Below, in pieces: positions 1-64,000 of a stretch of DNA of 64,000 nucleotides (position 1 is the stretch's first letter; each line of letters starts with the position of its first letter). Position numbers and translations under genes: made by a program. The notes under the pieces are model-generated. The model was given only the letters and a program-made list of their open reading frames with translations, ran no database searches and was not told where the DNA came from. The DNA lies in the NCBI RefSeq assembly GCF_027451485.1, contig NZ_DAIDJE010000206.1, positions 1 to 64,000 of the forward strand. Direction: 5' to 3'. Source of the stretch: Bradyrhizobium sp. Its GTDB lineage: Bacteria; Pseudomonadota; Alphaproteobacteria; Rhizobiales; Xanthobacteraceae.

Positions 1-1496
<1,496 letters not shown>

Positions 1497-1518
1497 CTAG
1501 GGAAGGGGATAAGGGCGC

Positions 1519-1833
1519 TTACGCGGCCTTCTTCTTCTGGGAGACGTCGGTCAGGACGCCCATGATGTCGCTCTCCTTCATGATGAGGAGATCTTCGCCA
1601 TCGATCTTGACCTCGGTGCCCGACCACTTGCCGAACAGAACGCGGTCGCCAACCTTGATGTCGATCGGGATCAGCTTGCCGGACTCGTCGCGGCCGCCCG
1701 GGCCGACGGCGATGACTTCGCCCTGGGAGGGCTTTTCCTTGGCCGTATCGGGAATGATGATGCCGCCTGCGGTCTTCTCTTCGGCGTCGACGCGCTTGAC
1801 CACGACGCGGTCGTGAAGCGGACGGAATTTCAT
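1519..1833 (-). CDS. groES: Co-chaperonin GroES, 10 kDa
   Basis: Heptameric lid of the GroEL chamber. The 104-residue product [14 protein letters not shown].. has the expected length, the GGIIIPD mobile-loop segment around residues 23-29 and the [15 protein letters not shown] beta-barrel core. The ATG at 1833 is preceded by a strong AGGAGG site 5 nt away. First gene of the groES-groEL operon; promoter and CIRCE element lie within 110 nt upstream. Confidence 0.98.
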
Positions 1834-1877
1834 GCAGTCCTCCTAAGATCTTGAAGATGTTTGCAGATTTTAAAAAA

Positions 1878-1904
1878 TTAGCAGTCTCCGCCGGCGAGTG
1901 CCAG
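1878..1904 (-). promoter_or_regulatory. CIRCE element, HrcA operator of groESL
   Basis: On the plus strand the sequence reads TTAGCAGTC, nine bases, GAGTGCCAG. This matches the CIRCE consensus TTAGCACTC-N9-GAGTGCTAA with one mismatch in the left arm and two in the right. It lies 45-71 nt upstream of the groES ATG and just downstream of a candidate -10 box, where HrcA bound to the operator would block transcription start or early elongation. Confidence 0.9.
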
Positions 1905-1915
1905 CGGGTGATACG

Positions 1916-1944
1916 GAGATAATCCAAAGTTTTCGGGGAGACAA
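1916..1944 (-). promoter_or_regulatory. Candidate groESL promoter
   Basis: Reading the minus strand, TTGTCT (1944-1939) and TATCTC (1921-1916) are separated by 17 bases, and the CIRCE element begins 11 bases after the -10 box. The upstream CTTG also fits an RpoH-type -35. The spacing to CIRCE and to groES supports it, but the sigma factor cannot be assigned from sequence. Confidence 0.55.
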
Positions 1945-2039
1945 GGGGCGGTAGCAGAAAAATTGGCACTCACACAAGGCCTCTGCCAGCTTCCTGTTGT
2001 CAGCGTTAATGCGGGCGCCCCTAAGCTGGGACGGCACTA

Positions 2040-2066
2040 TTAGCAGTCGAGCTAAGTGGCTGCTAA
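2040..2066. promoter_or_regulatory. Second CIRCE-like inverted repeat
   Basis: TTAGCAGTC, nine bases, GGCTGCTAA. The arms are complementary at eight of nine positions and the 9-9-9 layout is that of CIRCE. Its left arm is identical to the left arm of the groESL CIRCE at 1878. It sits 207 nt upstream of groES and 163 nt upstream of usg, so it may act as an auxiliary HrcA site, serve a promoter facing usg, or be a relic of a duplicated groE promoter. Confidence 0.6.
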
Positions 2067-2228
2067 CGCTAGCTTTTTCAACAGATCGTTAAACATTTAG
2101 GCTTGTGATGGGTTGTTCGCGTGCGTCACATTTCTCTCATGTGAGTGCATCTCGACTCACGGTGGCACCTGCCATCACGGCGTCAGCCACCGCGGCCCAG
2201 CTGCACTCTCGCAATTTGGAGGGTTGGC

Positions 2229-2513
2229 ATGGTCTCGCGGGTTGGTGTTTCCGAAGATTTCCGGAAACAAGTGCTGGGTTATGGGCTGACGACGGCGGAA
2301 ATTCTCTATCGGCTGCCGGATCATCCCTCGCTGCTCCAGACCTACGTCTGGCAGAACTACGATCTGTTCCCGAAATTCCCGGCGCTGCGGGATTTCCTGC
2401 ACTTCTGGCAGGAAAAGCTCGAGGGACCGCTCTATTCGGTCCGTGTCGCGCATTCCAAGCTGATCAAGCCCGCCGACTTTCGCGCCGTCGACGGCGTGTT
2501 CCGTCTGCATTGA
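2229..2513 (+). CDS. usg: Usg family protein
   Basis: Small 94-residue protein of the Usg family, first noted near tryptophan genes in alphaproteobacteria; the biochemical role is unknown. The sequence has the family hallmarks LGYGLTTAEILYRLPDHPS, LLQTYVWQ and VRVAHSKLIKP. The ATG at 2229 is chosen because GGAGGG precedes it by 5 nt and it matches the usual family N-terminus MVS; the open frame continues upstream to 2145 without a ribosome site. It stands alone, followed by a palindromic repeat. Confidence 0.85.
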   Translation: MVSRVGVSEDFRKQVLGYGLTTAEILYRLPDHPSLLQTYVWQNYDLFPKFPALRDFLHFWQEKLEGPLYSVRVAHSKLIKPADFRAVDGVFRLH

Positions 2514-2520
2514 TTTTGGA

Positions 2521-2643
2521 GTCGTCCCGGCGAATGCCGGGGCCTCCGCGCAATCTCTGCAAGAGGCACGTCATCCGATAACCGCGTCCTGTGGCGATGG
2601 GGCGCGGGTCGCACTCGCTAGTCCATCGCTTGTCCGGGACGAC
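2521..2643. repeat. Palindrome-ended dispersed repeat
   Basis: An element of about 123 bp with perfect 10-bp terminal inverted repeats: GTCGTCCCGG at 2521-2530 and CCGGGACGAC at 2634-2643. This resembles the GTCGTCCC.. intergenic repeats common in Bradyrhizobium genomes. It fills most of the usg-cupin gap. Confidence 0.6.
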
Positions 2644-2700
2644 GACCACCCATTGTGATAGGCTTTCCACTCCTGATTTTCTCGGGAAGGGAGAGCACAC

Positions 2701-3258
2701 ATGGCCACCAAGAAGTCCAGGAAGCCGGCCGCACGCGCCGCCGCCAAAAATTCCGCGCAGAAGAAGTCGCCGGCGCGCAAGGCGTCCACACGCAAGATGG
2801 CCGCCAAGTCCAATGCGCGGCGCAAATTGAAGGGCAAGGGCAGGGCGGCTGTTCCGGTCAAGCGGGCACGGCCGAAGCAGCGCGTCGCCATCAGCCATCA
2901 CCGCGAGGAAGACTTCAAGGCCGATGGTCTGCGCGCCTACGCGAAATACCGCGACCTTGGCGTCGCCGATGCGAGCGGCGGAGCGGCGCGGGCGCATGTG
3001 ATCCGCCTGGTCGGGCCGTGCGATCCGGATGTCGTCTCAAAGCTGCATTTCCACGACGTCGACTTCCAGATGGTCTACGTGCTCAAGGGCTGGGTGAAAA
3101 CCTATATGGAAGGCGTTGGCGAGACGATGTTTCAGACGGGCAGCTCCTGGACCCAGCCGCCGCGCATCAAGCATTTGATCATGGACTACTCCGATGATGT
3201 CGAACTGCTCGAGGTCATCCTGCCGGCCGAGTTCAAGACAGTCGAACTGGCGGTGTGA
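2701..3258 (+). CDS. Cupin-domain protein with a Lys/Ala-rich basic tail
   Basis: A 185-residue protein of unknown function. Residues 1 to about 65 are almost entirely Lys, Arg, Ala, Ser and Pro, like the C-terminal tails of histone H1-like proteins, and are predicted disordered. From about residue 70 there is a single small cupin barrel with the metal-site-like segment LHFHDVDFQMVYVLKG and the second motif region SSWTQPPRIKHLIMDYSDD. The ATG at 2701 follows a GGGAAGGGAGAG stretch. Cupins of this size bind a metal or small ligand; the tail suggests nucleic-acid or membrane-surface binding, which is inference. No neighbouring gene hints at a pathway. Confidence 0.75.
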   Translation: MATKKSRKPAARAAAKNSAQKKSPARKASTRKMAAKSNARRKLKGKGRAAVPVKRARPKQRVAISHHREEDFKADGLRAYAKYRDLGVADASGGAARAHVIRLVGPCDPDVVSKLHFHDVDFQMVYVLKGWVKTYMEGVGETMFQTGSSWTQPPRIKHLIMDYSDDVELLEVILPAEFKTVELAV

Positions 3259-3331
3259 TTTCGGTTGACGTTCAGCGACCGCGACGCTTGCTTGTCCCTC
3301 CCCGCAAGTGAGAGGGATCAGAACAGGCCGC

Positions 3332-5269
3332 ATGACTTTCAAATATCGCGAAGACATCGACTGGCTGCGCGCCATCGCCGTGCTTTCGGTGGTGGCGTTC
3401 CACTTCGAGGCGCCGGTGTGGGGCGGGTTCGTCGGGGTCGACGTTTTCTTTGTGATCTCCGGCTATCTGATCACCGGGATTATCCAGTTGGAATTGAAAG
3501 CCGGAACGTTTTCATTTCCGCGCTTCTATGAACGGCGGGTACGCCGACTGCTGCCCGCACTCTATGCCATGGTTGCGCTGACGGCGCTTCCGTCCTTTCA
3601 TTATCTCTTGATCTCCGAGCGCGCCGAATTGTTCCGCTCGGTCGCGGCCGTCGTCACCTTCACCTCGAACTTCTTCTTCTGGTTCCAGACCGGCTATTTC
3701 GACCATGCCGCGGTGGAAAAGCCGCTGCTGCACACATGGTCTCTGGCGGTCGAGGAGCAGTTTTATCTCGCGCTGCCGGTGACGCTGTGGCTGATTTCGC
3801 TGCTCGCGCGCGGCCGCCGGCTTGTCCTCTCGGCGACGCTGGTTGCACTTTCGCTTGCCTCTTTCGCCCTGTCGATCTGGTTGATGGAATCAGGCCGCTC
3901 CGCGGCTGCGTTTTTCATGAGCCCGCCGCGGGCCTGGGAATTCCTGATCGGAGGCCTCGTCGCGACAGAGGGATTCCCGTTGCTGCGTCACGCGCTGACG
4001 CGGCAGGTCGTGCGCGGCGCGGCGCTTGTGGTGCTGGCAATCCCGATCTTCGGCTTGCGTGAGGGGCCGGGCTTTCCGGGCTTTTACGCGCTTGCGCCCT
4101 GCATCGGCGCGGCGCTGTTCATCTGGAGCGGCATCGGAGTGCCGGCATTGAAGCGGCCGGCTTTTGCGCCGCTTGAAATCGTCAGGTTCTTTGGCCGGAT
4201 CTCCTATTCCCTTTATCTCTGGCACTGGCCGCTCTTTACCTTCGCGCGATTCTCGAAGAACGGCCTCGTGCTCGACGCGGCCGACAAGCTCGCCCTGTTC
4301 GCGGTCACGGTCGTGATCTCCTATGTGTCCTGGCGCTATGTCGAGCAGCCGTTCCGCGAGCGGACGCTTGCGCCGACCAGGGCCGCGGCATTTCGCCTGG
4401 CCGGCGCGGCGAGCGTCGCGCTACTCGCCGCCAGCGCGCTCGGGCTTTTCGCAAGCCGGTCGTCGTCGGAAGCCGATCAGGTTGCGAGACGGCTCGAGAG
4501 CTACGACACTTATCATTTTGCGCAGCTCTATCGTTCCGGGATTTGCTTTGATCCCCCCAATGGGGCGTTCGGCGCAGCCTGCCTGGCGCCGGCCGCGGGC
4601 AAGCCCAACTGGCTTCTCTGGGGCGACAGCTTTGCTGCGCACGATTTCCACGGGCTGCACGAGGTCACCGCGACGCGCGATGTAAACCTGTTGCAGGCGA
4701 CGCGAGCCGCCTGCATGCCGACATTGAACGCGGCGGCGCAGGGGGTCGAGTCCTGCCGCAGCCTTGCCGTCCGAATGGATGCGTTCTTTCGCGACCACCG
4801 GGTAGATCTGGTCATCATGGCCGGCGACTGGCTGGAATACGGTCGCGGCGCCCGGTTCGACGCCATGATAGCCGATCTCAAACACACCATCGCGCGGCTG
4901 AACCACGCCGGAATGGCCGTCGCGCTGCTGGGCCCGGCGGTGCAGTTCAAGGCCCGATTGCCGTCGATGCTGCTGCGCGCACACCTGCGGCAGGCGGAGC
5001 CGCGTGCCGATGATTTTGTGCTGCCGGACATCTTTGGCTTCGATGAGCGGATGAAGGCCGCATTGCCGCCAACCGCAAAGTTCTCCTTCATCTCGGTGGT
5101 CGATGCGGTTTGTCCGGCGCGGCAATGTCCGCTTGCGCTTGCCGGCGGCGTTCCGCTGGCCTGGGATCATGCGCATCTCACCGCCGAAGGATCGGTTTAT
5201 GTGATGAACAAGATTGCGCCGCTGTTGGGCCGCGGGTCGGTCCAGTCGTCGGTGGGCGCGAACGAATGA
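3332..5269 (+). CDS. Acyltransferase 3 / SGNH-hydrolase fusion (OafA/YrhL type)
   Basis: Inner-membrane O-acetyltransferase of 645 residues, likely modifying a surface polysaccharide or periplasmic glycan. The N-terminal half is the multi-helix acyltransferase-3 domain with the conserved D10..H24 pair in REDIDWLRAIAVLSVVAFHF and the WSLAVEEQFY motif. The C-terminal third is a periplasmic SGNH domain: G431-D432-S433 (WGDS) supplies the nucleophile and D612-H615 (WDHAH) completes the triad. The ATG at 3332 has an AGG site upstream; a GTG at 3308 is possible but less supported. No glycan cluster surrounds it, so the acceptor is unknown. Confidence 0.88.
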   Translation: MTFKYREDIDWLRAIAVLSVVAFHFEAPVWGGFVGVDVFFVISGYLITGIIQLELKAGTFSFPRFYERRVRRLLPALYAMVALTALPSFHYLLISERAELFRSVAAVVTFTSNFFFWFQTGYFDHAAVEKPLLHTWSLAVEEQFYLALPVTLWLISLLARGRRLVLSATLVALSLASFALSIWLMESGRSAAAFFMSPPRAWEFLIGGLVATEGFPLLRHALTRQVVRGAALVVLAIPIFGLREGPGFPGFYALAPCIGAALFIWSGIGVPALKRPAFAPLEIVRFFGRISYSLYLWHWPLFTFARFSKNGLVLDAADKLALFAVTVVISYVSWRYVEQPFRERTLAPTRAAAFRLAGAASVALLAASALGLFASRSSSEADQVARRLESYDTYHFAQLYRSGICFDPPNGAFGAACLAPAAGKPNWLLWGDSFAAHDFHGLHEVTATRDVNLLQATRAACMPTLNAAAQGVESCRSLAVRMDAFFRDHRVDLVIMAGDWLEYGRGARFDAMIADLKHTIARLNHAGMAVALLGPAVQFKARLPSMLLRAHLRQAEPRADDFVLPDIFGFDERMKAALPPTAKFSFISVVDAVCPARQCPLALAGGVPLAWDHAHLTAEGSVYVMNKIAPLLGRGSVQSSVGANE

Positions 5270-5281
5270 ACGAATCCGCCG

Positions 5282-6547
5282 TCAGGTCAGCATGCCGACG
5301 ATCGCGCCCATCAGGCAGGTCGTCAGCGTGCCGGAAATGATCGACTTCAACCCCAGCGAATTGATCTCGTCGCGGCGCTCCGGCGCCATGGTGCCGAGGC
5401 CGCCGACCATGATGCCGAGGCTGCCGAAATTGGCAAAGCCGCACATCGCGTAGAGCATGATCAGCCGCGACCGCGCATCGAGCGTGCCGGGGGGAAGCTT
5501 CGAAAAATCGACATAGGCGATCAGTTCGTTGAGCACGGTTTTCGTCCCCATGAGACTGCCGGCGGGCACGGCCTGCGACCACGGCAGCCCCATCAGCCAG
5601 CACACCGGCGCCATGACGTAACCGAGCAGGCGCTGCAGCGTGATTGCGCCGCCGATCTCGGGCAAGAGCCCAAGGATCGCATTGGCGAGATGAACCAGCG
5701 CCACCAGCACGATCAGCATGGCAACGATATTCAGGAGAAGTTCAAGTCCGGCCGTGGTGCCCTTGACGATCGCATCCATGGTGGAGGCTGCATGCAGGTC
5801 GGGATCGCTGGCGAGCCGCGGGTCACCCCAGGTGCCGCCGGTTTTGATGTCGGCCGTTTCCGGCACCATGATCAGGCTGACCAGAATGGCAGCGGGCGCG
5901 CCCAGTACCGAAGCGATGACGAAGTGTCCTGCGGCGTCGGAAATCAACGGGGCCAGCAGCGTCGCGTAGAGCACGAGCACAGTGCCTGCGATGCCGGCCA
6001 TGCCGCCGGTCATCACCAGAAACAACTCGCTGCGGGTGAGGTTTGCGAGATAGGGGCGAATGAACAGCGGCGCTTCCACCATGCCAAGAAAGATGTTGGC
6101 GGCGGTCGACAGCCCGACCGCGCCACCAATGCCGAGCGTGCGCTCGAGCGCAAAGGCCATCCCGCGTACGATCGGCGGCAGGATGCGCCAGTAGAACAGC
6201 AACGTGGTCAGCACGCTCATGATCAGCACGATCGGCAAGGCCTGAAAGGCCAGGATGAAATCGGCGCCAGGCGATTTCAGATCGAACGGCAGCGCGCCGC
6301 CGCCGAGATAACCGAACACAAAGGAGGTGCCGGCACGCGATGCGGAGGCGATTGCGCCGACGGCATCGTTGATCAAACCGAACACGCGCGCCACGCCCGG
6401 TAATTTGATCAGCACGACCGCGGTCGCCAACGTGACCACGAGGCCGATTCCGGACTGCCGCAACGAGACCGCGCGGCGGTTCTCACCAAACATCCACGCC
6501 AGCGCGAGCAGCGCGACAATGCCGAACGCCGATTGAACTTGAAGCAT
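5282..6547 (-). CDS. Concentrative nucleoside transporter (NupC/CNT family)
   Basis: Cation-coupled nucleoside importer of the inner membrane, 421 residues with about ten hydrophobic segments. Family signatures are GLSTAANIFLGMVEAPLFIRP (gate helices), LFLVMTGGMAGIAGTVLVLYA, and GTKTVLNELIAY with CGFANFGSLGI near the C-terminus. The ATG at 6547 is used because AGGGGG precedes it; the open frame extends to 6691 without support. It converges on the acyltransferase gene with 12 nt between stops. Confidence 0.9.
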   Translation of the reverse strand: MLQVQSAFGIVALLALAWMFGENRRAVSLRQSGIGLVVTLATAVVLIKLPGVARVFGLINDAVGAIASASRAGTSFVFGYLGGGALPFDLKSPGADFILAFQALPIVLIMSVLTTLLFYWRILPPIVRGMAFALERTLGIGGAVGLSTAANIFLGMVEAPLFIRPYLANLTRSELFLVMTGGMAGIAGTVLVLYATLLAPLISDAAGHFVIASVLGAPAAILVSLIMVPETADIKTGGTWGDPRLASDPDLHAASTMDAIVKGTTAGLELLLNIVAMLIVLVALVHLANAILGLLPEIGGAITLQRLLGYVMAPVCWLMGLPWSQAVPAGSLMGTKTVLNELIAYVDFSKLPPGTLDARSRLIMLYAMCGFANFGSLGIMVGGLGTMAPERRDEINSLGLKSIISGTLTTCLMGAIVGMLT

Positions 6548-6824
6548 GATCCCCCTGAAAGTCCCGTACAGACTATGCCAGCCTTGCGGTTCGAGGCGCA
6601 ACGGCAGGCAAGGTTTGGTCCCCTGGTGCTCGATCCTAACATTTGCACCCCGCGGGGGTAGGCACTTTGCAACGTCCAGATCAAGGGACAACTGGCAGCC
6701 TCAACTTTGCGGTGACGCTGTGGATTTGACGGTCGCATCGCGACCTCGAGGCCACGGGGCGCGAACGTCAAATCGCTTCACGGCCCGTTGACTTTGCCGC
6801 CACCATCGGCCACCGATCGCGATT

Positions 6825-8048
6825 ATGGCTTCAATTGCGCCGGTAAGCGCCGGGACGTTACTCAAGCAACCTTCATTCCTCTTCTTCCTGCTGTCGCGAA
6901 GCCTGACGCGGTTTGCCAGCCAGATTGGCGCGGTCGCAATCGGCTGGCAGATCTATGCGCTTACCGGCAGCGCGTTCGATCTCGGCATGGTCGGACTGGT
7001 GCAGTTCCTCCCGACCGCGTTACTGGTGTTTGTCGCAGGCCACGCCGCCGACCGCTTCGAACGCAAACGCGTGGTGCAGCTCTGTCAGCTCGTTGAAGCC
7101 GCAACCGCTCTCTTTCTCTGCTGGGGTTCATACGGCGGCTGGATCGCCGAGGTTCATATCTTCATCGCGACCTTCGTGCTGGGCATGGCGGGCGCGTTCG
7201 AAAGTCCGACCATCGCGGCGCTGCTGCCGCTGATCGCGCCACAGGGCTCATTGCAACGCGCCACCGCGCTGTCGAGCGCGGCCGCGCAGCTTGCGACCAT
7301 CACGGGGCCGGCGGTCGGCGGCCTTGCCTATGCGGTAGCGCCAGGGCTGCCTTACGGCATCATGCTGGCTTTCTGGCTTCTCGCCATGCTGTTCACCGGC
7401 GGAATTGTGGTCACCGAGCCGGTGCCCGCCAAGCACGGCGAAATGTCAGACGACATCTTTGCCGGCGTCCGCTTCATTCGCGGCAATCCAGCGATCCTCG
7501 GCACGATCTCGCTCGACCTGTTCGCGGTGCTGTTCGGCGGCGTGACGGCGCTATTGCCGATCTATGCGCGCGATATCCTGGATGCCGGCCCGATGGGGCT
7601 CGGCATCCTGCGGGCCGCGCCGGCGGTCGGCGCACTGTTCATGACCACGATTCTGGCGCGCCACGCCATCGACCGCCGGGTGGGCTTGCGGATGTTCCAG
7701 GCAGTGATCGTATTTGGTATCGCAACCGTCGTGTTCGGACTCTCGCACTGGATGTGGCTGTCGCTGCTGGCGCTGGCCGCGCTCGGTGCGGCGGACACGA
7801 TCAGCGTCGTAATCCGTTTTTCGCTGGTGCAGCTTTCCACGCCGAACGAGATGCGTGGCCGAGTCGGTGCGGTGAACTTCCTTTTCATCAACGCCTCGAA
7901 CTATCTCGGCCAGTTCGAGAGCGGGGTCACGGCGGCGTTGCTCGGAACTGTGGCGTCCGCGGTGCTCGGCGGCGTCGCCACGGTCGCGGTCGCATTGCTC
8001 TGGATGAAGCTGTTTCCTTCGTTGCGCGACGTTGAGAGGCTGGAGTAG
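6825..8048 (+). CDS. MFS transporter, EntS/MFS_3-like exporter
   Basis: Proton-driven efflux carrier of 407 residues with twelve predicted helices. The loop motif AGHAADRFERKRVV after helix 2 is the MFS motif A, and the fold resembles the EntS/YfiS branch that exports siderophores or drugs; the substrate is unknown. Divergent from the nucleoside permease with a 277-nt gap lacking a recognisable operator. Followed by two palindromic repeats. Confidence 0.85.
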   Translation: MASIAPVSAGTLLKQPSFLFFLLSRSLTRFASQIGAVAIGWQIYALTGSAFDLGMVGLVQFLPTALLVFVAGHAADRFERKRVVQLCQLVEAATALFLCWGSYGGWIAEVHIFIATFVLGMAGAFESPTIAALLPLIAPQGSLQRATALSSAAAQLATITGPAVGGLAYAVAPGLPYGIMLAFWLLAMLFTGGIVVTEPVPAKHGEMSDDIFAGVRFIRGNPAILGTISLDLFAVLFGGVTALLPIYARDILDAGPMGLGILRAAPAVGALFMTTILARHAIDRRVGLRMFQAVIVFGIATVVFGLSHWMWLSLLALAALGAADTISVVIRFSLVQLSTPNEMRGRVGAVNFLFINASNYLGQFESGVTAALLGTVASAVLGGVATVAVALLWMKLFPSLRDVERLE

Positions 8049-8054
8049 CGGGCG

Positions 8055-8154
8055 CGCCTCATCCTGAGGCGCCGCGGCTTGCGCGGCGTCTCGAAGGATG
8101 GGCCACGAGCCTCATGGTTCGAGACGACACTGGAAGCGCCTCCTCATCGTGGGG
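8055..8154. repeat. Pair of inverted palindromic repeats
   Basis: Two copies of an abundant Bradyrhizobium-type palindrome. One (8055-8100) runs CCTCATCCTGAGGCGCC to GTCTCGAAGGATG; the second (8110-8154), in opposite orientation, runs CCTCATGGTTCGAGACG to CCTCCTCATCGTG. They lie between two convergent genes and can fold into hairpins. Confidence 0.7.
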
Positions 8155-8171
8155 GTCCATGTCTCAGCGCG

Positions 8172-8933
8172 TCAGCCCCGCCCGACGAACGGCATCTTGC
8201 TGGCCATGACCGTCATGAACAGCACATTGGCATCGAGCGGCAGGCTTGCCATGTAGACCACGGCATCACCAACCGCCTTTGCGTCCATGCGAGGCTCCGG
8301 CATCTTGCGGCCGTCGGGCTGCAACACGCCCTCGACCATTCGGTCGGTCATCGGCGTCGCCGCATTGCCGATATCGATCTGCCCGACCGCGATGTCATAG
8401 GCTCGGCCGTCGAGGTTGGTGGCCTTGGTCAGGCCGGTGATCGCGTGCTTGGTGGAGGTGTAGGGCGCTGAGAAGGGCCGTGGCGCATGCGCGGAAATCG
8501 AGCCGTTGTTGATGATGCGGCCGCCGCGCGGCGTCTGGTCCTTCATGATGCGGAAGGCGTGTTGGGTGCAAAGGAACGCGGCGGTGAGGTTTGTGGAAAC
8601 CACCGCCTGCCACTGCGCAAGACTCAAGTCCTCGAACGGCATCGCCGGCGTTCCCATTCCGGCATTGTTGAACAAGAGATCAAGCCGGCCGCAGGTCTCC
8701 ATCACCTTCGCGAACAGGGCGGCGATCGAGCCGGCGTCGGTCATGTCGGCGGGAATCACAAGCGCTTTGCCGGCCGGACCGAGATCCCTGGTTTCTTCCA
8801 GCTTCTCCCTCCGCCGCCCGGCAAGCGCGACGGTAAAACCTGCATTCATCAGCGCCAGCGAGGCGGCGCGGCCGACGCCGGTCCCGGCGCCGGTGACGAT
8901 GGCGATCTTGTTGTCATTCTTGGGCTCGGTCAT
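8172..8933 (-). CDS. Short-chain dehydrogenase/reductase
   Basis: NAD(P)-dependent oxidoreductase of 253 residues with a classical SDR layout: cofactor motif TGAGTGVGR at residues 14-22, NNAG, the catalytic Ser in NNGSIS and YTSTK as the Y-x3-K pair. The substrate is not predictable; the family includes 3-oxoacyl reductases and sugar or steroid dehydrogenases. It starts 29 nt after the stop of the Anbu gene on the same strand, so the two may be cotranscribed. Confidence 0.88.
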
Positions 8934-8962
8934 GACTTCCTGCCTTGCTTGTTGTTGGTTGC

Positions 8963-9718
8963 TTATGGTTTCTGTGTTTCGGTCTTGTAGGGCGGGCGCG
9001 GGATGTTCTGATGGGCCGCGCGCAACGCCGCCGACCAGCGCGAGCGCAGATCGTGGAAATAGGGCTCGCCCGCCTCGATGCGGTGGTTGAGGTCGGCGTC
9101 GCAGACATCGTTGCGCACCACGAGCACATCGATCGGAAGGCCGACGCCGAGATTGGAGCGCATGGTCGAGTCCATCGAAATCAGGCTGGTCTTGAGTGCG
9201 TCGTAGAGTTCGACGTCATAATGCAGCGCGCGATCGAGCACGGGTTTGCCGTATTTGTGCTCGCCGATCTGCAAGTACGGCGTATCCGTGGTGCATTCGA
9301 TGAAATTGCCGGCCGGATAGACCATGAAGAGCCGCATCCGCGAGCCCTTGATTTGACCGCCGAACAGGAAAGACACGTCGAAACTGATATCTTCCGCCTT
9401 CAGCGCGGTGCCCTCGGTGGCGTGGACCGAGCGGATCGCTCTCCCGATGCGCTGCGCCGCCTGGAACATGGTCGGCGCGTTGAGCAGCGTTTCGAACTCG
9501 CCGCTATCGGGGTCTTGCATGCCTTCGGTCAGGGTGGAAAGCACGGACTGGCTGATCGCGAGATTACCGGCGCTGGCGATCGCCAGAATCCGTTCGCCCG
9601 GTCTGGAGAAGATGTGCAGCTTGCGGAAGGTCGAGACATTGTCGAGACCGGCATTGGTGCGGGTATCAGCGATCATGACGAGACCGTCCCGTACCAACAC
9701 TCCGCAGCAGTAGGTCAT
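8963..9718 (-). CDS. Anbu, proteasome-type N-terminal threonine peptidase
   Basis: Ancestral beta-subunit (Anbu) self-compartmentalising hydrolase of the Ntn family. The 251-residue protein starts [20 protein letters not shown]; loss of Met1 would expose Thr2 as nucleophile, and the [16 protein letters not shown] segment is diagnostic for Anbu. Related proteins assemble into open-ring or helical multimers; the physiological substrate is unknown. Its usual partners (ATP-grasp, alpha-E, transglutaminase) lie 5.7 kb away at 15398-18701, not adjacent. It is followed on the same strand by an SDR gene. Confidence 0.93.
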
Positions 9719-9808
9719 TTCCGCACCCTGAAGCTCATTGGGGCGCGAAACTATCCAATTTCATACCCGCGTCCAACCCCAATCGGAAGGACGCGGGCCG
9801 CGCTGGTG

Positions 9809-11062
9809 TTAGCGGGTAGTGCGGGCGCGCCGCATCGGCTTGAGCGCGACCAGCGCCAGAATGCCGGTCAGCGCGTCGAGTGCAATCACGATCGCAAACA
9901 CAGGAAGCCAGCTTCCGGTCTGTTCGCGCAGCAGGGCTGCGAGCGGGCCGCCGAGGATAGAACCAACGCCCTGGGCGATATAGAGCAGCCCGTAATTGGT
10001 CGTCGCGTGCTCGGCGCCGAAGGTGTCGGTCAGGGTGGAGGGGAAAAGCGAGAAGATTTCGCCCCAGCCAAAGAACACGACGCCGGAGAGAAGCACGAAC
10101 AGCATGGCATTGTCGCGCGACAGAACCATCAGCGTGACCGCGGCCGCCTCCATCAGGAAGGCGATCGCCATGGTGTTCTCCCGGCCGATCCTGTCCGAGA
10201 CCCAGCCGAAGAACGGCCGGGTCAACCCGTTGGTGATGCGGTCGATGTTGAGCGCGAGCGGCAGCGCCGCCATACCGAAAACGGTCACGCTGGTCACGCC
10301 GAAGTCGCGGGAAAATGCCCCGAACTGCGAGATGACCATCAAGCCGCCGGTCGACATCATCGTCATCATGACGAACATCAGCCAGAACACGTTGCTGCGC
10401 AGCATCTGGTCCGGCGGGGTGCCGGCTCTCGAAACCTGGACCGCCGGTTGCGGCAACACGTCGTCCGCTGTCGGCAGACGCAGCGCAAGCGCGGCGGCTG
10501 CGCCGACCAGGCCGAGAATGATACCGAACACGACCAGCGTTTGCCTGTAGCCGCTCGCGTTGATCATGTCGTAGATGGGCGTGTTCGTCAGAAGTGCGCC
10601 GAAGCCGTAGCCTGCGGCGACCACGCCGGTTGCGAAGCCGCGCCGGTCCGGAAACCAGCGGACCATCAGGCCGACGACGCCGACATAGACGATGCCAGTG
10701 CCGATACCGCAGAACAGCCCATAGGTGAGATAGAGGCCGGCCAGGGTCGTGACATAGCTGGCCGTGATCCAGCCGAGACCAGACAACAGGCAGCCACTCG
10801 AAATCAGCAGTCGCGCGCCGAATTTGTCGATCAAATAGCCCTGGAGCGGCGACAGGAACGTCTGTAGCACGATCAGGATCGTGAAAGTGACCTGAAGCGC
10901 CGATAGATGGACGCCGAGGCTGTCCTGCAGCGGCTTGGTGAAGAACGCCCAGCCATATTGCGGGCTCGAGATCGACATCATCGCGATGAGCCCCAGCACC
11001 AGCTGGGTCCAGCGCGTGGCGGTCACGGACTGAGCCGACGCTACACCGTTCACTGTGGTCAT
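9809..11062 (-). CDS. MFS transporter, oxalate/formate antiporter (OFA) family
   Basis: Inner-membrane carrier of 417 residues with twelve helices. The opening after helix 1 (SSPQYGWAFFTKPLQDSLG), the DKFGARLLI loop and the central GWVSDRIGRENTM loop match the OFA/OxlT family, which exchange small carboxylates such as oxalate, formate or lactate. The ATG at 11062 follows GGGGGA; an upstream extension to 11260 has no such site. No oxalate-degradation genes are nearby, so the substrate is open. Confidence 0.88.
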   Translation of the reverse strand: MTTVNGVASAQSVTATRWTQLVLGLIAMMSISSPQYGWAFFTKPLQDSLGVHLSALQVTFTILIVLQTFLSPLQGYLIDKFGARLLISSGCLLSGLGWITASYVTTLAGLYLTYGLFCGIGTGIVYVGVVGLMVRWFPDRRGFATGVVAAGYGFGALLTNTPIYDMINASGYRQTLVVFGIILGLVGAAAALALRLPTADDVLPQPAVQVSRAGTPPDQMLRSNVFWLMFVMMTMMSTGGLMVISQFGAFSRDFGVTSVTVFGMAALPLALNIDRITNGLTRPFFGWVSDRIGRENTMAIAFLMEAAAVTLMVLSRDNAMLFVLLSGVVFFGWGEIFSLFPSTLTDTFGAEHATTNYGLLYIAQGVGSILGGPLAALLREQTGSWLPVFAIVIALDALTGILALVALKPMRRARTTR

Positions 11063-11366
11063 TTTGTTGTCCCCCGATCTGTTATCGCAGCCCATTCTGC
11101 CGCTGCTCTTTTGCAAAAACTGTACCATTTGCCGCTCCAAGTGCAATGTCGGGGCTATGATCCAATCGTAGGATGATGCGGGATGTGCCGCCCTAAACGG
11201 GGTTCTCGGGCCGCCTTCATGGAGAACAAAGCGCTGGGACGACAATTGAAGAGAGCACAACAGACGTGCTCACATTGTAGTTGTAGCGCGGCCGCTAGGC
11301 CCGGGCGCATTTGCCAACGGCCTTTGTTTGGTTGGTGTTGATTTGTTCGCTTCTGTCGAGGCAAGG
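11063..11366. other. Divergent intergenic region, OFA transporter / M15 peptidase
   Basis: This 304-nt gap separates two divergently read genes. I see no RNA gene and no clear operator. Confidence 0.5.
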
Positions 11367-12170
11367 ATGTTCGGACGCTTCTCTTCGCTCGGTCGACTAG
11401 CGATGCTGATGGTGTCGGTCGCCAGCATACAAACCAGTGGAACGTTTTCGGCTGCGGCCGAAGCCAGCCGGATCAGCCCTCTGACCCCGGAGTCCTGCGC
11501 CGACATGAGGTTGCACAGGACGCTCGGTCCCAACAGCGTCATCGATTGTCAACGGCTGGTGCGTTTGAAATTTGACTATTTCGGCTTTGACGGCCGCGTC
11601 CATGGCGACGGCGAACTGGTGGTCTTGGATGCCGCCGCCGATCATGTCGCCAACATCTTCAGGGCATTGCTCAAGATGCATTTCCCAATTCAGCGAGCCA
11701 GATTGCTGAACCAATACGATGGCGACGATGATGCCTCGATGGCAGACAACAATACGTCTGCGTTCAACGACCGGATGGTTTCGGGCGGAACGAGCCTTTC
11801 ACTCCATGCCTATGGCCTTGCGATCGATCTGAACCCGATCCAAAACCCGTTCTTGCAGCGAGAAAACGGAGCGCTGCATGTCAGTCCGAAAGCCGGTGAA
11901 AGTTACCTGAACCGCGCTGACATTCGTCCCGGAATGGCTGAAGCCGTCGTCGACGTCTTTGCAGAAAATGGCTTCGCGATCTGGGGAGGGGATTGGAAAA
12001 ACCCGATTGACTATCAGCACTTCCAGGTAGGCCGCGGCCTTGCAAGGCGATTAGCGGAAGTGTCAGGCGCAAGCGCCAAGGCGATCTTTGAGGTGCAGAT
12101 TGAACAATATCGCCGGTGCCGGCGCGCGGGTCAGAGTAGGAGGGCCTGTATCGCTGGATCTCCGGGCTAG
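11367..12170 (+). CDS. Secreted M15-family D,D-/L,D-carboxypeptidase-like protein
   Basis: A 267-residue protein with an N-terminal signal (hydrophobic stretch LAMLMVSVASI, Ala-rich cleavage region near residue 33) followed by a VanY/M15_4-type zinc peptidase domain. Zinc and catalytic residues are visible in SLHAYGLAIDLNP (S-x-H-x6-D) and DWKNPIDYQHFQ (D-x2-H). Likely trims peptidoglycan peptides in the periplasm. The ATG at 11367 is chosen for its GAGGCAAGG site and because the signal peptide follows at once; a TTG at 11328 would add 13 residues. Confidence 0.83.
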   Translation: MFGRFSSLGRLAMLMVSVASIQTSGTFSAAAEASRISPLTPESCADMRLHRTLGPNSVIDCQRLVRLKFDYFGFDGRVHGDGELVVLDAAADHVANIFRALLKMHFPIQRARLLNQYDGDDDASMADNNTSAFNDRMVSGGTSLSLHAYGLAIDLNPIQNPFLQRENGALHVSPKAGESYLNRADIRPGMAEAVVDVFAENGFAIWGGDWKNPIDYQHFQVGRGLARRLAEVSGASAKAIFEVQIEQYRRCRRAGQSRRACIAGSPG

Positions 12171-12602
12171 TTAATCAACGAAGCCGAGGTCACAGCGCCA
12201 GTGCCGCGTCGGATGTCGTGCTCCATCGCAGCATCCACCTTCACGAACTTCGGAAAGCAACGGGCCGCTCACGAGTCTGTTGATTTTAGCAACGCGTTAT
12301 TGATCTGAAGCCGTGGGTCGAATTCGCCGCCTGTGGGGGCGGGCCTCCAGATGGGCAGCGGCGCACGCCGAAACGTAAAAACTGGCGGAATTTTGACGGG
12401 GGGCGCTCGCCATTCCGAATTTTCGTCGCGGCGCCCGCTTGCGAGTTCCATTTAGGACAGGGTCACTGTCTTGGGTGCGCATCGAAATTATCGTAAGTTA
12501 TTTCCAAATAGATCGAAGAATGTACGGTTGGTTGGGGCGCCGGCAGGCGGGGGGAGGCTGATGACGAATGAGTAGTGTGTTCATTGGAGCGGCTGCCAGG
12601 GT
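12171..12602. other. Gene-free stretch with a repeat relic
   Basis: This 432-nt stretch shows no coding signal. Positions 12242-12257 (CACGAACTTCGGAAAG) match exactly 16 bases of the hairpin arm at 55301-55316, so a fragment of that repeat family seems to be present. Elsewhere there is only a short GACAG..CTGTC dyad near 12458. Confidence 0.5.
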
Positions 12603-13337
12603 ATGTCGAGCGTCTCCGCAGTCCCGACCTATATCTTGCAAAGCGATGGCCTATTCCGTGAAGGTCTTCGGCTAATACTATCGAAGACTCGCTTTCGTCC
12701 TCATGGTTGCGCAATCGACTTGGAAGATCTCTCCGGAATTCCCGATAACAGGCCTATCCTGTTTATCGCGGCGGTGGACGCGAACCCGGCCGTCATCTGC
12801 AGCAAGATCAGGAGCCGTTATCCGCACGCCTACATCGTGGCGGTTGCTGACGAGAGCAATCCGCGTTCGCTTGCCAGCGCACTCGACGACGGAGCAAACG
12901 CTGCGATCTTCAATACCGTCAGCCCGAGCGACCTCGTGAGCACGCTGCAGGCCGTCGTCAACGGCAAGCTCATTCTGATAGACGCCCGTCTCTGGCCGCT
13001 GGAAATCCAGCCGAAGGTCGAAGACCCACCGTCGCCACCCCTCATCAGTGCGATGCCCTGGGATATGGCCGAGGAATCTTCGGCCATGAAGCTGTCGGCC
13101 CGAGAGGTCGCGATCCTTGAACGTATCGTTCGCGGCGATTCGAACAAGCAGGTGGCTAGGTTCTTCAGAATTGCGGAGCCGACGGTGAAAGCGCACGTGA
13201 AGGCGATCTTGAGAAAAATCGGCGCCAGCAACCGGACACAGGCTGCGATCTGGGCCTTCAACAACCGACTGTTCGATCGGGTCGGGGAGGAGCCGGCTGA
13301 ACTGCCGATCTTGCTCCAGGACGAAACGGCCCATTGA
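12603..13337 (+). CDS. LuxR/NarL-type regulator with degenerate receiver domain
   Basis: DNA-binding regulator of 244 residues. Residues about 8-125 keep the receiver fold pattern, but the acidic pair is reduced to a single D15, the phosphoacceptor position appears to be Ala (LFIAAVDANP), and the conserved Lys is Asn (AIFN104TVSP). A linker leads to a LuxR-type HTH with LSAREVAILERIVRGDSNKQ and PTVKAHVKAILRKIGASNR. It therefore probably does not respond to phosphorylation in the usual way. No histidine kinase is adjacent. Targets are unknown. Confidence 0.85.
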   Translation: MSSVSAVPTYILQSDGLFREGLRLILSKTRFRPHGCAIDLEDLSGIPDNRPILFIAAVDANPAVICSKIRSRYPHAYIVAVADESNPRSLASALDDGANAAIFNTVSPSDLVSTLQAVVNGKLILIDARLWPLEIQPKVEDPPSPPLISAMPWDMAEESSAMKLSAREVAILERIVRGDSNKQVARFFRIAEPTVKAHVKAILRKIGASNRTQAAIWAFNNRLFDRVGEEPAELPILLQDETAH

Positions 13338-13445
13338 GCTTCGATTCCGACCGCATGACCGGACCGATTCCAACATCCGCATCCCGTCCCAACAGCCACT
13401 TCTGCAATGTTGGTGTCAAAGGGTCATTAGCGCCGCATGAGCGCG

Positions 13446-14084
13446 TCAGTTTGTGCCGCCATCTCGATGCAATTTGCGCCGCGGCCATCGCGGACGTGGG
13501 GGCTTGCTCGCGGGCCTGACTGTCGCGACCTCGACGACGGATGTCACTGCAAGGACGAGTGCGACAAGCAGCGCGAATTGCCTTGCGCTTTCGAACCGCC
13601 GGGGTGACGACGGCCGGTCTGAAATGTGGTTCGGCTCGGGATCGCTCGGATCGAGCCGAAGCACGTCCAAGTCAGACCAAGGCTCCGTCAGCGTCGCCTC
13701 CTGCACCCGCACGGGCGTTTCTTCCGGCACGAGGACACGCAGTTCTGCGTGCGCAGGGTGATGGTCGTAAGTCCAGCATCCGTCGCCGTCCCTGACGAGG
13801 ACGTGTGCAGGCCACGTCCTCGCGGCTTCCGCCCGATCCAGGCAACGGCGAGAGGCGTGCGCCACCGTCGTACCGAGAACGAGCAGGACCGCCAGCGCTG
13901 CGGCGAGCGGCGGAAGACCATGTTGGAGGCGCACATAGTTTCCGACACTCGCCGCATCGCCCGCGCCGATGACATGATCGGGATCGCACCACTGCGCGAA
14001 GCACTCCCGGCAAATCATGGCGTCCCCATGCCAGAACGAAGCCTTGACGTCATCCACGTCGCGCCGGCACGAATGGCAAATCAT
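13446..14084 (-). CDS. Zinc-knuckle membrane protein of unknown function
   Basis: A 212-residue protein I do not recognise. The N-terminus has two CxxC knuckles (CHSC at 3-6 and CREC at about 25-28) that could bind zinc, then a hydrophobic segment (LPPLAAALAVLLVLG) and a second near residue 170 (FALLVALVLAVTSVV), with a basic tail. Its ATG overlaps the stop of the upstream gene in an ATGA arrangement, so it is translationally coupled as the last gene of a three-gene operon. Confidence 0.65.
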   Translation of the reverse strand: MICHSCRRDVDDVKASFWHGDAMICRECFAQWCDPDHVIGAGDAASVGNYVRLQHGLPPLAAALAVLLVLGTTVAHASRRCLDRAEAARTWPAHVLVRDGDGCWTYDHHPAHAELRVLVPEETPVRVQEATLTEPWSDLDVLRLDPSDPEPNHISDRPSSPRRFESARQFALLVALVLAVTSVVEVATVRPASKPPRPRWPRRKLHRDGGTN

Positions 14085-14308
14085 CGCGGCCCCTCATTGA
14101 TGAGGCGCAGCAGTTCCGCGCGGGTTTCGCGCCGTTGCAGCCCGGTGACGAACTCTTCTCCGGCGCGCCTGTCCGAATTGGAATGGAGCCGCGCCTGCTC
14201 GGTCCGATCGCCGTCCATTCTCGTCGCCGCGCAACCTTCAAGCATGGCTGAGAGCAGCATGATGACGGGTGGTGCCGCGAGCAGGAGATAGGGCACCACC
14301 CTGTACAC
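14081..14308 (-). CDS. Small single-pass membrane protein
   Basis: A 75-residue product with one N-terminal hydrophobic segment (VVPYLLLAAPPVIMLLSAML) ending in LEGC, which could serve as a weak lipobox, then a charged soluble tail. The GTG at 14308 lies 2 nt after the upstream stop, fitting translational reinitiation; the next gene overlaps its stop by 4 nt. Function unknown. An alternative ATG inside the hydrophobic segment would destroy the membrane anchor. Confidence 0.55.
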   Translation of the reverse strand: MYRVVPYLLLAAPPVIMLLSAMLEGCAATRMDGDRTEQARLHSNSDRRAGEEFVTGLQRRETRAELLRLINEGPR

Positions 14309-14310
14309 GA

Positions 14311-14766
14311 TCAGCCCGCCATGTCGGCGGCTTTCGCCGCGATCCTGTCCCGGAACGTCCCGCACAGCTGACGGACTTCGTCCGTCGCGCTGGAGCAGGA
14401 TTCGATTTCATTGAAGATGCGCTTGCCCTCCTTGCGATAGCGCGCCGCCGTCGTCTTGATCTCCTTGAGCATGTCGGAAGCCGACGTGGTGAGTTGTTCG
14501 CAGCGCTTGGCCATTTCCTTCACGAATTCGCCGACGGCTTCGATTTCCTTCGCGGTCACCTCGTACTCCTTGACAATGGCCTCGGCCGACAGCCTGCCGA
14601 TCTCGGTTGCGTCCTCGTGGTGGCTGACATATTCCGGAACCGACGGGAGCCGCGGCATCGGTTCGACCGGCTGGATGTGCGCAGGCCTTTGTTGGACGGC
14701 TTCCCGGATGTCCCCTTCGAGTTCGGCTACATTGAAGGGCTTTACCGCAGCATTCTGTGCTCTCAT
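14311..14766 (-). CDS. Coiled-coil protein of unknown function
   Basis: A 151-residue acidic, mostly helical protein; residues about 55-150 form a long heptad-rich stretch (IVKEYEVTAKEIEAVGEFVK, then MLKEIKTTAARYRKEGKRI). It has no signal peptide. First gene of a compact operon whose two following genes encode membrane-anchored proteins. Not recognised; a scaffold or chemoreceptor-like helix is possible but not shown. Confidence 0.65.
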   Translation of the reverse strand: MRAQNAAVKPFNVAELEGDIREAVQQRPAHIQPVEPMPRLPSVPEYVSHHEDATEIGRLSAEAIVKEYEVTAKEIEAVGEFVKEMAKRCEQLTTSASDMLKEIKTTAARYRKEGKRIFNEIESCSSATDEVRQLCGTFRDRIAAKAADMAG

Positions 14767-14933
14767 TTTGTTCGCTCCTCTGGCAACGTTCTCGCTTCAA
14801 AGAGCTGGTTGCTTTGCCTCCAGCCCGTGGATCGCCGGGCCAGCCCTCGGGTTCGAGACGCTGTACCACCCGGCAATTTCTTGATTTCCGAAGAGGCTAC
14901 CGATTCACCCGACTGGTCCCCATGTCACGTTTC

Positions 14934-15122
14934 CTAGATTGGATTGACACCGTCGTCCCACATGTATTCTTCACACGTCACACAGCGGTACAGGCGGACG
15001 GTGTTGCCACGCTGGGAATCGAGAATTGAATAGGCGAGAGGAGAGTGCGCGCCACACCTTCGGCAACTGAGCCGCCAGCACTCCATTGGAGTCTCAATTC
15101 GCGGTCCATCGCTGTCAATCAT
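14934..15122 (-). CDS. Small zinc-ribbon protein
   Basis: A 62-residue protein with two Cys pairs, CRRCG near residue 19 and CVTCEEYMW near residue 49, the spacing of a rubredoxin-like or zinc-ribbon fold. The ATG at 15122 (MIDSDGPRIETPMECWRLS) is preferred; a GGAGAGG lies about 10 nt upstream. An open extension to 15200 is less likely. Function unknown; a palindrome lies about 95 nt upstream. Confidence 0.6.
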   Translation of the reverse strand: MIDSDGPRIETPMECWRLSCRRCGAHSPLAYSILDSQRGNTVRLYRCVTCEEYMWDDGVNPI

Positions 15123-15213
15123 GGCGCGAGCGCCTCTCCAGCCACACCCAAAGTCGCGTCGATTGATCGTGGCAAAACCGGTGGAATTGCGTCTTTTCAA
15201 CGGGGCTTATTGA

Positions 15214-15231
15214 CTAGTCCCTTGGGACTAG
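15214..15231. promoter_or_regulatory. Perfect dyad CTAGTCCC-TT-GGGACTAG
   Basis: Eight-base arms with a two-base centre, located 92-109 nt upstream of the zinc-ribbon gene. Size and symmetry fit a dimeric regulator site, for example of a LuxR-type protein. The link to the regulator at 12603 is only a guess. Confidence 0.4.
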
Positions 15232-15397
15232 CTCCCCGGCGCGACGCGCGCTTCAAATCGCGACCGAGCGCGGCATCGCGTCGGCATGAAACAGGAAGGC
15301 TCTCGGCTTCAACGAGGACTGGCGAAACACTGCGGCGGGCGAATGGCCGTTAGCACGCAGATTTGCGCGGTCGGTGTACGCTGTCGGCGTCCGGTAG

Positions 15398-16234
15398 TTA
15401 CGACCGCGATTGCCACTGACTCTGACGACCGGCCTGATCGACCTTCACCGCAACCGTCAGCGTTTCGGTGCCGCCGCCATAGCGGGTGCCGCGCACCGGC
15501 GCGGCGCCGAGATAATCGAGCCCGATGGCCACGCGGGCGTGGGCGTCGGTGGCGCAGATCGCGTTCGCCGGATCGAAGGCAACCCAACCGAGATCGGGCA
15601 CAAACGCTTCCGCCCAGGCATGGCCGGCCTGCTGATGCACCATGCCGTCGGCGCGCAGAAAATGTCCCGAGACGAAGCGCGCGGGTACGCCGACCGCACG
15701 CGCGCAAGCGATGAAGATATGTGCGTAGTCCTGGCACACGCCCCGCTTCAGGCCGAATGCTTCGGCGGCCGACGTCCCGCTATGGGTGGGGTCCGGGTCG
15801 AAGGTCATGTGGTCGTTGATCTGAAGCATCAGGGCGTGCAGGAATCCGAGGGCGTCGCTTTCCGATTCCGAACTCAGTTCGCGCGAGAAAGTCTCCATCG
15901 CCGCATTGACCCGGGTCAGCGGCGTGGCGCGCAGGAACAGGCTGGGCGGAAATCGTTCGTCGGTGCCGCGCAGCACGCCTCCGGTGTCGTGGGTTTCGAT
16001 CAGGCCTTCGGCCGTAATGGTGAGATCGGAAAGGGTGCCTTCGGTCAACAGATGGGTGATGTTGCCGAAGGCGTCCTGACGCCCATGGAGGCGGGAGTCA
16101 GTCGAGACGTCGATCTGCCATTCGGCGACGTATTGTCCGTCATGGCTGCCCGGCATCATCCGCAGGACTTGCGTGATGCCGGTCGCAGCCGGTTCGTAGC
16201 GGTAGGTCGTGGAATGGGTGATGCGCAGGCGCAT
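15398..16234 (-). CDS. Transglutaminase-like cysteine protease (Anbu-associated)
   Basis: A 278-residue cytosolic protein of the transglutaminase/protease superfamily. The N-terminal Bact_transglu_N domain begins MRLRITHSTTYRYEP; the catalytic triad is C167 (GVCQDYAH), H205 (GHAWAEA) and D221 (FDPANA). It is the last gene of a run with an alpha-E protein and a circularly permuted ATP-grasp protein, a set repeatedly found with Anbu. Proposed roles are peptide ligation or cleavage, unproven. Confidence 0.9.
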   Translation of the reverse strand: MRLRITHSTTYRYEPAATGITQVLRMMPGSHDGQYVAEWQIDVSTDSRLHGRQDAFGNITHLLTEGTLSDLTITAEGLIETHDTGGVLRGTDERFPPSLFLRATPLTRVNAAMETFSRELSSESESDALGFLHALMLQINDHMTFDPDPTHSGTSAAEAFGLKRGVCQDYAHIFIACARAVGVPARFVSGHFLRADGMVHQQAGHAWAEAFVPDLGWVAFDPANAICATDAHARVAIGLDYLGAAPVRGTRYGGGTETLTVAVKVDQAGRQSQWQSRS

Positions 16235-16334
16235 GATTCTGGACCTGAGTTAGACCCGGGCTGCTAGCCGTACAAACGATCGTCATGGCCGGCACGCGGG
16301 CGCGACGACAACGGATTGGGGCGATTGCAAGTCA

Positions 16335-17279
16335 TCAGGTCAGGTATTGCCTGGTAATGATTTCACCAAGCCTCGAATTGTCGGCGAGGAATTCCTGGAT
16401 GAATTCATGTACGCCGTGCTGGAAGATATCGTCGATATTGCTGTGCTCCAATCGGTTGCGGACGCCGCGGGCATGACGCTGGGCCGAGCCCTGGCGACCA
16501 TAGGCGACGCCGATCTGGTCGAGATTGCGCACGAGATTGCCGTAACAGCTTGCCAGCGACCGCGGCAGCGAGTCGTTGAGGATGAGAAGGTCCGCAATCA
16601 GCCACGGTTTCAACGTCTCGCGGTAGACCCAGTGATAGGCGGTGAGCGCCGAGACCGAACGCAGGATCGAGGTCCACTGATAGTAATCGAGCGGGCCGCC
16701 GACGTGTTCCTCCTCGGGCAGCAGCACGTGGTATTTGACATCGAGGATACGTGCGGTGTTGTCGGCGCGTTCCAGATGGACGCCAAGCCGCGAGAACCAG
16801 TAGGCGTCGTTGCGCAACATGGTGCGATAGGCCGAGCCGTCGAAGCGCAGCGAAGTCTCCTGCACGAAGCGCAGGAAGCGCGCCAGCTCCTCGCGCGTCT
16901 TCGTGCCTTTGGCCCAGACTTCCTGCAACTCGATCCATGCCGAATTGATGGTGTCCCACATTTCGCTGGTTAGTGCCGTGCGGACCGAGCGCGAATTCAG
17001 CCGCGCCGCCTCGATGCAGTTCTTGATCGAGGAGGGGTTGTTGGCGTTGAACGACAGATAGTCGACGACGTTCTGCTCGTTGGCCTCGTCGTAGACCTGG
17101 TAAAAGCTCTGGCTGACGCCGGCAGTGAGCAGCGCCGATTCCCATTCATTGGTCTTGCCGATATAGGCGGCCGGCAGCGCGGTCACCCGCAGCGTCGCGT
17201 CGATGGTGCGTGCGATATATTCGGCCCGTTCGACGTAGCGGGCGAGCCAGTAGAGGTTTTCGGCGGTGCGCGACAGCAT
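16335..17279 (-). CDS. Alpha-E domain-containing protein
   Basis: An all-helical 314-residue protein of the DUF403/alpha-E family. The opening MLSRTAENLYWLARYVERAEYIAR is typical. It has no known catalytic residues; the family is found almost only beside circularly permuted ATP-grasp and transglutaminase genes, and is assumed to form a complex with them. It starts 3 nt after the ATP-grasp stop, so the two are cotranscribed. Confidence 0.92.
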   Translation of the reverse strand: MLSRTAENLYWLARYVERAEYIARTIDATLRVTALPAAYIGKTNEWESALLTAGVSQSFYQVYDEANEQNVVDYLSFNANNPSSIKNCIEAARLNSRSVRTALTSEMWDTINSAWIELQEVWAKGTKTREELARFLRFVQETSLRFDGSAYRTMLRNDAYWFSRLGVHLERADNTARILDVKYHVLLPEEEHVGGPLDYYQWTSILRSVSALTAYHWVYRETLKPWLIADLLILNDSLPRSLASCYGNLVRNLDQIGVAYGRQGSAQRHARGVRNRLEHSNIDDIFQHGVHEFIQEFLADNSRLGEIITRQYLT

Positions 17280-17282
17280 CGA

Positions 17283-18701
17283 CTACTCGTCCAGGATCCA
17301 GGTGTCCTTGGTGCCGCCGCCCTGGCTCGAATTCACGACCAGCGAGCCCTCCTTCAGCGCCACGCGTGTCAGGCCGCCAGCCACAATCGTGGTGTGATTG
17401 CTGCCGGTGAGCACGAATGGGCGCAGATCGACGTGCCGCGGCGCAAGTCCGGCTTCGGTACAGGTCGGGCATGTCGACAGCGCCAGCGTCGGCTGGGCGA
17501 TGAAACCTTCCGGCTCGCGTTTCAACTTGTCGCGGAACGCCTCGATAGTGGCCTTGGTCGCCGCCGGTCCGATCAGCATGCCGTAGCCGCCGGAGCCGTG
17601 AACCTCCTTCACGACGAGCTGGTCAAGATTGTCGAGCACATAGGCAAGGTCCTTTGGCTCGCGGCAGCGCCAGGTCTGTACGTTCTTCAGGATCGGTTGT
17701 TCGCTGAGATAGAATCTCACGATCTCCGGCATGTAGGAGTACATCGCCTTGTCGTCGGCAATTCCGGTGCCGACCGCGTTGGCGAGCGTGATATTGCCGG
17801 CCGCATAGGCCGACATCAGGCCGGGCACTCCGAGTGCGGAGTCCGGACGGAAGGTCAATGGGTCTATGAAGTCGTCGTCGAGGCGGCGGTAGATCACATC
17901 GACGCGTTTGAGCCCTTCGGTCGTCCGCATGAACACCTCGTCGTCCTTGACGATGAGGTCGCGGCCTTCCACGAGCTCGATGCCGAGCTTGTCGGCGAGG
18001 AACGAATGTTCGTAATAAGCCGAGTTGTAGACGCCCGGCGTCATCAGCGCGACCGTCGGCTCGGCGGACGCACTGTCGGGTGCCACCGACCGTAGCGCCG
18101 CGAGCAGCTCGTCCGGATATCGCTCCACCGGCGCGATCCGATGACGCGCGAACAGGTCCGGAAACAGCCGCATCATGATTTCGCGATTTTCCAGCATGTA
18201 GGACACGCCCGACGGGGTGCGCGCATTGTCCTCCAGCACGATGAAGTTCTCGGCATCGGTGCGGATGACGTCGATTCCGGCGACATGGACATAGATGTCG
18301 TGCGGCACGTCCTGACCGTTCATCTCCGGACGGAACACCGGGTTCTGGAAGATCAGATCCTCCGGCACGACATTGGCGCGCAGGATGTCGCGGCCGTGAT
18401 AAATGTCGCGCAGGAACAGGTTCAGCGCTTGCACGCGCTGCTTCAGTCCCTTTTCAAGGACGGCCCATTCCTTCGCCGATACGATCCTGGGGATGACGTC
18501 GAAGGGGATCAGCCTTTCCTGGGCTTCCGCATCGCCATAGACCGCGAAGGTGATGCCGATCCGGCGAAACAGCAGTTCGGCCTCCTGGCGACGATATTCC
18601 AGCGCATCCGGCGGCGTCTCCTTCAGCCAGCGGGAAAGCTCCCGATAGGCGGGGCGAATGTCTTCGCCGAGGCCGTTCATTTCATCGAAGGCAACTGCCA
18701 T
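17283..18701 (-). CDS. Circularly permuted type-2 ATP-grasp protein
   Basis: A 472-residue member of the CP_ATPgrasp_2 (DUF404/DUF407) family, predicted to form an amide or peptide bond with ATP. Conserved blocks include GVYNSAYYEHSFLADKLG, the DVIYRRLDDDFIDPL region and VVKEVHGSGGYGMLIGP. First gene of the operon with alpha-E and transglutaminase-like genes; these three normally accompany Anbu. The ATG at 18701 starts MAVAFDEMNG, the usual family N-terminus. Confidence 0.92.
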   Translation of the reverse strand: MAVAFDEMNGLGEDIRPAYRELSRWLKETPPDALEYRRQEAELLFRRIGITFAVYGDAEAQERLIPFDVIPRIVSAKEWAVLEKGLKQRVQALNLFLRDIYHGRDILRANVVPEDLIFQNPVFRPEMNGQDVPHDIYVHVAGIDVIRTDAENFIVLEDNARTPSGVSYMLENREIMMRLFPDLFARHRIAPVERYPDELLAALRSVAPDSASAEPTVALMTPGVYNSAYYEHSFLADKLGIELVEGRDLIVKDDEVFMRTTEGLKRVDVIYRRLDDDFIDPLTFRPDSALGVPGLMSAYAAGNITLANAVGTGIADDKAMYSYMPEIVRFYLSEQPILKNVQTWRCREPKDLAYVLDNLDQLVVKEVHGSGGYGMLIGPAATKATIEAFRDKLKREPEGFIAQPTLALSTCPTCTEAGLAPRHVDLRPFVLTGSNHTTIVAGGLTRVALKEGSLVVNSSQGGGTKDTWILDE

Positions 18702-18943
18702 GAATCCTGGATCGCCCCTGATCTACCCACGCGTCATCACGCTACAGTGCATGACTTCAAGGGATGGTAGCAAGGCTCAAGCCAGCGCGATATGGATGGA
18801 GCGGCCCATTTGCCGGGAAGGGCGGGCGGACTGCCAAAAAAACAGCTTGCGGCTGCTCATTTCGACAGCACAATGCGCGCCGCAATCCAACGTCCGGCCA
18901 GTCAGCGGAATCCGGCCAGAGACAGGTGAGGCAAGGAGAAAAT

Positions 18944-19681
18944 ATGAGTGAGATCGTCACGGCGGGAATCCTTGTCATCGGCGACGAGATCCTGTCCGGC
19001 CGGACCAAGGACAAGAACATCGGCTTTATCGCCGAGTACCTCACCAATATCGGCATCGACCTCAAGGAAGTTCGCGTCGTGCCTGACGAGGAGGTAGAGA
19101 TCATCAATGCGCTGGATGCATTGCGGCATCGCTACACTTATGTCTTTACCACCGGCGGCATCGGCCCGACCCATGACGACATCACCGCCGACAGCGTTGC
19201 GAAGGCATTCGGCGTCGGCATCGATCACCATCCGGAGGTGGTGGCGCGGTTTCGCGAGCGCTGGGGCGATGCCGACCTCAACGAGGCGCGGCTGCGGATG
19301 GCACGCATTCCGGATGGTGCGGAACTGATCCAGAGTGCGACCATCCTCGCGCCCGGATTCAAGCTCGGCAATGTCGTCGTGATGGCCGGCGTACCGACGA
19401 TCATGCAGGCGATGATGGACATCGTCGCGCCGAAGCTGAAATCCGGCGTGCGGATGCTGTCGGAAACCGTGCGCGCCAACGCGCGCGAAGGCGACATCGG
19501 CGGACCGCTTCGCGCCATTGCAGAAGCCCATCCCGACACCATCATCGGCAGCTATCCCTTCACCGACGAGGACCGGAAGCCCAATACCCACCTCGTGGTG
19601 CGTTCGCGCGATCCGGAAAAGCTCGCGGCTGCGATGGCCGCCGTGAAGGAAATGCTGGCTGGACTGAACGTGGTTCGTTAG
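18944..19681 (+). CDS. CinA-like molybdopterin-binding domain protein
   Basis: A 245-residue protein with the MoCF-biosynthesis fold found in the N-terminal half of CinA: AGILVIGDEILSGRTKDKN, FTTGGIGPTHDD and GVPTIMQAMMD. The C-terminal nicotinamide-mononucleotide deamidase domain of full CinA is absent, as in many alphaproteobacteria. Such proteins may hydrolyse ADP-ribose or bind molybdopterin; the role is unsettled. The ATG at 18944 follows AAGGAGAA. It precedes gpt by 44 nt on the same strand. Confidence 0.88.
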   Translation: MSEIVTAGILVIGDEILSGRTKDKNIGFIAEYLTNIGIDLKEVRVVPDEEVEIINALDALRHRYTYVFTTGGIGPTHDDITADSVAKAFGVGIDHHPEVVARFRERWGDADLNEARLRMARIPDGAELIQSATILAPGFKLGNVVVMAGVPTIMQAMMDIVAPKLKSGVRMLSETVRANAREGDIGGPLRAIAEAHPDTIIGSYPFTDEDRKPNTHLVVRSRDPEKLAAAMAAVKEMLAGLNVVR

Positions 19682-19725
19682 GCCGGCACAGGACGGCTTT
19701 TGTTCGGTAATACATAGGATCATCC

Positions 19726-20250
19726 ATGGCGCAGCATCCGGAACTCAGTGCGCAGGAGCGGGCCGGAAAGCCTTTTCCGGTCTCATGGGACCAGTTTCAC
19801 CGCGATTGCCGGGCGCTGACCTGGCGGCTCAATGAGGTCGGCCCGTTTCATGCCGTCATCGCCATCACCCGCGGAGGGCTGGTGCCGGCGGCGATCGTGG
19901 CGCGTGAACTCGGTGTGCGTATCATCGATACCGTCTGTATCGCGAGCTACTCGCATACGACGCAGGGCGACCTGAGGGTGTTGAAGGGCGTCTCGGCTGA
20001 CACCCAAAACCTCGGCGAAGGCACCGGCAAGGGACTCCTGATCGTCGACGACCTCGTCGATACCGGCAGGACCGCAGCCCTGGTGCGCCAGATGTTGCCG
20101 GACGCGCATTTCGCCACCGTCTACGCCAAGCCGAAAGGTCGCCCGCTGGTCGATACTTTCATCACAGAGGTGTCGCAGGACACCTGGATTTTCTTTCCCT
20201 GGGACACCGCGCTCTCGTTCCAGCCGCCGATCCGCGACGGCGCGGCGTGA
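19726..20250 (+). CDS. gpt: Xanthine phosphoribosyltransferase
   Basis: Purine-salvage enzyme converting xanthine or guanine plus PRPP to the nucleotide. The 174-residue product has the PRPP-binding loop [13 protein letters not shown] at about residues 105-117 and [16 protein letters not shown] near residue 46, as in E. coli Gpt, and the C-terminal WIFFPWD stretch. Probably cotranscribed with the CinA-like gene. Confidence 0.92.
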
Positions 20251-20257
20251 GTCTCGC

Positions 20258-20297
20258 CGTCATTCCGGGTTCTCGCTTCGCGAGCCCCGGAATGACG
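20258..20297. repeat. REP-like palindrome
   Basis: CGTCATTCCGGG and CCCGGAATGACG form perfect 12-bp arms around a GC-rich loop. This is the core unit of the larger elements at 20939 and 22930. Confidence 0.8.
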
Positions 20298-20317
20298 CAG
20301 AGTAGGTGGATAGATCC

Positions 20318-20995
20318 ATGCCGCTGCAAAACCGCGTGCTGCCGACCGGCGAGATCGTCGCCATCCCCGAGCGCGGCATGTTTGTCGGCAATCGTGGCAT
20401 CATCCACCAGCCTGCGACGCGGACGATCCTGAAGCGGCGCTGGTCGACCCGCGCCTGGATCACCTGCGTGCTGGAATTCCGCGGCCGCCGCCGCAAGGTT
20501 TGGCAGCGGCGGAGCTGGACGGAACTGTTCTTTCTCGACGAGGCGACGTCCCTCGCGGCGGGACATCGACCCTGCTTCTATTGCCGGCGCGAAGATGCCA
20601 AGCGATTTCGCGCCGCCTGGGAGAAGGGCAATCGAACGAGCAATGTGCTGGCGCCCGACATGGATGCTGCGCTCCACGGTGAGCGTCTCGCCAGCGGCAA
20701 GAAGCTGCATCCCTTGCCGATGCCGCTGGAGCAGCTGCCGGACGGTGTGATGGTGCAGGCGGGACAGCAGAGCTTTCTGATTGCCGGCGGCAAACCGCTG
20801 CTATGGACGCCCGCGGGATATCGCGCGGTGAGCGGCAGCCTCAAGGATGCAAAGCTCCTGACGCCGCCCTCGACCGTGCGTGCGATTTCGGCCGGCTATC
20901 GGGTGGTGATTCATGAGAGTGCGGGGAAGCTCAACGCTGGCCGTCATTCCGGAGCGCGTGAAGCGCGAGTCCGGAAACCATCAAGCCGCAATTGA
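20318..20995 (+). CDS. Conserved protein of unknown function with a PCxxC site
   Basis: A 225-residue basic protein I do not recognise. It has an RGMFVGNRGIIH segment near the start and GHRPCFYCRREDAKRF near residue 90, where the Cys pair could bind a metal. The ATG at 20318 is used; a GTG at 20306 would add four residues. The last ~19 codons (from about 20939) lie inside a dispersed palindromic repeat, so the C-terminus NAGRHSGAREARVRK.. is repeat-derived and the ancestral protein was probably shorter. Confidence 0.7.
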   Translation: MPLQNRVLPTGEIVAIPERGMFVGNRGIIHQPATRTILKRRWSTRAWITCVLEFRGRRRKVWQRRSWTELFFLDEATSLAAGHRPCFYCRREDAKRFRAAWEKGNRTSNVLAPDMDAALHGERLASGKKLHPLPMPLEQLPDGVMVQAGQQSFLIAGGKPLLWTPAGYRAVSGSLKDAKLLTPPSTVRAISAGYRVVIHESAGKLNAGRHSGAREARVRKPSSRN

Positions 20996-21050
20996 CCAGG
21001 AGAAATGGATTCCGGGCTCGCACCTATCGGTGCGCCCCGGAATGACGGCC
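20939..21050. repeat. Composite repeat with 14-bp terminal inverted repeats
   Basis: Begins GGCCGTCATTCCGG and ends CCGGAATGACGGCC, with two internal hairpins (AGCGCGTGAAGCGCG and CTCGCACC..GGTGCG). The same architecture recurs at 22930-23036. It overlaps the 3' end of the gene at 20318 and ends 5 nt before the stop of the MetE-like gene. Confidence 0.75.
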
Positions 21051-21055
21051 TCAGC

Positions 21056-22078
21056 CTAGCCCAATCTCTGCCGTGCGAGCTTCGCACCAGCGCCGAGCGC
21101 CATCAGCTTGGCCTCGGCAATATCGCGCCGCATCGGCGCCATGCCGCAATTGGTGGTCGGGATGATGTCGCTCTTCGGCACGACTTTGGAGACGGCTTCA
21201 ATCACGGCGACGACGTCCTCGGCGGTTTCGACCTGGTCGTTGGCGACATCGATCACACCGGCCTGGATCTTCTTGCCTTTCAGAAGCCCGAGAATTTCAA
21301 GCGGCACCTTCGAGTTCCGGCATTCGATCGCGACCTGGCCGATGGTGCTCTTGGCGATCGACGGAAAGAATTCCTCATATTGCCGCCACTCGCTGCCGAG
21401 CGTCTCTTTCCAGTCGGTGTTGGCCTTGATGCCGTAGCCGTAGCAGATATGTACGGCGGTGGCGCAGGTGAGGCCTTCGGCGGCGCGCTCCAGCGCCTTG
21501 ATACCCCACTCGTTGACCTCGTTCATGTAGACGTTGAAGGCAGGTTCGTCGAACTGGATCAGGTCGACGCCGTCGGCCTGCAACGCCCTGGCTTCCTCGT
21601 TGAGCAGTTCGGCAAAGGCGAACGCCATCTTGACGCGGTCGCCATAATATTGGTCGGCGATCGTGTCGATGATGGTCATCGGGCCGGGCATGGTGAATTT
21701 CACCTTGCGAGTGGTGTGAGCACGGGTGACGCGGGCTTCGTCCGCATGCACTCGGCCCTTGAGCTTCAGCGGCGCCACGACCTGCGGCACCATCGCCTTG
21801 TAGCGATCGTTGCGGATTCCCATCTCGACCTTGTGGGCGAAGTCGATGCCTTCGACCTTTTCCAGAAAGCCGTGGACGAAATGTTGCCGCGCCTGTTCGC
21901 CCTCCGTGACGATGTCGATGCCGGCATCCTCCTGGAGTTTCACCGCGAGCAGGGTCGCGTCGCGCTTGGCGCGGGCGAGTTCGTCGCCCTGCGATTTCCA
22001 CGGTGCCCAGAGTTTGTTCGGCTCGGCGAGCCATTCGGGCTTGGGCAGGGACCCGGCGATCGTGGTCGGAAACAGCAT
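21056..22078 (-). CDS. Core-type cobalamin-independent methionine synthase
   Basis: A 340-residue protein equal to the C-terminal catalytic barrel of MetE only; full MetE is about 750 residues. Zinc and thiol ligands are recognisable: H and C in AVHICYGYG, E and C in AIECRNS, and C in TTNCGMAP. The opening PTTIAGSLPKPEWL is the substrate-loop motif. Core-MetE proteins in other bacteria and archaea accept methyl groups from corrinoid proteins or simple donors rather than folate. Standalone gene; the methyl donor here is unknown. Confidence 0.87.
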   Translation of the reverse strand: MLFPTTIAGSLPKPEWLAEPNKLWAPWKSQGDELARAKRDATLLAVKLQEDAGIDIVTEGEQARQHFVHGFLEKVEGIDFAHKVEMGIRNDRYKAMVPQVVAPLKLKGRVHADEARVTRAHTTRKVKFTMPGPMTIIDTIADQYYGDRVKMAFAFAELLNEEARALQADGVDLIQFDEPAFNVYMNEVNEWGIKALERAAEGLTCATAVHICYGYGIKANTDWKETLGSEWRQYEEFFPSIAKSTIGQVAIECRNSKVPLEILGLLKGKKIQAGVIDVANDQVETAEDVVAVIEAVSKVVPKSDIIPTTNCGMAPMRRDIAEAKLMALGAGAKLARQRLG

Positions 22079-22220
22079 GTTGGCGTGTCCTCTGACTTTG
22101 AAACTCTGTTGGCCCTTCTAATGCCATGCCCGGCGGGCGAGGTACATGGCTAATCAGGATATGGCCTGCAACCAAAGCAGGGGATAAGATGGCTTCCTCG
22201 CTCCCTCTCGCGGAAATCCC

Positions 22221-22925
22221 ATGATCGACCTTTATTACGCGCCGACGCCAAACGGCTGGAAAATCTCGATCATGCTGGAAGAACTTGGCATTCCCTATAC
22301 GGTCAAGCCCGTGAACATCCGCGCCGGTGAGCAGTTCAAGCCGGAGTTTCTTGCGATCAGCCCGAACAACCGCATTCCGGCAATCGTCGATCATGCGCCG
22401 CCCGACGGCGGCGGGCCGTTCTCGGTGTTCGAGACCGGCGCGATCCTGATCTATCTTGCCGACAAGACTGGTCGCTTTTTGCCGACCGAGATGCGCGCGC
22501 GGTCGGCCGTGATGCAATGGGTGATGTGGCAGATGGGTGGGCTCGGCCCGATGCTTGGCCAGCACGGGCATTTTGCGCTCTATGCGCCGGAAAAGATACC
22601 CTATGCGATCCAGCGCTACCGCGATGAGGCGGCGCGGCTCTATCACGTGCTTGACATCCAGCTCGGCAAGAGCGGCGCCTATATCGCGGGGCGCGACTAT
22701 TCGATCGCCGACATCGCCTGTTTTCCATGGACCATGACCCACAAGGCGCAGGGCTTTACCCTCGACGACTACCCGAACGTCAGGCGCTGGTACGCTGACG
22801 TGCGCGCCCGGCCGCAGGTGCAGGCGGGGCTTGCAATCGGCAAATTCGTCAAGGAGCCGTTCGACGAGGAGGCGCGCAGGAACATGTTCGGCCAGCGCGC
22901 CAGGGAAATGACGGAAAGGAAATAG
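22221..22925 (+). CDS. Glutathione S-transferase, YfcG-like
   Basis: A 234-residue cytosolic GST with an N-terminal thioredoxin fold (YYAPTPNGWKISIMLEELGI, then NNRIPAIVDH as the cis-Pro glutathione site, and VFETGAILIYLADK) and an all-helical C-terminal domain. The TPNGWK start matches the nu-class YfcG/YghU group, which act as disulfide-bond reductases. A palindromic element follows immediately. Confidence 0.9.
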   Translation: MIDLYYAPTPNGWKISIMLEELGIPYTVKPVNIRAGEQFKPEFLAISPNNRIPAIVDHAPPDGGGPFSVFETGAILIYLADKTGRFLPTEMRARSAVMQWVMWQMGGLGPMLGQHGHFALYAPEKIPYAIQRYRDEAARLYHVLDIQLGKSGAYIAGRDYSIADIACFPWTMTHKAQGFTLDDYPNVRRWYADVRARPQVQAGLAIGKFVKEPFDEEARRNMFGQRAREMTERK

Positions 22926-22929
22926 CGGT

Positions 22930-23036
22930 CGTCATTCCGGCACGCGCCGCGAGGCGCAGGCACGGAATTCATTCCTCGGCACGGTCGGTTGTTCATTGGA
23001 TTCCGGGCCCGCCGCCGCCCGTCGCCCCGGAATGAC
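22930..23036. repeat. Composite palindromic repeat, second copy
   Basis: Begins CGTCATTCCGG and ends CCGGAATGAC, with an internal GGATTCCGGGC, laid out like the element at 20939-21050 and almost the same length (107 against 112 bp). It fills the gap between two GST-fold genes. Confidence 0.75.
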
Positions 23037-23064
23037 AGAGAGAAACGTAGACAAGGAAACCCCC

Positions 23065-23676
23065 ATGATCGAGTTCTTCTTCGACTGTTCGAGCCCTTGG
23101 ACCTATCTCGCCTTTCACAACATCCAGCCGCTGGCGCGGGAGTTTGAGGAAAATATATCGTGGCGGCCAATTTTGGTGGGCGGCATCTTCAACACCATCA
23201 ATCCGAGCGTCTATGCGCGGCGCGAAAATCCGGTGCCGGCCAAAATCGCCTACGACAAGAAAGACATGGCGGACTGGGCGCGCCTGGCGGACCTGACCAT
23301 TTTGATGCGGCCCAAGGTGTTTCCCGTGAACAGCGTGAAAGCAATGCGCGGCTGCATCTGGCTGGGCAAGGACATGCTGCCGTTTGCGCGCACGGTGTTC
23401 CAGATGTACTGGGGCGAAGACCAGGACATCTCGCAGGATACTGTGCTGAGCGAAGCGTGCCGGCGCTGCGGCATCGACGCTGAGGCATTTTTCGCCGGCA
23501 TCGGTCGGCAGCCGATCAAGGATCAGCTCAAGGCCAATACTGACGAGGTGATGGCGCGCGGCGGCTTCGGCTCGCCGACGATCTTCCTTGATAAGACCGA
23601 TATGTATTTCGGCAACGATCGTCTCCCGCTGCTCCGCGATGCGCTTTCGCGGCGAAAGGCCGGCGCAGTCCGATGA
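23065..23676 (+). CDS. 2-hydroxychromene-2-carboxylate isomerase-like (kappa GST / DsbA fold)
   Basis: A 203-residue protein of the NahD family, which isomerises hydroxychromene carboxylates in aromatic degradation using glutathione. It opens MIEFFFDCSSPWTYLAF, with the catalytic Ser in the SSPW loop, and has GGFGSPTIFL before the final strand. The ATG at 23065 follows AAGGAAA; an upstream extension to 22996 is encoded by the repeat and is rejected. No naphthalene genes are nearby, so a general glutathione-linked role is likely. Confidence 0.87.
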   Translation: MIEFFFDCSSPWTYLAFHNIQPLAREFEENISWRPILVGGIFNTINPSVYARRENPVPAKIAYDKKDMADWARLADLTILMRPKVFPVNSVKAMRGCIWLGKDMLPFARTVFQMYWGEDQDISQDTVLSEACRRCGIDAEAFFAGIGRQPIKDQLKANTDEVMARGGFGSPTIFLDKTDMYFGNDRLPLLRDALSRRKAGAVR

Positions 23677-23794
23677 CGCGAATGCTCCAATCCGAATGTT
23701 CGCATCCCGCCCCAATTGCCATTGCGAACGTTCGAATGAGAGCGTCATTCGCCAATATAATAATCTACGAGCGGTTTCGGATTTGGCATTCGCC

Positions 23795-24808
23795 ATGAGA
23801 ACAAGCGGAAAAGTTGAAGCGAATGTCAGATCCATTCCTCGAGCGGTTGTCTGCCGCGAACTCGGGCCGCCTGAAAAATTGCGGCTGGAGACGTTTGCTC
23901 CAAGGGTGCTTGCGCCAGGCGAAGTGCGCGTGGCTATCCGCGCGGCCGGCATCAATTTTCCCGACATCTTGATGTCAGCCGGCGAATATCAGCTCAAGCC
24001 GGACTTGCCGTTTACGCCGGGAGTGGAAGCGGCGGGCAGCGTCAGTGAGATCGCCGATGGAGTAGAAGGTATCGCGATCGGCGACCGCGTCATCGCCAGA
24101 ATGCGGCACGGCGCCTATGCGGATGAAGTCATCGTGACGCCGTCGCAACTGGTAAAGCTTCCGCCTGACTTCCACTATGCAGAGGGGGCGACGTTCCTGG
24201 CTGCGCATGGCACGGCCTATCATGCGCTTGTCGACCGCGGGCAGCTCAGGCGCGGCGAAGCGCTGCTGGTTCACGGCGCCGGCGGCGGCGTGGGTCTTGC
24301 TGCAGTCGAGGTCGGCAAGCTCCTGGGCGCGACCGTGATAGCGGCGGCTTCATCGGAGGAGAAACTTGCGGTAGCCAAGACGAAAGGCGCCGATCACCTT
24401 GTCCTCTACGCGCGCGAGCCGTTCTGCGACGCGGTCAAGCGTATCACGGAGGGACGCGGCGCCGATGTTGTGTTCGATCCGGTCGGCGGCGAGGTTTTCG
24501 AAAACAGCCAGCGCTGTATTGCTTTTGGCGCGCGCATGCTGGTGATCGGCTTCACCGGCGGCATTGGCCTCGCCCGCACCAATCTCCTGATGATCAAGGG
24601 TGCGAGCGTGCTTGGCGTTCGCGCCGGCGAAGCAGCGCGGAAGAATCCCGCGCTCGGCGAGGAGCGGCTGAGGACGCTGCTTGCGTGGGCGGCGGGAGGA
24701 CACGTGCGCCCGCACATCTCGCATCGTTTGCCGTTGGAAGACTACGCGAAGGCCATGCGACTTCTGATCGATCGCAAGGCGATCGGGAGAGTTGCGTTGG
24801 TGACGTAG
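23795..24808 (+). CDS. NADPH:quinone oxidoreductase, zinc-free MDR family
   Basis: A 337-residue medium-chain reductase. GroES-like domain with AAGINFPDILMSAGEYQLKP and FTPGVEAAG; cofactor domain with VHGAGGGVGLAAVEVGKLLGA; ADVVFDPVGG later. The structural and catalytic zinc Cys residues of alcohol dehydrogenases are missing, as in QOR/crotonyl-CoA reductase relatives. The ATG at 23795 is the best start; the open frame reaches back to 23588 through a neighbouring gene and is not used. Confidence 0.87.
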   Translation: MRTSGKVEANVRSIPRAVVCRELGPPEKLRLETFAPRVLAPGEVRVAIRAAGINFPDILMSAGEYQLKPDLPFTPGVEAAGSVSEIADGVEGIAIGDRVIARMRHGAYADEVIVTPSQLVKLPPDFHYAEGATFLAAHGTAYHALVDRGQLRRGEALLVHGAGGGVGLAAVEVGKLLGATVIAAASSEEKLAVAKTKGADHLVLYAREPFCDAVKRITEGRGADVVFDPVGGEVFENSQRCIAFGARMLVIGFTGGIGLARTNLLMIKGASVLGVRAGEAARKNPALGEERLRTLLAWAAGGHVRPHISHRLPLEDYAKAMRLLIDRKAIGRVALVT

Positions 24809-24953
24809 CGCCGTAGCGTAGGCCAAGCGAGCGTGCCTACCATGGCCGCGTTCCATGAAAGAGAGTGGCACGTCGCTGACGGTCCTTTTCACACCCCTCA
24901 GCTGCCTTCGTTATACCCGGTTTTCATCGCACCACTTCGCGGGTGACGACAGT

Positions 24954-25844
24954 TCATTCATATTGCCGTTCATCCCACCATGGGAAATAGTCCGGCATGT
25001 CCGACGACACCTTGTCCTTGAAGTGCGCAGGCCGCTTCTCCAGGAACGCCGTCACGCCTTCCTTGACATCGCCGGATCGCCCGCGGGCATAGATGCCGCG
25101 ACTATCTATCTTGTGCGCTTCCATCGGATCGTCGGCGGCCGAAAGGCGCCACATCATCTGCCGGATCAGAGCGACCGACACCGGGGCGGTCTTGCTGGCG
25201 ATCTCGCGCGCCAGGCTGCGTGCGGTGGCGAGCAACTGATCCGGCGCAACGACTTTGCTCACAAGGCCTCCCGCAAGCGCCTCCTGCGCCGGAAATACGC
25301 GCCCGGTAAAGCACCATTCCAGCGCCTGGCTGATGCCGACAATGCGCGGCAGGAACCAGCTCGAAGCCGCTTCCGGCACGATGCCGCGCTGGGAAAACAC
25401 GAAACCGAACCTGGCATCTTCCGACGCGATGCGGATGTCCATGGCAAGCTGCATGGTGGCGCCAATGCCGACCGCCGCTCCATTCACGGCCGCGATGACA
25501 GGCTTGAGGCATTTGAAGATGCGCAGGGTCACCTGGCCGCCGCCGTCACGAACGTTTGCATCGCTGTAATCGACCCGGCCGTCCGCGAGGCGCTTGATCG
25601 GACCCCGCTTCGCGTCGCGATCGAAAGTATCTGCGCCGGATGAAAGATCGGCGCCGGCGCAGAACGCGCGGCCTGCGCCGGTGACGATGATGGCCCTGAC
25701 CTCGTCGTCCTTGTCGGCCGCATCGAAGGCTTCGATCAGCTCGTGCAGCATCGTGGCGTTGAAGGCGTTGAGCTTGTCGGGTCGGTTCAGCGTGATGGTG
25801 AGGATGTTGTCGGCAACCTCGTAGGTGATGGTTTCATAAGCCAT
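24954..25844 (-). CDS. Enoyl-CoA hydratase/isomerase (crotonase) family
   Basis: A 296-residue crotonase-fold enzyme. Oxyanion-hole segments are AFCAGADLSSG and VNGAAVGIGATMQLAMDIRIAS; SQRGIVPEAASSWFLPR carries the position of the catalytic acid. About 30 residues longer than typical FadB-like hydratases because of an insertion around TFDRDAKRGPIKRLADG. Predicted in fatty or aromatic acid breakdown. Last in a run of minus-strand genes, 82 nt after the amidase stop, with a palindromic repeat in between. Confidence 0.87.
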   Translation of the reverse strand: MAYETITYEVADNILTITLNRPDKLNAFNATMLHELIEAFDAADKDDEVRAIIVTGAGRAFCAGADLSSGADTFDRDAKRGPIKRLADGRVDYSDANVRDGGGQVTLRIFKCLKPVIAAVNGAAVGIGATMQLAMDIRIASEDARFGFVFSQRGIVPEAASSWFLPRIVGISQALEWCFTGRVFPAQEALAGGLVSKVVAPDQLLATARSLAREIASKTAPVSVALIRQMMWRLSAADDPMEAHKIDSRGIYARGRSGDVKEGVTAFLEKRPAHFKDKVSSDMPDYFPWWDERQYE

Positions 25845-25864
25845 GCGATGTCCTCCCGACCGTC

Positions 25865-25887
25865 ATGGCCGGGCTTGTCCCGGCCAT
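25865..25887. repeat. ATGGCCGGG..CCCGGCCAT palindrome
   Basis: Perfect 9-bp arms with the loop CTTGT, a short repeat common between Bradyrhizobium genes. It lies between the enoyl-CoA hydratase and amidase genes. Confidence 0.75.
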
Positions 25888-25926
25888 CCACGTCTCTTGG
25901 CTTTGTGTAGAAGAAAGAAGCCGATG

Positions 25927-27348
25927 TTATTTTCCCGGCATGCTCGGCCACAGCCGTTGCGGGCCGCGCAGGTTCTCGAACGTTTTCGCCATCGCGAGCA
26001 CGCCGAGGTCATCGAAGCGGCGGCCGACAATCTGCACGCCGATCGGAAAGCCTGTTGCGTCATAGCCGCCGTTGATCGAGATCGCCGGATTCTCTGCCAT
26101 GTTCCATGGCACTGTGTAGCAGATGTGCTCGAACGGGTGCTCGGGATCATTGAGGGGGGCGGCAAGCTCGGCCGCAAATTTCACCACCGGCGAAACCGGT
26201 GAGATCAGATAGTCGATATCGGAAAAGAGTTTGGCAGCGCCGGCGCGCATCGCCATGGTGGCGTTGAAACCCCTGATGACATCGATGCCCGAGAGTTTTG
26301 CGCCGGCTTCGGCCCATTTGAGGATGTAAGGCAGCGTTTTGCCGCGCTGGTCCGGCGCCAGTTTCGAAAGATCGTCCCACGCCCGGGCGCGCCAGAAACT
26401 GTCCAGCCCGTCGAGCATCTCGCGCGTCAGGATGCCCTTGACTTCGCTGACCACGGCGCCGGCGGCCTCAAAGGCCTTTGCGGCCTTGACGGCCACGTCG
26501 CGCACCTCTTTCTCCAGCGCCTGGCCGACGCCAAGATCGAGCAACAGCCCGATGCGCAGCTTGCGCAAGGGCTTGTCTAGCGCCTTCCAGTGAATGTCAT
26601 TGGGCGGCAGGCTCATGCCATCGCGGCGATCGGGCTTTGCGATCACGCTCATCATCAGCGCGGCGTCATCGACGGTGCGCGTCATCGGGCCTGCGACGCG
26701 GCCGACATAAGGCGGATCGATCGGCACGCGCCCGAGGCTCGGCTTCAGGGCGACGATGCCGCACCAGCACGCCGGCAGCCGCACCGAACCGCCGATATCG
26801 GTTCCAAGATGCAGCGGGCCGTACCCGGCGGCCGCCGCCGCACCGGCGCCCGCACTCGAACCGCCGGGATTCTGCCTGATGTCCCATGGATTGCGGGTGA
26901 GGGGGTGGAAACTGGAAAGCCCCGACGACAGCATGCCGAAATCCGGCATCGTGGTCTTGGAAAAGATGATCGCGCCGGCCTCGCGCAACCGCGCGGCCGG
27001 CGGCGCGTCGGCCTCGGCCGGCACGAGTTTGGTGGTCGCCGTGCCGAGCGGAACCGGCGTGCCTTTGGTTGCGATATTGTCCTTGATGGTGACGGGAACG
27101 CCATCGAGCGGACCTGCCGCTTCGCCGTTTGCCCATCGCTCGGTAGAAGCCTGGGCAGCTTTCCGCGCGCCGTCCGGATCGAAGGCGTAGAGCGCCTTGA
27201 TGTGCGGCTCCCAGCCTTCGATATGCTCTAGCACCTCATCGAGCACTTCGCCCGGCGAGAATTGCCGCGCGCGAAAACCCGCGATCATGTCGACGGCGGA
27301 AAGATCATGCAGGGCCGTTACGGCGTCAGTGGTTTCTTCATCGCTCAT
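25927..27348 (-). CDS. Amidase, amidase-signature family
   Basis: A 473-residue hydrolase of carboxamides. The Ser-cisSer-Lys triad is visible: K89 in VPVTIKDN, cis-S164 in NPGGSSAGAG and nucleophile S188 in GTDIGGSVR. Substrate unknown; the context of M20 and M81 peptidases and a peptide-type ABC transporter suggests use of peptide-like or amide nitrogen compounds. 66 nt separate it from the M20 gene upstream. Confidence 0.92.
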   Translation of the reverse strand: MSDEETTDAVTALHDLSAVDMIAGFRARQFSPGEVLDEVLEHIEGWEPHIKALYAFDPDGARKAAQASTERWANGEAAGPLDGVPVTIKDNIATKGTPVPLGTATTKLVPAEADAPPAARLREAGAIIFSKTTMPDFGMLSSGLSSFHPLTRNPWDIRQNPGGSSAGAGAAAAAGYGPLHLGTDIGGSVRLPACWCGIVALKPSLGRVPIDPPYVGRVAGPMTRTVDDAALMMSVIAKPDRRDGMSLPPNDIHWKALDKPLRKLRIGLLLDLGVGQALEKEVRDVAVKAAKAFEAAGAVVSEVKGILTREMLDGLDSFWRARAWDDLSKLAPDQRGKTLPYILKWAEAGAKLSGIDVIRGFNATMAMRAGAAKLFSDIDYLISPVSPVVKFAAELAAPLNDPEHPFEHICYTVPWNMAENPAISINGGYDATGFPIGVQIVGRRFDDLGVLAMAKTFENLRGPQRLWPSMPGK

Positions 27349-27414
27349 GGCAGCTCCTTGCAGACGCTTGGCGAACCCGCGGCCAGATAGGCGGCAAACG
27401 TCAAAATCACTCCA

Positions 27415-28578
27415 CTAGCCAGCGGGCAGGCGCGCTTCAACGATGCGGGCAAACACGCTCGCGCCGATCGGCAAAATCTTGTCGTCCAGCGTGTAGCCGG
27501 GATTATGCACCGGCACCGAGCCGTCATGGCCGAGCCAGAAATAGGCACCGGGCACGGCGTGCAGCATATCGGCAAAGTCTTCGCTGCCCATTTTCGGCTT
27601 GGCGCGTGTCAGGAACTTGGCAGGATCGATCACGCTACGGGCAACGTCTGCCACCACCTTGCAGTGCTCCTCGCTGTTGACCAGCACGCTGAAGATATCG
27701 CGGATGTCGACCTTGATCTCGACGTCGAAGGCGGCGGCGAGGCCGGCACAGAGGTTGCGCATCCGTTCGCGGATCAGCGCACGCACCTCGTCGGAGAAGG
27801 CGCGCACGGTGCCGGCAAGCCTGGCCTCGCCCGGAATCACATTATAGGCGGACCCCGCGTGGATCTGCGTAATCGAGAGCACAGCGGCCTCGTTCGGCGA
27901 AACGTTGCGGCTGACGACGGTCTGCAACGCCTGGCCCAGCGACATTGCAATCACGACAGGGTCCTTGGAGCGCTCCGGCATGGCACCGTGGGCTCCATAG
28001 CCGTTGATCGTGATGTCAAAGAAATCAGCCCCGGCCATGGCAGGCCCGGGGAGCACGGCGAGTTCGCCATGATCGAGGTCGGGGGCATTGTGGAGGCCGT
28101 AAATTTCGTCGCACGGAAATTTCTCGAACAGGCCGTCCTTGATCATCGCGCGCGCGCCGCCAAGGCCTTCCTCGGCCGGCTGGAAGATGAAGTGCACGGT
28201 GCCGTCGAAATTCCGCGTCTCTGCGAGATAGCGCGCCGTCCCGAGCAGCATCGTTGTGTGGCCGTCGTGACCGCATCCGTGAAAGCGACCGGGAATGGTC
28301 GAGCGCCATTTCAGGTTGGTGTTCTCTTCCATCGGCAGCGCGTCCATGTCGGCGCGCAATCCGATGCGCTTTTTGCCGTTGCCTTTGCCCTTGAGTACGC
28401 CGACGACGCCGGTGCCGCCGAAGCCGCGATGAACCTCGACCCCCCATTGCGTAAGCTTTTCGGCCACGATGCCGGAGGTGCGGACTTCCTCGAAGCCGAT
28501 CTCGGGATGGGCGTGCAGGTCCCGCCTGATGGCGGTGAGTTCGTCGGCAAAGCGCTCGATGCGGTCGATCGTGGGCAT
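27415..28578 (-). CDS. M20 family aminoacylase / amidohydrolase
   Basis: A 387-residue di-metal amidohydrolase of the hippurate hydrolase / N-acyl-amino-acid hydrolase group. Seen are DLHAHPEIGFEE, RADMDALPMEE, the metal motif GCGHDGHTTM and QPAEEGLGGARAM. It releases an amino acid from an N-acyl or amide substrate. The ATG at 28578 starts 4 nt after the M81 gene stop, so they are cotranscribed; an in-frame extension to 28710 lies inside that gene and is rejected. Confidence 0.9.
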   Translation of the reverse strand: MPTIDRIERFADELTAIRRDLHAHPEIGFEEVRTSGIVAEKLTQWGVEVHRGFGGTGVVGVLKGKGNGKKRIGLRADMDALPMEENTNLKWRSTIPGRFHGCGHDGHTTMLLGTARYLAETRNFDGTVHFIFQPAEEGLGGARAMIKDGLFEKFPCDEIYGLHNAPDLDHGELAVLPGPAMAGADFFDITINGYGAHGAMPERSKDPVVIAMSLGQALQTVVSRNVSPNEAAVLSITQIHAGSAYNVIPGEARLAGTVRAFSDEVRALIRERMRNLCAGLAAAFDVEIKVDIRDIFSVLVNSEEHCKVVADVARSVIDPAKFLTRAKPKMGSEDFADMLHAVPGAYFWLGHDGSVPVHNPGYTLDDKILPIGASVFARIVEARLPAG

Positions 28579-28582
28579 GATG

Positions 28583-30118
28583 TCATCCGGTCGCGGTGGA
28601 ATGAAGCGGTGAGGAGTGAGGCGCGGTGAAGGCAGGACCGTTCGGCTTAAGTCGAATGCCGGAACGCAGTCTGGTCCAGGGCAGGGAGGCCGGGTCCGCA
28701 GGCATCGCACCGGGGGCGGCGCAGATCAGCAATCTTTCTGCGATCGGCTCGAAGTCGGCGCGGAAATGCACCGAACTCTTGTTCACCAGGATCGCCTGTT
28801 CGGTCGGCTCGATTCCGACATAGCGGAACATCGCCTGGTCGGCGAGCTGTGCTTTATGCGAACTCACGACCACGCGAATGCCGTCGATCCGCAAGCAGGC
28901 TGATGGCCCCATGTCCATGTCGCGGCCGCCGAAATAGGGGCCGGGCGCCACGAATTTTCCGTCGGAGAGTTTTTCTACGGTGAAGGTCGCCTCAAAGGGC
29001 GCATCGCCCGGAATACCTGACTTGCCGCCGAGGGATAGCTTGAGCGAAGCGCCGACGCTCGCCTCGTGAGCGGCCTTGGCAGAGGCCGGATCGTAGATTA
29101 CGCCGATTGCCGCGTGCGTGGCGTGGTTGCGGACAAGCGCCCGCAGCATGCCGGTCGTGTCGGAGTCGCCGCCGGCACCGGGATTGTCCTGGGTATCGGC
29201 AATGATGATGGGTTTGCGCGCAGCCTTCGACAGTTCCATGGCGAGTCGCACGCCTTCATCAGGCGAGTAGATGCGGCCGTCGAAATCCTTTTCATGGCCT
29301 TCGATCAGACCCGCGAGCTTGTCCACCGCGGCCTGCGCGTCGCGCTTGGTCTTTCCGTAAGCAAAGACGCTTGGCCCGCAATGGGCGAAATCGGCGGCCG
29401 GAAAGCCGGGACAAAAGGAGAGCGTCGGCACGGCCTCGCTCTGCATGTCGGCGAGTTGCTCGTAAATGGCCTTGCTTGGAAAATCGCTGGTGCACTGCCA
29501 GCTGATCGGAATCAGAAACGGCAATTGCCGGAACGCTTTTTCGAAGTGCTGGCCGTTCTGCAGCAGCAGGGCGAGGTGCCGCGCGGCGGCGCGGCCGGTA
29601 TCGGCCATGTCGACATGCGGATAGGTGCGGTAGGCGATCAGTGCATCTGCGTGATGCACCATGTCTGGCGTGACATTGGCGTGCAGATCGAGGCTCGTGA
29701 CGAGCGGTAGTTCGTCGCCGATCACCTGCCGCACCCGCCGCAGGATTTCGCCTTCGCCGTCGTCGAAATGCTCGGCTACCATCGCGCCATGCAGGTCGAG
29801 ATAGACCGCATCGAGCCGCCCGGCGCCGGCGAGGCCCTCGACGATCACCTTCGCGATGCGCTCATAGGCGTCCTTCGTGACATGCGCGCAGGGGCTGGCG
29901 GCGGCAAAGATCGTCGGCACCAGTTCCCAGCCGAGCGCCTCCGCTTCGCCGATGAAACCGGCAAGCCCGACGTTGATGTTGCGCATCACCTTGAAGACGT
30001 CGGTGCCTCGTACCATCGCAGGCCAGCCGCCGCCATGGACGAAATCGGCATAGCTCGCCTTGGTCGGCGCGAAAGTGTTGGTCTCGTGCAAAAAACCGCC
30101 GACGGCGATACGGGGCAT
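28583..30118 (-). CDS. M81 family metallopeptidase (MlrC-like)
   Basis: A 511-residue protein of the MlrC family, first known from microcystin breakdown where it cleaves linear peptide intermediates. Typical features are the opening RIAVGGFLHETNTFAP, DAVYLDLHGAMV, SLDLHANVTPDM with a His ligand, and the C-terminal ADTQDNPGAGGDSDTT. The ATG at 30118 has GAGGAA 8 nt upstream; the ATG at 30139 has a weaker site. Lies 69 nt downstream of the ABC ATPase gene. In soil bacteria the natural substrates are probably D-amino-acid or beta-linked peptides. Confidence 0.9.
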   Translation of the reverse strand: MPRIAVGGFLHETNTFAPTKASYADFVHGGGWPAMVRGTDVFKVMRNINVGLAGFIGEAEALGWELVPTIFAAASPCAHVTKDAYERIAKVIVEGLAGAGRLDAVYLDLHGAMVAEHFDDGEGEILRRVRQVIGDELPLVTSLDLHANVTPDMVHHADALIAYRTYPHVDMADTGRAAARHLALLLQNGQHFEKAFRQLPFLIPISWQCTSDFPSKAIYEQLADMQSEAVPTLSFCPGFPAADFAHCGPSVFAYGKTKRDAQAAVDKLAGLIEGHEKDFDGRIYSPDEGVRLAMELSKAARKPIIIADTQDNPGAGGDSDTTGMLRALVRNHATHAAIGVIYDPASAKAAHEASVGASLKLSLGGKSGIPGDAPFEATFTVEKLSDGKFVAPGPYFGGRDMDMGPSACLRIDGIRVVVSSHKAQLADQAMFRYVGIEPTEQAILVNKSSVHFRADFEPIAERLLICAAPGAMPADPASLPWTRLRSGIRLKPNGPAFTAPHSSPLHSTATG

Positions 30119-30187
30119 GCGTGGTTCCTCAGCAGTCATTCCGCGATTCGCCGGCAGGAGCAGACCCGGAATTTGGATCTGACAACG

Positions 30188-31819
30188 CTAGCCGACAATC
30201 GGCCGGAAGTTCGCAAAATCCCATCCGCGTCCGGGCGCGGCGTCAAGCAGGCTACGGGTATAGGCCTGTTGCGGTTTTGTGAGGACTTGCATGGCCGGCC
30301 CCTGTTCGACGATGCGGCCGTGCTGCATGACCGCGACGTCGTCGCAGATTTGCGCCGCGACGCGCAGATCATGGGTGACGAAGAGGATTGCGACACCAAG
30401 TCGCGCCTGGAGCTGGTCGAGCAATTCGAGGACCTGCGCCTGAACGGAGACGTCCAGCGCCGAGACAGCCTCGTCTGCCACCATCACGTCGGGATCGAGC
30501 GCAAGTGCCCGCGCGATGGCGATGCGCTGTCGCTGTCCGCCGGAAAACTGATGCGGGAAACGCGCGACGGAATCCGGCGGCAAGCCGACCAGCTCGAGCA
30601 GCTCGCGCGCTTTCTCCAGCGCCCGCGGGCGCGGCATGTGATAGTTGATTGGGCCTTCGGCGATGGTTTCACCGACGGTGATGCGCGGATTGAGCGATCG
30701 ATAGGGATCCTGGAAGACGATCTGGATCTTCTTGCGATGCGGCTGCAACAGCTTTCGCGACAGGTCGGATATTTCGCGATTTCCCAGGTGAACCGTCCCG
30801 GAGGTCGGATCGATCAGACGGACGATGCAGCGGGCGACGGTCGATTTGCCTGAGCCGCTTTCGCCGACAATGCCGAGCGTGCGGCCCTTGCGCAGCCTGA
30901 GCGTCACCCCCTGGGCTGCGGTCACTTCGCGCGAGCGCCGAAACGCCGAGCTTTCGCGGTAAATTTTCGAAAGGTTGTTGGTTTCAAGCACGATCGGCTC
31001 GTGTGATTCCGGCCGCGGCGCGCGCGGCACCAGCGACGGCACCGCTGCGAGGAGATTGCGGGTGTATTCTTGCGCCGGCGCACGCAGGATGGCCTGAAGC
31101 GGTCCGGTCTCGACCAGCTTGCCCCGCCGCATCACTGCGACACGGTCGGCGATTTCCGCGACCACGCCCATATCGTGGGTGATAAAGAGCACTGCGGTGC
31201 CGTGGTCGCGTTGCAGGTCGCGGATCAAGCCCAGTATCTGCTTTTGCGTGGTAACGTCGAGCGCCGTGGTCGGCTCGTCCGCGATCAGGAGCTTCGGTTC
31301 CAGCACCAGCGCCATGGCGATCATGATGCGTTGACGCTGGCCACCTGACAGGCGATGCGGGTAGGAGGCAAAGATCCGTTCGACCTCCGGCAGCCGCACT
31401 TGTTCCATCATCTCAAGGATGCGCGTGCGCCGCGCGCGCTTGTCGAGCCTGGTATGCGTGCGCAGGACTTCGTCGATCTGCCGTCCGACCGGCACTACAG
31501 GGTTGAGCGCGGTCATCGGCTCCTGAAAAATCATCGCCATCGTGGTGGCGCGCAGTTGCCTCAAGCGCCGGTCGCTTGCGCCAATCAGTTCCTCTCGGGC
31601 CAGTTTGATGTGGCCGCCGGTTGCCGCGAGCGTGCCCTTCGGCAACAGTCCCATCACGGCCAACGAGGTGACGGATTTTCCCGATCCGCTTTCGCCGACG
31701 AGGCACAGCGTCTCGCGTTCGTGCACGTCGAGGCAGACGCCATCGATGACGCGATCGGCATCGGGGTTTTGTCCAAGGCTGACGACGAGGTTTTCGATCG
31801 CGAGAGCAGGCGAGGTCAC
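30188..31819 (-). CDS. Peptide-type ABC transporter, fused double ATPase
   Basis: One 543-residue polypeptide holding both DppD- and DppF-like ATPase domains. Each half has Walker A GESGSGKS, a signature (LSGGQRQRI, then FSGGQRQRI) and Walker B (LLIADEPTTALD, then VMVADEAVSALD, with Ala replacing Pro). It energises uptake through the two permeases encoded just upstream. The GTG start at 31819 overlaps the permease stop by 4 nt; an open extension far upstream is the shadow of the permease gene. Confidence 0.93.
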   Translation of the reverse strand: MTSPALAIENLVVSLGQNPDADRVIDGVCLDVHERETLCLVGESGSGKSVTSLAVMGLLPKGTLAATGGHIKLAREELIGASDRRLRQLRATTMAMIFQEPMTALNPVVPVGRQIDEVLRTHTRLDKRARRTRILEMMEQVRLPEVERIFASYPHRLSGGQRQRIMIAMALVLEPKLLIADEPTTALDVTTQKQILGLIRDLQRDHGTAVLFITHDMGVVAEIADRVAVMRRGKLVETGPLQAILRAPAQEYTRNLLAAVPSLVPRAPRPESHEPIVLETNNLSKIYRESSAFRRSREVTAAQGVTLRLRKGRTLGIVGESGSGKSTVARCIVRLIDPTSGTVHLGNREISDLSRKLLQPHRKKIQIVFQDPYRSLNPRITVGETIAEGPINYHMPRPRALEKARELLELVGLPPDSVARFPHQFSGGQRQRIAIARALALDPDVMVADEAVSALDVSVQAQVLELLDQLQARLGVAILFVTHDLRVAAQICDDVAVMQHGRIVEQGPAMQVLTKPQQAYTRSLLDAAPGRGWDFANFRPIVG

Positions 31820-32700
31820 TTGCTCGCCTCCCGCTGCTTCAGGCGGGGATCGAGCGCGTCGCGCGCGGCATCGCCAATGAGGTTGACCGAAAGGATCGTG
31901 ATCGAGAGAACGAGCCCGGGCCAGAAGATCAGGGAGGGCTTGATCTGAAAGAAACTGCGTCCCTCGGCCATGATGTTGCCCCAGCTCGGGGTTTCCGGGC
32001 TGATCCCGGCGCCGAGAAATGACAGGATCGCTTCGGTCAAAATCGCCGACGCGCAAACATAGGTGCCTTGCACGATCAGGGGGGCAATGGTGTTCGGCAT
32101 CAGATGCCGCCACATGATCTTTGGCAGGGACGATCCGAGCGAGATCGCGGCCTCCACATAGGGCTCCTCGCGCGCCGACAGCACGACGGAACGGACCAGC
32201 CGCGCCACGCGCGGAATCTCCGGAATGGTGATGGCGACCATCACGGTCATCAGGCTGGCGCCGGAGAGCGAAACAACGGCAATCGCCAGCAAAATACCGG
32301 GGATCGCCATCAGCCCATCCATGATCCGCATCATGACGGCGTCGATCCATTTGAAGAAGCCGGACACCAATCCGATAGCAAGCCCGATGCCAACGCTGAA
32401 AACGGCGCTGCCAAGACCGACCAGCAGCGAGATGCGTCCACCATAAAGGATGCGTGACAGCAGGTCGCGACCATAGCCGTCGGTGCCCAGCAAGAATTGC
32501 GCGCTGGCCGGCTTCAGCCGCTGGGCGGGCGTGAGCAGCAGCGGATCGTGCGGGGCGAGCCAGGGCGCGAGGATCGCCGAGAGCGTTATGAGAGCAAGAC
32601 ACACGACGGCGACGGTGATGATCGGCGTTGCGGTCAGGAATGTCCCCCGCACAGGCGTCGTGATCGGAATGGAGGGCTCTGGAAGGGTCTCGATCGCCAT
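31816..32700 (-). CDS. Peptide-type ABC transporter permease, DppC-like
   Basis: A 294-residue inner-membrane permease with an N-terminal OppC_N helix (TPIITVAVVCLALITLSAIL), HDPLLLTPAQRLKPAS, LGTDGYGRDLLSR and the EAA loop EAAISLGSSLPKIMWRHLMP. The ATG at 32700 opens MAIETLPEP; an extension to 32757 overlaps the upstream gene. Second gene of the transport operon. Confidence 0.92.
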   Translation of the reverse strand: MAIETLPEPSIPITTPVRGTFLTATPIITVAVVCLALITLSAILAPWLAPHDPLLLTPAQRLKPASAQFLLGTDGYGRDLLSRILYGGRISLLVGLGSAVFSVGIGLAIGLVSGFFKWIDAVMMRIMDGLMAIPGILLAIAVVSLSGASLMTVMVAITIPEIPRVARLVRSVVLSAREEPYVEAAISLGSSLPKIMWRHLMPNTIAPLIVQGTYVCASAILTEAILSFLGAGISPETPSWGNIMAEGRSFFQIKPSLIFWPGLVLSITILSVNLIGDAARDALDPRLKQREASK

Positions 32701-32716
32701 CGGATTTCTTTGGGCC

Positions 32717-33658
32717 TCAGTAGCGGATTCGGGGATCGAGCAGGGTGTAGGCGACATCGATCAGAAGGTTGACGCCAAGATACACGCCCGAGGTCAGTAG
32801 GATCAGACCCTGGATGACCGGATAATCGCGAGACAGCACGGCATCGACGGTGAGACGGCCGATGCCAGGCAGGTTGAACACGCTTTCAGTGACGACGACC
32901 CCGGAAATCAGGAGCGCAAATCCGGTGCCGATCACGGTGATGACCGGGACGGCGGCGTTGCGCAGGCCGTGGCGCAGCAGCACGCCGGCCTCGCTGATGC
33001 CCTTGGCGCGCGCCGTGCGTACGTAATCTTCGCCCAGCACGTCCAGCATGGAGGCGCGGGTCATGCGTGCGATCAGCGCGACATAGATGAACGACAGCGT
33101 CACCGTTGGCAGGATCAGCCGTTCGAGGAACGGGCCGAAGCCCTTGGCGATGCTGCGATAACCCTGGACCGGCAGCCAGCGCAGATCGATGGCAAAAATC
33201 TGGATCAAGACATAGCCGATGACAAACACCGGAACCGAAAACCCGACCACCGACAATCCCATCACGAAGCGATCGATCAGGGTGCCGCGTTTCCAGGCGG
33301 CGATCACCCCGAGCGGCACGGCGATCACAACCGACAGCACGATGGTTGAGATGGCGACCGCAATCGAGGGCTCGATGCGCTGGCCGATCAGCGTCAGCAC
33401 CGGTTTGTGGGAGGAGAGCGAGGTGCCGAGATCGCCGTGGAGGAGACTGCCGATCCAGGTGAAGAACTGGGTGTAGAGCGGCTGGTTCAGCCCGAGCGAA
33501 ATACGGATGTGCTCGAGCTGCTCGGGCGTAGCGTTGTCGCCGGCGAGAATCGCCGCGGGGTCGCCGGGCGTCAACCGCAGCAGCAGGAACACGAACAGTG
33601 CGACCACGCCCATCACGGGAATGGCGGCGAGCACCCGGCGCATCAGATATCCGAGCAT
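32717..33658 (-). CDS. Peptide-type ABC transporter permease, DppB-like
   Basis: A 313-residue permease of the DppB type: MLGYLMRRVLAAIPVMGVV, LLRLTPGDPAAILAGDNA, and the EAA loop DYVRTARAKGISEAGVLLRH. First gene of the operon. No periplasmic binding-protein gene lies upstream, where it is normally found; the 291 nt up to DoxX holds only degenerate repeat sequence. Confidence 0.92.
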   Translation of the reverse strand: MLGYLMRRVLAAIPVMGVVALFVFLLLRLTPGDPAAILAGDNATPEQLEHIRISLGLNQPLYTQFFTWIGSLLHGDLGTSLSSHKPVLTLIGQRIEPSIAVAISTIVLSVVIAVPLGVIAAWKRGTLIDRFVMGLSVVGFSVPVFVIGYVLIQIFAIDLRWLPVQGYRSIAKGFGPFLERLILPTVTLSFIYVALIARMTRASMLDVLGEDYVRTARAKGISEAGVLLRHGLRNAAVPVITVIGTGFALLISGVVVTESVFNLPGIGRLTVDAVLSRDYPVIQGLILLTSGVYLGVNLLIDVAYTLLDPRIRY

Positions 33659-33949
33659 GCAGCCTCTAAAGTTGTCTGGCCTTCAGCGGAGCGAAGCGCC
33701 GACGCCGTCCGGAACTTGTCCGGGACACTCTGGATTGCTTCGCTTGCGACCGCAATGACGGCGTTGGTTCTAGTAGCAAATGGCGTGCCACAGTGGCGGG
33801 TGGCTGATCATATTCTGTTTCGTTCTCGGCAATTGGCGTCGCGCAAATGCGCAAGACCTGTGGCTTCGCAGCGTCATGCACCCGGTGAGCGAATTTGACA
33901 TCCGCTACGCGTTGGCCGAGGGCTGCGGCTGGTGATCGCGAGGCGTTTC

Positions 33950-34420
33950 TCAAGCCCGCATCCGGCCGTCGATTGACCAGCGTCCGGCGCCTACGATCAG
34001 CAGGTAGATGCATCCGAGCAGCATGACGAGATCGGTCCGTGCTTCATGCATCATGCTCCAAAACCCCGTACGCTTGATGTCCTTGGCGAGGTGGAACAGC
34101 CACACGTCGTGGCCGAGCAGGATCGGCAGCTTCGTCGAGGCGAGCGCGACGATCATGACAATGATCAACGGGACCGCGGCGAGTCGGGTAAGCAGTCCGA
34201 CGATGATGAGAAGTCCGCAAATCGTTTCGACGACGCCGACGAACGGACCCATGAGGTCGGGAAAGGGAATCCCGATCCTGGCGAAACGTCCCGCGCCCAG
34301 AATGTCGGGGAATAGCAGCTTCTGAATGCCTTCCGGGAAAAAGACGATTAACCCGATCTGGAGCCGTATAAGGATCGTCCAGGTGGATGTCGTGACATCG
34401 AGGGCGCTGTTCCGGTCCAT
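33950..34420 (-). CDS. DoxX family membrane protein
   Basis: A 156-residue four-helix membrane protein of the DoxX/SURF4-like family, with RLQIGLIVFFPEGIQKLLFP, VGVVETICGLLIIVGLLTRL and the terminal MMHEARTDLVMLLGCIYLL. In bacteria such proteins are linked to thiol or redox stress. The ATG at 34420 has AAGGA 8 nt upstream; 34465 is an alternative. Divergent from the PadR regulator with 95 nt between. Confidence 0.85.
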   Translation of the reverse strand: MDRNSALDVTTSTWTILIRLQIGLIVFFPEGIQKLLFPDILGAGRFARIGIPFPDLMGPFVGVVETICGLLIIVGLLTRLAAVPLIIVMIVALASTKLPILLGHDVWLFHLAKDIKRTGFWSMMHEARTDLVMLLGCIYLLIVGAGRWSIDGRMRA

Positions 34421-34515
34421 TGCTATATCCTTACGCTTGTTGAGCCGGGCAAAGAGATGGTTCATATGCTTTCGCCGGGAGGCGTGGACGTAATGGTCGA
34501 TGAGGTCGCCTGTCG

Positions 34516-34818
34516 ATGAAGTTCAAGGACCTGCTCAGCGGATTCGTCCGTCTCCATATCCTGCACCACGCCGCTGAACACGAGGTCTACGGCCAGTGGA
34601 TGATCGATGAACTGGCCCGGCACGGCTACAAATTGAGCCCCGGCACGCTCTACCCCATGCTCCACGCGATGGAACAAAAGGGATATCTGCGATCCCGAAA
34701 GCAGCGGGACGGCCGCACCGTCAGGACCCTTTACCGCGCGACGGCGTTGGGGAAGCGGGCGCTCACGCTCGCCAGAACACGTTTGCGCGAGTTCACCGGC
34801 GAAGTGATGAAGGATTGA
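34516..34818 (+). CDS. PadR family transcriptional regulator
   Basis: A 100-residue winged-helix regulator. The PadR core is seen in LHILHHAAEHEVYGQWMIDEL and LSPGTLYPMLHAMEQKGYL, followed by the wing RDGRTVRTLYRAT. It lacks the longer C-terminal dimerisation helix of large PadR proteins (subfamily 2 size). Its place between DoxX and the multicopper oxidase suggests it controls one or both. The inducer is unknown. Confidence 0.9.
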   Translation: MKFKDLLSGFVRLHILHHAAEHEVYGQWMIDELARHGYKLSPGTLYPMLHAMEQKGYLRSRKQRDGRTVRTLYRATALGKRALTLARTRLREFTGEVMKD

Positions 34819-34950
34819 CGGATTTCCCGTTTCCGATTGCATGATTCCGCTTGCGGGGCCGGCTGATAGTCGACTAACGATATCGAAATTCGATAGTGAA
34901 GGCTAAGGTGTTTGTTTCGCCGCTGCTTCACGAAACCGGGAGAGCCTCCT

Positions 34951-36414
34951 GTGCAGATCGACCGCCGCGCACTTCTTGCCTATGGCGCCATGCTTCCATT
35001 GGCTGGATCGGTATCCCGGCTCGCCCGTGCGGCCGAGTCGCCGACGGCGGGGGCAATTGAAAAGGCCGACCACACCTTGCGGATCGCCACGGGTCTGGTC
35101 GAATTGGCTCCGGATCACATCGTCTCGACAACGCTCTACAACGGCCAGTTTCCCGGACCGCTCCTGCGCTTCAAGGAAGGGCAGCGCACGGTCGTGGACG
35201 TCTATAACGACACGGACACGCCGGAACTGGTGCACTGGCATGGCCAGATGATCGGAAGCGATGTCGACGGGGCGGCAGAGGAGGGAACGCCCTTTATCGC
35301 GCCTCACGGCATGCGCCGGATCGCTTTTGTGCCCAAGCCGGCGGGCTTCCGCTTTTATCACACGCATGTTGTGGCCCGTGCTGATCTCAATCGCGGGACT
35401 TACACGGGGCAGGTCGGCCCGGTCTATATCGAACCGAAAAACGAGCCCGGAGCTTATGACCGCGAGGTCTTCCTGGTGCTCAAGGAGTTTGCGCCGTCGT
35501 TCAGCCGCGGCGGCGATATGGCGATGGACTTTCTCGCCGGCGAGCCGATCAAGGAGTTGCAGGAGACCGGCAAGAAGGCCGACGACGAGGCCAAGGAAAA
35601 GACCAAGGGCTTTGAGGTCGGCTACGACCTGTTCGCGATTAATGGCAAGATGCTCGGGCACGGCGAGCCCATTCGCGTAAAACGCGGCGAGCGCGTGCTG
35701 TTTCACGTTCTCAACGGAAGCGCCGGCGAGACTCGCAGCCTCGCGCTGCCAGGTCACTCTTTCAGAGTCGTGGCGCTCGACGGCAATCCGGTGCCGACGC
35801 CGCGGGACGTGCCGGTGCTCTGGTTGGGCACCGCGGAGCGCATCTCGGCCATTGTCGAGATGAACCATCCCGGCGTTTGGGTCATCGGCGACCTTGCCGA
35901 TGATGACCGCAAGCGAGGCATGGGCATCGTGGTCGAATACGCCGGCTCCAAAGGCAAGCCGCAATGGACGAAGCCGAAGCCTTATCGCTGGGACTACACG
36001 CTGTTCGGCAAGCCGGGCGCGACGCGGGCAAAGCCGGACGAGACGATGGAATTCACCATCGTCAAGCATAACGCTGCGCTGAACGGCTTTAACGAGTGGA
36101 CGCTGAACGGCAAGGCCTTCGCCATGGAGACCAGGAATCCGACGTACACGGTCCACGAAGGCCGCCGCTACCGCCTGAAATTCCGCAACGCGAGCGACGA
36201 CATTCATCCGCTGCACCTGCATCGCCACAGCTTCGAACTGGTGAGTGTCGGCGGTAAGTCGACGGCCGGCGTCATCAAGGACGTCGTGATGGTAGGCGGA
36301 TTCCAGGAGGTCGAGTTCGATTTCGTCGCGGACAATCCCGGAATGACGCTGTTTCACTGCCACCAGCAACTCCACATGGACTTCGGATTCATGTTTCTGT
36401 TCGGTTACGCATAG
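34951..36414 (+). CDS. Multicopper oxidase, periplasmic
   Basis: A 487-residue three-domain copper oxidase exported by a twin-arginine-type leader (DRRALLAYGAML). All copper ligand blocks are present: H95-W-H97, H137-T-H139, H419-P-L-H422-L-H424 and H469-C470-H471..H475. The residue ten after the type-1 Cys is F480, so the type-1 copper lacks an axial Met, as in high-potential laccases. The GTG at 34951 has GGGAGAG upstream. Likely oxidises Cu(I), Mn(II) or phenolics. A MFS gene and ChrA follow on the same strand. Confidence 0.9.
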   Translation: MQIDRRALLAYGAMLPLAGSVSRLARAAESPTAGAIEKADHTLRIATGLVELAPDHIVSTTLYNGQFPGPLLRFKEGQRTVVDVYNDTDTPELVHWHGQMIGSDVDGAAEEGTPFIAPHGMRRIAFVPKPAGFRFYHTHVVARADLNRGTYTGQVGPVYIEPKNEPGAYDREVFLVLKEFAPSFSRGGDMAMDFLAGEPIKELQETGKKADDEAKEKTKGFEVGYDLFAINGKMLGHGEPIRVKRGERVLFHVLNGSAGETRSLALPGHSFRVVALDGNPVPTPRDVPVLWLGTAERISAIVEMNHPGVWVIGDLADDDRKRGMGIVVEYAGSKGKPQWTKPKPYRWDYTLFGKPGATRAKPDETMEFTIVKHNAALNGFNEWTLNGKAFAMETRNPTYTVHEGRRYRLKFRNASDDIHPLHLHRHSFELVSVGGKSTAGVIKDVVMVGGFQEVEFDFVADNPGMTLFHCHQQLHMDFGFMFLFGYA

Positions 36415-36502
36415 TGCGGCGAATTTGCAGCCCCTGTCGGGGTTGCTGCGAGTTCGCGATGGGAACTTCAAATCCAAGGTCGCACTACAAAACGGCAGGT
36501 TG

Positions 36503-36577
36503 CTAGAGCTCCGTTTGAGTCCGAACTTCGCATCAGATGCTGCTGCGATAGCTTGCGGACTTCGGAATCGGGGCTCT
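36503..36577. repeat. Dispersed repeat, copy A
   Basis: This segment (TAGAGCTCCG .. TTCGGAATCGGGGCTCT) is similar, in reverse orientation, to 55069-55125: the reverse complement reads AGAGCCCCGATTCCGAAGT, against AGAGCTCCGATTCCGAAGT there. Both contain dyads around GAACTTCG. Confidence 0.55.
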
Positions 36578-36605
36578 GGGCCTGAACCGACGACGGGAGT
36601 CATCC

Positions 36606-37790
36606 ATGTCGGCGCAAGCACAGCCAGTCTGGTCGGCCAGCTCCGGCCTTGCCTTCGTTCTCCTGTTCGGTGCAGTTAACCTGTTCGCCGACATGACGTA
36701 TGAGGGCGCGCGTAGCGTGACCGGTCCTTTCCTGGGAATGCTCGGCGCAACCGGCTTCATCGTCGGCACGGTAACCGGCTTCGGCGAGTTTCTCGGCTAT
36801 GCGCTGCGGCTGGTATCGGGACGTTGGGCTGACTCCAGCCGTATGTATTGGCCGATCACGCTGGCTGGTTACGTCGTGCAGATGGTAGCAGTCCCCGCGC
36901 TGGCTCTCAGCGGAAGCTGGCCGATCGCGGCCGTCCTGATCCTGTTCGAAAGGATCGGCCGCGCCACGCGCAATCCGCCACGGGACGTCATGCTGGCTCA
37001 GGCCGGCGAGCAGATGGGGCGCGGTTGGGCGTTTGGGGTCAACGAAGCGATGGACCAGTGCGGCGCACTGATCGGCCCGTTGGCGATCGCGGGACTCCTT
37101 GCCTGGAAGGGAAACTTCCACCTTGCGTTCGCTTGTCTTGCGCTTCCTGCCATCATCACGCTTCTCCTCGTCTTCGGCGCCCGCTTCACCTTTCCAGATG
37201 CCGGCCGCATCGCAAGGGAGCCGCAGACCTCCCAGGTCGGTCGCTATCCGCCTGCCTATTGGTGGTATTGCCTTGGCGCAGGCTTGGTAGGCTTCGGATT
37301 CGCCGATTACTCGCTCATCGCCTTCCATTTGAGCAAGTCCCACATCGTGGCGAACGAATGGATACCGATCTTCTATGCGTTCGCGATGGGAGCCGGCGGG
37401 ATCGGATCCCTCATTGTCGGCAGGCTTTTTGACCGGCTGGGTCTGTTTGTTCTTTTGCCGGTTACGATCGTGGTAGCTGTTTATGCGCCTCTTGCGTTCC
37501 TGGGCGGCTTTGCGCTTTCGCTGCTCGGCGCGCTGCTCTGGGGTATCGGGTTGGGCGCCCATGAATCGGTGATGCAGGCCGCTGTCGCGCATATGATCCC
37601 GCGGGAACGATTGGGGTCGGCGTACGGCGTCTTCGGCGCGATCTTCGGTATCGCCTGGTTCGCCGGCAGCGCGGCACTCGGCGCGCTCTACGATGTCTCG
37701 GTCGTTGCGATGGTCGCGGTCGCCGTCGTCGCGCAGTTGCTTGCCGTCGTGCCGATTGCAATCGCGGGGCGGCGCGTCAGGACGCATTGA
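36606..37790 (+). CDS. MFS transporter
   Basis: A 394-residue carrier with about twelve helices. Motif GRWADSSRMYWP after helix 2 and IVGRLFDRLGLFVLL in the middle are the MFS loops. GRATRNPPRDVMLAQAGEQMGRG is a subgroup hallmark I have seen in uncharacterised proteobacterial MFS proteins. Substrate unknown. It lies 13 nt before chrA and 191 nt after the multicopper oxidase, with a repeat between. Confidence 0.85.
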   Translation: MSAQAQPVWSASSGLAFVLLFGAVNLFADMTYEGARSVTGPFLGMLGATGFIVGTVTGFGEFLGYALRLVSGRWADSSRMYWPITLAGYVVQMVAVPALALSGSWPIAAVLILFERIGRATRNPPRDVMLAQAGEQMGRGWAFGVNEAMDQCGALIGPLAIAGLLAWKGNFHLAFACLALPAIITLLLVFGARFTFPDAGRIAREPQTSQVGRYPPAYWWYCLGAGLVGFGFADYSLIAFHLSKSHIVANEWIPIFYAFAMGAGGIGSLIVGRLFDRLGLFVLLPVTIVVAVYAPLAFLGGFALSLLGALLWGIGLGAHESVMQAAVAHMIPRERLGSAYGVFGAIFGIAWFAGSAALGALYDVSVVAMVAVAVVAQLLAVVPIAIAGRRVRTH

Positions 37791-37803
37791 ACGCAGAGGG
37801 GGA

Positions 37804-39033
37804 ATGGTGTCGACCACAACTCAAATCCAGCAAGGACGTCGTGTGGCCGGTTCGCCGCTCGAGGTCCTTCGCATTTTTGCCAAGCTCGGATTCAGCTGCT
37901 TCGGCGGCCCGATCGCCCACATCGGATATTTCCGCGACGAATTCGTCGTGCGGCGAAAGTGGATCGACGAACATGCCTTTGCCGATCTGGTCGGGCTGTG
38001 CCAATTCCTGCCGGGGCCCGCGAGCAGCCAGGTGGGCTTCTCGATCGGATTGATGCGCGCCGGCTACCTGGGTGCGCTCGCGGCCTGGACCGGCTTCACG
38101 CTTCCGTCCGCCGCGGCGCTCATCATCTTCGCCTACGGCGCCAGCGCGCTCAGCGGGCCGCTTGGGAGCGGACTGTTGCACGGCCTTAAGCTGACGGCCG
38201 TGGCCATTGTGGCGCAGGCCGTCCTGGGCATGGCCCGCAACCTTTGCCCCGACCGCGAGCGAGCGTCGATCGCAGTCGTCGCCGCGCTCATCATCCTGTT
38301 CAGTACGTCCTCGATCGCCCAGGTCGCAGCCATTGTTCTCGGCGGGCTGGCCGGACTGTGGCTGTGCCGCAGCGAAGCGACGGCGCCTTCCGGACACGTC
38401 GAACTTCCGGTGTCGCGCACCGTCGGTCTCGCCTGTCTCGCCGGTTTTTTCATCCTTCTGGCGGGACTTCCTCTGGTGCGCGGTCTTAGCGGGTCATCGG
38501 GTGTCGCCTTGTTCGAGGCCTTTTATCGTTCCGGTGCGCTGGTCTTCGGCGGCGGCCATGTCGTGCTGCCGCTCTTGCGCGAAGCATTCGTGACCCCGGG
38601 CTGGCTCAGCGATAACGCATTTCTCGCCGGCTACGGCGCCGCGCAGGCAGTGCCGGGCCCGCTTTTCACCTTCGCCGCCTATCTCGGGACCGTCGTATCT
38701 GCGGAGCCACACGGGCTTGCGGGTGCCGCGCTCGGGCTCCTCGGTATCTTTCTGCCGGGAATGCTGGTGCTGCTGGGAGTGCTTCCGTTCTGGGATTCCT
38801 TTCGCAAGCGCCCGAACGCACAGGCAATCATGCGCGGCGTCAATGCTGCCGTCGTCGGCCTGCTCGGGGCAGCCCTCTACAATCCGGTCTGGAGCACCTC
38901 GGTGAAAACGTCCGGGGATTTTGGCATCGCCCTGCTGGGCTTCGTTCTCCTGATTGCCTGGCGCGCTCCACCGCTGATCGTCGTCGCGATCAGTGCGGCC
39001 GGCGGTATCCTGCTGGCGATGACCGGAGCGTAG
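37804..39033 (+). CDS. chrA: Chromate transporter ChrA, bidomain
   Basis: Chromate efflux carrier of the CHR family, 409 residues. Both homologous halves are present: the N-terminal FGGPIAHIGYFRDEFVVRRKW with CQFLPGPASSQ, and the C-terminal FGGGHVVLPLLREAF with YGAAQAVPGPLFTFAAYLG. The ATG at 37804 follows AGAGGGGGA; the open frame reaches back into the MFS gene but that part is not used. Confers chromate resistance in relatives. Converges on the M20 gene with 3 nt between. Confidence 0.93.
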   Translation: MVSTTTQIQQGRRVAGSPLEVLRIFAKLGFSCFGGPIAHIGYFRDEFVVRRKWIDEHAFADLVGLCQFLPGPASSQVGFSIGLMRAGYLGALAAWTGFTLPSAAALIIFAYGASALSGPLGSGLLHGLKLTAVAIVAQAVLGMARNLCPDRERASIAVVAALIILFSTSSIAQVAAIVLGGLAGLWLCRSEATAPSGHVELPVSRTVGLACLAGFFILLAGLPLVRGLSGSSGVALFEAFYRSGALVFGGGHVVLPLLREAFVTPGWLSDNAFLAGYGAAQAVPGPLFTFAAYLGTVVSAEPHGLAGAALGLLGIFLPGMLVLLGVLPFWDSFRKRPNAQAIMRGVNAAVVGLLGAALYNPVWSTSVKTSGDFGIALLGFVLLIAWRAPPLIVVAISAAGGILLAMTGA

Positions 39034-39036
39034 ATG

Positions 39037-40167
39037 CTAGGTGAGCGTGGCCAAAAGGCCTGCCATCAGGCGGCCGCGCTCCGCGAGGCTGTCCACCTCG
39101 ATATGTTCATTCAGCGTGTGCGCATCGGCGCCGCGAACGCCCAACCCATCCAGCGTCGGAATGCCCATCGCGCCGGTGAAATTGCCGTCGGAACCGCCGC
39201 CGGCCGAGCCGTGCGGCAGCTCGAGACCCATCGAAGCCGCAACGCTGCGCGCCTTTTCGTAGAGCGCCATGGTGCCGGCATCCGGCTCCCACACCGGGCG
39301 CGTCACGCCGCGCGTGACCTGGAAGGTCACGTCGTTGGACGTGCCGGACAAAGCCAGCATGCGTTCGACGCCGCGGTCGAGATCGGCCTGGCGCTTGGCC
39401 ATGCTGAGTGCTTCGCCGATGCAGGTGGTGGCGACGCAATTGACCCACTGGCCGCCATGCACGACTCCGACGGAGAATGTGCAGTCCTCGGATGTCATGC
39501 CGTCGATGATCAGGATCTGCCGCGCCATCTCGCGAATGGCCGAACGGCCCGATGACAAGGTGGCGCCGGCGTGACTCGGCCGGCCGGTGGCTTCGAGGTT
39601 GAATCGCGCGATTGCATAACGGCCGGTCACGACGCCGTTGTTGGGCCGGCCGGGTTCTGGCACCAGCACATATTTGTTGCGTCTGGCTTCGGCTTCGATG
39701 ATATCTCGCGTCGAGGGGGTTCCGACTTCTTCGTCCGGCGTGAACAGCACGGTGACGGGCAGCGGCGTGGCGACGGCGGCCCGCGCCAGTTGCCGAATCG
39801 CTTCCAGCGCGAGGTAATTGCCGCCCTTCATATCGAAGATGCCCGGCCCATAGCATCTGTTGCCTTCGCGCCGCCACTTCAGCTTCTCGATCGTGCCGAG
39901 GGGATGTACGGTGTCGAGGTGTCCCGCGATCAGGACGCCGGGTTCGCCCTGCTTGGGATGAGGGAATTTGGCCCGCACGCAACCGCCGAAGCCCTGTCGT
40001 CCGGCGATGCGCTCCACCTGCGCGCCCATGATCGCCATTTCGCGGGCGGCCAGATCGAGCATGCGGTTCACCGCTGTCGCATCCCAGGTCGGGCTTTCGC
40101 ATTCTACCCAGCTGCGCAGGCCAGTGAGCATGGTCTCGGAATCGAAAGGAAGGTTGGCGGGGTTCAT
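39037..40167 (-). CDS. M20 family peptidase, carboxypeptidase G2-like
   Basis: A 376-residue di-zinc exopeptidase. GHLDTVHPLG gives the first metal His and Asp, FDMKGGNYLALEAI the bridging Asp, and FTPDEEVGTPSTRD the catalytic and metal Glu; the dimerisation domain has ATGRPSHAG. Resembles glutamate carboxypeptidase (CPG2), which releases C-terminal glutamate from folates and peptides, but lacks a signal peptide. Substrate inferred only from family. Confidence 0.88.
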   Translation of the reverse strand: MNPANLPFDSETMLTGLRSWVECESPTWDATAVNRMLDLAAREMAIMGAQVERIAGRQGFGGCVRAKFPHPKQGEPGVLIAGHLDTVHPLGTIEKLKWRREGNRCYGPGIFDMKGGNYLALEAIRQLARAAVATPLPVTVLFTPDEEVGTPSTRDIIEAEARRNKYVLVPEPGRPNNGVVTGRYAIARFNLEATGRPSHAGATLSSGRSAIREMARQILIIDGMTSEDCTFSVGVVHGGQWVNCVATTCIGEALSMAKRQADLDRGVERMLALSGTSNDVTFQVTRGVTRPVWEPDAGTMALYEKARSVAASMGLELPHGSAGGGSDGNFTGAMGIPTLDGLGVRGADAHTLNEHIEVDSLAERGRLMAGLLATLT

Positions 40168-40539
40168 CTGATACTCTCGATCTCCACAGGGGAATTTCGA
40201 CGGATGGAAGTTCAGTGCCGCTTAAAAGAAGGATTGGTGACAAATTTGTAAAGTCAAACTTCTGCAAAACAGGTACGCCGCGAGGCAATACGCTGCTTGT
40301 CTTGTCGATGCGGCAACGGTCGGCAAGGGCGCGAGGGCTTCCAGAAATGGTTTGCAGAGATCGTCCTCGATATGACCGCCAAGCTATCCGATCACCATCT
40401 CTCAACATACACAGCTTTGTGCGTGCGTGTGGGAAAACTCAGCAATTGAAGTCAAACCTACACATATGTGTCATTGAGGTTTTCTATCTGTCAGCCCCGC
40501 ACGCCTCAAAATTCTTTTGAGAGGCAAATGGGGAGAAAG
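40168..40539. other. Divergent regulatory region with ACACATATGTGT palindrome
   Basis: This 372-nt gap separates the M20 peptidase from the secreted phosphoesterase. At 40460-40471 there is a perfect 12-bp palindrome ACACATATGTGT, 69-80 nt upstream of the phosphoesterase ATG, which may be an operator. No PHO box with 11-bp repeat spacing was found. Confidence 0.45.
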
Positions 40540-42267
40540 ATGAAACATCTGAAACTCAAATCGGCTCTGCTTTCTTCGGCCGCGATGATCGCCGTCGCCG
40601 CCGCCTTCACGACGACCGGTTCCGTTGCCGGTAACCTCGAGAGCCAGCTGGCTCCGGTGATGAACCTGGTCGACGACGTCGCTTCGAACGCGAAGAAGGA
40701 GGTCGGCGCGGACAGGCTGCCGACCAGGACTCCGATCAAGCACCTCGTGGTTATTTTCAACGAGAACGTATCGTTTGATCATTATTTCGGCACTTACCCG
40801 AACGCGCTGAACCCGGACGGTGAGCCGCCCTTCGAGCCGGCCAAGAAGACGCCGCGCGACATCAACAACCTGCTGTCGAACCCTTCGCTGCTCGACAACA
40901 ACCCGAACCTCAATCCGGCCAACGGCGCCGGCGCCTCCAACCCGTTCCGTCTTGACCGCACGCAGGCTGGCACCGCCGACCAGAACCACGCCTATACCGC
41001 CGAGCAGGCGGCGTATGACGGCGGCAAGAACGACCTGTTTCCGCTCGATACCGGCAGTGGCACCAAGGGCGGTGCCGGTGCATTCGGCACCACCGCTCAA
41101 GTGATGGGCTATTTCGATGGCAACACCGTCACCGCGATGTGGAACTACGCTCAGAACTACGCGATGAGCGACAATTCGTGGACCGACGACTACGGGCCAT
41201 CGACGCCCGGCGCTCTCAACATGTTCGCCGGCAGCACCAATGGCGCGGTCGTTCCGGCGGGCCTTTCCGCCAGCACCATTCCGGATGGGCAGGGCGGCCT
41301 GACGCTGATCAACGACACCGATCCAACCGGCGACATCTGCTCGAGCCCGACGAGACAGGTCGCGCTGACCGGCAAGAATGTCGGCGATCTGCTCAATGCG
41401 GCGAATATCCCATGGGGTTCGTTCATGGGCGGTTTCAATCTGCAAACCATCAACAACAACGGCACGACTGGTTGCGCGCGCAGCTCGGTGAGCGCGGTTA
41501 CCGGTACGGTTACCGACTACATCCCGCACCATGCCTGGTTCCAGTATTATGCATCGACGGCCAACCTGAACCATGCCCGTCCGACGTCGATCAAGGCGAT
41601 CGGCTATACCAAGGTCCCGGGCACCAACAAGATCGACCCGGCCAATCACGCCTATGACCTGGAGGACTTCACGAAGGCGGTCGGCTCCGGCAATTATCCC
41701 GCGGTTTCTTTCATCAAGCTACCCGCCTATCAGGACGCTCACCCCGGTTACTCCGATCCGCTCGATGAGCAGACGGGGGTGGTCAACCTGATCAACTTCC
41801 TCCAGCAGCAGGAGGATTGGGACTCCACCGCCGTGATCATCGCCTATGACGACTCCGACGGCTGGTACGACCACGCCTTTGTCGCCCCGACGCATGGTTC
41901 GTTCTCGAGCGCCGACGCGTTGAACGGCACCGGCAACTGCGGCACGCCCGGCGTCACACCTGAGCCAAACGGTGTGAAGGGCCTGCCGGTTGCTGGCCGC
42001 TGCGGCCCCGGCACGCGCATGCCGTTTATGGTGATCTCGCCCTATGCGAAAAAGAACTATGTCAGCCACGTGTTGACCACGCAGGCTTCGGTCACGCAGT
42101 TCATCGAGGACAACTGGTTGAACGGCGAGCGTATCGGCGAGGGCTCCTTCGATGCTACGACCGGTTCGATCATGGACATGTTCGACTTCAGGCGGAAGCA
42201 CTCGGAAAAGCTGATCCTCGATCCGACGTTCGGCGTCGTGGACAGCAGAGACAAGATCAAGAACTGA
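40540..42267 (+). CDS. Secreted phospholipase C / AcpA-type phosphoesterase
   Basis: A 575-residue protein with a Sec signal peptide (MKHLKLKSALLSSAAMIAVAA..) and a phosphoesterase domain of the phospholipase C/acid phosphatase superfamily. The metal-site segment HLVVIFNENVSFDHYFGTYP starts near residue 68; downstream are SDNSWTDDYGPSTPGALN and AYDDSDGWYDH. It should hydrolyse phospholipids or phosphomonoesters outside the inner membrane. The ATG at 40540 has GGGGAGAAAG upstream; 40528 is nearly as good. The diheme peroxidase gene starts 11 nt after the stop, so the two are cotranscribed. Confidence 0.87.
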   Translation: MKHLKLKSALLSSAAMIAVAAAFTTTGSVAGNLESQLAPVMNLVDDVASNAKKEVGADRLPTRTPIKHLVVIFNENVSFDHYFGTYPNALNPDGEPPFEPAKKTPRDINNLLSNPSLLDNNPNLNPANGAGASNPFRLDRTQAGTADQNHAYTAEQAAYDGGKNDLFPLDTGSGTKGGAGAFGTTAQVMGYFDGNTVTAMWNYAQNYAMSDNSWTDDYGPSTPGALNMFAGSTNGAVVPAGLSASTIPDGQGGLTLINDTDPTGDICSSPTRQVALTGKNVGDLLNAANIPWGSFMGGFNLQTINNNGTTGCARSSVSAVTGTVTDYIPHHAWFQYYASTANLNHARPTSIKAIGYTKVPGTNKIDPANHAYDLEDFTKAVGSGNYPAVSFIKLPAYQDAHPGYSDPLDEQTGVVNLINFLQQQEDWDSTAVIIAYDDSDGWYDHAFVAPTHGSFSSADALNGTGNCGTPGVTPEPNGVKGLPVAGRCGPGTRMPFMVISPYAKKNYVSHVLTTQASVTQFIEDNWLNGERIGEGSFDATTGSIMDMFDFRRKHSEKLILDPTFGVVDSRDKIKN

Positions 42268-42278
42268 GCTGATCTGAC

Positions 42279-43607
42279 ATGCTTCGTCGCACAATTGTGT
42301 GGTCCCTCGGCGCCGGCCTTCTGGCCGGCGCCGTCTTCGCTACCGAGCCGCAGACGTTGCCCGGCGCAAATCCGAAACCGGTTCATCTGATCCGCCGCCC
42401 GGTCGCGCCGCTTTCCGCCATGGCAAGACTGGGGCGAGATATTTTCTTCGACGCGAGACTGTCGTCGTCTGGCAAGATCGCTTGCGCTTCCTGCCACAGT
42501 CCCGACCATGCCTACGGTCCGCCGAACGACGGCCCCGTCATGCTTGGAGGACCCGACCTGACGTTGCAGGGCGCGCGGGCCGTTCCGTCATTGACCTATC
42601 TCGAACGGCAGCTTGATTTCAGTATCGGCCCCGAAAAGGAAGACGAGAACGATAACGTCGCCGGTCTGGCGCAGCAGGCCGAGGCCGGCAAGGGCGCCGT
42701 GCGCTTCGAGAAGATCGCGACGCAGACCGCGCAAAGCGCCAACATCGTGCCTCAAGGCGGCCTGTTCTGGGACGGCCGCGCCGATACGCTTCAGATCCAG
42801 GCGTCGGGTCCGTTGCTCGATCCGCGGGAGATGGATGGCGGCAGCGTCGAGATCATTGCCGAAAAGCTGCGCAACGCACCTTATGCCAAGAAATTTGCGG
42901 CCTTGTTCGGCGAGCGGGTTTTCAAGGACACAAAGCTGCTCGTCACGGAGGCGTCCTTCGCAGTGGGCCGCTACCAGATGGAGGAGCCGAGCTTTCACTC
43001 CTACACCAGCAAGTACGATTACTGGCTGGAAGGAAAGGCTCGTTTGAGCGAGGCCGAACTGCGCGGCCTTCGCTTGTTCAACGATCCCCAGAAAGCCAAT
43101 TGCGCCGGCTGCCACACCTCGCAGCCTTCACGCGAAGGATACCCGCCGCGCTTTACCGACACCCAATATGAGGCGCTTGGCGCACCGCGCAATCTGGCGC
43201 TTACCGACACAAGGAATCCCAACTACTACGACCTCGGGGTGTGCGGCCCGATTCGCAAGGACGTTGCCCTGCAGACCCAGTTCTGCGGCATGTTCAAGAC
43301 GCCGAGCTTGCGCAACACCGCCATTCGCCACGCGTACTTCCACAACGGCGTTTTCCGCACGCTGCAGCAGGTGCTGGACTTCTACACCTTCCGCGATACA
43401 AATCCGGAAAAGGTTTATCCGGTGGACGCCGATGGCAAAGTGCAGAAGTACAACGATATCCCGTTGCAGTATCAGGCGAACGTCGATGTCGCCGATCCGC
43501 CGTTCAACCGCCACCGCGGCGATCAGCCGGCAATGACGCCTCAGGATGAAACCGATATCATCGCATTCCTGCAAACGCTCAACGACGGCTACAGCCCCGA
43601 AGAGTAG
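42279..43607 (+). CDS. Diheme cytochrome c peroxidase-like protein
   Basis: A 442-residue periplasmic protein with a signal peptide and two c-type heme sites, C69-A-S-C72-H73 and C275-A-G-C278-H279, in the MauG/CcpA layout. LFWDGRADTLQIQASGPL and FKTPSLRNTAIRHAYFHNG are typical. It reduces hydrogen peroxide or oxidises a protein partner. Paired with the phosphoesterase gene upstream; the biological reason for this pairing is not known to me. Confidence 0.9.
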   Translation: MLRRTIVWSLGAGLLAGAVFATEPQTLPGANPKPVHLIRRPVAPLSAMARLGRDIFFDARLSSSGKIACASCHSPDHAYGPPNDGPVMLGGPDLTLQGARAVPSLTYLERQLDFSIGPEKEDENDNVAGLAQQAEAGKGAVRFEKIATQTAQSANIVPQGGLFWDGRADTLQIQASGPLLDPREMDGGSVEIIAEKLRNAPYAKKFAALFGERVFKDTKLLVTEASFAVGRYQMEEPSFHSYTSKYDYWLEGKARLSEAELRGLRLFNDPQKANCAGCHTSQPSREGYPPRFTDTQYEALGAPRNLALTDTRNPNYYDLGVCGPIRKDVALQTQFCGMFKTPSLRNTAIRHAYFHNGVFRTLQQVLDFYTFRDTNPEKVYPVDADGKVQKYNDIPLQYQANVDVADPPFNRHRGDQPAMTPQDETDIIAFLQTLNDGYSPEE

Positions 43608-43824
43608 GGCAAATCGTGCGGCCTGGACGGCAACGGATGACAGCTTCCGTTGCCGTCTGCATTTGGCGCAAAGCCATTCCCCTGAAAGTCGATTGACGCG
43701 CCGTGTAGGCGGTGCAAGTCTCAAAAATATCGAAAGACTTACAAGGTGTTAGTGTCGCGAAATCACGCAACACGTGCACATTGGATAAGCGGCGATGCCC
43801 GATTTCACATCAGGAGACAGGTCC

Positions 43825-45399
43825 ATGTGGTGCAGGAACTTGAAATTTGCGGCCTTCGCGCTCGCCCTCGTCGCGGCCGCGCCGGCGTCTGCCACAACCA
43901 TCACCGCGGTGATGCATTCCGACCTGCGTGTGATCGATCCCGGATTCACGACCGCCTATATCACCCGGGACCACGGCTACATGGTCTATGACACGCTGCT
44001 TTCGGAAGACGCGAACTTCAAGATCCAGCCGCAGATGGCGGACTGGAAGGTCTCCGACGACAAGCTGACCTACACCTTCACGCTGCGCGACGGGTTGAAA
44101 TGGCATGACGGCACGCCGGTGACGGCGGAGGACTGTGTCGCATCGCTCAAGCGCTGGGGCCGCAATGACGGCATGGGCCAGAAGCTGATGGATTTTACCG
44201 CGAGCCTTACCGCCGCGGACCAAAGGACCATCGTGCTGAAGCTGAAGGAGCCCTATGGCCTCGTGCTGGAATCGATCGGCAAGCCGTCCTCGCTGGTGCC
44301 GTTCATGATGCCCAAGCGCCTTGCCGAGACACCGCCCGGCCAGCAGATCAAGGAGCAGATCGGCTCGGGCCCTTTCAAGTTCGTGGCAAGCGAATTCCAG
44401 CCCGGCGTGAAGGCGGTCTATGTCAAGAACACCGACTATGTGCCGCGCAAGGAGCCGCCGAGCTGGACCTCGGGCGGCAAGGTGGTGAAGGTCGATCGCG
44501 TCGAATGGATCACCATGCCGGATGCGCAGACTGCGGTGAACGCGCTGCAATCAGGCGATATCGATTTCATGGAGAACCCGCCGTGGGATCTTCTGCCGGC
44601 GCTTTCCGCCAATCCGGAATTGAAAGTCCAAACACTGAACAAGCTTGGTTACCAGACGCTGGGGCGGATGAACTTCCTTTATCCGCCGTTCGATAACGTC
44701 AAGGTGCGCCGCGCTGCCTTCCTGGCGATCAACCAGAAGGAGGTGCTCGACGCGCTCGTCGGCAACCCCGAATATTATCGGATCTGCGGCGCAGTGTTCG
44801 TCTGTGGCACGCCGCTCGCTTCCGATGTCGGATCGGAGACGCTGGTGAAGGGTAACGGCATGGCGGAGGCGAAGAAGCTGCTCGCCGAATCCGGCTACGA
44901 CGGCACGCCGGTCGTGGTGATGGCGCCGGGCGACGTCGTGACGCTGAAGGCGCAGCCGATCGTGGCAGCGCAACAGTTGCGCGAAGCCGGCTTCAAGGTC
45001 GATGTACAGGCGACCGACTGGCAGACCGTCGTCACCCGCCGCGCCAGCCAGAAGCCGCCGAAGGAAGGCGGCTGGAATATGTTCTTCACCAACTGGGCCG
45101 GCGCCGACGTCGTCAACCCCATCGCCAACGTCTCGATCAACGGAAAGGGCAAGAATGGGGGCTGGTTCGGCTGGCCCGACGATCCGAAGATGGAGGCCTT
45201 GCGCGACGCCTTCGCACGCGCGTCGTCGCCGGAAGAGCAGAAGAAGCTCGCCGAACAGATCCAGAAGGAGAATTACGATCAGGTGATCTATATCCCGCTC
45301 GGCCAGTTTCTGATTCCCAGCGCATGGCGCACCTCGCTCAAGGGCGTGCTCGACGGTCCGGCGACGCCGATCTTCTGGAATATCGAGAAGAAGGAGTAG
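43825..45399 (+). CDS. Peptide-type ABC transporter substrate-binding protein (SBP family 5)
   Basis: A 524-residue periplasmic binding protein with a signal peptide (LKFAAFALALVAAAPASA) and the SBP_bac_5 fold: YTFTLRDGLKWHDGTPVTAEDC, GSGPFKFV and the late YDQVIYIPLGQF. The ATG at 43825 follows CAGGAGACAG. No permease or ATPase gene adjoins it. The transporter at 30188-33658, which lacks its own binding protein, is a candidate partner 10 kb away, as inference. Confidence 0.92.
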   Translation: MWCRNLKFAAFALALVAAAPASATTITAVMHSDLRVIDPGFTTAYITRDHGYMVYDTLLSEDANFKIQPQMADWKVSDDKLTYTFTLRDGLKWHDGTPVTAEDCVASLKRWGRNDGMGQKLMDFTASLTAADQRTIVLKLKEPYGLVLESIGKPSSLVPFMMPKRLAETPPGQQIKEQIGSGPFKFVASEFQPGVKAVYVKNTDYVPRKEPPSWTSGGKVVKVDRVEWITMPDAQTAVNALQSGDIDFMENPPWDLLPALSANPELKVQTLNKLGYQTLGRMNFLYPPFDNVKVRRAAFLAINQKEVLDALVGNPEYYRICGAVFVCGTPLASDVGSETLVKGNGMAEAKKLLAESGYDGTPVVVMAPGDVVTLKAQPIVAAQQLREAGFKVDVQATDWQTVVTRRASQKPPKEGGWNMFFTNWAGADVVNPIANVSINGKGKNGGWFGWPDDPKMEALRDAFARASSPEEQKKLAEQIQKENYDQVIYIPLGQFLIPSAWRTSLKGVLDGPATPIFWNIEKKE

Positions 45400-45405
45400 G
45401 GGCGA

Positions 45406-46728
45406 TCAACCGTCCCGCAGCGGCAGCGGCTGATCGGCGAGCATGCCCTTGACGACGGCCTCGCGGGCTTTCGCGGCATCAAGCGCGTGGATCGCCAGCA
45501 GGTCGGCGCAATCGGCGACGATCTGATCGGCATCCTGCATCAGCTTCAGCTCCTTGTAACGATCGTGTTGCTTCAATCCCATGCTCTGACCGACCAGTTC
45601 AAGCAGGTTGACGATGCGGAACGGCCAGTCGCGCTCATGTGCGCAGAGCTCGCGATGCTCGGAATGATAGATGGTGACGAGTGCGTCGATGCCGGCCTCG
45701 CGGGCAGTCTCCAGTTCCTTGCGCGTCAACTCGCGCTTGAACTCGGGCAGGACGCTCAGGCTCACGCCCTGCAGTCCGAACGCCGGCTGCTTCAGGTCGA
45801 CGAGCGTGATGCCGGGAATGGCTTCCAGGGTTTTGATGGCGGCTTCCACCACGCCGGAGACGCCGGGATGGCGATGCAGCGCGACGCGCATTGGAACGCG
45901 TTCACGCAGATGGGGCGTGAGCTGATCGAGGCGCTGCGCCAGGAAGCGAAGGAACGGCGTCATCTCGAACGGGCGAGCGCCGCGCTGGCGTTCGAGCGCG
46001 GGCAGGGTGGTTTCGGTGAACTGGACATAGCAGCTGGGACACCAGGAAATGACCTCGCCTGACTTCGACTGTGCCAGCTTGTCGACGCTGCTCGTTCCCA
46101 TCCGGCCGGACATTTCGACATCGCCGGATCGCAACTGCATGACGCCGCAGCAATGGCTCGGTCCGCCCATCACCTCATAGCCGATACCGAGCGCGTCCAT
46201 GATGTCGAGAGCGAGGAGCGCGATGTGCGGCGTCTTGAGCACATTGCAGCCGGTGTAGAACACGAAATCCGGCAGCTCGTTCGTCACATTCGCTGACGCC
46301 GGTTTCTGGCCGAGCCGTGCCAGCACCTGATCGTCCAGCTGAAGCTGCGAAAGCATGGCGACTTCACGGCTGACGTCGCGGTATCTCTCCAGTCCTTGCC
46401 GTCGCCGCGCCGGCAAATCATTCCTGGTTTTGGCCATGGCAACGCGCGCCATCGCGAGCAGAAAGCGCGGATTGATCGCTTCATCGCAGGCCGTGATGCA
46501 TGCACCATGAAGCGTGCAGGCTTGCGCCCATTTCCGCGACGCCTCCAGTCCCTGACCCTCGCGCAGAATATCGAGGATGCCGCCAATGACATCCACGGGC
46601 GCCGCATCTGCAATGCCCGCCGGCTTCACGCTCGGGCATACCTCGATGCACTTGCCGCAGCGGGTGCAGGCATCCACCATCTCGTCGACGCGTTCCTGGA
46701 CCGCCTCTTCAAAGGAGAGATGAGACAT
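45406..46728 (-). CDS. Iron-sulfur CCG-domain oxidoreductase subunit (GlpC/HdrD-like)
   Basis: A 440-residue protein with an N-terminal ferredoxin-like domain and C-terminal cysteine-rich (CCG) region. The first [4Fe-4S] motif is complete, C21-x2-C24-x2-C27-x3-C31-P. The second reads C71-x2-H74-x2-C77-x3-C81, with His in place of one Cys. The first CCG block is complete (C161, C193-C194-G, C230-x2-C233). The second lacks its Cys and instead has H285-R-H287 and H355..H358. Such proteins move electrons between a flavoenzyme and quinone or disulfide; no FAD partner gene adjoins. It converges on the binding-protein gene. Confidence 0.85.
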   Translation of the reverse strand: MSHLSFEEAVQERVDEMVDACTRCGKCIEVCPSVKPAGIADAAPVDVIGGILDILREGQGLEASRKWAQACTLHGACITACDEAINPRFLLAMARVAMAKTRNDLPARRRQGLERYRDVSREVAMLSQLQLDDQVLARLGQKPASANVTNELPDFVFYTGCNVLKTPHIALLALDIMDALGIGYEVMGGPSHCCGVMQLRSGDVEMSGRMGTSSVDKLAQSKSGEVISWCPSCYVQFTETTLPALERQRGARPFEMTPFLRFLAQRLDQLTPHLRERVPMRVALHRHPGVSGVVEAAIKTLEAIPGITLVDLKQPAFGLQGVSLSVLPEFKRELTRKELETAREAGIDALVTIYHSEHRELCAHERDWPFRIVNLLELVGQSMGLKQHDRYKELKLMQDADQIVADCADLLAIHALDAAKAREAVVKGMLADQPLPLRDG

Positions 46729-46919
46729 GGAGCATGCTTCCGGTCTAGGCGACTACTTCTTCTATCACCACGGGCTTTGCCTATAAAGCGGCGCATGTTG
46801 CAGGTTGCGGAAGCCGCCGCCCGTGAGCATGGCCGCGACTCACGTTGAAGAAGCGGCCAATGGTGGCTTGAGCAAGGTGGATGACGAATCTAGACCACGA
46901 GGGATTTCATGCAAAACGT

Positions 46920-46948
46920 TTGCGGGGCATAGGCAAAAAAGCTATGCA
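46920..46948 (+). promoter_or_regulatory. Candidate tRNA-Leu promoter
   Basis: TTGCGG (46920-46925) and TATGCA (46943-46948) are 17 bases apart. A start 6-7 nt downstream would give a leader of only a few bases before the tRNA at 46959, as is common. Confidence 0.4.
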
Positions 46949-46958
46949 GGCCAACAAC

Positions 46959-47045
46959 GCGGACGTGGCGGAATTGGTAGACGCAAGGGACTTAAAATCC
47001 CTCGATGGCAACGTCGTGCGGGTTCGAGTCCCGCCGCCCGCACCA
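46959..47045 (+). tRNA. tRNA-Leu (anticodon UAA)
   Basis: An 87-nt class II tRNA with encoded CCA. Acceptor 5' strand GCGGACG; anticodon stem-loop GGGAC-TTAAAAT-CCC with anticodon TAA; a variable arm (CGATGGCAACGTCG); T arm GCGGG-TTCGAGT-CCCGC; 3' strand CGCCCGC then ACCA. The acceptor stem has one non-Watson-Crick pair, A5-C68. Reads UUA and UUG codons, which are rare in this GC-rich genome. Confidence 0.95.
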
Positions 47046-47335
47046 GATCGAGTGCCGCTGTCGCAAGATCGCGATAACTCTCAGCAGTGGGTTGCGCTTG
47101 CCGGCCCGGATCGGTGTCATCCGGATTTCCGACGGCTTCGTCAAAATCTTGCTGTCCACGCCTGTCACTGCTCATTACTCAAGATGAGCTGACTGCCGAA
47201 AATTTGCTTGACCAAAGTATCAGCGGCTCCCGTCCGGGCATTCTCAGCCATTTTAACTTAGGTTGTCGCGGCCCCAAGCCGCTGCTCTTAGCCTTAAAAG
47301 CCGGAGCTGCGGGTTCGGTTATTCGGGAGTAAGCC

Positions 47336-47536
47336 TTGAAAAAGAGACGGCGGTTTAAACAAACAACCCCTCTGAAAGAGCGACTCATGGCGTTCGCCGA
47401 ACAAGTGCGAGAGCAGGCATCGACGCTGCCGCCCGGTCCCGAAAGGGAAGACCTCCTGAAAAGAGCGAGCCGAGCGGACACGGCGGCACATATTGACGAA
47501 TGGATCAATTCGACCGGGCTGCAGTCACCGACTTAG
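47336..47536 (+). CDS. Small basic hypothetical protein
   Basis: A 66-residue protein starting KKRRRFKQTTPLKERL and containing EREDLLKRASRADTAAHIDEWINS, which I recall as a small conserved family with many paralogues in Bradyrhizobium; function unknown. The TTG at 47336 has GGGAG upstream and gives the family N-terminus. An internal ATG near 47387 would drop the basic head. Two helices are predicted and no membrane segment. Confidence 0.65.
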   Translation: MKKRRRFKQTTPLKERLMAFAEQVREQASTLPPGPEREDLLKRASRADTAAHIDEWINSTGLQSPT

Positions 47537-47595
47537 GCGGCAACCGGAACCAGCCATGCCGGCGGCCCCGGTGCGCAGCGCTCCGGGCACAGCGC

Positions 47596-49077
47596 TCATC
47601 GCATAACGAACGGATTGGCCGGGGCGCCCTGTGCGGTCGAAATCCACACGCTCTTCGTCTCCAGGTATTCGCGGACTGCGTCGATGCCGCTCTCGCGGCC
47701 GAGACCCGAATGTTTCATGCCGCCGAACGGCATCATGTAGCTGATCGCGCGATAGGTGTTCACCCAAACGGTTCCGGCGCGCAGCAGCTTCGGTACGCGC
47801 ACGGCGCGCGCAAGATCGCGGGTCCATATTCCCGCCGCGAGGCCGTAGATCGTGTCGTTGGCGATGCGAACGGCATCTTCCTCGCTGTCGAAGCCGATGA
47901 TCGACAGGACCGGCCCGAACACCTCCTCGCGCGCGATCCGCATGGAGTTGTCGACGTCGGTAAAGATGGTCGGCTCAACAAACTGACCGCCGGCGATGCC
48001 CTCGCCCGAGGCCGGCTTGCCTCCGAGCAGACAGCGGGCGCCTTCTGATTTTGCGATATCGATGTAATCGAGCACCTTCTTATACTGCGCCGGCGTCGTG
48101 ATCGGGCCGATATTGGTGTCCGACTGCATTGGATCGCCGATCTTGGCAGAGCGCGCGAGCTCCAGGAGGCGCTCCACAAACTTGCTCTTGATCGAATTCT
48201 GCACCAATAGACGCGATCCGGCGATGCAGGTCTGGCCGGTCGCGGCGAAGATGCCGGAAACGGCGCCCGCGGTCGCGGCTCCGAGATCGGCGTCCTCGAA
48301 GACAATGTTGGGGGACTTCCCGCCGAGCTCCAGCGAAACCCGCTTCAGGCTGCGTGCGGCCGTCTCGTATACTTTCGCGCCGGTCGTATCCGACCCGGTA
48401 AAGGTGATCTTGGCGATGCCGGGGTGCGAAATCAGGTCGGTGCCAACTTCCGGCCCGAAGCCTGTGACCACGTTGAAGATTCCGTCCGGAATGCCGGCCT
48501 CCCTGGTGAGCGCGGCGAACTCCAATGTGCTGGCGGACGTGAATTCCGATGGCTTGACGATGACCGCGCAGCCGGCGGCGAGCGCGGCAGCACATTTCCA
48601 GGCAACAAACAGCAGCGGCGAATTCCAGGCTGTGAGCGCTGCCACAACGCCGACCGGTTCATGTGTCGTGTAGGCAAAGGTGTCCGGCTTGTCGATCGGC
48701 ACGAGACCGCCTTCCAGCTTGTCGACAAGACCGCCGAAATACCACCACCATTCCGGGTGGTAACGAAGCTGGCCGAGCATCTCGGCCATGAGCTTGCCGT
48801 TGTCGCGGACCTCGATTTCGGCGAGACGTTCGGCGTTCGCGGCGACGAGGTCGCCAAGCTTCCGCATGGCCTTACCCCGCGCCGAGGCCGTCATCTTCGA
48901 CCAGGGGCCGCGCCACATGGCTTCGTTGGCAGCCTTTGCAGCCGCGTCGACATCGGCAGCAGATCCGCGGGGAATTTTCGCCCACGCCTTGCCACGGTAG
49001 GGATCGATCGATTCAAACCATTCACCCTTGGCAGGATCGACATACTGGCCATCGATGAAAAGCTGATAGGTCTTCAT
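47596..49077 (-). CDS. Aldehyde dehydrogenase, NAD(P)-dependent
   Basis: A 493-residue ALDH-superfamily enzyme oxidising an aldehyde to the acid. Catalytic residues: C284 in TGQTCIAGS, E250 in SLELGGKSP, N152 in TAWNSPLL and K175 in VKPSE. The ATG at 49077 (MKTYQLFIDGQYVDP) is the normal start; the frame extends to 49167. Closest in feel to the betaine-aldehyde / hydroxymuconic-semialdehyde group; the exact substrate cannot be read. Confidence 0.92.
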   Translation of the reverse strand: MKTYQLFIDGQYVDPAKGEWFESIDPYRGKAWAKIPRGSAADVDAAAKAANEAMWRGPWSKMTASARGKAMRKLGDLVAANAERLAEIEVRDNGKLMAEMLGQLRYHPEWWWYFGGLVDKLEGGLVPIDKPDTFAYTTHEPVGVVAALTAWNSPLLFVAWKCAAALAAGCAVIVKPSEFTSASTLEFAALTREAGIPDGIFNVVTGFGPEVGTDLISHPGIAKITFTGSDTTGAKVYETAARSLKRVSLELGGKSPNIVFEDADLGAATAGAVSGIFAATGQTCIAGSRLLVQNSIKSKFVERLLELARSAKIGDPMQSDTNIGPITTPAQYKKVLDYIDIAKSEGARCLLGGKPASGEGIAGGQFVEPTIFTDVDNSMRIAREEVFGPVLSIIGFDSEEDAVRIANDTIYGLAAGIWTRDLARAVRVPKLLRAGTVWVNTYRAISYMMPFGGMKHSGLGRESGIDAVREYLETKSVWISTAQGAPANPFVMR

Positions 49078-49474
49078 TGGTCCCTCCAGTTCCGGCGAGG
49101 CGGTGAGAGGCGATTGGAAGGCAGACGATAAAACAATTGTGCGGCTTCGCCATGGCGATTGTTGCACAGGCCACCCAAGCCGATTTGCCGTAAGCGGGAG
49201 CCTTTCCAGCAGCAGGCGAAACAGGGGACGGCTATTCAGCGAGGCTGGTTGGCGTGACCGCGAAGGCCTGAGGCGTCGACAAGTCGGCGATCCCGGCCAA
49301 GCCCGCTTATGCCCGTGGAATCAGGCAGTTGGCGCTTCTCCTCGGTCGGGAACGTGAGCCAACCGCCTTGCGACGTCCTAAACTGCAGTGAGAGGGCGGC
49401 TCGATCGGAAGCCTCATTCCGGACACCAGTTCCTGCTTTACGCAACCTCAAGATTGTCGGTTTAACAGCATCTC
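49078..49474. other. Intergenic region with TCGCCATGGCGA palindrome
   Basis: This 397-nt gap holds no supported gene. At 49147-49158 a perfect 12-bp palindrome TCGCCATGGCGA lies 70 nt upstream of the aldehyde dehydrogenase start and could be an operator. Nothing else is recognised. Confidence 0.4.
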
Positions 49475-49918
49475 ATGATCGCGTTCCTGCCCTGGCATCG
49501 TTCGCCGCTCCGCGCCGTCGCAGGCGCGGTTCTTTTTGCGCTGGGTGCGGCTCTTTCCGGCTGCGCCAACATGAGCGACGGCATGACCTCGGCCTTTGCG
49601 GACCCCGCGAAATACGAGCTCTACAATTGCAAGCAGCTCGAGACCGAGCGCAAGAGTCTTGGGACCAGAATGGCCGAACTACAGGGTTTGATGAGCAAGG
49701 CGCAGTCGGGTTTCGCGGGACCGGTGGTGGCGGAGGTTGCCTATCGCAACGATTACATTGCGCTGCGTGGCCAGGCCAGGAATGCAGACGCCGCGTGGGT
49801 AGCCAACAAATGCCACGAGACGCCGCCGTCAAAGACGACGGAGACGCCTTCTGCTGCGCCGATGCCGGCAGCGGTATCCGTGCATACGCCGAAGAAGTCG
49901 GGCAACGCCGTCTATTGA
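49475..49918 (+). CDS. Predicted lipoprotein of unknown function
   Basis: A 147-residue protein with an N-terminal hydrophobic leader (LRAVAGAVLFALGAAL) ending in the lipobox LSGC, so probably lipid-anchored in the periplasm. The mature part has a helical stretch (ETERKSLGTRMAELQGLMSK) and three further Cys, then a Pro/Thr-rich tail. Not recognised. It converges on the FAD monooxygenase gene with 21 nt between. Confidence 0.65.
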   Translation: MIAFLPWHRSPLRAVAGAVLFALGAALSGCANMSDGMTSAFADPAKYELYNCKQLETERKSLGTRMAELQGLMSKAQSGFAGPVVAEVAYRNDYIALRGQARNADAAWVANKCHETPPSKTTETPSAAPMPAAVSVHTPKKSGNAVY

Positions 49919-49939
49919 TCGGGTTTGCGAGGCTTCGTC

Positions 49940-51136
49940 TCAGGGCCGCCAATCATAGATCCAGTTCTGTCGCGCGAGCATCCGCTGCGGCCCCATCGCC
50001 TTGATGACAAGGTCGCGCGCGAGCGCGAGCGGACCCGCCAGATGATAGATGCGGCCTGCCTGCCGCGCACTGCGCTGAACCATCTTGACGCGTCGCCGGC
50101 GCACCCGCCCATAGCTTTGCAGGGCCGCCGAAAATCCCGCCGGGCTTTCGTCGGAACGCGCGGCGATGCATTTCGCCAGCACCGCAGCATCCTCGATCGC
50201 CATGCCAGCGCCCTGGGCGGCGAATGGCAGCATGGCGTGGGCGGCATCTCCCAACAACGCCACGCCGTCGCCCGTCCAGGGACCGCGGTTGGGAAGGGTG
50301 AACAGCGCCCATTTTCGCCAGCCGTCCACGGCGCCAATGAGCATCCGGGGAATGGCATGCCATCCGGCTGCAGCGAAGGCGCTCTTGATCTCGTTCAAGT
50401 CTCCCGGTTCGCTCCAGCCCGGCCTATTCCATTGTCCGGGGACGACCGCCACCACGTTGATCTGGCGCGCTGCGGAAATCGGATAGGCGACGAGATGCGC
50501 GTGGGGTCCCATCCAGAGCTGCACGCGTCGCGAGGTATATTCGCGAGGTAACTGCTTGGTATCGAGCGTGCCGCGCCAGGCGATCAGGCCGGAGAACAGG
50601 GGCTGCACATCCGGCAGCAAATGATTGCGCACGGTGGACCAGATTCCGTCAGCGCCGATCAGCGCGACCGCGAGTTCCTCCTGGCGAGAGGTGCCGCTGC
50701 GCTGGACAACGGTCAATCCCTTGGCGTGAGGGCTGACATCCTCGAATTGGCAGCCGAGCCGCAATTCGATGTTCGAGCGGCTTTCGACCTCCTCGCGCAG
50801 AGCGGTTTGCAGATCGGCGCGATGGATCACCAAGTAGGGGGCACCAGCGGCAGAGTTTATCCTGTCAAGTGGAAGTCGGGAGATCTCGCCGCCATTTCTC
50901 GCGCTCATCAGGCATATCGAATCGGGCGTCACCGCGCGGGAAAGCCGCGGGCCAAGGCCGAGATCAAGCAGCACGCGGCTGGCATTAGGCGAAAGTTGCA
51001 GACCGGCGCCGGCTTCCTCCAGATGCTCTGCCTTCTCCAGAACAATGATTCGAAAGCCCAGCTTCGCCAGCGCCAGCGACGTGGTGAGTCCCCCGATTCC
51101 GGCGCCTGCAACGATGATCGTCCGTAAAGCCGCCAT
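49940..51136 (-). CDS. FAD-dependent aromatic monooxygenase (salicylate hydroxylase-like)
   Basis: A 398-residue flavoprotein of the PHBH fold. The Rossmann motif GAGIGG is at 11-16, IGADGIWSTVR is the DG motif, and GDAAHAMLPFAAQGAGMAIEDA the second FAD motif. It hydroxylates an aromatic or related ring using NAD(P)H and oxygen. Starts 16 nt after the stop of the NDUFS6-like gene, so they form a two-gene unit. Substrate unknown. Confidence 0.88.
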   Translation of the reverse strand: MAALRTIIVAGAGIGGLTTSLALAKLGFRIIVLEKAEHLEEAGAGLQLSPNASRVLLDLGLGPRLSRAVTPDSICLMSARNGGEISRLPLDRINSAAGAPYLVIHRADLQTALREEVESRSNIELRLGCQFEDVSPHAKGLTVVQRSGTSRQEELAVALIGADGIWSTVRNHLLPDVQPLFSGLIAWRGTLDTKQLPREYTSRRVQLWMGPHAHLVAYPISAARQINVVAVVPGQWNRPGWSEPGDLNEIKSAFAAAGWHAIPRMLIGAVDGWRKWALFTLPNRGPWTGDGVALLGDAAHAMLPFAAQGAGMAIEDAAVLAKCIAARSDESPAGFSAALQSYGRVRRRRVKMVQRSARQAGRIYHLAGPLALARDLVIKAMGPQRMLARQNWIYDWRP

Positions 51137-51152
51137 ATGGCGACGAGCCGGA

Positions 51153-51398
51153 TCAGGCGACCTTATCGGTCAGCACGCATTCCGGCGGGCGGGCTTCGCC
51201 GGGCTTGAGGTCGGCGGCGAAACGATAGAGCGTCGAGCAATAGGGGCAGATAATCTCGTTGTCGTTGCCGAGGTCGAGAAAGACATGCGGATGATCGAAA
51301 GGCGGATTGGCTCCGACGCACATGAATTCCTGCGAGCCGATCTCAATGACGGCAACGCCGGCATCGTTGTGGAAGTGCGGAACGACATGATCGGACAT
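51153..51398 (-). CDS. CHCC zinc-finger protein, NDUFS6-like
   Basis: An 81-residue protein with the zf-CHCC motif C27..H36..C51-P-Y-C54, found in the NDUFS6 accessory subunit of complex I in mitochondria and alphaproteobacteria. It binds one zinc and may assist complex I or Fe-S assembly. The ATG at 51398 (MSDHVVPHFHNDAG) is chosen; the upstream open extension is Cys-rich but unlike the family. Confidence 0.88.
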   Translation of the reverse strand: MSDHVVPHFHNDAGVAVIEIGSQEFMCVGANPPFDHPHVFLDLGNDNEIICPYCSTLYRFAADLKPGEARPPECVLTDKVA

Positions 51399-51708
51399 CG
51401 GGTTCACCTTAGGTAGCGAGCAGCAGACGGCATCTCCGCGAGGTTCCGCCACTGGAAAGCAGCAATACCAACGGATGCTGTTGATTCCTAGTGCTCCGGT
51501 ATCTGACGAAGCGACAGCCAAATCTTCCGCTGTAGCGGGGCCGATTTGACATTTTCCACAACCGTGCGATAGCCCCGGCGCCGCTAATTTTCACCGTACA
51601 AATTCGACACAATCTTGGTGTCCCGGAGAAGCCCTTCTTTCGTCGGGGCGGTTGTGTCGCAAAAGCGGCACACTATGTCTCGCTGCACAGGGTCGGGCAG
51701 GTTTTTTG

Positions 51709-52839
51709 ATGAAACGGCGGCGGATCAGTTGGACTTTGGCAGCAATGGCGGTAAGCGGTGCCGCGCTTGCCGTGCTGTGGCCGCATGCACACGAAGCGGG
51801 TGCCATGTTGGCGGCGCAGGACGACCCTGCGCAATTGTCTGACATCCAGGTCAGTTCTGCCTTGCGAAACAAACAAGATCTTATCGTCGGTCAGATCGAA
51901 GCGGCGCTGGAAAGTCATGATACCGGCTTGGCTGAAAGCTTCGTTGATCTCGCCAAGGCGAGGCACATCGAGTTGCCGCAGGATCTAGTGAACCGCGTAA
52001 ATCAGACCGTTGCCGAAGACAGCTCCGCGGCGCATTTCGCCGGACGTTTTGCCAGCGGCCTTGTGACCGGAAACGCTGACGACGCCGGCAGCCTGTCGGG
52101 CACCGTTGCCGGCGATCTCTTCGTCTTCGGCGACATCAGGGATGTCGTCCGCGAGGGCAAGCATCTGATCATGGGTCAGGACACCGATCGCCTGGTGCTC
52201 GGTCTTGCAGCCGCCGGCCTCGCCGTGACGGCGGCGACCTATGTCACCGTCGGCGGCACTGCGCCGGTGCGCGCCGGGCTGACGCTGGTCAAGGATGCGC
52301 GCAAGATCGGGAGGCTGGGGGAGGGGCTCACCGCATGGGCCGGCCGCTCGGCGCGGGATGTTGTCAATGCACCGATGCTGGAAGAGGCCGTTGCCTCCAG
52401 TGCGACGACGTCACCGATACGAACCGTGAGCGCCGTTCGCGCCGCATTCAATGCCGAGAAAGCGGGAGCGCTGGTGCGGATGGCCAAGGATGTTGGCCGT
52501 ATCAGCGAAAAGGCCGGCGCGCGCGGCGCGCTCGATACGCTCAAGATCGCTGAAGGGCCGGAAGATATCGCGCGCGCGGCGCGGCTGGCGGAAAAAAGCG
52601 GCGGCAAGACGCGGGCGCTCATCAAGCTGCTTGGCCGCGGCGCGCTCTTGCTGACGACCGGCGCCTTCGATCTGCTATTATGGGTATTCAGCGCGCTGTT
52701 CACGCTGTTTTCCCTGCTGGTGTCGATCAAGGCGACCACCGAACGGCTGGCGCAGTCGTGGATTGACCATCGCAAGCGCCGCAGGCTGCGTACGCAACTC
52801 GCTGCCGGTCAGATGGCCAGCGCCACCGCAGACGGCTAG
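51709..52839 (+). CDS. Membrane protein of unknown function
   Basis: A 376-residue protein I do not recognise. It starts with a basic head and a hydrophobic segment (MKRRRISWTLAAMAVSGAAL), has a helical acidic region to residue ~110, a hydrophobic hairpin around LVLGLAAAGLAVTAATYVTVGG (interrupted), a long amphipathic Ala/Arg-rich section and a terminal hydrophobic stretch (LLLWVFSALFTLFSLLVS) before a basic tail. The arrangement resembles pore-forming or membrane-inserting helical proteins, but no known motif supports a function. 28 nt separate it from the next gene. Confidence 0.65.
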   Translation: MKRRRISWTLAAMAVSGAALAVLWPHAHEAGAMLAAQDDPAQLSDIQVSSALRNKQDLIVGQIEAALESHDTGLAESFVDLAKARHIELPQDLVNRVNQTVAEDSSAAHFAGRFASGLVTGNADDAGSLSGTVAGDLFVFGDIRDVVREGKHLIMGQDTDRLVLGLAAAGLAVTAATYVTVGGTAPVRAGLTLVKDARKIGRLGEGLTAWAGRSARDVVNAPMLEEAVASSATTSPIRTVSAVRAAFNAEKAGALVRMAKDVGRISEKAGARGALDTLKIAEGPEDIARAARLAEKSGGKTRALIKLLGRGALLLTTGAFDLLLWVFSALFTLFSLLVSIKATTERLAQSWIDHRKRRRLRTQLAAGQMASATADG

Positions 52840-52867
52840 TTTTCATCTCCTAAAGACGGAACACGCC

Positions 52868-53620
52868 ATGCCGAGCTTTCACCACGGCGCTGTTGAAATC
52901 GCCTATCTCGACGAAGGCGAGGGCGACCCGATCATCCTCGTGCACGGCTTTGCCTCGAGCAAGAATGTGAATTGGGTATATCCGACCTGGGTCTCCGACC
53001 TGAAGAAAAACGGCCGTCGTGTAATCGCCTTCGACAATCGCGGTCACGGCGATTCCAGCAAGCTTTACGATTCGGCCGAGTATGAGATCGCCATCATGGC
53101 GAGCGACATCGCGGCCCTGATGGATCACCTCAGGCTCGATCGCGCTGACGTCATGGGTTACTCGCTGGGATCGCGGATGACGGCGATCCTGGCGCGGAGC
53201 GCGCCGCATCGCCTGCGCTCGGCAATCCTGGGCGGGATCGGCATCGGCCTGATCGACGGCGGCGGTCCCGGCGAGAACGTCGCTGAGGCGCTCGAGGCGG
53301 ATTCGTTGGATGAGGTCACCGATCCGGTCGGGCGGACATTTCGCGCCTTTGCCGACCAAACCCGCTCCGACCGCAAGGCGCTCGCGGCGTGCCTGCGTGG
53401 TTCACGTCGCCTGATGACGAATGAGGACGCAGCCGGAATTACTGTCCCGGTATTGATTGCGGTAGGCACCGCGGACGAGATCGCGGGCTCGGCGCATGCG
53501 CTCGGCGAGATCATTCCCGGCTCGGAAGTGCTCGATATTCCCCGTCGCGATCACATGCGCGCCGTCGGAGACAAGATCTATAAAGAGGGCGTGCTGGACT
53601 TTCTGTCACGTCGGCCGTGA
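52868..53620 (+). CDS. Alpha/beta hydrolase
   Basis: A 250-residue serine hydrolase. HGFASSKNVNW gives the oxyanion hole, GYSLGS the nucleophile elbow, GTADEIAG the acid and RRDHMRAVGD the His. Substrate unknown, probably a small ester or lactone. Its 3' end overlaps the convergent membrane-protein gene by 15 nt. Confidence 0.88.
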   Translation: MPSFHHGAVEIAYLDEGEGDPIILVHGFASSKNVNWVYPTWVSDLKKNGRRVIAFDNRGHGDSSKLYDSAEYEIAIMASDIAALMDHLRLDRADVMGYSLGSRMTAILARSAPHRLRSAILGGIGIGLIDGGGPGENVAEALEADSLDEVTDPVGRTFRAFADQTRSDRKALAACLRGSRRLMTNEDAAGITVPVLIAVGTADEIAGSAHALGEIIPGSEVLDIPRRDHMRAVGDKIYKEGVLDFLSRRP

Positions 53621-55003
53621 CCGTCCGTTCGGGATATCGTCTCGCTGCCAATACCTCATCCCCGCGATCATCAGCGCAAAGGTCGTGATCCAGACGAGAC
53701 GCGAGCCATAGCGATCGTGCGGGCCTGATATCACGCCGCAGATGAACGCGTTACCCAGCAGCGTCAGGCATACGGTCGCGAGCAAAAGCGTTACATCGTC
53801 GACCCGCTTTCGCCAGAGCGCAGCGAGCAGCAGGACAAAGACCAGTACCGTCGAGATCAACGCGACCGGAACGTGAATCAGGTTGAAGGGACCAAAGGTG
53901 AGGTGGCTTTTCTGCTGGCGCGCTGCGTCAACTACTTTCAATTGCTGTGGCAGAAAGTCCCGGAAGAGGCCGTAGGTGTGCATCATTGTCGGATGGTCGG
54001 TATTCTCGCCGGTGGCCACTTTAAGCAACTGCTCCCCCGCATCCGTCAGCGCCGCCTCGGCCTGCCATAGCGGGTAGTCCGCAAGAGCGTGGACTGCGAT
54101 GTATCCCATCTCATTGCCCAAGCCGGGAAAGCGCCCGAGCTTGTTGAAGATGCTTTCCCGGCTCCACAGGAAATCGTCCGCCGTTTCCGGCAGCTCGTTG
54201 CGGTAAGGGCAGAGCTTGAACTGTTGGGTGGCACAATGGTCGTTCAGGTAACGGGTGACGATGCCGTCCTGGAGCATGCGGGCAAACGCCAGCGCAGGGC
54301 CGCCGGGCGTCCACGCCAATTGTCCGGACAGGGCGAAATTGCCCAACAGCAGCATGATGGCGCCGGCGGCGATGGTGAGTGTGCCCTGCACGAGGTGGGT
54401 GGTCGGGATTCGCCCGCATAGGAAGGGGCGCAAGATCCATCCGACGCAACACAATCCCAGGAGAACGCCCATCGTTGCGCTGTGGGTTGCTGCCGAAAAA
54501 GCAGTGAAAACGAACAGTGCGATCTTTTCGCTTCGGGAAATCTTGCTGCTGTACAGGACCAGAAGGAACAACGACAGGACCGACAAGCCGGAAAAGATGT
54601 CGGTCAACAGCATGCTGGCAAGCCAGGGGAGCGCCGTCGTCAGGGTCAGCGCCAGACACGATCCGAACAGCCGCCACGGCCCGGCGAGGCCAAAGACCCG
54701 CAGCATCAGCTGCAAGATCCACATTGTCGCGAGCGCCTGGATCGCCAGATTGCCCCAGAAGTAGGTGTGTTCACCGTAGTGCAGATAGAGGCCGAAGACG
54801 GTCGAACGACTAGGGACCAGGTAACCTTCATACCATCGCGCCAGATACCCGCCGGTGTCCGACTGAAGGAGGGGGTAGCCATTCCAGAATGCCGGCGCAA
54901 GCAGCATCAGGGGTATGGCGATGGCGATCGCCCAGACCAGAAGCGGTTTGGCGTCGCGTGCGGGCACGGTGGGTGCGCTAATATCTGCCATCTGACCGAC
55001 CAT
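53606..55003 (-). CDS. Polytopic membrane protein, GT-C-like
   Basis: A 465-residue protein with about ten membrane helices and a long periplasmic loop (residues roughly 250-370) containing the Cys pair CATQQFKLC. The opening SDTGGYLARWYEGY after helix 1 carries an acidic motif in the first loop, as in GT-C glycosyltransferases, but no sugar-donor gene is near. The ATG at 55003 (MVGQMADIS) has AAGG upstream; 54991 is an alternative. Function not established. Confidence 0.65.
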   Translation of the reverse strand: MVGQMADISAPTVPARDAKPLLVWAIAIAIPLMLLAPAFWNGYPLLQSDTGGYLARWYEGYLVPSRSTVFGLYLHYGEHTYFWGNLAIQALATMWILQLMLRVFGLAGPWRLFGSCLALTLTTALPWLASMLLTDIFSGLSVLSLFLLVLYSSKISRSEKIALFVFTAFSAATHSATMGVLLGLCCVGWILRPFLCGRIPTTHLVQGTLTIAAGAIMLLLGNFALSGQLAWTPGGPALAFARMLQDGIVTRYLNDHCATQQFKLCPYRNELPETADDFLWSRESIFNKLGRFPGLGNEMGYIAVHALADYPLWQAEAALTDAGEQLLKVATGENTDHPTMMHTYGLFRDFLPQQLKVVDAARQQKSHLTFGPFNLIHVPVALISTVLVFVLLLAALWRKRVDDVTLLLATVCLTLLGNAFICGVISGPHDRYGSRLVWITTFALMIAGMRYWQRDDIPNGRSRPT

Positions 55004-55542
55004 GCAAGGAGACCTTATCGCGCGCAAATCCGCCGATAGTCGGCTTGATTTACGGGAACTCGCAACCAACTAGAGCTCCGATTCCGAAGTTCGCAGGCTA
55101 TATCGTCATACCCCGATGCGAACTCCGGACGCGAAGGACTCAAGCGATTTATTGTTGCCAGTACCGCCGATCTGAAGTCCCTGCACCACAAGCGGCGAAT
55201 TCGATCAGGGACTTCAGATCGATGAAGCGGTACTCGCATCAATAAGTTAGCTAGTGCCCATGACTTTCCGAAGTTCGTGAAATCGGAAGTTGAGGCGTAA
55301 CACGAACTTCGGAAAGTGGGCACTAGTGCGGCTTCGAATTTTAAGTTCTTATGACGAACTGGCGGCGAATTGATAGGAGCTTCAAAATCCGCCGAACAGA
55401 GCGGGCAGCTCAAATTCCTATGAGATTCCGGCGCCTTATGCCAGCATTCACCCTCGCGTGAAAGTCGGAGGACATCGGGTCGGGCTCGTGATAAAAATGG
55501 GTCTGTTTATCGTGGCTACAGAGGAATTTGCGGGTGGAGCCT
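55004..55542. repeat. Repeat-rich intergenic island
   Basis: This 539-nt stretch has no credible gene. It holds repeat copy B (about 55069-55125), a perfect 15-bp inverted repeat GATCTGAAGTCCCTG / CAGGGACTTCAGATC (55169-55183 and 55206-55220), a longer hairpin at 55251-55326, and two similar direct copies starting GGCGAATT (55194 and 55365). It looks like decayed, nested small elements. Confidence 0.65.
55251..55326. repeat. Long imperfect palindrome, MITE-like
   Basis: The left arm 55251-55279 begins CTAGTGCCCATGACTTTC. The right arm 55301-55326 ends GGAAAGTGGGCACTAG. They pair over 26 bp with a 3-base bulge and a 21-base loop. The ends CTAGTGCCCA/TGGGCACTAG could be the termini of a small mobile element. 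Confidence 0.7.
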
Positions 55543-56373
55543 ATGGCAAAGCATCAGATCAATCCGCAAGGCGGCAGCAGGCTGGCTGCTCTCGACCCGA
55601 TTTGGGATCGGGTCCGCGCCGAGGCTGAGGACATCGTCCGCCGGGAGCCGGAACTCGCCACGTTTATCTATGCCACCGTATTGCATCACGACCGGCTCGA
55701 GCAGGCGGTGGTGCACCGGATTGCCGAACGCCTGGACCATTCGGCACTGTCGGGTGACCTGATCCGCCAAGCCTATGACGAGGCGCTGCGCGACGATCCT
55801 GATATCGGCAACGCCTTCCGAGCCGATCTGGTCGCGGTTTATGACCGCGATCCAGCCACGTCGCGCTTTATCGACCCCTTGCTCTATTTCAAGGGTTTTC
55901 ATGCCTTGCAGACCCATCGTCTGGCGCACTGGCTGTTCAGGAGGGGCCGCAAGGATTTCTCCTTCTATCTGCAAAGCCGCTCGTCTTCGGCATTTCAGAC
56001 CGACATAAACCCGGCGGCGGTCATTGGCCGCGGCATCTTCCTCGACCATGCCACCGGTTTCGTTTGCGGTGAGACGGCAGTAATCGAGGACGACGTCTCA
56101 ATTCTGCATGGGGTCACGCTCGGTGGAACCGGCAAGGAGAACGAGGATCGCCACCCCAAAATCCGTCGCGGCGTGATGATCGGGGCCGGAGCCAAAATCC
56201 TCGGCAACATCGAGGTCGGTCACTGCGCGAGAATCGCGGCTGGCTCCGTGGTCGTCAAACCCGTGCCGCACAATGTGACGGTCGCCGGCGTGCCGGCCAA
56301 GATCGTGGGTGAGGCCGGATGCGCCGAACCCTCCCGTACCATGGACCAGATGATCAACGCCATCGGGCTGTGA
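55543..56373 (+). CDS. cysE: Serine O-acetyltransferase
   Basis: First step of cysteine synthesis: acetyl-CoA plus L-serine to O-acetylserine. The 276-residue protein has the helical N-terminal SATase domain (DPIWDRVRAEAEDIVRREPE) and the left-handed beta-helix with DINPAAVIGRGIFLDHATGF and HGVTLGGTGK, the active-site His among them. The C-terminal tail, involved in feedback inhibition and binding to CysK, is present. The ATG at 55543 follows GGAG. DUF3126 follows 172 nt later. Confidence 0.95.
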   Translation: MAKHQINPQGGSRLAALDPIWDRVRAEAEDIVRREPELATFIYATVLHHDRLEQAVVHRIAERLDHSALSGDLIRQAYDEALRDDPDIGNAFRADLVAVYDRDPATSRFIDPLLYFKGFHALQTHRLAHWLFRRGRKDFSFYLQSRSSSAFQTDINPAAVIGRGIFLDHATGFVCGETAVIEDDVSILHGVTLGGTGKENEDRHPKIRRGVMIGAGAKILGNIEVGHCARIAAGSVVVKPVPHNVTVAGVPAKIVGEAGCAEPSRTMDQMINAIGL

Positions 56374-56545
56374 GTTTCATCCCTGCGCGCCGCCGGAGGA
56401 TTGCGCGCGGGTGGGACGCATTGATGGTTTTGCAGTCGGCCGGATGCGCGGCTATAACCCTGCCCGGAATCAAATTGTCATGATGCTGGCGCTTCTCGCC
56501 GCATCGCTCTAAAACTTCTTAGCTTTTCGCATTTGGAGACGCACC

Positions 56546-56764
56546 GTGGACGTTCAGGAAGTCAGGAAACTCGACGCCTACCTCAAGCGTGTGTTCGGGA
56601 ATCCAAAGATCCGCGTGGTTCCGCGGCCCAAGAAGGATGACTCGGCCGAAGTCTATATCGGCGAGGAATTCATCGGCGTTCTCTTTGTCGATGACGAGGA
56701 CGATGACCGCTCGTTTCAGTTCCAGATGGCGATCCTGGAAGACGATCTGGTCGAGCAGGGCTAA
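56546..56764 (+). CDS. DUF3126 family protein
   Basis: A 72-residue acidic protein, MDVQEVRKLDAYLKRVFGN, with VYIGEEFIGVLFVDDEDDDRSFQFQMAILEDDL. A conserved alphaproteobacterial family without known function, often found next to cysE, as here. GTG start at 56546 with GGAG upstream. Confidence 0.9.
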   Translation: MDVQEVRKLDAYLKRVFGNPKIRVVPRPKKDDSAEVYIGEEFIGVLFVDDEDDDRSFQFQMAILEDDLVEQG

Positions 56765-56770
56765 TCACGG

Positions 56771-57610
56771 CTATTTCGAACCGTGTAGTTGCTGGGTCAG
56801 GCGGTCCATCGCGTCCGCCACCTGCCGCCATTGCGCCAGCCAACTGCGCGGAAAGCGAAAGGTCAGGTCAGCTCCCTCAATGCGACGTTCGCTGAGACAC
56901 ATGCCGGGCGTGGCTGCCTCGCGCGAGCAGCGGGCAACCATGCCGGGTGAGGACGCGAAGAACAAATCCTCTCCGCTGTAGGGCGAGCCCTCACGGAATG
57001 CGCGCGTGGTCAGACCATCCTCGCCAACCGACTGGGTAGGCTCGAGATAGCGTGGCAAGATGGTGGCTACGCGCTCCTCCGGCGCCAGCGAGCCATGATG
57101 GGCCGCAATCGACAGGAAAATCCGGTCGATCGGTCGTACAGTGTCCTCGACAGTAGCCGCACTGACGCGTTTTGGCGCTTCCGGAGGCTGGAGCGAGGGG
57201 TAGCTGAAGCTCAGGTCAATGCGTTCCTGTGGCCCGGTATGGCGCTGGATTTTCATTCGGATCGAAGCAGACGGCACGTTGAAGAGGGTCGAGCCGATGC
57301 TGATCGGCAGCCGCGCCGGCCCGCTTCCCGCTTCCGCGTCCCAGGTCGGCCAGAGCAGATAGGCAACCGAGGTAAGCGCCGCTGCAGCAATAAAGCCGCC
57401 CACCACGACCGGGAGCAGGTGGGCGCTCCAGTCCTTTCCGGTGCTGCGTGCGATGATCCGGGTTGAGGCGATTAAAGTCATGAACAAGCTGAGGTTGGAT
57501 CGGAACTGCGAACGAATCAGCGCCGAATATGCCATGCGGCGCCGCACATCCGTATCGTTTGAACTGGGGCATGCCTTGTGAGCCATGTGCCGGCCGCAGT
57601 TCCCGAACAT
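56771..57610 (-). CDS. Single-pass membrane protein of unknown function
   Basis: A 279-residue protein with a cytoplasmic N-terminus, one transmembrane helix (LLPVVVGGFIAAAALTSVAYLL) and a periplasmic domain of about 190 residues with Cys near residues 234 and 243 that may form a disulfide. The ATG at 57610 has a strong AAGGAAGG site; internal ATGs at 57535 and 57481 (MTLIAST) lack one but give a more compact start. Not recognised. It converges on DUF3126 with 6 nt between. Confidence 0.65.
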   Translation of the reverse strand: MFGNCGRHMAHKACPSSNDTDVRRRMAYSALIRSQFRSNLSLFMTLIASTRIIARSTGKDWSAHLLPVVVGGFIAAAALTSVAYLLWPTWDAEAGSGPARLPISIGSTLFNVPSASIRMKIQRHTGPQERIDLSFSYPSLQPPEAPKRVSAATVEDTVRPIDRIFLSIAAHHGSLAPEERVATILPRYLEPTQSVGEDGLTTRAFREGSPYSGEDLFFASSPGMVARCSREAATPGMCLSERRIEGADLTFRFPRSWLAQWRQVADAMDRLTQQLHGSK

Positions 57611-57699
57611 GCATTAACCCTTCCTTAAGTATGTTGTAGCGGTCGCGCGCCAATTTTGCGAAGCAAAGCCGGTTTCAGTCGTTGCGTGGACGTACCCTC

Positions 57700-58029
57700 A
57701 TGACGCCGGATGCGTTGAACTCCGTGTTTGCCTTGGCCATCGGTTTTGCGCTCGCCGGCGCGCTCACCAGCGGATATCAAGCGATCGTGCATCGACCGGC
57801 AGGCTTCGGCTTGCTTCAGGACGGGATTGCACCGAGCACCTTTGCGGCCGTGCCGTTTTTGGTGTTTGCCGCCCCCTTCATCATCATGCGCAATACGCTG
57901 CGTGGCGTGCAGGTCGAGCGGCGCCGCTTCGAGTTCGTGATGATGGCGACGGTGCTGGCGGGATTCTGGAGCCTGATGTCCGGGTCCTTTTTTCTCATGA
58001 CGCTCCACGCCGCGGGACTGCTGGCCTGA
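57700..58029 (+). CDS. Small membrane protein of unknown function
   Basis: A 109-residue protein with three hydrophobic segments (SVFALAIGFALAGALTSGY, FAAVPFLVFAAPFIIM, FVMMATVLAGFWSLMSG). A conserved Bradyrhizobium-type membrane protein as far as I recall. The ATG at 57700 is preferred to the TTG at 57682. Divergent from the gene at 57610. Confidence 0.65.
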   Translation: MTPDALNSVFALAIGFALAGALTSGYQAIVHRPAGFGLLQDGIAPSTFAAVPFLVFAAPFIIMRNTLRGVQVERRRFEFVMMATVLAGFWSLMSGSFFLMTLHAAGLLA

Positions 58030-58120
58030 ATCCTTCTTGACGCGAGCCGCTGCACAGCTTGCTTGAAAACGCTTTGAGGGCTGTGCGAGAGTCATCCCTT
58101 GGAAAGGAGACCTCTCCCTC

Positions 58121-58651
58121 ATGGCGATCTACGAACTCGACGGCCAGGCGCCTGACCTCCCCAAATCCGGCAACTATTTCATCGCCGATACTGCAACCGT
58201 GATCGGCAAGGTGCGTCTGCTCGAGGGCGCAAGCGTCTGGTTTGGCGCGGTGTTGCGCGGCGACAATGAGTGGATCGAGATCGGGGAGGGTTCGAATGTG
58301 CAGGACAATTCGACCTGCCATACCGATCGCGGCTTTCCGCTGACGATCGGCAAGAACTGCACTGTTGGCCACAATGTCATCCTGCACGGCTGCACGCTCG
58401 AGGACGGCGCATTGGTCGGCATGGGGTCGATCATCATGAACGGTGCCAGGATCGGCCGCGACAGCATCGTCGGTGCCGGCGCGGTGATTACCGAAGGCAA
58501 GACATTTCCTGAACAGTCGCTGATCATCGGCGCGCCGGCGCGGGTGATCCGGACGCTCGAACCGGCTCAGGTAGCGGCCATGGGAAGTGCGGCAAAATTC
58601 TACGCCGGTAACGGCCCTCGCTTTAAAGACGGCTTGAAGAGGATCGGCTAA
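58121..58651 (+). CDS. Gamma carbonic anhydrase-like hexapeptide protein
   Basis: A 176-residue left-handed beta-helix protein of the PaaY/YrdA/CaiE group. The zinc His positions appear in NSTCHTDRG and VGHNVILHG, and the hexapeptide turns run through [17 protein letters not shown]. May hydrate carbon dioxide or act as a thioesterase helper. The ATG at 58121 follows AAAGGAGA. Confidence 0.9.
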
Positions 58652-58744
58652 GTCTCGTCGGCCATGGATGCCGGCGTTCCTGTCATCATGGTTTGGACTT
58701 CCGACCAGGTTTGGGGCGGTTGCGTTTGCGCTCCGGTTCAGCTG

Positions 58745-58915
58745 TCAGGCGAACGCTCTTGCGCAGGGGTCCTTGAGATCGATTGGAATGCCGTGCTTCT
58801 TGAGCAAATCGGCAAATGCCTCGTCCGCCAGTTCCTGGAACGTCGCCATCCGGTCGCGCGTCAATTGCTTCAGCTTGTCGAACGTATCGTCGTCGAAGGC
58901 GATCAATTTGCGCAT
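58745..58915 (-). CDS. Small ribbon-helix-helix-like protein (56 aa)
   Basis: Short reading frame MRKLIAFDDDTFDKLKQLTR.. ending in LKDPCARAFA. The pattern of one beta strand (KLIAFDDDT) followed by two helices (FDKLKQLTRDRMAT, FQELADEAFADLLKKHG) is that of CopG/Arc-type DNA-binding proteins, as in antitoxins and small regulators. No toxin gene adjoins. Codon use is normal for the genome, with G or C preferred in third positions. The start is uncertain because the ribosome site is weak. Confidence 0.7.
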   Translation of the reverse strand: MRKLIAFDDDTFDKLKQLTRDRMATFQELADEAFADLLKKHGIPIDLKDPCARAFA

Positions 58916-59418
58916 GAGCAAGGCCGGATGCGTGAACGATGGGGCGACGCTTAACAGGGTTTAGCCAGTGGTCCCCACCCTAACATTTCAGCTTCCGGTC
59001 CTCCAAATGTCGCGCGGATGCCGCCCCGCGCTGGCATAGTGTGATTTTCAGCAGCAGATCGTCTGTTGCTGGCAGGAGAGGCAGAAATTGAATGCCTCGG
59101 CCGCGCCGTCAAGACACGGCCGCCATGTTTTGGTGCGTCGGTTTGCGCATTTCCTATCGGTCCAACGAGATCGTGTTGATCGATATGATTGATGACAACA
59201 AACCGGCCAGGCCGGCTCGAGAACGGAGCACTTCAACGACGACGTCCCTCCGATCCGCTTCATAAAACACTTTTTATCTTTGAAGATCCTGCCGTCCGGT
59301 CGCGCAGACGTGAGCATATCGTGTGAGACATGTCATCGCGCTCGGCCGTACAACAGGGAACAGAAAGCTGAACAGCGAGTCTTCTCTTACGAGGACTTGT
59401 CACTTGAAGGAGGATGAG
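58916..59418. other. Gene-poor region upstream of the Gly-rich protein gene
   Basis: This 503-nt stretch shows no recognised gene. A minus-strand frame (59048-59317) ends in a Cys-rich tail (FNFCLSCQQQTICC) but lacks a ribosome site and resembles nothing I know. No clear promoter was found. Confidence 0.45.
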
Positions 59419-59997
59419 ATGTTGCGGAAGACAATGATTGCGCTGTGCGCCGTGGCTTCGGTACTTGCGTTGACGCCGAATATGGCCTTGGCCTTTGGTG
59501 GACACGGCGGCGGCGGTGGGGGACATGGCGGCGGTGGTTTCGGTGGGGGTGGCGGCGGCTTTGGTGGCGGGCATGGCGGCGGTGGATTTGGTGGCGGCGG
59601 GTTCGGCGGCCATGTTGGCGGTTTTGGCGGCGGCGGTTTCGGCGGTGCGCATGTGGGTGGCCTCGCTACGCGCGGTGGCATGAATAGCTTCGCTCACGTG
59701 GCACCGGGCGGCGGCGTTGGCGCGGTCCAAGGCAACCGGTTTGCAGGCGGCAATTTTGGTCACGGCGGGTTTGGCCACGGCCATGGCCGCGGCTTTCGCC
59801 ATCGCGGCTTTTATGCCGGATATGGAGGCTGGGGTTGGGGGCCGGGCTATTACGACGATTGGGGCTGGGGCTATCCGGACTACGCCTATTACGATTATCC
59901 GGATTACTATGGCTACGACAACAACTGCTACGTGGTGCAGCGGCGTGTGCATACGCCGCATGGGTGGCGCCTACGGCCGGTCCAGGTTTGCAGTTAG
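59419..59997 (+). CDS. Secreted Gly/His- and Tyr-rich protein
   Basis: A 192-residue low-complexity protein. A Sec signal peptide (MLRKTMIALCAVASVLALTP) is followed by a Gly-rich stretch of GGGFGG/GGH units (residues about 32-90), a Gly/His/Arg segment and a Tyr/Asp/Trp/Gly-rich C-terminal part (YYDDWGWGYPDYAYYDYPD) with a terminal Cys pair (NNCYVVQRR..VQVCS). Probably a cell-surface or matrix protein; metal binding through His is possible. The ATG at 59419 follows AAGGAGGA. Confidence 0.75.
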   Translation: MLRKTMIALCAVASVLALTPNMALAFGGHGGGGGGHGGGGFGGGGGGFGGGHGGGGFGGGGFGGHVGGFGGGGFGGAHVGGLATRGGMNSFAHVAPGGGVGAVQGNRFAGGNFGHGGFGHGHGRGFRHRGFYAGYGGWGWGPGYYDDWGWGYPDYAYYDYPDYYGYDNNCYVVQRRVHTPHGWRLRPVQVCS

Positions 59998-60025
59998 TTA
60001 GGGGAGCGCCCCTGCTGCCCAATGA

Positions 60026-60053
60026 AAGCGCGCGGATGTTCGTCCGCGCGCTT
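60026..60053 (+). terminator. Hairpin after the Gly-rich gene
   Basis: AAGCGCGCGGA (60026-60036) pairs with TCCGCGCGCTT (60043-60053) around TGTTCG. The following CGTTATTT is only weakly T-rich, so termination may be partial. Confidence 0.5.
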
Positions 60054-60081
60054 CGTTATTTCGGCACGAACTTTCTGAGGT

Positions 60082-60125
60082 AAAAAAACAAGGCCGTCGG
60101 CGGAGTATGTTCGCCCACGGCCTTG
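60082..60125 (-). terminator. Rho-independent terminator (distal)
   Basis: On the minus strand, CAAGGCCGT and ACGGCCTTG (60117-60125 and 60089-60097) form a stem, extended by an inner GGCG/CGCC pairing, and are followed by seven Ts (60088-60082). It terminates transcription coming from the right. Confidence 0.8.
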
Positions 60126-60220
60126 CCTGCCCCGGATATTAAATTGGCTCACGCCATCCGGCGAACTCCACCATGGCACGGTGTCACCCGGATCCGTGTG
60201 AAGTAGTTCACAAAGTCTCC
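60126..60220 (-). ncRNA. Possible small RNA or peptide leader between two terminators
   Basis: This segment of about 95 nt lies after one minus-strand terminator (60221-60259) and directly before a second one (60082-60125). A separate short transcript would explain the second terminator. It contains an 11-codon frame MVEFAGWREPI (60174-60139). No promoter is certain and no Rfam family is recognised. Confidence 0.25.
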
Positions 60221-60259
60221 AAAAAGGGTGCGGCCAGCCCTTGGGGGAAGGCTGGCCGC
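60221..60259 (-). terminator. Rho-independent terminator of the transglutaminase-like gene
   Basis: On the minus strand GCGGCCAGCC (60259-60250) and GGCTGGCCGC (60239-60230) form a perfect 10-bp stem, followed by ACCC and five Ts (60225-60221). It starts 69 nt after the stop of the gene at 60328. Confidence 0.8.
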
Positions 60260-60327
60260 GCGCGAGACGGTCTGGGACGGGGAGGGGTGGGGATGTGACC
60301 GGCTCGCGTAACTCTTGATTCTTGTTC

Positions 60328-60951
60328 TCAATGATCCCTGGCGCTGGCTGTCAAAGCCGCAGGCCGGGGATCGCCGAGGGAAACCCAGACATTCTGGTCG
60401 CTCTGCGATTGGCGCTTGACGAAGCGGTAGCCGGTCTCGGTCCAGGCCACGACGTTTTCGTTCTGGTTGTCGAGAATGAACTCGCCCTTGTCGGACTTGA
60501 CGGTCAAGACCGCATGACCTTCGCCCATCTTGTCGCGCACAACCGTGATCAGAAGCGCCTCGCGGGGCCAGCCCGCATCGATCAGCATCTTCCGTTTCAG
60601 CAGCACGTAGTCTTCGCAGTCACCATAGCCGTCGGTCGGGATCGACCATTTCTCGACCACGCCCCAATGATCCATGTCGGTCATCGGCTTGATGGTCTCG
60701 TTGACCCAGCGATTGACCTTGATCAGATCGCGCCAGGCCGCTTGCGTCATCACGATATCACGCGGCTGAGACGGGCCGGCTTTGCACTCGGCCGCATTCT
60801 CGGTGCAGAATTCGACCCAGCCGATCGGGGCACGTGCGGTGTCGCCAAGACTTGCATAGAGCGGCCGCTCATCTGCGGCTCGCGCCGATACGGTCAGTCC
60901 CAACAGGATGGCGGCAACCGCCAAACCTTTCCGATCCCTGAGGTTGAACAT
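60328..60951 (-). CDS. Bacterial transglutaminase-like cysteine peptidase (BTLCP)
   Basis: A 207-residue exported protein; signal peptide LAVAAILLGLTVSARA is followed by a papain-like domain. The triad is C112 (GYGDCEDYV), H146 (GEGHAVL) and D161 (ILDNQN). In relatives such as LapG the domain cleaves surface adhesins in response to c-di-GMP; no LapD-like partner is seen here. The ATG at 60951 has GGGGGG upstream. Two terminators follow. Confidence 0.88.
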   Translation of the reverse strand: MFNLRDRKGLAVAAILLGLTVSARAADERPLYASLGDTARAPIGWVEFCTENAAECKAGPSQPRDIVMTQAAWRDLIKVNRWVNETIKPMTDMDHWGVVEKWSIPTDGYGDCEDYVLLKRKMLIDAGWPREALLITVVRDKMGEGHAVLTVKSDKGEFILDNQNENVVAWTETGYRFVKRQSQSDQNVWVSLGDPRPAALTASARDH

Positions 60952-61343
60952 TGTGGCCCCCCGTTTTCTTGTTGGGACCACGTTTCGCACAAAGGATTTG
61001 CGGTGCGGCTAAGCAGCCGAAGCACAATTGAGACGAATACTGCTCAATACTTCAGATAGTTCGATCGGCATTTGAATAGAATGCGAGTCCAATTTTACAA
61101 AACTGCAATTGATTCAAATTTTAGCAATTAACTGCCGAGACCGCGAAAATGCAGCCGTATTCCTGAAAAGGGTTCCCGGCATTAACCGGGATCACCGGGG
61201 CTTGCCCGCTCGCAAAAAAGCCCCGGTTGACCCTCTGGAGTTGGAAAAACAGCCAATCCGGCGCGTTTCGGCTTTACCGGCCGCTAACGCTTTCCGAACA
61301 CAGCGAACTGGATCCGAGCAAGTCGGCGATTTCTCTCGGGTCG
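60952..61343. other. Intergenic region with a 10-bp inverted repeat
   Basis: This 392-nt stretch has no gene. Positions 61194-61203 (ACCGGGGCTT) and 61218-61227 (AAGCCCCGGT) are perfect complements around a 14-base loop; a smaller TCCCGG..CCGGGA dyad lies just before. Neither is followed by a clear T-run. Confidence 0.5.
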
Positions 61344-61544
61344 TTAAAACGCGTTTCCTTTGCGCAGCCCGAGCCACTTGAACACGAGCGCTGCCGGGCA
61401 AAGGCCGGTGAGCGACGCCTGGATCATGTTCAACCCGGCAAAAGCCGTCAGCAGATACCAATAGGCGTTGACATAGGTGCCGAGCGCCAGCCCCAGCAGG
61501 ACGACGAAACCGGCGAAGGCTAGAACAGCTTTATCGATATTCAT
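61344..61544 (-). CDS. DUF2892 (YgaP-like) small membrane protein
   Basis: A 66-residue protein with two membrane helices (LAFAGFVVLLGLALGTYV and YLLTAFAGLNMIQASLTG) followed by LCPAALVFKWLG, the DUF2892 pattern. This domain is fused or adjacent to rhodaneses and persulfide-handling genes elsewhere. Starts 24 nt after trxC; third gene of the sqr operon. Confidence 0.88.
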   Translation of the reverse strand: MNIDKAVLAFAGFVVLLGLALGTYVNAYWYLLTAFAGLNMIQASLTGLCPAALVFKWLGLRKGNAF

Positions 61545-61568
61545 GATATTCTCCTTGAAACTGCAACA

Positions 61569-62012
61569 TTAGGAATGGGCAAGGCGGGATTCTGTCCAGG
61601 CGACGATGCTTTGCGCATCCATCGCGCCGGCTTGACGGGCGATCTCGCGGCCGCCGCGCATCAGGAGCAGCGTCGGAATTCCCGAGATATTGAGGCGCGA
61701 CGACAGCGAAGGCGCTTTGTCCGAGTTGAGCTTTAACAGGCGCACCTGAGGCTCCAGCTGTTGGGCGGCGCGCTCGAACATCGGGGCCATGGCGCGGCAC
61801 GGGCCGCACCAGGGTGCCCAGACGTCCACGAGCACGGGAATGTCGTTGTTGGCGAGGTGACGTCCAAAACCTTCTTCGTCGACCTCCACGGGGTGGCCGG
61901 TGAAGAGTGGCTGATGGCAGGCGCCGCAGCGCGCCTCCTTGGAGGCGCGCTCAACGGGCAGCCGGTTGGTCCGCCCACAATTCCCGCAGACGATATGGCG
62001 CGTCTCGCTCAT
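61569..62012 (-). CDS. trxC: Thioredoxin 2 with N-terminal zinc domain
   Basis: A 147-residue disulfide reductase. C9-x2-C12 and C29-x2-C32 form the zinc knuckle of thioredoxin 2; the active site is W-C69-G-P-C72 and the cis-Pro is in GIPTLLLM. Its ATG overlaps the sqr stop in an ATGA arrangement, so it is translationally coupled and likely reduces persulfides or polysulfide formed by the oxidoreductase. The larger upstream open frame is the shadow of sqr. Confidence 0.93.
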   Translation of the reverse strand: MSETRHIVCGNCGRTNRLPVERASKEARCGACHQPLFTGHPVEVDEEGFGRHLANNDIPVLVDVWAPWCGPCRAMAPMFERAAQQLEPQVRLLKLNSDKAPSLSSRLNISGIPTLLLMRGGREIARQAGAMDAQSIVAWTESRLAHS

Positions 62013-63295
62013 GTGCCGGTCTTGACCTCCTTGATCTTGGGGATGTTCAGCTGGTTGAGCATGAAGCGTTCGTAGAACGGCTCGGTTTCGCCGCGCCGCA
62101 TCTTGCGAATGAAGTATTTTTCGAATGCCACTTTGGCGTAATGCACCCATTCGCCCTTGGACGACCAGTTGACGTTGCGCGGCGGAATCTGCGGCTGCGC
62201 CAGGAAGGCCACGCCGGAATCGCCGAAGTCGGCGAGACAGATGGCATTCCAGGTCGGCTGGGCGTCGGGCGTCTTGCCGCGGAGCAGGGCGCCGATGTTC
62301 ATCGCGGTCGCCGTGACCATCGACTCGATCATGAAGCCGGTCTTCGGTACGCCGACCGGAACCGGGGTCGCTCCGACTGGCGCAATCGCGACGCATACGC
62401 CGACTGCAAACACGTTCGGGAAGGCGGGGTTGCGCTGATGCTTGTCGACGATGACGAAGCCGCGAGGATTAGTCAGCTTTTCGATGCCGCGAACGGCTTC
62501 GACGCCGCGGAAGGCCGGGAGCATCATGGAATAGACAAACGGCAGATCGTGAGCCTTGTGGACCGTGCCGTTTTCCGCAAATTCCTCTACGGTCATCTTG
62601 CCGGGCTCGATACGGTCGACCCGCGCATTGGTGATCCACTTGATATGCTTTTCGCGCATCTCGCTTTCGAGCAGGCCCTTGGTGTCGCCGACGCCGTCGA
62701 GCCCGAGATGGCCGATATACGGTTCTGACGTCACGAAGGTCATTGGTACCTGATCGCGCAGCTTGCGGCGTCGGAGTTCGGTCTCCAAAATGAACAGGAA
62801 TTCGTAAGCCGGCCCGAAGCAGGATGCGCCCTGGACCGCCCCGATCACGACAGGGCCGGGCTTGGCGGCGAGCTTTTCGAACGCTTCCTGTGCCTTCGCG
62901 GCATGATCGACGTGACAGATCGATTGCGTGTAGCCCTCCGGACCCAATCCCGCAATCTCGTCAAAGGCCAGCTGGGGCCCCGTCGCGATCACGAGGTAGT
63001 CGTAGCTGATCGATGAGCCGTCGCCGAGTTCGACGCGATTCTCCTCGGGGTGAACGCGCTTGGCTCCCTGGGTGAGCAGGCGAACGCCTTTGCGCTTCAT
63101 GATGTCGGCGAGATCGATCTCGATGTCGCTGCGTTTGCGCCAGCCGACCGCGACCCACGGATTCGACGGCACGAAGTGATAGACCGCTCCCTCCGAAATG
63201 ACGCTCAGCCGGTCGCCCTTGTTGAGCTGGGGCAACAACTCATATGCCATCAGCGTTCCGCTGAGGCCTGCTCCGATTACGACAACTTCCGCCAC
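62009..63295 (-). CDS. sqr: Sulfide:quinone oxidoreductase
   Basis: A 428-residue FAD enzyme with GAGLSG at 8-13 (first cofactor motif) and VIATGPQL at ~102. Three Cys, C127, C159 and C353, have nearly the spacing of the catalytic set C124/C156/C347 of the Aquifex enzyme, supporting sulfide oxidation over plain NADH dehydrogenase activity. Later motifs are VGVPKTGFMIESMV and DFGDSG. It transfers electrons from sulfide to quinone at the membrane. Divergent from the BigR-type regulator and coupled to trxC. Confidence 0.88.
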   Translation of the reverse strand: MAEVVVIGAGLSGTLMAYELLPQLNKGDRLSVISEGAVYHFVPSNPWVAVGWRKRSDIEIDLADIMKRKGVRLLTQGAKRVHPEENRVELGDGSSISYDYLVIATGPQLAFDEIAGLGPEGYTQSICHVDHAAKAQEAFEKLAAKPGPVVIGAVQGASCFGPAYEFLFILETELRRRKLRDQVPMTFVTSEPYIGHLGLDGVGDTKGLLESEMREKHIKWITNARVDRIEPGKMTVEEFAENGTVHKAHDLPFVYSMMLPAFRGVEAVRGIEKLTNPRGFVIVDKHQRNPAFPNVFAVGVCVAIAPVGATPVPVGVPKTGFMIESMVTATAMNIGALLRGKTPDAQPTWNAICLADFGDSGVAFLAQPQIPPRNVNWSSKGEWVHYAKVAFEKYFIRKMRRGETEPFYERFMLNQLNIPKIKEVKTGT

Positions 63296-63362
63296 GACTG
63301 CCTCCTTTTGGGTTGACCGCCTCGCCGGTTTGCCCCGGCCGTCTCGCGTGATGCTTGACTAC

Positions 63363-63382
63363 ATATTCATAAATTCGTATAT
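63363..63382. promoter_or_regulatory. Candidate BigR/SqrR operator
   Basis: AT-rich imperfect palindrome ATATTC-ATAAATTC-GTATAT in the 95-nt gap between sqr and its divergent regulator, the only AT-rich segment there. It ends 8 nt before the regulator ATG, a fit for autorepression and control of sqr. Confidence 0.6.
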
Positions 63383-63390
63383 ACGCAACT

Positions 63391-63723
63391 ATGAAAATAG
63401 ATAGCGAAGTGATGGAGCGCGCGGCGGACGAAGCGAGCGATCTCCTGAAAGCGCTTGCCAACCGGCACCGGCTTCTCATCATATGCCAGTTGATCGACGG
63501 CGAGCGTTCGGTCGGCGAGCTTGCCGAATTCCTCGACCTGCGGGACTCCACAGTTTCTCAGCATCTTGCGCTCCTTCGCAAGGATGGTCTGGTAACCGCG
63601 CGGCGCGATGCGCAGACCGTTTTCTATTCGATCGCGAGCGAGCCGGCGCGCGACATCCTCAAGACGCTCTATCAAGCCTATTGCGTTACGAAACCTAAGG
63701 GCGCGCGCGCGCCCTCGCGTTGA
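63391..63723 (+). CDS. bigR: ArsR-family persulfide sensor, BigR/SqrR type
   Basis: A 110-residue winged-helix repressor: ASDLLKALANRHRLLIICQL, the recognition helix DLRDSTVSQHLALLRKDGLV and wing ARRDAQTVFYS. C32 and C98 are 66 residues apart, as are the two sensing Cys of SqrR (C41 and C107), which form a tetrasulfide bridge and release DNA when sulfide or persulfide rises. The CVCVD metal motif of ArsR is absent. Divergent from sqr-trxC-DUF2892. Confidence 0.9.
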   Translation: MKIDSEVMERAADEASDLLKALANRHRLLIICQLIDGERSVGELAEFLDLRDSTVSQHLALLRKDGLVTARRDAQTVFYSIASEPARDILKTLYQAYCVTKPKGARAPSR

Positions 63724-63733
63724 GCTAGATCAA
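63720..63733 (+). promoter_or_regulatory. FixK/FNR-type box TTGA-GCTAGA-TCAA
   Basis: A perfect TTGA-N6-TCAA dyad that overlaps the stop of the BigR-type gene and is centred about 76 nt upstream of the next ATG. A start site 41 nt downstream would leave a leader of about 35 nt. Suggests oxygen control of the downstream efflux gene. Confidence 0.7.
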
Positions 63734-63802
63734 CGCGGCATCCGACCCTTTGATGAAACAAACAATGAAGACGCGCTGCGCCGCGGTAGATGGATAGGTT
63801 CC

Positions 63803-64000
63803 ATGATCAACCAGAGTTTCCGGTTATTGGTGGCGATCGCGTCACTGTCTTTTCCTGCAGCCATGGCGGGCGCTCAGACGCTGACAGTGGCGGAACACCC
63901 GATCACGGATGAGAAGGCGGTGTTTGCCACAGTTGAAAGCATCAGCGTGGTGCCGGCGCGCAGCCGGATCGGTGGGACGGTCGCGCAGCTGCACGTGATA
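63803..64000 (+). CDS. RND efflux periplasmic adaptor (truncated by window end)
   Basis: The first 66 codons of a membrane-fusion protein: signal peptide MINQSFRLLVAIASLSFPAAMAGA, then VFATVESISVVPARSRIGGTVAQLHVI, the first beta strand and lipoyl half typical of HlyD/AcrA-like adaptors. Frame is open to the right edge. Preceded by a FixK-type box; pump and porin genes are presumably beyond the window. Confidence 0.75.
   Translation, partial: MINQSFRLLVAIASLSFPAAMAGAQTLTVAEHPITDEKAVFATVESISVVPARSRIGGTVAQLHVI

Follow-up and report, generated by a model that had tools for sequence, protein, structure and literature searches.

The window is the whole stretch of Bradyrhizobium sp. DNA that was analysed, 64,000 nucleotides from a 5.3 Mb draft genome. 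Near its start, groEL and groES on the minus strand are divergent from usg on the plus strand, and the groES–usg gap of 395 bp contains three repeats of CIRCE type, termed here the inner, middle and outer sites. The features are listed below.

3..1478, minus strand: groEL (open reading frame with a PF00118 match), running past the window start
1519..1833, minus strand: groES (open reading frame recognized by eye; its translation recovers groES of relatives by tblastn)
1878..1904, no strand: inner CIRCE-type site, TTAGCAGTC-N9-GAGTGCCAG, located within the predicted 5′ leader and a putative operator of groESL
1917..1945, minus strand: predicted groESL promoter, CTTGTC-N17-TTATCT, placed by eye; a similar CTTG...CCTATNTC is present in other genera
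1963..1989, no strand: middle CIRCE-type site, TTGGCACTC-ACACAAGGC-CTCTGCCAG (9-9-9), a second putative groESL operator
2040..2066, no strand: outer CIRCE-like element of the TTAGCA-N13-GCTGCTAA class, assigned to usg
2075..2110, plus strand: conserved block TTTTCAACA-N6-TTAAACATTTAGGCTTGTGATG, the presumed usg promoter region, with strongly conserved columns in an alignment of 90 loci
2229..2513, plus strand: usg, Usg-like family PF06233 (E 2.7e-41), with the ATG at this position in 81 of the 90 aligned loci

A genome search finds one hrcA match (E 4.8e-59) and three groEL matches: a full copy on contig C20, the window copy, which is cut by the contig end, and a partial one. At the second groESL of the genome one CIRCE was found, TTGGCACTC-N9-GATTGCCAA (C20:74203-74229), and this is better than that of the window.

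Promoters were placed by eye, since a sigma-70 consensus scan of 1834-2240 gave no promoter-like site. The predicted groESL promoter sits between the inner and middle sites and reads like an alphaproteobacterial RpoH-type promoter. The presumed usg promoter is placed in 2075-2110 and further downstream; in other genera of the family, taken to be Xanthobacteraceae, the counterpart of 2075-2110 is a related AT-rich block followed by CTTG. Positions 1700-2600 have no Rfam match at E values up to 1. The usg leader carries an inverted repeat, TCACAT-N7-ATGTGA (2126-2144), with high conservation across the 90 Bradyrhizobium loci and no match in Rfam; it may be bound by a second regulator or form a hairpin in the leader. 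A terminator-like short stem with a T run (1892-1880, minus strand, groES sense) overlaps the inner site. One such stem was found against 0.2 expected in shuffles, and it may be due to chance.

Three repeats and the putative groESL operator pair

The repeats share with the HrcA/CIRCE class I operator (TTAGCACTC-N9-GAGTGCTAA) the 9-9-9 geometry and the outer hexamers, as well as the presence of hrcA in the genome. When up to three mismatches to this consensus are allowed, the window has exactly two matches, 1878-1904 and 2040-2066, and 100 shuffles have none. The left arms of the two are identical (TTAGCAGTC) and their centres are 162 bp apart; eight of nine arm pairs form in the outer repeat. 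The pattern search thus confirms the initial annotation, which had described two 9-9-9 repeats about 160 bp apart with a shared left arm and one mismatched pair in the outer one. Its view of the inner site as the normal CIRCE does not hold, as only six of nine pairs form there and the site has three consensus differences, the same number as the outer site (15 of 18 letters). The third 9-9-9 site, the middle one at 1963-1989, had been overlooked and is also conserved. Scoring of HrcA-type sites over the genome (TTAGCANTC-N9-GAGTGCTAA), a check that the initial annotation had proposed, gave eight rows, representing five distinct places, compared with nine in the reversed control. Three-mismatch matches across a genome prove little, and the significance of the outer site therefore rests on its conservation.

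The groES–usg region was matched in 186 of 195 genomes in a search of the genus, and 90 loci from the matching genomes were aligned. The outer element is 27 nt long in all 90, and all 90 have both TTAGCA and TGCYAR. Absence from close relatives, which the initial annotation had named as grounds for discarding the outer repeat, is therefore not what is found. Averaged over columns, identity reaches 98.7% in the outer hexamers, 94.4% in the inner arms and 91.6% in the middle hexamers, compared with 69% in the inner spacer, 60.8% in positions 1990-2039 and 79.9% in the whole gap. Conservation of pairing in the outer repeat is uneven: the six outer pairs hold in 90–100% of loci, and of the inner three one holds in 23%, one in 11% and one in 2%, so that the near-perfect 9-bp pairing of the window is an exception among its relatives. 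The right arm in Bradyrhizobium and relatives is (T/C/G)GCTGCTAA instead of GAGTGCTAA. Among 34 named Bradyrhizobium/Tardiphaga loci the right inner triplet is TGC in 31, and the left inner triplet is CGG or CGT in 22 and CTC or GTC in one.

On the groESL side, the inner-to-middle start distance is 85–88 bp in 90/90 loci (87 bp in 81 of them; 85 bp in the window). Within the family, 69 loci have groES in the stretch read; 30 of these have one site, 37 were called two-site and two are of other kinds. Locus L105 has inner, middle and usg sites, and L135 has none by the same rule. In the one-site loci the single groESL site is near-perfect, and its distance from groES is 106–157 bp in 29 of the 30. 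The remaining locus, L130, is the second groES–usg copy of genome G356 and has its site at 31 bp. Ten of the loci called two-site (L129, L148, L149, L151, L153, L156, L158, L161, L165 and L168) were removed because their second match is the usg element or another site and not one of groESL, and the remaining 27 have an inner/middle pair with a spacing of 81–89 bp. The middle site of the window is 129 bp from groES and, as this falls within 106–157 bp, it corresponds in position to the lone near-perfect CIRCE that other genera have. The inner site seems to have been gained in the Bradyrhizobium branch, if the order of events has been read correctly. The proposal of paired CIRCE elements at groE is borne out for the inner and middle sites, with their constant spacing, and fails for the inner and outer ones; judged from sequence, the real partner of the inner site at groESL is the middle site.

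Earlier reports provide parallels. The predicted start is followed closely by the inner site, much as in Lactobacillus plantarum groESL, whose CIRCE begins 4 nt after the start site (PMC1676014). HrcA presumably requires GroESL (PMC1676014). Two CIRCE elements in one control region are already known elsewhere, in front of Lactococcus lactis dnaK (PMC1676014) and L. plantarum hrcA (PMC3842655). These resemble the present locus in having more than one HrcA-type site per control region, but as described there they serve one operon, whereas on the present reading two sites would serve groESL and one the divergent usg.

The outer element and usg

The combination GGCACTC-N50..80-TTAGCA-N15-TGCYAR is present in 59 of 391 genomes of the family, and its reversed control in none. 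The usg gene was found in 73 of 75 chosen family genomes, representing 44 of 45 genera, and 74 usg loci from 72 genomes were read (two genomes have two loci each). With a score of 13 of 14 or better required, 68 of the 74 have an outer-type element no more than 300 bp from usg. At locus L134, groES is 944 bp from usg; two CIRCE are near groES and the element is near usg. Loci L108 and L114, where groES is 1168 and 1113 bp from usg, have the same layout; their usg-side copies are weaker and, at 392 and 365 bp, fall beyond the 300-bp count. Four loci (L128, L136, L170, L172) keep the element with no groES in the stretch read, and L173 has neither element nor groES there.

Across the order, TYAGCA-N13-GCTGCTAA is found at one place each in 60 of 397 genomes, and the reversed control gives nine matches in eight genomes. 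Thirty of these places were read, all outside the family. The usg gene adjoins 28 of them (L177 and L193 are without it), and groES is also present at only one of the 28 (L196). Because the element is kept with usg where groES is far away or absent, in the family and in the order alike, it goes with usg and not with groESL. This supports the second option in the initial annotation, that the outer repeat controls transcription towards usg.

The form of the element varies between genera. Among 80 named usg loci, 68 have it, five have a CIRCE-like site of another form and seven have none; the last include Methylocapsa, Methylocella and two Bosea copies. Many genera have a complete CIRCE sequence in the left arm (TYAGCACTC) or its GTC variant: 16 of 28 loci in the order, 26 of 70 in the family and 13 of 34 among named loci other than Bradyrhizobium. 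The left inner triplet is not fixed by the order-wide search pattern. These CTC and GTC triplets of usg elements occur in groESL CIRCE sites as well. As a separate observation, a contig labelled as a Candidatus Paceibacterota MAG (L239) encodes an alphaproteobacterial-type usg, probably through a binning error.

For the rest of the class, 60 usg loci were collected, one per family outside the order, which is 60 of 108 families. In 30 of the 60, groES is divergent from usg, and the gene neighbourhood looks ancient. With CIRCE-like sites defined by a score of at least 13 of 18, these 30 divergent regions comprise 21 with two sites, one with three, seven with one and one with none. The usg-side site is nearly canonical, GCAGCACTC-N9-GAGTGCTAA, in three loci (L297, L300, L336). 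The 30 loci without groES in the 700 bp read have an element or CIRCE-like site in 10 cases and none in 20. Altogether, 22 of the 60 class loci have no element or CIRCE-like site within 300 bp of usg.

HrcA as the candidate regulator

The hrcA gene is present in 393 of 396 order genomes, and its co-occurrence with usg within the order is consequently uninformative. It is absent from five of the 60 class genomes. With shuffles as the reference (p ≤ 0.01), 36 of 55 hrcA-positive and one of five hrcA-negative class genomes have a CIRCE-like site near usg. This leans towards HrcA, but the sample is small, the difference is about p 0.07 by hand and many of the 36 matches may be groES sites. L295 is counted among the 36, yet by eye its CIRCE with a perfect left arm faces a groEL gene, and it was dropped as a usg site. 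Of the hrcA-negative loci, L321 has groES adjacent and no site in the whole groES–usg gap, and L338 keeps a groES-side site. Two hrcA-negative order drafts keep an element, L344 clearly and L355 weakly. Incomplete assembly may explain the sites in hrcA-negative genomes.

The outer repeat is probably a usg operator that descends from CIRCE and is bound, most likely, by an HrcA dimer. The sites, their conservation and their association with usg are direct observations; that HrcA reads the outer element is a likely conclusion from them. In unstressed cells HrcA would occupy the outer element and hold usg down, and HrcA at the inner and middle sites would bracket the predicted groESL promoter and hold groESL down. 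On heat shock, loss of HrcA activity would release both divergent units, groESL and usg. The usg operator would have turned asymmetric in Bradyrhizobium and its relatives, with the outer hexamers TTAGCA/TGCTAA kept. The element differs from the classic CIRCE in going with usg, in its right arm, (T/C/G)GCTGCTAA, and in the mismatched inner three pairs of most Bradyrhizobium relatives.

These differences raise the question of whether a different dimeric regulator reads the usg operator, the hexamers and the 15-bp spacing being shared by descent or by convergence. The right arm is systematically unlike GAGTGCTAA, the two order drafts in which hrcA was not detected keep an element, and in the family the letters flanking the element are fixed (YGC-N-TTGA), which points to additional contacts. 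Nevertheless, the 27-bp geometry and the 12 outer letters are those of CIRCE, many genera have the left triplets CTC or GTC as at groESL, and the usg-side CIRCE is close to canonical in some distant families. In addition, four of five hrcA-negative class genomes have no site near usg, L321 having none in its whole gap. A different regulator is therefore considered unlikely.

It is far less probable that the inner and outer sites act jointly on groESL through HrcA looping across its promoter, as the initial annotation had suggested. Middle–outer distances in Bradyrhizobium do cluster at 63–65, 72–77 and 83–88 bp (one is 69), about one helical turn apart, with a helical phase R of 0.78 within the genus (90 loci whose sequences are not independent). 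However, 20 loci of other genera, with distances of 62–91 bp, display no helical phase (R 0.27; null 95% 0.38), and looping between the outer and inner sites is not supported. These 20 were picked by hand; five loci with the usg element more than 200 bp from the middle site (L108, L110, L112, L114, L134) were omitted, as were L127 (same layout as L126) and L143 and L146 (no outer match there). The five omitted for distance themselves argue against a loop, as do the 77 bp of the window, which is at the edge of its distance cluster, and the element without groES nearby at 27 of 28 usg-bearing order loci. HrcA is not known to form loops. That the outer repeat is a functionless chance or decaying sequence, as the background level of three-mismatch matches in the genome might imply, can practically be dismissed given the 98.7% identity of its outer hexamers against 60.8% for neighbouring 1990-2039 in the 90 loci and the presence of the element beside usg in other families.

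With the outer repeat taken as a usg operator read by HrcA, usg appears to share the heat-shock control of the chaperonins in many Alphaproteobacteria, as comparison of the loci suggests. A broader reading is slightly more probable than not. On this reading the divergent groESL–usg module, with its own HrcA operator for each arm, would date far back in Alphaproteobacteria, Usg would belong to the core of the HrcA heat-shock regulon and might work together with the chaperonin, and the usg operator would have evolved a conserved asymmetric form.

Heat induction of usg and earlier work

HrcA regulons are usually drawn as consisting of chaperone genes only. In a literature search that covered few of the subscription journals, usg was not named as a target of HrcA, and apart from PMC3989490 no text connected usg with HrcA or CIRCE. 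In Bradyrhizobium japonicum, CIRCE-associated groESL4 and groESL5 were reportedly derepressed in an hrcA mutant (Minder and co-workers, in 2000), an instance of CIRCE control of some groESL operons in the same genus as the window; that study is not known to mention a middle site, an outer site or usg.

Usg is a small, uncharacterised family, and with a conserved operator at its gene it can be assigned a testable position in the heat-shock response. The graded forms between canonical CIRCE and the asymmetric operator of usg, together with the inner/middle pair, constitute a natural experiment on HrcA specificity, and the asymmetric operator, if read by HrcA, would indicate how far HrcA recognition can drift.

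Expression data are available from Mesorhizobium loti. After heat shock at 48°C the usg copy msl2390 has an M value of 5.54 and groEL mlr2394 one of 5.79, and among the heat-induced genes tabulated there the Usg family gene ranks tenth (PMC3989490). The number of its locus is near that of the only groESL induced by heat, and in the portion of the report that was accessible usg is not linked to CIRCE (PMC3989490). As direct proof of the outer operator, this induction is set back by the family labelled f24, where two usg copies are present in nine of 14 usg-bearing genomes read. The f24 copies near groES have a close element in four of nine cases and lack it in five (L345-L349), and because of these five the M. 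loti induction may stem from the groESL operator. Thus the M. loti data support heat induction of usg and not an outer-type operator in particular. In two-copy f24 genomes one usg is often near groES and the other has the usg element. At loci L200 and L203, this other copy is divergent to what by eye is an acetyl-CoA synthetase gene.
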